Of a stretch of 14,635 nucleotides of DNA, positions 1 to 14,635 are shown one piece after another. Numbering within the stretch: the stretch's first letter is position 1; every line of letters starts with the position of its first letter. The translations under genes were made by a program, and so were the position numbers. Origin of the DNA: Porphyrobacter sp. UBA7686 (lineage in GTDB: Bacteria > Pseudomonadota > Alphaproteobacteria > Sphingomonadales > Sphingomonadaceae); NCBI GenBank assembly GCA_002482865.1, contig DLGU01000210.1:1-14635 (forward strand), written 5' to 3'. The notes beneath the pieces are model-generated. The model searched no databases. It worked only from the letters and a program-made list of their open reading frames with translations, and had not been told where the DNA came from.

Positions 1-371
1 CCGCGCAGCACCCAGTCCTGCCGCGCGTCCTTGTCGTCCCGTTCGATCCCCATCGCCCCGAACAATTGCTTGGCGACCTCAACCTGCCGGTCGCGGTGGA
101 CGCCCGCAAACGCCTCGCCCCGGCGGAATTCGCGGCTGTCGGGGACTCCGGCGAGAATGTTGTCGGTGTTGCCCTTGCGGATGCGGCCCAGCGGTTCGCC
201 GGTGATGACGTGGAAGTGCCATGGCTGGGTGTTCATCGACGTGGGCGATCGCATCGCCATCGTGAGGATCTCTTCGATCAACGCACGCGGCACGGGCTTG
301 TCGAGATAGCCACGAATGCTTCGCCGCCCGAGGACGACCTCGGCGTAAGTCTGGTCAGGCGTACCGCCCAT
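1..371 (-). CDS. nitroreductase family protein, C-terminus cut by the window edge
   Basis: An open frame runs from an ATG at 371 down to base 1 without a stop, giving the first 123 residues of a protein. Residues 16-25 read RRSIRGYLDK and residues 41-53 read RSPTSMNTQPWHF. These are the paired N-terminal FMN-binding signatures of the nitroreductase superfamily (Arg-Arg-Ser near the start, then the Asn-x-Gln-Pro-Trp stretch). The family uses FMN and NAD(P)H to reduce nitroaromatics, quinones or similar acceptors in the cytoplasm; the substrate cannot be read from this fragment. A GGAG ribosome binding site sits 8 bases before the ATG (380-383), supporting this start. It lies 84 bp downstream of hemA on the same strand and may be read from the same transcript. 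BluB-type flavin destructase is a less likely alternative. Confidence 0.88.
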   Translation of the reverse strand, partial: MGGTPDQTYAEVVLGRRSIRGYLDKPVPRALIEEILTMAMRSPTSMNTQPWHFHVITGEPLGRIRKGNTDNILAGVPDSREFRRGEAFAGVHRDRQVEVAKQLFGAMGIERDDKDARQDWVLR

Positions 372-455
372 GATGCTCTCTCCCGAATCTGTGTTGCGGG
401 AGGCGTTAGCCTAGCCGGAGCGCCGCTCAAAGGACGCTACGGCAGGGCGGGGCGA

Positions 456-1682
456 TTACGCCGCCTCAGCCAGCCGCAGCTCCAGCCGGTCCCAGATTTC
501 CACCAGTGCCGCCGTCAGCTCGTCCATCATTTCATCGGTGTGGTGCGGGCCGGGGGTGAAGCGCAGGCGCTCGGTGCCGCGCGGGACGGTGGGGAAATTG
601 ATCGGCTGCACATAGACGCCGTATTCGGCGAGCAGGACGTCGCTGATCTTCTTCGCGCGGATGGGATCGCCCACCATCAGCGGGACGATGTGGGTGACAG
701 AATCCATCACCGGCAGGCCCGCTTCGGCAAACTTCAGCTTGAGCATGGCGGCGGCGCGCTGCTGCGCGTTACGCTCAACGCTGCTTTCCTTGAGGTGCCG
801 CACCGAAGCCAGCACGCCCGCCACCAGCACCGGCGACAGTGAGGTCGTGAAGATGAACCCCGGCGCGTAGGAGCGGATGCAGTCCACCACCTTGTGGCTC
901 GCCGCGATATAGCCGCCCATCACGCCGAACGCCTTGCCCAGCGTGCCTTCGATGATGTCGATCCGGTGGGCCGCACCGTCCCGCTCCGAAATGCCGCCGC
1001 CGCGCGCGCCGTACATGCCGACCGCGTGAACCTCGTCGATATAGGTGAGCGCGTTGTACTTCTCGGCAAGGTCACAGATCGCGTGGATCGGGGCGACATC
1101 GCCGTCCATCGAATAGACGCTTTCGAAGGCGATCAGCTTGGGCGTGTCGATGTCGACGCTGGCGAGCAGTTCTTCGAGGTGCGCCACGTCATTGTGACGG
1201 AACACCTTCTTGTCGCAGCCCGAATTGCGGATGCCCGCGATCATGCTGGCGTGGTTCAGCTCGTCGGAGAAAATCACGCAGCCCGGCAGCAGCTTGGCGA
1301 GCGTCGAGAGCGTTGCGTCGTTCGAAACGTAGCCGCTGGTGAACAGCAGCGCCGTGTCCTTGCCGTGCAGGTCGGCGAGTTCATTTTCCAACTGCACGTG
1401 GAAGTGGGTGTTGCCGCCGATGTTGCGGGTGCCGCCCGAACCGGCGCCGACATCATGCAAGGCGGCTTCCATCGCGCCGATCACCTTGTCGTGCTGCCCC
1501 ATGCACAGGTAGTCGTTCGAACACCACACGGTGATCGGCTTGGGGCCATTGTGGCCGTGGAAACAGCGCGCGTTGGGATAAGCGCCCTTGTTGCGCATGA
1601 TGTCGATAAAAACGCGGTACCGGCCTTCTTCATGCAACCGGTCGATGGCGGAATCGAAGATCTGATCGTAGTTCACTCGCAT
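456..1682 (-). CDS. hemA: 5-aminolevulinate synthase (C4 pathway of heme synthesis)
   Basis: This PLP enzyme condenses glycine with succinyl-CoA to give 5-aminolevulinate, the first step of heme and chlorophyll synthesis in alphaproteobacteria. The protein has the family's N-terminus ([19 protein letters not shown]), the glycine-rich [12 protein letters not shown] substrate loop, [10 protein letters not shown] with the cofactor-stacking His, [10 protein letters not shown] with the PLP-binding Asp, and EGTLGKAFG with the Schiff-base Lys. In the longest frame these are near residues 152, 224 and 258. The frame can extend to a GTG at 1706 (416 residues). The ATG at 1682 gives 408 residues and matches where family members usually begin, so I chose it; neither start has a strong Shine-Dalgarno sequence. 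It lies 167 bp downstream of murI on the same strand, a gap long enough for its own promoter. Confidence 0.96.
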
Positions 1683-1849
1683 CTCGCTGCTCTCGCGGCC
1701 GCTCACGCGGGCGCTACGTTCCTGCCGTGCTTCTTTTGTCCCGCCATAACGTGCCAGATGGCGGTTGGTTTCGCGCGATTATCTAGGGTGAGCGTGCAGT
1801 TTTTGCCACAGCGATCTTTGCGAGTGCTTCGCAAGGCTGGCAGCCCCAA

Positions 1850-2644
1850 TTAGAACGCTTCTGCTGGCCCGAAACCGCGCGTGGCGAGGGCGTCTTCCAG
1901 CCCTTGTGCCCCGGTTAGCGGCCCGGTGACGACGAAGCGGTTGGGGCCTTGCGCCGCAAAGCTCTGCCCTTCGAGCAAGTGGGCAATCCGCCGCGCGATA
2001 CCCTCTGCGCCGTCCACTTGGGCAACATCATCCCCGAAGGCAGCGGCGAGCTCATCAGACAGCAGCGGGAAGTGGGTGCAGGCGAGTACCAGCGTGTCGA
2101 TGTCCGCTCCGCCCGTCATGGCGGCAAGCCGCTCGTGAACATCCGCGATCAGCGCGGGATCGACCGGCTGCCCGCGCAATTTGGCCTCAGCAGCGGCGAC
2201 CAGGCCGGGGGCAGCCACCCGCAGCAGGCGCTTGCCGCTGGCAAACCTCGCTTCGAGATCATCGACATAGGCTTGCCGGATCGTCGCTTCGGTGCCGACG
2301 AGGCCGATGGTGCCGGTGCGGGTGAGCGCAGCAGCAGGCTTGATCGCTGGCACGGTGCCGACCACCGGAATCTCGAGCACATCGCGCACCATACCCAGCG
2401 CGATGGTCGATGCGGTATTGCAGGCAATACAGGCGAGGCGCGGCTGATACCGCTCCGCCATCCGCCCGAGCAATCCCGCGACCCGCGCGGCGATCTGGGC
2501 TTCGGTCTTGGTGCCATAGGGCAGGCCCGCAAGGTCGGCGGCGTAGATCACCGGAGCCTCGGGCAGCACCTTGCGCAAGGCGTCGTAAACGGTCAGCCCG
2601 CCGACGCCGGAATCGAACAGCAAGATGGGGGAGGCTGAGTTCAC
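1850..2644 (-). CDS. murI: glutamate racemase
   Basis: Interconverts L- and D-glutamate in the cytoplasm to supply D-Glu for peptidoglycan. Visible family motifs are ILLFDSGVGGLTV at the N-terminus with the catalytic-site Asp-Ser, LPYGTKT, the first catalytic cysteine in ACNTAST and the second in LACTHFPLL. The open frame reaches an ATG at 2701, but that would place an unrelated basic stretch, encoded by an intergenic repeat, before the conserved start. The GTG at 2644 gives 264 residues beginning VNSASPILLFDSG and fits family length. A GTG at 2665 is also possible, and none of the candidates has a clear ribosome binding site, so the exact start is uncertain. It is divergent from plsY and upstream of hemA. 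Confidence 0.93.
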   Translation of the reverse strand: MNSASPILLFDSGVGGLTVYDALRKVLPEAPVIYAADLAGLPYGTKTEAQIAARVAGLLGRMAERYQPRLACIACNTASTIALGMVRDVLEIPVVGTVPAIKPAAALTRTGTIGLVGTEATIRQAYVDDLEARFASGKRLLRVAAPGLVAAAEAKLRGQPVDPALIADVHERLAAMTGGADIDTLVLACTHFPLLSDELAAAFGDDVAQVDGAEGIARRIAHLLEGQSFAAQGPNRFVVTGPLTGAQGLEDALATRGFGPAEAF

Positions 2645-2657
2645 GAAAGTCTTATTA

Positions 2658-2697
2658 CCGTTCACCCTGCGCTTGTCGAAGGGTTGTCTTTCTTTTG
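2658..2697 (+). repeat. family 1 short repeat, copy A
   Basis: Begins CCGTTCACCCTGCGCTTGTC and can fold as ACCCT (2664-2668) with AGGGT (2680-2684). It aligns with the reverse complement of copy B over nearly 40 bases, sharing the CCGTTC start, the core CTTGTCGAAG and the TGTC-TTCTT tail. Together A and B form an imperfect inverted repeat around 2698-2711. Short palindromic intergenic elements like this are common in sphingomonad genomes; the family name is mine. Confidence 0.75.
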
Positions 2698-2711
2698 GCA
2701 TACGGAGCGCT

Positions 2712-2750
2712 AGAAGAAGGACAGGGCTTCGACAAGCTCAGCCCGAACGG
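2712..2750 (-). repeat. family 1 short repeat, copy B, inverted relative to A
   Basis: Read on the minus strand it begins CCGTTCGGGCTGAGCTTGTC. It folds as GGGCT with AGCCC (2724-2728 with 2740-2744 on the plus strand). The stem differs from copy A but stays paired. Its outer edge supplies the first three bases' worth of context for the GGAG that precedes plsY. Confidence 0.75.
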
Positions 2751-2752
2751 AG
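2749..2752 (+). promoter_or_regulatory. ribosome binding site that fixes the TTG start of plsY
   Basis: GGAG at 2749-2752 lies 7 bases before a TTG at 2760. The PlsY N-terminus begins at that codon and there is no in-frame ATG at a suitable place, so this site decides the start. The first two bases fall inside repeat copy B. Confidence 0.7.
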
Positions 2753-2759
2753 AGTTGTT

Positions 2760-3344
2760 TTGGAACTGTTTTTCGCCGCCTTGCTAGGCTTCGCGCTCGG
2801 CTCGATCCCCTTCGGCTTGATCCTCACCCGCGCCGCAGGTCTGGGGGATGTGCGCAAGATCGGCAGCGGCTCGATTGGTGCGACCAATGTGCTGCGGACC
2901 GGCAACAAGGGGCTGGCGGCGGCAACGGTGCTGCTGGATGCGGCCAAGGCGGCGGTGCCAGTGCTGGTCGCCGGACACTTCTGGCCTGGCACTGAAGGCG
3001 TAGCAGCCATTGCGGCGGTGGCAGGGCATTGCTTCACGCCGTGGCTCGCGTTCAAGGGCGGCAAGGGCTTTGCGAGCGCAGCGGGCGCGCTGCTGGCGCT
3101 GGCATGGCCCGCGATGCTCGCCTGCGCCGCGATCTGGGCGATCACACTGTATGTCAGCCGGATTTCCTCGGTGTCGTCGATGGTGACAGTGGTCGCATCG
3201 CCGCTGGTGGCGTGGGGGCTGGGCTATCCCGACGCCATCCCGCCGTTAGTCTCGATAGCGGCCATCGTGCTGTTGCAGCACCGCGCCAATATCGGGCGGC
3301 TGATGCGCGGGGAGGAGCCGAAGATCGGCTCGAGTAAGCCGTAA
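2760..3344 (+). CDS. plsY: acyl-phosphate:glycerol-3-phosphate acyltransferase
   Basis: Integral inner-membrane enzyme that transfers the acyl group from acyl-phosphate to glycerol-3-phosphate, giving lysophosphatidate, the first committed step of phospholipid synthesis with PlsX as partner. The 194-residue protein is mostly hydrophobic helices and has the three conserved cytoplasmic motifs: GSGSIGATNVLR near residue 36, GHCFTPWLAFKGGKGFA near residue 90, and HRANIGRLMRGEE near the C-terminus. The start is a TTG at 2760 (L/M-ELFFAALLGF), preceded by GGAG at 7 bases. The open frame extends upstream to 2625, but that part is repeat sequence. It is followed 16 bp later by dprA on the same strand, so the two are probably co-transcribed. 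Confidence 0.95.
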   Translation: MELFFAALLGFALGSIPFGLILTRAAGLGDVRKIGSGSIGATNVLRTGNKGLAAATVLLDAAKAAVPVLVAGHFWPGTEGVAAIAAVAGHCFTPWLAFKGGKGFASAAGALLALAWPAMLACAAIWAITLYVSRISSVSSMVTVVASPLVAWGLGYPDAIPPLVSIAAIVLLQHRANIGRLMRGEEPKIGSSKP

Positions 3345-3360
3345 TGCGGGGCCGTATCTG

Positions 3361-4494
3361 ATGGAGAGCCAAGGGTCGCAGCCGGTGCTCTCACAACAAG
3401 AAGCCTTCGCGCGGATTCGCCTGCTGCGCTCGCCCAATATCGGGCCGGTGAGCTATCGCCAGCTGCTGGCGCGGTTCGGAACGGCGGCGGCGGCGCTGGA
3501 GGCGCTGCCTGATTTGGCGAGCCGGGGGCGGGGGCCGTATCGTCCGGCCAGCGCGGAGAATATCGAGCGCGAGGTCACGGGGGTCCGCCAGGCCGGCGCG
3601 CGCTACCTGTTCCACGATCAGCCCGATTACCCCGCGCTGCTGGCCGAGCTGGACAGCGCTCCCCCGATTGTCACCTGCCGGGGCAGGTTGGCGCTGGCGT
3701 CTGAGCCGTGCGTCGCGCTGGTCGGCGCGCGCAACGCCAGCGGGGCGGCGGTCAAGCTGGCACGCGATTTCGCCGCCGCTCTGGCCGAGGCGGGGTTCAC
3801 CGTCGTATCCGGCCTTGCGCGCGGCATCGACGGCGCGGCGCATGAGGGCGCTTTTCCGCAGACCATTGGGGTGATCGCCAGCGGCATCGACATCGCCTAT
3901 CCGCCGCAGCACACCGCATTGCAGGAACGCATCGCCACAGACGGCCTGCTGATCGCTGAACAACCTCCCGGCACCGAGCCGCGCGGGCGGCATTTCCCCT
4001 CGCGTAACCGCATCATCGCAGGCCTTGCAAGCGGCACGCTGGTGGTCGAAGCTGCGCCGCAATCGGGCTCGCTGATAACTGCGCGGTTGGCGGGCGAAGC
4101 GGGGCGTGAGGTGATGGCGATCCCCGGCTCTCCGCTTGATGCCCGCGCGAGCGGCTGCAACCAGTTGATCCGCGAAGGCGCGGTGCTGGTGCAGACCCCG
4201 GACGAGGTGGTGGAGCTGCTGCAAAGCTTCACCGGCGCCCCGCGTTCGCGCTTCCGGGTGAGCGACGGGGCGGCGGACTTCGACTACGCCGAACTCGCCA
4301 AGCTCAACTGGGGCGAGGCGCGGGCCGACCTTAGCGGCGACATCGCCAACCTGCTGACCAACGCGCCGGTCGCGGTCGACGAACTGATCCGCCAGTCCGC
4401 CGCTAGCTCAGCCGAGGTGCACATGGCGCTGCTCGAACTCGAACTCGCGGGCGAGATCGAGCGCGAAGGCAGCGGTCTGGTTCGCCGGGTCTAA
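3361..4494 (+). CDS. dprA: DNA processing protein DprA (Smf)
   Basis: DprA binds incoming single-stranded DNA during natural transformation and loads RecA onto it. The 377-residue protein has an N-terminal helix-hairpin region (about 15-60: IRLLRSPNIGPVSYRQLLARFG), then the Rossmann-like core. Core motifs are VALVGARNAS, VVSGLARGIDGAAHEGA, GVIASGIDIAYPP, the FPSRNRIIAGLA stretch, and GSLITARLAGEAGREVMAIPG. The C-terminal 60 residues resemble the winged-helix (DML1-like) domain, ending MALLELELAGEIEREGSGLVRRV-like. The ATG at 3361 has only a weak, distant G-rich site; it is kept because no better start precedes the conserved region. Downstream of plsY by 16 bp and convergent with sodC. It may serve recombination even if the organism is not naturally competent. 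Confidence 0.95.
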   Translation: MESQGSQPVLSQQEAFARIRLLRSPNIGPVSYRQLLARFGTAAAALEALPDLASRGRGPYRPASAENIEREVTGVRQAGARYLFHDQPDYPALLAELDSAPPIVTCRGRLALASEPCVALVGARNASGAAVKLARDFAAALAEAGFTVVSGLARGIDGAAHEGAFPQTIGVIASGIDIAYPPQHTALQERIATDGLLIAEQPPGTEPRGRHFPSRNRIIAGLASGTLVVEAAPQSGSLITARLAGEAGREVMAIPGSPLDARASGCNQLIREGAVLVQTPDEVVELLQSFTGAPRSRFRVSDGAADFDYAELAKLNWGEARADLSGDIANLLTNAPVAVDELIRQSAASSAEVHMALLELELAGEIEREGSGLVRRV

Positions 4495-4502
4495 CCCCGG
4501 CG
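4483..4502. terminator. GC hairpin spanning the dprA stop codon, shared with convergent sodC
   Basis: CGCCGGG at 4483-4489 pairs perfectly with CCCGGCG at 4496-4502 across a 6-base loop that contains the dprA TAA. The sodC stop begins at 4504. No T-run follows on either strand, so it may be a weak bidirectional terminator or a 3'-end stabiliser rather than a classical terminator. Confidence 0.45.
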
Positions 4503-4503
4503 G

Positions 4504-5064
4504 TCAGCCACGCGGCGGCATGATCACCCCGCAGGCGACACGGTCACCTGCAGAGGCCATGTCGGCATAGTCGTCGCCGCCGGAATGGACCATGATCGCG
4601 GAACCGTCGGCATCGTCCAGTGTGTAGGGATAGCGGTCATTTTCCGGCCCGCTGACTGAGACCTGCGGCACGAAGAATTCGCCCATCGCGGTGCCGTCTT
4701 CACCAACATGGATATTCGGCATGTCACCGACGTGATATCCGCCCGCACCATCGAAACCATGTTCGGAACCTGCGGGATTGTAATGGCCGCCGGCGGCTTT
4801 GAAATCAGGCGTGCAGGCCCCGGTTTCGTGGATGTGGAAGCCGTGCGGGCCGGGCGTGAGGTTCTTCAGCTTTGCCATGACCAGCACGCCATGTTCGGCC
4901 TGCCTGAAGGTCACTGTTCCCGCGTCGCGGCCATCGGCGGTCTTGAGCTGGGTCTCGGTCGGCTGGTCGGCGGGCGCCTCCTGCCCGGCCAACGGTGCGG
5001 CCACTGCGGCGAGCGCGCCGAGCGCGGCAAGGCAAAGCCGAGGGGTGGTTGCTGATCGGGTCAT
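4504..5064 (-). CDS. sodC: periplasmic Cu/Zn superoxide dismutase
   Basis: Dismutates superoxide in the periplasm. The 186-residue precursor starts with a basic residue pair and a hydrophobic Ala/Leu-rich stretch, cleaved probably after the Ala-Pro-Leu-Ala region near residue 26. By alignment to the known metal sites, copper ligands are His77 and His79 (GFHIHE), His94 (GGHYNP, bridging) and His160 (MVHSGGDDYAD). Zinc ligands are His94, His102, His111 and Asp114 (YHVGDMPN). Cys84 and Cys178 can form the conserved disulfide, and Arg175 in GDRVACGVI matches the active-site guiding Arg. All key residues are present, so it should be active. GGAG lies 7 bases before the ATG. It is convergent with dprA and divergent from topA. 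Confidence 0.95.
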   Translation of the reverse strand: MTRSATTPRLCLAALGALAAVAAPLAGQEAPADQPTETQLKTADGRDAGTVTFRQAEHGVLVMAKLKNLTPGPHGFHIHETGACTPDFKAAGGHYNPAGSEHGFDGAGGYHVGDMPNIHVGEDGTAMGEFFVPQVSVSGPENDRYPYTLDDADGSAIMVHSGGDDYADMASAGDRVACGVIMPPRG

Positions 5065-5326
5065 GTCGCGTCTCCTGAATGGCCCGAAAGAGTGCGGGCC
5101 TAGCCTCAGTCTAGCCGCCAGACGCCCTCGCTGTTCCGCCGCGCGGGGCGGAACGGGGCGTGCGAACGCCGGTCCGAGCGCACAGCAAATGCACGCCGGT
5201 ACGCATCATCGCTTGAGTTTGCGGTCGCCTTGCGCCACCGGGAGGCCCGTTTCACGCTTGACGCATCGCTTCGGCGCGCTTCACCCTCGCGCGTACGTAC
5301 ACGTAAGGGACACTTCCGCAGCCATC
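5065..5326. other. intergenic region between divergent sodC and topA
   Basis: 262 bp with no gene I can support. It must hold the promoters for sodC (minus) and topA (plus), but I see no convincing -35/-10 pair. The long open frame running through it into topA lacks family similarity upstream of 5327. AAGGGA at 5305-5310 is the only purine-rich stretch before topA and is rather far from its ATG (about 16 bases). Confidence 0.5.
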
Positions 5327-7897
5327 ATGCAGCTTGTCATCGTTGAATCCCCCGCCAAGGCAAAGACCATCGAGAAATATCTCGGCAAGGACTTCAAGGT
5401 TCTCGCCTCCTATGGCCATGTCCGCGACCTGCCGCCCAAAGATGGCAGCGTCGATCCCGAGGCTGACTTTGCGATGGAGTGGGAACTCTACCGCGACAAG
5501 CAGAGCCGCTTCAAGGAAATCGCCGACGCGGCCAAGGGCGCAAGCCGCCTCGTGCTCGCGACTGACCCTGACCGTGAGGGCGAGGCGATCAGCTGGCACG
5601 TGCTGGAGCTTCTGAAGAAGCGCAAAAGCGTCCCCGCCAACGTCCAGCGCGTCACCTTCAACGCGATCACCAAACAGGCCGTGACCGAAGCGATGGCCCG
5701 CCCGCGTGAGCTGGATCAGCCGCTGATCGACGCCTATCTGGCGCGCCGGGCGCTCGATTACCTGTTCGGCTTCACCCTCTCGCCCGTCCTGTGGCGCAAG
5801 CTGCCCGGTGCCAAGAGCGCGGGCCGCGTGCAGTCCGTCGCGCTGCGTCTGATCGTCGAGCGCGAGCGCGAGATTGAAGCCTTCCGCGCGGACGAATACT
5901 GGAGCGTCGTCGCGCGGATGATGCACGACGGCACCGAGTTCGACGCGCGCCTCGTCAAGTTCCGCGGCGACAAGCTGGAGAAGCTGAGCCTTGGCCAGCA
6001 GGGCATCGCGATGGAGGCCAAGGTCGCCGTCGAGGCTGGACGCTTCACAGTCGAAGGCGTCGAGACCAAGCCGGTCAAGCGCAACCCCGCCCCGCCGTTC
6101 ACCACCTCGACCTTGCAACAGGAAGCCGCGCGCAAGCTGGGATACTCGGCGCAGCACACCATGCGGCTGGCGCAATCGCTCTACGAAGCGGGCGCAATCA
6201 CCTATATGCGGACCGACGGCGTGCAGATGGACATGAGCGCGATTTTGGCCGCCCGCGATGCGATTGCCGCGCGCTTCAGCGAGGATTACCGCCCCGAAAA
6301 GCCGCGGATGTACAGCACCAAGGCCAAGAACGCGCAGGAGGCGCACGAAGCGATCCGGCCGACCGATTTCACCCGAGAACGTGCCGCGAGCGGGGACGAG
6401 GGCAAGCTCTACGACCTGATCTTCAAGCGCGCGATGGCGAGCCAGATGGCGACCGCGCAGCTGGAACGCACCACCGTCACCTTCCGCGATGCCACCGGCC
6501 AGCATGAGTTGCGCGCCACGGGTCAGGTGATCCGCTTCCCGGGCTTCCTCGCCGTCTATCAGGAAGGCTTCGACGATGCCGATGATGATGAAAGCGGACT
6601 GCTGCCGGTGATGAAATCGGGCGATTGCCCGGCCAAGCGCGCCGTGGATGCCACCCAGCATTTCACTCAGCCGCCGCCGCGCTTCTCCGAGGCCAGCCTG
6701 GTAAAGCGGTTGGAAGAACTCGGCATCGGGCGTCCGTCCACCTACGCCTCGACCATCCAGACCCTGCGCGACCGCGCCTATGTGCGGATGGAGAAGAACC
6801 GGTTCTTCGCAGAGGAATCCGGCCGGTTGCTGACGGCGTTCCTCGAACGCTTCTTCCCCACCTATGTCGCCTATGATTTCACCGCCGGGATGGAGGATGA
6901 ACTCGATATCGTCTCCGACGGACGTGAGGATTACAAGCTGCTGCTCGCCCGGTTCTGGAAGGACTTCAAGCCCAAGGCCGACGAGGTGATGGAGAAGCTC
7001 CCCTCGGAAGTGACCGAGGCGCTGGACGAATATCTCTCTGACTTCCTGTTCCCGCCGCGCGAAGACGGCAGCGATCCGCGCGCCTGTCCGCTCTGCGCCA
7101 GCGAGGGCCGCGCCAATGGCCGCTTGGCCCTGCGCGGCGGCAAGTTCGGCGCCTTTGTCGCCTGCGCCAATTATCCCGAGTGCAAATACACCCGCCGTTT
7201 CGCCCAGCCGGGCGGAGAGGGTGAGGGCGGGGCGGATGATGGCATTATGGGCCAGCACCCCGAAACGGGGGAGGACATCCACCGCAAGACCGGGCGCTTC
7301 GGCCCCTATGTCCAGATGGGTGACGGCAAGGAAGCCAAGCGCGCCAGCATCCCCAAGGACTTGGACGACTTCGATCTCGATTGGGCGGTGAAGCTGCTCG
7401 ATCTGCCGCGCATCATCGGCGCGCACCCGGACACGGGCCTGGAAATCGAAGCCAATATCGGGCGTTACGGGCCCTATCTGCGGCACGATGGCAAGTACGG
7501 CAAACTCACCAACACCCGCGAAGTGTTCGAGGTGGGGATGAACCGCGCGGTCGATCTGTTGGCGCAGGCGGCCAATCGCGGCGGGGCGACACGCGGGACG
7601 TCAGAGCCCATCGCCACGCTCGGCGCGCACCCGACCAGCGGCGGCGAGATCAAGGTCATGCCCGGGCGCTATGGCCCCTATGTGACCGATGGCACCACCA
7701 ACGCCACCATCCCGCGCGACGCCAAGCCCGAGGATGTAACGCTCGAACAGGCCATCGCACTGATCGACGCGCGCATCGCCAAGGGTCCGTCGGCCAAGAA
7801 GGGCAAGAAGAAAGCCGCGCCCAAGAAGGCGGCTGCCAAGAAACCCGCGGCCAAGAAGGCGCCCGCGAAGAAGAAGGCTGCGGCCAAGAAGGCCTGA
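5327..7897 (+). CDS. topA: DNA topoisomerase I (type IA)
   Basis: Relaxes negative supercoils by passing one strand through a transient 5'-phosphotyrosine break. The 856-residue protein starts MQLVIVESPAKAKTIEKYLG, the usual N-terminus. The TOPRIM domain occupies about residues 1-115 with Glu7 and the Mg-binding DPDREGE (Asp80, Asp82, Glu84). The catalytic Tyr293 is in YMRTDGVQ. The core is followed by a four-cysteine zinc finger (CPLC ... CANYPEC, about 585-620). Three C-terminal repeats of the G-x-HP-x-TG-x-E-I ... GRYGPY type follow, and the last 35 residues are a Lys/Ala tail of the histone H1-like kind, which probably aids DNA binding. A frame extending to 4799 is rejected as non-homologous. 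A hairpin follows the stop. Confidence 0.97.
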   Translation: MQLVIVESPAKAKTIEKYLGKDFKVLASYGHVRDLPPKDGSVDPEADFAMEWELYRDKQSRFKEIADAAKGASRLVLATDPDREGEAISWHVLELLKKRKSVPANVQRVTFNAITKQAVTEAMARPRELDQPLIDAYLARRALDYLFGFTLSPVLWRKLPGAKSAGRVQSVALRLIVEREREIEAFRADEYWSVVARMMHDGTEFDARLVKFRGDKLEKLSLGQQGIAMEAKVAVEAGRFTVEGVETKPVKRNPAPPFTTSTLQQEAARKLGYSAQHTMRLAQSLYEAGAITYMRTDGVQMDMSAILAARDAIAARFSEDYRPEKPRMYSTKAKNAQEAHEAIRPTDFTRERAASGDEGKLYDLIFKRAMASQMATAQLERTTVTFRDATGQHELRATGQVIRFPGFLAVYQEGFDDADDDESGLLPVMKSGDCPAKRAVDATQHFTQPPPRFSEASLVKRLEELGIGRPSTYASTIQTLRDRAYVRMEKNRFFAEESGRLLTAFLERFFPTYVAYDFTAGMEDELDIVSDGREDYKLLLARFWKDFKPKADEVMEKLPSEVTEALDEYLSDFLFPPREDGSDPRACPLCASEGRANGRLALRGGKFGAFVACANYPECKYTRRFAQPGGEGEGGADDGIMGQHPETGEDIHRKTGRFGPYVQMGDGKEAKRASIPKDLDDFDLDWAVKLLDLPRIIGAHPDTGLEIEANIGRYGPYLRHDGKYGKLTNTREVFEVGMNRAVDLLAQAANRGGATRGTSEPIATLGAHPTSGGEIKVMPGRYGPYVTDGTTNATIPRDAKPEDVTLEQAIALIDARIAKGPSAKKGKKKAAPKKAAAKKPAAKKAPAKKKAAAKKA

Positions 7898-7911
7898 CAA
7901 AACGACGAACT

Positions 7912-7947
7912 GAGCGCCGGAGGACGACAAAGGCCCTCCCGGCGCTC
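7912..7947 (+). terminator. hairpin after topA
   Basis: GAGCGCCGG at 7912-7920 pairs with CCGGCGCTC at 7939-7947, 14 bases after the topA stop, and the stem extends as AGG/CCT after one bulged C. The following bases are GGACGTTTGCAAATAAT, T/A-rich but without a clean T-run. A likely transcription end for topA. Confidence 0.6.
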
Positions 7948-8010
7948 GGACGTTTGCAAATAATAAAGCATTTGGACCTTACCACGGTGGCCGGAAAAAG
8001 GGCTCCCGCC

Positions 8011-8313
8011 GTGATAGAAATCGAAATCCAGAACGAGACCCATCAGACCCAGAGCCGCATCCGCTTTGCCGCGGTGCCGCGGATCGGCGAAGGCATCCGC
8101 CTGCGCGAACCGGATGGCATGTGGGCGAGTTATGATGTGCTTGACGTGTGGTACCAGAAGGCCGAATTCGGCGATGTCTGGATGCCTTATCTCCACATCC
8201 GCATGACGCCGGGCGAAGAGGTCGGCACGCTCGATTCCGCTGATCCCTATTCCGACGATTACGCCGCCAAGGCGTATGAGTCGGGCTTTGCGACGATGGG
8301 CGGGGGACGGTAA
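8011..8313 (+). CDS. small protein of unknown function, coupled to a response regulator
   Basis: I do not recognise this 100-residue protein. It starts at a GTG (8011), with AAGGG 8 bases upstream (7998-8002), and reads IEIEIQNETHQTQSRIRF at the N-terminus. It is soluble-looking, acidic toward the end (SADPYSDDYAAKAYESG), rich in aromatic residues in the middle (WASYDVLDVWYQKAEFGDVW) and has no membrane segment or signal peptide. The stop lies 2 bases before the ATG of the response regulator, so the two are almost certainly co-translated and may share a pathway. A frame from 7381 through topA's end exists but is a shadow of topA upstream of 7898. No regulatory site is evident beyond the position after the topA terminator. 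Confidence 0.78.
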   Translation: MIEIEIQNETHQTQSRIRFAAVPRIGEGIRLREPDGMWASYDVLDVWYQKAEFGDVWMPYLHIRMTPGEEVGTLDSADPYSDDYAAKAYESGFATMGGGR

Positions 8314-8315
8314 CC

Positions 8316-8954
8316 ATGCAGAACCTGATCAAGCGCAATTCTGGCCCCAATCGCCGCACCGTGACCGATGGCAAGACGCTGGCGGAAAAGCTCGCACAGA
8401 ACGAAAAAGTGCTGGCCGCCGCTGCCGAAGAGGACGAAGCCCGCGTCGCGGCTGAGGCAGCCGCGCCGCCGCGTCCGGCGCCGACAGGTCAGTCCGGCGC
8501 GTCCGAACCCGACGATACCGCCGCGATTGTCGCTGCCGCCAAGGCGATGCGCGACCGCTATGCCGGCCAACCTGCGCCCGCCGCGACGGCGAAGACCTGC
8601 CTGATCGTCGATGACAGCCGGGTGATCCGCAAGGTCTCCAGCAAGATCGCATTGAGCCTCGGCTATGTCCCGGTCGAAGCCGAAAACGGCGAGGAGGCTT
8701 TGGCGCGCTGCAAGAAGTCGATGCCCGATCTGGTGCTGACCGATTGGAACATGCCCGAAATGGATGGCATCACCTTCGTCACCAAACTGCGCAGCATCCC
8801 CACGCCCAAGGAACCGGTGGTGGTGTTCTGCACCTCGAACGGCGAGGCCAAGGACATCCACGATGGCATCGCGGCGGGGGCGGATGACTACATCGTCAAG
8901 CCGTTCGACGAAGCCGCGCTGAAGGCGAAGCTGGAGAAGCTGGGGCGGGGGTGA
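8316..8954 (+). CDS. CheY-type response regulator with a long N-terminal extension
   Basis: The 212-residue protein has a C-terminal receiver domain (about 93-212) and no output domain. The acidic pair is Asp99-Asp100 (LIVDDSRVIRK), the phospho-acceptor is Asp143 (LTDWNMPEMDG), the switch Thr is Thr173 (VFCTSNGE) and the conserved Lys is Lys195 (DYIVKPFD). All phosphorylation residues are intact. Residues 1-92 are unusual: a basic start, a charged helix (about 20-48, LAEKLAQNEKVLAAAAEEDE) and an Ala/Pro-rich linker. Such a stand-alone receiver passes a phosphoryl signal or binds a partner; no kinase is nearby, so the pathway is unknown. It starts 2 bases after the preceding small gene. It could instead be named as a chemotaxis CheY, but nothing here shows motility genes. 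Confidence 0.9.
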   Translation: MQNLIKRNSGPNRRTVTDGKTLAEKLAQNEKVLAAAAEEDEARVAAEAAAPPRPAPTGQSGASEPDDTAAIVAAAKAMRDRYAGQPAPAATAKTCLIVDDSRVIRKVSSKIALSLGYVPVEAENGEEALARCKKSMPDLVLTDWNMPEMDGITFVTKLRSIPTPKEPVVVFCTSNGEAKDIHDGIAAGADDYIVKPFDEAALKAKLEKLGRG

Positions 8955-8960
8955 TTTTGC

Positions 8961-8999
8961 CACCCGTCGCCCCGTGCTTGACACGGGGCTTGGCTTTTA
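8961..8999 (+). repeat. family 2 REP-like palindrome, copy D (left flank of the GIY-YIG gene)
   Basis: CCCCGTG (8970-8976), loop CTTGA, CACGGGG (8982-8988), preceded by CCGTCG and followed by CTTGGCTTTT. It begins 6 bases after the response regulator stop. The inverted partner is copy E at the other end of the GIY-YIG gene. Confidence 0.9.
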
Positions 9000-9029
9000 T
9001 TCGCTCCAATAATCTGCAATATCAGTCGT

Positions 9030-9342
9030 ATGGCGAAGGGCGGCTGGGTCTACATCATGGCGAACCGCTATCGCAGCGGGGATGTATGTCGGTGTCACCG
9101 CTGATGCGATCGGGCGCGTTTACCAGCACCGCGAGGGTTCGGGGTCCCGCCACGTTGCAGATTTCGCGAAGACGCGGCTGGTCTATGTCGAGCACCACGA
9201 CACAATCGAGGGCGCTATCGCCCGCGAAAAGCTGGTCAAGAAATGGCGCCGCGAATGGAAATTCGCGCTGATTGAGGCGGATAATCCCGATTGGAATGAT
9301 CTGTGGGATCAGTGGTTCGCGCCCCGCGCACCAGAAGATTAG
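9030..9342 (+). pseudogene. GIY-YIG family endonuclease, interrupted by a one-base frameshift
   Basis: Two frames together encode a complete small GIY-YIG nuclease of the COG2827/YhbQ type. From ATG 9030 the frame reads KGGWVYIMANRYRSG, carrying the GIY strand (VYIM). From 9082 another frame reads MYVGVTADAIGRVYQHREGS, carrying the YIG strand (YVG) and the catalytic Arg. It continues through AIAREKLVKKWRREWK, with the metal-binding Glu and the family's Lys/Arg helix, to DWNDLWDQWF. One extra G in the run GGGG at 9078-9081 separates them; deleting one G restores a protein of about 103 residues. Translation from ATG 9082 alone would make 86 residues without the GIY strand. It could be a decayed gene, a slippage-controlled gene or a sequencing error in a homopolymer. 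It lies between inverted repeat copies D and E, and its stop codon touches E. Confidence 0.8.
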
Positions 9343-9374
9343 CCAAGCCCCGTGTCAAGCACGGGGCGACGGGT
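9342..9374 (-). repeat. family 2 REP-like palindrome, copy E (right flank of the GIY-YIG gene)
   Basis: CCCCGTG (9348-9354), loop TCAAG, CACGGGG (9360-9366), then CGACGGG. This is the reverse complement of copy D, including the GCCAAG/CTTGGC flank. The GIY-YIG TAG (9340-9342) overlaps its first base. Confidence 0.9.
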
Positions 9375-9394
9375 TTGGGATACATCTCCTATTT

Positions 9395-9427
9395 CGTCGC
9401 CTCGGACTTGATCCGGGGCTTGGCTTT
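9395..9427 (+). repeat. family 2 REP-like palindrome, variant copy F
   Basis: CGTCGC, then CTCGGA, loop CTTGA, TCCGGGG, then CTTGGCTTT. Flanks and loop match copy D, but the inner stem is GGA/TCC instead of GTG/CAC, so pairing is kept by compensating changes with one T-G wobble. Confidence 0.8.
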
Positions 9428-9450
9428 ACGCTCTCAAATCGCGCTACAAA

Positions 9451-9473
9451 CTCCCTTCCCGAGGGGAGGGGAG
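9451..9473. other. 10-bp hairpin between repeat copies F and G
   Basis: CTCCCTTCCC (9451-9460) pairs with GGGAGGGGAG (9464-9473) around a 3-base loop, with one T-G wobble. It is centred in the space between inverted copies F and G, making a nested palindromic structure of about 110 bp. It has no T-run and no gene directly upstream, so I do not call it a terminator. Confidence 0.6.
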
Positions 9474-9478
9474 AAGCA

Positions 9479-9507
9479 GGCCCCCGTGTCACGCACGGGG
9501 CGACGCG
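9479..9507 (-). repeat. family 2 REP-like palindrome, copy G
   Basis: CCCCGTG (9482-9488), loop TCACG, CACGGGG (9494-9500), followed by CGACG. It is inverted relative to copy F. The loop differs by one base from copy E, and the GCCAAG flank is degenerate (GCAGGC). Confidence 0.8.
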
Positions 9508-9520
9508 GTAGGTCAGTCTT

Positions 9521-9547
9521 TTGCGTTTCTGTTCCTTGGCATATAGT
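9521..9547 (+). promoter_or_regulatory. possible promoter just upstream of the gene at 9555
   Basis: TATAGT at 9542-9547 resembles a -10 box and TTGCGT at 9521-9526 a weak -35, with a short 15-base spacer. The expected start of transcription would fall on or next to the ATG at 9555, which has no ribosome binding site, so a leaderless transcript is possible. Inference from position only. Confidence 0.3.
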
Positions 9548-9554
9548 TGCCTGC

Positions 9555-9974
9555 ATGGACGCAACATGGACAGAAAACGAAGTTATCGAAGTCGCCACTC
9601 GGTTCTTCAAGGAAGTCACGGGCGATCTGCTGAAGCACGGGGGTGTGCAAGTCGGCAGAGAGAAGCCGCTGCGGCGAAGTCCGGCCTTTGCCAGCGCGGT
9701 TTACGACAAGTTGGCGGTCATCCTCGCCCGCAAATATCATGAGGGCGAGCTTGATTACGTGACTGCCGATTGGTTTGCCAATAAGCTGGAGGGCGACCTC
9801 ATCCAGCTTACGGTTGAGATGTGGCCGAAAAGCGGGGGGCCTTACCCAGAGAAATGGTCCGAAGTTTACGAAGCCTTCGACGCAGGAGAATTCGACCACT
9901 TCGGCCGATCAAGCAACCCGGTAGCCGAATTCACCAATCCGCAGATCGCCGAATTTCTCGCCAAGCACGGCTAA
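9555..9974 (+). CDS. unrecognised 139-residue protein
   Basis: I do not recognise this protein. It starts MDATWTENEVIEVATRFF, is soluble-looking, acidic, and rich in Trp/Phe/Tyr, with no signal peptide or membrane segment. The C-terminal part reads PEKWSEVYEAFDAGEFDHFG and then DPVxxxT-like NPVAEFTNPQIAEFLAKHG, a pattern that may repay a profile search. No cysteine or obvious metal or nucleotide motif is seen. GC content is about 57% over 9601-9960 by hand count, visibly lower than its neighbours, and it sits between the repeat cluster and era, so acquisition by transfer is plausible. The ATG at 9555 is the natural start: the open frame extends to 9303, but that part is repeat DNA. No Shine-Dalgarno sequence precedes it. 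It is convergent with era, 13 bp away. Confidence 0.72.
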   Translation: MDATWTENEVIEVATRFFKEVTGDLLKHGGVQVGREKPLRRSPAFASAVYDKLAVILARKYHEGELDYVTADWFANKLEGDLIQLTVEMWPKSGGPYPEKWSEVYEAFDAGEFDHFGRSSNPVAEFTNPQIAEFLAKHG

Positions 9975-9987
9975 ATCGCAACCCGCA

Positions 9988-10917
9988 TCACCGCACCCAA
10001 TCGAGCCCCATCTCCTCGAAAATCTCCTTGTCCTCGGCCCAGTTCTCCAGCTGCTTCACATGGAGATAGAGGTGCACCGGCACGCCCAGCACTTCGCTCA
10101 ATTCCTTGCGCGCGGCCGCGCCGATCTGCTTGATGCGTGAGCCACCTTTGCCGAGCACAATCGCGCGCTGGGTTTCCCGCGCCACCACGATCTGTTGGTG
10201 GATTTCGATGCTGCCGTCTTTGCGCACCTCGTATTTCTCGGGCCGCACCGCGCTGTCATAGGGCAGTTCCTCGTGAAGCTGCTGGTAGAGCTGTTCGCGG
10301 GTGATTTCGGCGGCGAGCAGGCGTTCTGAGGCGTCTGATACCTGATCTTCCGGATACATCCACTCGCCCTCGGGCATCATGCTGGCCAGCGCATCCTTCA
10401 GTTCCGGCACGCCGTCCCCGGTCAAAGCCGAGACGAAGTAAATCTCGGCAAAATCGACCTTGCCCGCCAGATCCTGCGCGAGCGCCAGCATCGGCTCCTT
10501 CTTGGACCGGTCGACCTTGTTGATGACGAGGATCTTGCGTTCAGGGCGGCCCGCTAGCGCTTCCAGCAAGGGCTCCAGCTCATGGCGGCGCTGCTTGATC
10601 GGATCGACCAGCAGCAGCACGGCATCGGCGCTTTCCGCGCCTTCCCAAGCGGCACTGACCATTGCGCGGTCGAGCCGGCGGCGCGGCGCGAAGATGCCGG
10701 GGGTGTCCACCAGGATCATCTGCACACCCGCGCCGTCCAGCTCATGCAAGGCGATGCCGAGCATCCGCGCGCGGGTGGTCTGCGCCTTGGCGCTGGTGAT
10801 CGCGACCTTCTGGCCGACCAATTGGTTCACCAGTGTTGATTTGCCGGCATTCGGCGCGCCAATCACGGCAACGACTCCGCAGCGGGTAGGGGGGGGCGAG
10901 GGTGGTGTCTGAGTCAT
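9988..10917 (-). CDS. era: GTPase Era, 16S rRNA/30S assembly factor
   Basis: Era binds GTP and the 3' end of 16S rRNA and assists late 30S subunit assembly, at the inner face of the membrane. The 309-residue protein has G1 GAPNAGKST (20-28), G2 Thr in QTTR (46-49), G3 DTPG (71-74), G4 NKVD (133-136) and G5 SAL (163-165). A C-terminal KH RNA-binding domain includes the GKGGSRIKQIG loop near residue 260. Length is normal for the family. The ATG at 10917 has only a weak upstream site. It is the last gene of lepB-rnc-era, separated from rnc by 186 bp that contain parS and a family 1 repeat, so it may have its own promoter. Confidence 0.96.
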   Translation of the reverse strand: MTQTPPSPPPTRCGVVAVIGAPNAGKSTLVNQLVGQKVAITSAKAQTTRARMLGIALHELDGAGVQMILVDTPGIFAPRRRLDRAMVSAAWEGAESADAVLLLVDPIKQRRHELEPLLEALAGRPERKILVINKVDRSKKEPMLALAQDLAGKVDFAEIYFVSALTGDGVPELKDALASMMPEGEWMYPEDQVSDASERLLAAEITREQLYQQLHEELPYDSAVRPEKYEVRKDGSIEIHQQIVVARETQRAIVLGKGGSRIKQIGAAARKELSEVLGVPVHLYLHVKQLENWAEDKEIFEEMGLDWVR

Positions 10918-10923
10918 GGTTCG

Positions 10924-10953
10924 ATTGTATCCGTTCGCCCTGACATTGTCGAA
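10924..10953 (-). promoter_or_regulatory. possible era promoter inside a family 1 repeat
   Basis: Read on the minus strand, TACAAT (plus 10924-10929) resembles a -10 box and TTCGAC (plus 10948-10953) a weak -35, spaced 18 bases. The -35 part is the conserved repeat core. Transcription would begin within a few bases of the era ATG. Confidence 0.25.
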
Positions 10954-10960
10954 GGGCTGT
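10931..10960 (+). repeat. family 1 short repeat, copy C
   Basis: CCGTTCGCCCTGACATTGTC then GAAGGGCTGT. GCCCT (10937-10941) pairs with AGGGC (10953-10957). It matches copies A and B in the CCGTTC start and TTGTCGA core, with a third stem sequence that still pairs. Confidence 0.7.
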
Positions 10961-11063
10961 TTCGAAGGGGTGGGCAGCGATTGGCGCGGCTATGCAGGCG
11001 TTGACGCGGGTTATGCAGCGGTTGTCCGGCGTCAGTCTGGGGGTAGGGCGGAGCGGCCAGCAA

Positions 11064-11079
11064 TGTTTCACGTGAAACA
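11064..11079. other. parS: parS, ParB-binding centromere-like site
   Basis: TGTTTCACGTGAAACA is a perfect 16-bp palindrome and equals the conserved bacterial parS consensus; the symmetry extends one base each way (11063-11080). ParB nucleates here and, with ParA, segregates the newly replicated origin region. Such sites mostly lie near the origin. It sits in the 186-bp rnc-era gap. Chance occurrence of this exact 16-mer in 15 kb is very unlikely. Confidence 0.92.
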
Positions 11080-11103
11080 TATAGGGAACATAGCTGCGCT
11101 ATC

Positions 11104-11787
11104 TCACCCGAACGCCTCCAGAAACGCCTTCGCGGCGAGCCGTTCGGCCTCGCCCTTGCTGGTGGCGGTTGCCTCGGCTGAGCCGACATTGCGCACGCTA
11201 ACCTGAACGGTGAAGCGGGCGGCATGGTCGGGGCCGCTGCGGTCGATGACTTCGTAGAGCGGGGGGGCGCGGCGGTTGCCTGCGGCCCATTCCTGCAACG
11301 CGCTTTTGGGGTGTTTGGACTTGCCCTCGTCACCTTCCAGTTCATGCGACCACAGGCGGTAGATCATGGCCTGCGCGGCATCGAAGCCGCTCTCGATGAA
11401 GCAGGCGCCGATCAGGGCTTCCATCACATCGCCGAGGATCTTGTCGCTGTCCGCCCCGCCATCGTCCCGCGCTTGCTTGCCGAGCCGAATGTGGACAGGC
11501 AAGTCGATTGCACGGGCGATACGCGCGCAGGTCGCCCCGCTGACGAGCGCATTCAGACGCTGCGAAAGCCGACCTTCGGGAGCGTCTCCAGCGCGGAACA
11601 GCCAGCTCGCCACCGAGAGCCCCAGGACCCGGTCCCCCAGAAACTCAAGCCGCTGGTAATCGGCCACTTCCGCGCCCGAGCCGTTGAAGCTGCCATGGGT
11701 CAGCGCCTCGATCCACGGGGCCTCGTTGGCGATGACAAAGCCCTTGGCCTCAAGCCATTCGCGGGTAGCGGGGGCGAGGCCGGTCAC
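11104..11787 (-). CDS. rnc: ribonuclease III
   Basis: Cleaves double-stranded RNA, including the 16S/23S precursor, and acts on some mRNAs. The 227-residue protein has the catalytic RNase III domain with YQRLEFLGDRVL (Glu48, Asp52) and GDVMEALIGA (Asp120, Glu123), the four metal-binding acidic residues. A double-stranded-RNA-binding domain follows from about 155 to 225 (KSALQEWA ... GEAERLAAKAFLEAF). I chose the GTG at 11787: it overlaps the lepB stop as GTGA and has GGAGAG about 6 bases upstream. The longer frame to 11847 would overlap lepB with no similarity. The first signature has Tyr-Gln where Asn-Glu is more usual; the catalytic residues are unaffected. Translationally coupled to lepB. 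Confidence 0.95.
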   Translation of the reverse strand: MTGLAPATREWLEAKGFVIANEAPWIEALTHGSFNGSGAEVADYQRLEFLGDRVLGLSVASWLFRAGDAPEGRLSQRLNALVSGATCARIARAIDLPVHIRLGKQARDDGGADSDKILGDVMEALIGACFIESGFDAAQAMIYRLWSHELEGDEGKSKHPKSALQEWAAGNRRAPPLYEVIDRSGPDHAARFTVQVSVRNVGSAEATATSKGEAERLAAKAFLEAFG

Positions 11788-12635
11788 AGCGTCTCTCCGA
11801 TCCGGTCCCAGCGCGCGGCGGAAAACCATGTCCACGGCTTGCCCCAATCGGCGCTGCCATCGGTGGACCAGACGATAATCGCGGCGCGTCCGACCAGCAG
11901 GTCTTGCGGGACGAAGCCGACCCCGTCGCCCGCCACCGCAGGAAAGCGGCTGTCGCGCGAACTGTCGCGGTTGTCGCCCATCACGAACAGGCGGCCCGCG
12001 GGAACGGTCACCTCGGCAAAGCCATCATAGGGGGTGAGGCCGAAATCGAGCGTGGTGTAAGACGGGTCGCCCGGCAGCGTCTCGCGGAACGCGGGGTAGC
12101 GGCACACTTCGACGCCGTCCGCCCCATCGGCCAGATCGCCGCCCCAGGCGCAGCCGGTATTGGACGATTGCGCCACCGGCACGTCGGCGATCCGTTGCCG
12201 CGGCAGGCGCGTCCCGTTCAGCACAACCTCCCCGCCGATCACCGCCACCCGGTCGCCCGGCAGGCCGATCACACGCTTGATATATTCGCGCCCGTCGACC
12301 GGGTGCTTGAAAATCGCGATATCGCCGCGCTCGGGCGTGGCGGGCAGCAAGCGCCCGCTGGGGAGCGGCAGATCGAAGGGCAGCGAATGGCGCGAGATGC
12401 CATAGGGCCACTTGGCCGCCAGCAGGTAATCGCCGTTCATCAGCCGCGGCAACATACTCTCCGATGGGATGGAGAAGGGCGAAAACACCAGCGTACGAAA
12501 CGCCAGCACCGCCAGCAGCAGCTTGATCAAGAACCAAGCGAAACCGGCCCAGCTTTCGCGGGCACGGGCGCCATTTGCGGCGGTCTGGCCTGCGTCGAGC
12601 GTTTGGGCCTCAAGCGATTGGGTCTTAACATCCAT
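11784..12635 (-). CDS. lepB: signal peptidase I
   Basis: Membrane-anchored serine protease that removes signal peptides from exported proteins in the periplasm. The 283-residue protein has a hydrophilic N-terminus, one transmembrane segment (about 32-50, FAWFLIKLLLAVLAF) and the catalytic Ser60 in IPSESMLPRL. Next come the general-base Lys120 in YIKRVIGLPGD and the GDNRDSSRDSR box near the C-terminal part. This is the Ser-Lys dyad type. The ATG at 12635 is preceded by AAGGG about 10 bases away; the open frame extends to 13466, but that part is antisense to pgi. It is the first gene of lepB-rnc-era and is divergent from pgi, only 49 bp away. Confidence 0.95.
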   Translation of the reverse strand: MDVKTQSLEAQTLDAGQTAANGARARESWAGFAWFLIKLLLAVLAFRTLVFSPFSIPSESMLPRLMNGDYLLAAKWPYGISRHSLPFDLPLPSGRLLPATPERGDIAIFKHPVDGREYIKRVIGLPGDRVAVIGGEVVLNGTRLPRQRIADVPVAQSSNTGCAWGGDLADGADGVEVCRYPAFRETLPGDPSYTTLDFGLTPYDGFAEVTVPAGRLFVMGDNRDSSRDSRFPAVAGDGVGFVPQDLLVGRAAIIVWSTDGSADWGKPWTWFSAARWDRIGETL

Positions 12636-12684
12636 CGTCTCTGCCCTTACTCGCAGCCGCACACTTGCGTAAAGGAAAACGGCG
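12636..12684. promoter_or_regulatory. 49-bp divergent region between lepB and pgi
   Basis: Must carry the 5' ends of both genes. AAAGGA at 12671-12676 is the pgi ribosome binding site, 8 bases before its ATG. No clear -35/-10 pair is visible for either direction, and 49 bp is short, so promoter elements may extend into the coding starts. Confidence 0.4.
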
Positions 12685-14247
12685 ATGAGCACATCGGGTG
12701 GGGCACAGGGTGACGCGGCAATTGGGGCAGCTTGGTCGCAGCTGAAGGCTCTGCCGCAGCCCAAGCTTGCCGACCTGTTCGCCGCGGATCCTGATCGTCC
12801 CGCCAGCCTGACCCGGCGGATCGCCTGGCCAGTAGAGCCCGGCAGCGCCGCCGAGGCCGGGATGCGGATCGACTTTTCCAAAACCCAGCTGAGCGATGAC
12901 GCGCTCTCCGCCTTCGAAGCGCTGGCCGAAGCAGCCGGTTTTGATGCGGCGCGCGAGGCGCTGTTCGGCGGCGGGATCATCAACGTCACCGAGGGCCGGG
13001 CCGCGACCCACGGTGCGCTGCGCGGCAGCGGCACGCCCGCGCAGGTTGATGAAGCCGAGGCGCTGCTTACTCGCATGAGCCTGCTGGTCGAAGCGATCCA
13101 CGAAGGCGCTCTGGGAGAGATCAAGCATTGCATCGCCATCGGCATCGGCGGATCGGCGCTGGGCCCCGCGCTCGCGATTGACGCTCTGACCCGCGATCTG
13201 GCGCTGGTCGATGTGCACGTGGTCTCGAACATCGACGGACTGGCGCTGGAGCAGGCGTTCCGAGCCTGCGATCCGGAGACGACGCTGATCGCGGTCGCCT
13301 CCAAGACCTTCACCACCATTGAGACCATGACCAATGCGGAAAGCGCGCTGAAGTGGCTGGCCGAAAACGGCGTGGACGATCCGGGCGGCCGGGTGATCGC
13401 ACTCACCGCGTCGCCGGAAAAGGCCGTCGAGTGGGGCGTGGACGAAACCCGCGTGCTGCCCTTCATCGAAAGCGTGGGCGGGCGCTATTCGCTGTTCTCC
13501 TCGATCGGCTTCCCGGTCGCGCTCGCCATCGGCATGGACGAATTCCGCGCGATGCTGGCGGGCGCCAAGGCGGTGGATGATCACTTCCGCGCTGAGGAAG
13601 GCCGGGCCAACGCCCCGCTGCTCGCTGCGTTTGCGGACCAGTATTACACCCGGCTGCGCGGTTGCCAGACTCGCGCGGTCTTCGCCTATGACGAGCGGCT
13701 CGCGCTGCTGCCCGACTATCTCCAGCAGCTCGAGATGGAATCGAATGGCAAGAGCGTGAAGACGGACGGCAGCCCGGTCGACGGGCCGACAGCGGCGATC
13801 ACCTGGGGCGGTGTGGGGACCGACGCGCAGCACGCGGTGTTCCAGCTGCTGCATCAGGGCACGCATCTGATCCCGGTCGATTTCCTCGTCAGTATCGGGC
13901 CCGGCGACCAGCTTGATCCGGCGCATCACCGCATCCTGCTGATGAACTGCCTCGCGCAGGGGGCCGCGCTGATGGCGGGCAAGCCGGCCGACGATCCGGC
14001 GCGGGCCTATCCGGGCGACCGGCCTTCGACGACCTTCCTGATTGACGATTGCGATGCGGCTGCATTGGGCGCGCTGATCGCCTTCCACGAACACCGCACC
14101 TTCGCGAATGCCGTGCTGATGGGGATCAACCCCTTCGACCAGTTCGGGGTCGAGCTTGGCAAGGCGATCGCCAAGCAGATCGAAAGCGGCGAGGGCGAGT
14201 TCGACCCGAGCACCAAGGTGCTGATGGCGGCGGCGGGGTTGGGGTGA
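12685..14247 (+). CDS. pgi: glucose-6-phosphate isomerase
   Basis: Interconverts glucose-6-phosphate and fructose-6-phosphate in the cytoplasm, linking glycolysis, the Entner-Doudoroff and pentose phosphate routes. The 520-residue protein has the family's sugar-phosphate binding stretches AIGIGGSALGP (about 151-161) and SKTFTT (206-211). The first signature is GGRYSLFSSIGFP, with Arg267. The catalytic Glu352 is in QLEMESNGK, His383 in GTDAQHAVFQLLHQGTH, and Lys493 in ELGKAIAKQIE. All catalytic residues are intact; it is somewhat shorter than the 549-residue E. coli enzyme. The start has AAAGGA at 8 bases. Divergent from lepB and followed at once by an inverted pair of family 2 repeats that probably ends its transcript. 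Confidence 0.97.
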   Translation: MSTSGGAQGDAAIGAAWSQLKALPQPKLADLFAADPDRPASLTRRIAWPVEPGSAAEAGMRIDFSKTQLSDDALSAFEALAEAAGFDAAREALFGGGIINVTEGRAATHGALRGSGTPAQVDEAEALLTRMSLLVEAIHEGALGEIKHCIAIGIGGSALGPALAIDALTRDLALVDVHVVSNIDGLALEQAFRACDPETTLIAVASKTFTTIETMTNAESALKWLAENGVDDPGGRVIALTASPEKAVEWGVDETRVLPFIESVGGRYSLFSSIGFPVALAIGMDEFRAMLAGAKAVDDHFRAEEGRANAPLLAAFADQYYTRLRGCQTRAVFAYDERLALLPDYLQQLEMESNGKSVKTDGSPVDGPTAAITWGGVGTDAQHAVFQLLHQGTHLIPVDFLVSIGPGDQLDPAHHRILLMNCLAQGAALMAGKPADDPARAYPGDRPSTTFLIDDCDAAALGALIAFHEHRTFANAVLMGINPFDQFGVELGKAIAKQIESGEGEFDPSTKVLMAAAGLG

Positions 14248-14258
14248 TCCCCACACCA

Positions 14259-14295
14259 TCCGTCGCCCCGTGCTTGACACGGGGTTAGGCTTTTT
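14259..14295 (+). repeat. family 2 REP-like palindrome, copy H, possible pgi terminator
   Basis: CCCCGTG (14266-14272), loop CTTGA, CACGGGG (14278-14284), then TTAGGCTTTTT. The T-run at 14291-14295 lies 6 bases beyond the stem. It begins 12 bases after the pgi stop and may act as a terminator in this orientation. Confidence 0.85.
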
Positions 14296-14320
14296 GCGGC
14301 CCCGACTGCACTTGCCAAAG

Positions 14321-14351
14321 GCAGCCAAGCCCCGTGTCAAGCACGGGGTGA
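14321..14351 (-). repeat. family 2 REP-like palindrome, copy I
   Basis: GCCAAG, CCCCGTG (14330-14336), loop TCAAG, CACGGGG (14342-14348), then TGACG. It is the inverted partner of copy H, 25 bases away. Confidence 0.85.
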
Positions 14352-14617
14352 CGATGATTAGTGGCCTCGGGGCATCGCGTATTCGATTGACTTTTATCGA
14401 GCCTGCGCCCATCTGGCGCCCATCGAAGCGCGCTAGCCATGCGTGAAGCGGCGGAAATCTGAAAACATCCGCCCCGGCCGCACTTCGGTTCTACCTCCAA
14501 GACTTCCCTTTTCACGCGGGCGGTTTCAACCCCCGCGCCGCGCGTGGCGTGCCCATTGGCGATACCCGTCAGAGGCAGCCCAGCGCGCGTCGCAGACTAT
14601 TTGCGAGCTTATTTCAT
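14352..14617. other. intergenic stretch without a supported gene
   Basis: About 266 bp after the repeat pair. I find no credible protein or tRNA. GCGCC (14405-14409) pairs with GGCGC (14415-14419), and GCGGG with CCCGC near 14516-14536, so it could be a structured leader for the gene that may start at 14618. Open frames here lack any recognisable features. Confidence 0.4.
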
Positions 14618-14635
14618 ATGACGACTTTTGCTGAC
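14618..14635 (+). CDS. possible start of a downstream gene, cut by the window edge
   Basis: An ATG at 14618 begins MTTFAD in the last 18 bases. DEAD-box RNA helicases of the RhlE type in this group often begin with a similar TFADLGLS stretch, but six residues cannot establish that. The upstream bases show only a weak GAG-type site. It could be chance. Confidence 0.25.

What the first reader, a model, noticed from the sequence alone, without database searches (positions are those of the whole stretch)
8961..9374. GIY-YIG nuclease gene framed exactly by inverted REP-like palindromes
Copies D and E of the same palindrome lie in opposite orientation at the two ends of the gene, starting 42 bp before its ATG (to the end of the stem) and touching its stop codon. 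REP sequences in other bacteria are tied to a dedicated enzyme (RAYT, a HUH-fold Y1 transposase). Here the bracketed enzyme has an unrelated single-strand-nicking nuclease fold. The layout suggests the hypothesis that small GIY-YIG proteins spread, cut or maintain these repeats in sphingomonads, or that the gene plus repeats moves as a unit.
Basis: partly seen in the sequence, partly recalled or inferred. Interest (0 to 1): 0.8.

Follow-up and report, generated by a model that had tools for sequence, protein, structure and literature searches.

The report
Nuclease gene bracketed by own repeats
A small DNA-cutting enzyme gene sits exactly between two mirror-image repeats, and the same kind of enzyme-plus-own-repeat package recurs in many other bacteria, which makes it the best candidate for the missing enzyme behind a widespread class of repeats.

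Summary
Confirmed, and not local. Two palindromes with outer tag CGTC lie inverted around a GIY-YIG nuclease gene (8962-9374), here frameshifted. All 5 GIY-YIG genes found in this 71%-complete genome are bracketed by inverted repeats, five different ones. In 60 Sphingomonadales genomes two clades of small GIY-YIG genes are mostly bracketed (A 40 of 50 genes, B 15 of 18); other small GIY-YIG genes (0/18), UvrC (0/20) and small neighbours (5/192) hardly are. Named loci from eight bacterial groups: 49 of 74. Pairing is cognate: a gene's two flanks match each other (49/58) rather than those of sister genes (15/188). Homology between the window unit and units in two other genera stops within 8 nt of the outer palindrome ends. 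No target duplication; no binding, cutting or movement was seen. CGTC repeats were stated in 2013 to lack a dedicated transposase (PMC3733652); these genes are the best candidate. I recall a 2025 paper on "Ssn" GIY-YIG nucleases with cognate repeats; it is not held, so priority for the enzyme-repeat link may lie there.

The parts
8962..8995 (+). left terminal repeat D: outer tag CGTC (8965-8968), 8-bp stem, CTTGA loop, inner tail
   Evidence: folded as single-stranded DNA -10.8 kcal/mol, z -4.1
9030..9342 (+). GIY-YIG nuclease gene (clade A), broken by a frameshift between about 9072 and 9082
   Evidence: PF01541 in 9082-9342; the two parts, aligned apart, are 93% and 71% identical to intact L092; groups with L092 and L281
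9341..9374 (-). right terminal repeat E, inverted copy of D, overlapping the stop codon
   Evidence: -11.1 kcal/mol, z -4.3
9395..9425 (+). degenerate copy of the same repeat, forward
   Evidence: family D4, 72% over 39 nt; pair I10, 84% complementary to E
9475..9505 (-). copy of the same repeat, reverse; with 9395-9425 it would form a doublet without gene (inference)
14261..14291 (+). left half of a REP doublet of the same family, without gene
   Evidence: pair I8
14323..14353 (-). right half of that doublet, 31 nt between the halves

Best explanation
The stretch 8962-9374 is one copy of a compact, mobile-like unit of about 410 nt: CGTC-tagged hairpin, gene for a small GIY-YIG nuclease, inverted CGTC-tagged hairpin. 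The nuclease is taken to recognise its own hairpin in single-stranded form and to cut it, most simply beside the CGTC tag, which is where homology between units ends. Host replication or repair would then insert or copy the freed ends. The same enzyme would act in trans on pairs of the hairpin without a gene (the REP doublets), so that each nuclease subtype keeps its own repeat family. It works like a REPtron (RAYT gene plus its REPs), but with an unrelated enzyme fold. Shown here: bracketing, pairing of gene subtype with repeat type, units whose homology ends at the palindromes, no target duplication, presence/absence between a conserved gene pair, gene remnants beside or inside a few repeats. 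Inferred: hairpin recognition, cutting, movement. The window's own copy is probably dead; intact relatives exist in two other genera.
For: Own genome: 5 of 5 genes found, five different repeats. Sphingomonadales, genes placed by profile: clade A 41 of 51 rows (one gene counted twice, so 40 of 50 genes), clade B 15 of 18, other small GIY-YIG 0 of 18; UvrC 0/20, small neighbours 5/192, random positions 15/1022. Clade A in other Pseudomonadota 44 of 60, three outgroup genes 0 of 3. Clade B outside the order 5 of 8, UPF0213-like genes 0 of 15. Named loci 49 of 74, controls 4/104 and 3/1089. Cognate test 49/58 own against 15/188 cross, own best in 45 of 49. Protein and repeat similarity correlate: Spearman 0.56 (n=91) and 0.38 (n=31, Sphingomonadales); the highest of 999 permutations are 0.23 and 0.20. 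Unit ends: L005/L281 81% over 414 nt, L005/L092 77% over 438 nt, L092/L281 78% over 425 nt, all within 8 nt of the outer palindrome ends. The window palindrome is in G000, G051 and G054 of 60 genomes, each with a matching gene between two copies, and these three have no Y1 domain match. Gene remnants in doublet L006 and beside the third G054 palindrome. No target duplication in 69 units.
Against: No movement, binding or cutting was observed. Clade A genes below the threshold: 10 of 51 rows, 16 of 60, 25 of 74. No base-exact empty site: same-genus G012 lacks the unit but the site is too diverged, and in relatives of G054 only the gene pair is conserved. Gene remnants in 1 of 5 G000 doublets and in none of 17 G051 stretches. 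Of 205 homologous pairs with arms on both, 64 end within 15 nt of the query's outer arm ends on both sides; the rest stop short or run on, three of them over 900 nt. Four of 49 genes match a sister gene's flank better than their own. Many named loci are metagenome bins. The structure match is modest (best Foldseek E 2e-3).
Confidence: 0.75

Rival explanations
1. The nuclease and its repeats form a resident system whose job is not movement: the repeats are cutting or protection sites, for example modulating uptake of DNA (the role I recall for Neisseria Ssn). The inverted flanks then regulate or mark the gene. This can coexist with the best explanation.
For: Pairing of gene and repeat; CGTC-1 repeats of Neisseria are the known dRS3 repeats (PMC3733652). 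The Ssn study is recalled, not seen.
Against: Homology of units stops at the palindromes, also between phyla; the unit is absent between a conserved gene pair in relatives of G054; some genes are broken, as here.
Confidence: 0.35
2. The gene is a homing-type passenger that enters existing REP doublets, while something else spreads the repeats.
For: GIY-YIG is a classic homing endonuclease fold (recalled; weak, sub-cut-off TIGR01453 similarity). Doublets without a gene outnumber gene units of the window type in G000 and G051.
Against: Gene subtype and repeat type go together; a passenger would sit in any doublet. No Y1 domain match in G000, G051, G054 (G000 is incomplete, other enzymes not searched). 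Insertion into one target would split it rather than leave two whole inverted copies (inference).
Confidence: 0.12
3. The palindromes are transcription terminators or mRNA stabilisers of a small gene.
For: The CGTC-tagged repeats tested are stable hairpins beside gene ends.
Against: Does not explain the pairing of subtype and repeat, upstream copies, doublets elsewhere or where homology ends. The one clade B repeat folded is weak (-3.7 kcal/mol, z -0.45). It may be a side effect.
Confidence: 0.05
4. Chance or ordinary REP placement: REPs collect around gene ends, and this gene merely lies between two.
For: REPs are mostly downstream of and between genes (PMC3733652); random positions sometimes score (15/1022).
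Against: Small genes of the same loci 5/192, UvrC 0/20, other small GIY-YIG 0/18, named loci controls 4/104; own flanks match each other, not those of sister genes.
Confidence: 0.02

Closest known systems
REPtron (RAYT/TnpAREP with GTAG REPs and REPINs)
   Same: small enzyme gene bordered by palindromes, cognate repeats elsewhere in the genome, enzyme and repeat co-evolving (abstract and one section of PMC8266576 read; passages of PMC3733652)
   Different: the enzyme is GIY-YIG (PF01541), not HUH Y1; the tag is CGTC, not GTAG; the window type occurs in three genomes without a Y1 domain match
CGTC REPs of Di Nocera et al. 2013 (PMC3733652; outline, passages and sections 6, 8, 14 read)
   Same: CGTC or TGTC tag, 8-bp stem, 5-nt loop, pairs in opposite orientation
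   Different: that paper found no dedicated transposase; the window type lacks the usual CCA tail and the AT pairs at the stem base
Ssn family (recalled: Nat Commun 2025, GIY-YIG single-strand nuclease of Neisseria with NTS repeats; not held)
   Same: as recalled, a small GIY-YIG protein with a cognate multicopy repeat; dRS3 of Neisseria is a CGTC-1 repeat
   Different: sequences and claims could not be compared; the recalled role is in transformation, and I do not recall a bracketed unit with defined ends being described
UPF0213-like and other small GIY-YIG proteins (1zg2; class names by motif, recalled)
   Same: 1zg2 is the nearest solved relative by sequence (E 1.5e-11) and by fold
   Different: relatives of this sort are not bracketed: 0/18 in Sphingomonadales, 0/15 in other loci

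Membership tests
GIY-YIG superfamily (PF01541) | catalytic domain with the conserved Tyr, Gly, Arg, His, Glu columns | tested here: met
   31 clade A proteins: invariant Y18 G20 R28 H32 E65 and others; AF2 pLDDT 88.6; best match 1zg2, modest
REPtron with RAYT | HUH Y1 tyrosine transposase | tested here: not met
   the protein is PF01541; no PF01797 match in G000, G051, G054
REPtron with RAYT | GTAG tag on the repeat | tested here: not met
   the window repeat has CGTC at the outer end
REPtron with RAYT | gene bracketed by inverted cognate REPs, REPs also elsewhere in the genome | tested here: met
REPtron with RAYT | enzyme processes the single-stranded cognate REP | not testable with these tools
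   needs purified protein
CGTC REP superfamily | CGTC/TGTC tag, 8-9 bp stem, 4-5 nt loop | tested here: met
   window repeat: 8-bp stem, 5-nt loop. Of 117 clade A units with arm score 18 or more, 91 have CGTC or TGTC near the outer end, 26 do not
CGTC REP superfamily | AT pairs at the stem base and CCA tail (stated for almost all and for most members) | tested here: not met
   window type has GC pairs and tail TTGGCT; other clade A arms do read ATTCC...GGAATCCAG
Insertion sequence or MITE | terminal inverted repeats | tested here: met
Insertion sequence or MITE | target-site duplication | tested here: not met
   0 of 69 units have a direct repeat of 4 nt or more outside the tags, expected 0.2
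Ssn family | site-specific cutting of a single-stranded cognate repeat; sequence relation to the Neisseria protein | not testable with these tools
   paper and reference sequence not held; no NCBIfam model over its cut-off

The most novel reading that the evidence does not exclude
Small GIY-YIG nucleases are the long-missing mobilising enzymes of the CGTC REPs, and of a second, less palindromic repeat class tied to clade B. Together they form a transposon-like kind of element, seen here in loci from eight named bacterial groups, in which a GIY-YIG nuclease does the work that HUH or DDE transposases do elsewhere, and REP doublets without a gene are its miniature derivatives.
Probability: 0.5. 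Interest if true: 0.92.

Novelty: new variant of a known kind. Interest (0 to 1): 0.8.

Why it matters
REPs reach high copy numbers in some prokaryotic genomes, and for the CGTC superfamily a dedicated transposase was explicitly reported missing (PMC3733652). A specific candidate with cognate pairing makes that question directly testable with a protein of about 100 residues and a 31-nt oligonucleotide. It also gives small GIY-YIG genes, present in several copies in some genomes (nine matches in G051), a likely substrate that can be read off the DNA beside each gene.

Tried and rejected
Empty site for the window unit in same-genus G012: gene order is kept, but the stretch between the two genes is not alignable. 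Empty site in relatives of G054: 15 of 19 fetched relatives keep both flanking genes, 14 with about 50-300 nt and one with about 875 nt between the matches, none with a unit match; the base-exact junction is lost, and G054 carries another repeat there. Target duplication: none. That all doublets are internal deletions of the gene unit: a remnant is seen in 1 of 5 G000 doublets and beside one G054 palindrome, none in 17 G051 stretches, so only partly kept. RAYT as mobiliser: no Y1 match in the three genomes with the window palindrome, though 17 of 60 genomes have one (G000 is 71% complete). The tree of 88 short proteins leaves many forks open and its bootstrap had not settled; only the clade A split (99/99) and the L092-L281-L005 group (94/96) are used.

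Rows and drops. Of the rows printed, 66 short GIY-YIG matches had no locus; I fetched 60 of these 66 (among the six left out was the G054 gene, later read as L281); two rows with open frames of about 500 codons were not used; the list was cut by the tool, as was that. In one search four loci near contig ends were misplaced (L028, L036, L038, L039). One search placed genes by profile and used 88 of 95 rows (rows with stops, short matches or short flanks dropped); there L055 resolved to the same copy as L044, and one search left out L281 because it was picked through its palindrome, hence 41 of 51 rows or 40 of 50 genes. Of the 5 of 192 small-gene hits, at least one (L069) lies directly beside a GIY-YIG gene. 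The cognate test used a hand-made list of 60 loci, 58 of them in genomes with two or more, without the misplaced loci, L055, L103 and L105. Seven loci fetched twice were dropped, and L198 (same gene as L131) but not. One search kept the best 80 of 543 relatives and says there are more, so that sample leans to close ones; 6 of 80 were too near contig ends.

Papers: PMC3733652 outline, found passages and sections 6, 8, 14; PMC8266576 outline, abstract and section 29; all others only as search listings. Ten paper searches were made. In the parts of the lists shown, by title and start of abstract, I saw no paper that links GIY-YIG genes to REP or CGTC repeats; several lists were cut, and the library lacks most subscription papers and the recalled Ssn paper.

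Full report
1. The observation. The window holds a palindrome CCCCGTG-CTTGA-CACGGGG at 8970-8988 and its reverse at 9348-9366; the inverted arms run 8962-9002 and 9334-9374 (41 nt, 93% complementary), and none of 200 shuffles of the window gives such a palindrome. Between them lies a GIY-YIG gene, ATG 9030 to TAG 9340-9342. Its frame is broken between about 9072 and 9082; the two parts, aligned apart, are 93% and 71% identical to an intact homologue. As single-stranded DNA the repeat folds as tag CGTC, 8-bp stem, 5-nt loop, tail.

2. The same genome. A PF01541 search of the window's own genome (2.6 Mb, 71% complete) finds five GIY-YIG genes. All five have an inverted repeat pair close to their ends, and the five repeats differ: two of a type CCGTTCG... 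(L001, L002) and three CGTC-tagged hairpins (L003, L004, window). The window palindrome occurs 13 times. Of 7 neighbouring copies less than 400 nt apart, 6 stand in the same converging order: the gene unit and five doublets with copies 60-148 nt apart.

3. Survey in the order. Among 60 Sphingomonadales genomes 59 have a GIY-YIG match. For 94 short genes I scored the best ungapped inverted match between 300 nt upstream and 400 nt downstream. Scores of 14 or more: clade A 41/50, clade B 15/18, unassigned 2/6, three other classes together 0/20; small genes of the same loci 5/192, random positions 15/1022, UvrC genes 0/20 (four loci misplaced). With genes placed by profile and clades read from a tree: A 41 of 51 rows (40 of 50 genes, one counted twice), B 15 of 18, other small GIY-YIG genes 0 of 18; A plus B rows against the others P about 1e-10 by Fisher's test, which ignores kinship.

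4. Beyond the order. Clade A in other Pseudomonadota: 44 of 60, and three outgroup genes without (printed together as 44 of 63). Clade B outside the order: 5 of 8 loci (L327, L330, L331, L333, L335 yes; L329, L332, L334 no); UPF0213-like genes 0 of 15. Eighty named loci from a genome collection: 49 of 74 usable ones, against 4/104 small genes and 3/1089 random positions. By their titles the 49 include Pseudomonadota, deltaproteobacterial groups, Nitrospira and relatives, Nitrospinota, Planctomycetota, Omnitrophota, Parcubacteria and UBP14. Many are metagenome bins. A frequent kind of arm is CGTCATTCC...GGAATCCAG.

5. Cognate pairing. In 15 genomes with two or more genes, the upstream flank of a gene matches its own downstream flank in 49 of 58 cases, and that of another such gene of the same genome in 15 of 188 comparisons. 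Own is best in 45 of 49; the four exceptions (L037, L060, L098, L104) each have a sister gene with the same kind of repeat. Across 91 units, chosen for clear arms with the tag, protein and repeat similarity correlate (Spearman 0.56; highest of 999 permutations 0.23). The window palindrome occurs in 3 of 60 genomes, G000 (13), G051 (40) and G054 (3), and not in same-genus G012. In each of the three it brackets a gene of the same subtype, and the three proteins group together (94/96). All three palindromes of G054 go with the gene: two bracket the intact copy, the third lies beside a remnant of the gene's 3' part.

6. A unit with ends. DNA homology between the window and the G054 unit covers 414 nt (81%), window and G051 438 nt (77%), G051 and G054 425 nt (78%); it stops within 8 nt of the outer palindrome ends and does not go on into the flanks. 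The three genomes are of three genera. Many other pairs, some between named phyla (for example L201 or L202 with L247 and L252), end at the same point. Of 205 pairs with arms on both, 64 end within 15 nt on both sides by the query's arms; three run on over 900 nt, one being the same copy fetched twice. Outside the tags there is no target duplication (69 units); the base before the tag is a pyrimidine in 59 of 69. At the G054 site, 15 of 19 fetched relatives keep both flanking genes, none with a unit match. One G000 doublet (L006) still contains a piece of the gene's 3' part, as a deletion derivative would; the other four G000 doublets and the G051 stretches do not.

7. How it probably works. 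Gene subtype and hairpin go together, so the nuclease very likely recognises the hairpin; homology ends at the tag, which suggests cutting there; the hairpins and the lack of target duplication point to single-stranded DNA, as in RAYT systems. This chain is inference. The three genomes with the window palindrome have no Y1 domain match, so a RAYT is not the likely mobiliser there. The predicted structure of the G051 protein (pLDDT 88.6, pTM 0.79) matches GIY-YIG structures, best the UPF0213 protein 1zg2, though modestly (Foldseek E 2e-3).

8. What is known. Di Nocera and colleagues (PMC3733652; outline, passages, sections 6, 8, 14) described CGTC REPs and stated that they apparently lack a dedicated transposase; dRS3 of Neisseria is among them. 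I recall a 2025 paper on Ssn, GIY-YIG nucleases that cut single-stranded cognate repeats, first in Neisseria. It is not held, so I cannot say how much of the gene-repeat link it already reports. I file this as a new variant of a known kind (REPtron-like) and not as a RAYT member: the HUH enzyme and the GTAG tag were tested and are absent.

9. Limits. No experiment; counts depend on a threshold; between a quarter and a third of clade A genes outside the order are not bracketed at that threshold; no base-exact empty site; the named loci are the closest relatives of one query; the count of exact unit ends is a minority of all homologous pairs.

The clade A count was given its duplicate, gap sizes and the tag position were corrected, the statement on different neighbours was cut back to what the homology shows, and caps on lists were added.

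Noticed in passing
window 2658-2750 and 10930-10960: Inverted pair of the other repeat type (CCGTTC...CTTGTCGAAGGG / CTTCGACAAGCTCAG...GAACGG), 42-nt arms 9 nt apart, like the repeat that brackets the clade B gene L001; a further copy at 10930-10960 (pairs I3 and I13).
   Followed up: partly
L375 (G051:C1:354714-355964): Four same-direction copies of the window palindrome every 276-279 nt, with another palindromic repeat between them: a tandem array rather than inverted doublets.
   Followed up: no
L281 1303-1429: A different palindromic repeat of about 127 nt near the G054 unit matches many places in G054 and its relatives.
   Followed up: no
L001, L002, L003, L019, L052: The downstream repeat is read in frame as the end of the nuclease (for example PSTSSG, DPGSSPG), so the repeat type leaves a mark in the protein's tail.
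   Followed up: no
L167, L172, L192 (G212) and L177 (G113): Very long terminal arms (scores 64-71) around clade A genes; G212 has eight clade A matches; homology of L167 and L172 goes on some way beyond the arms.
   Followed up: partly
L044 and L055 (G024:C5 159053 and 159631): Two neighbouring copies of a clade A unit in the same direction, 98% identical over 589 nt.
   Followed up: no
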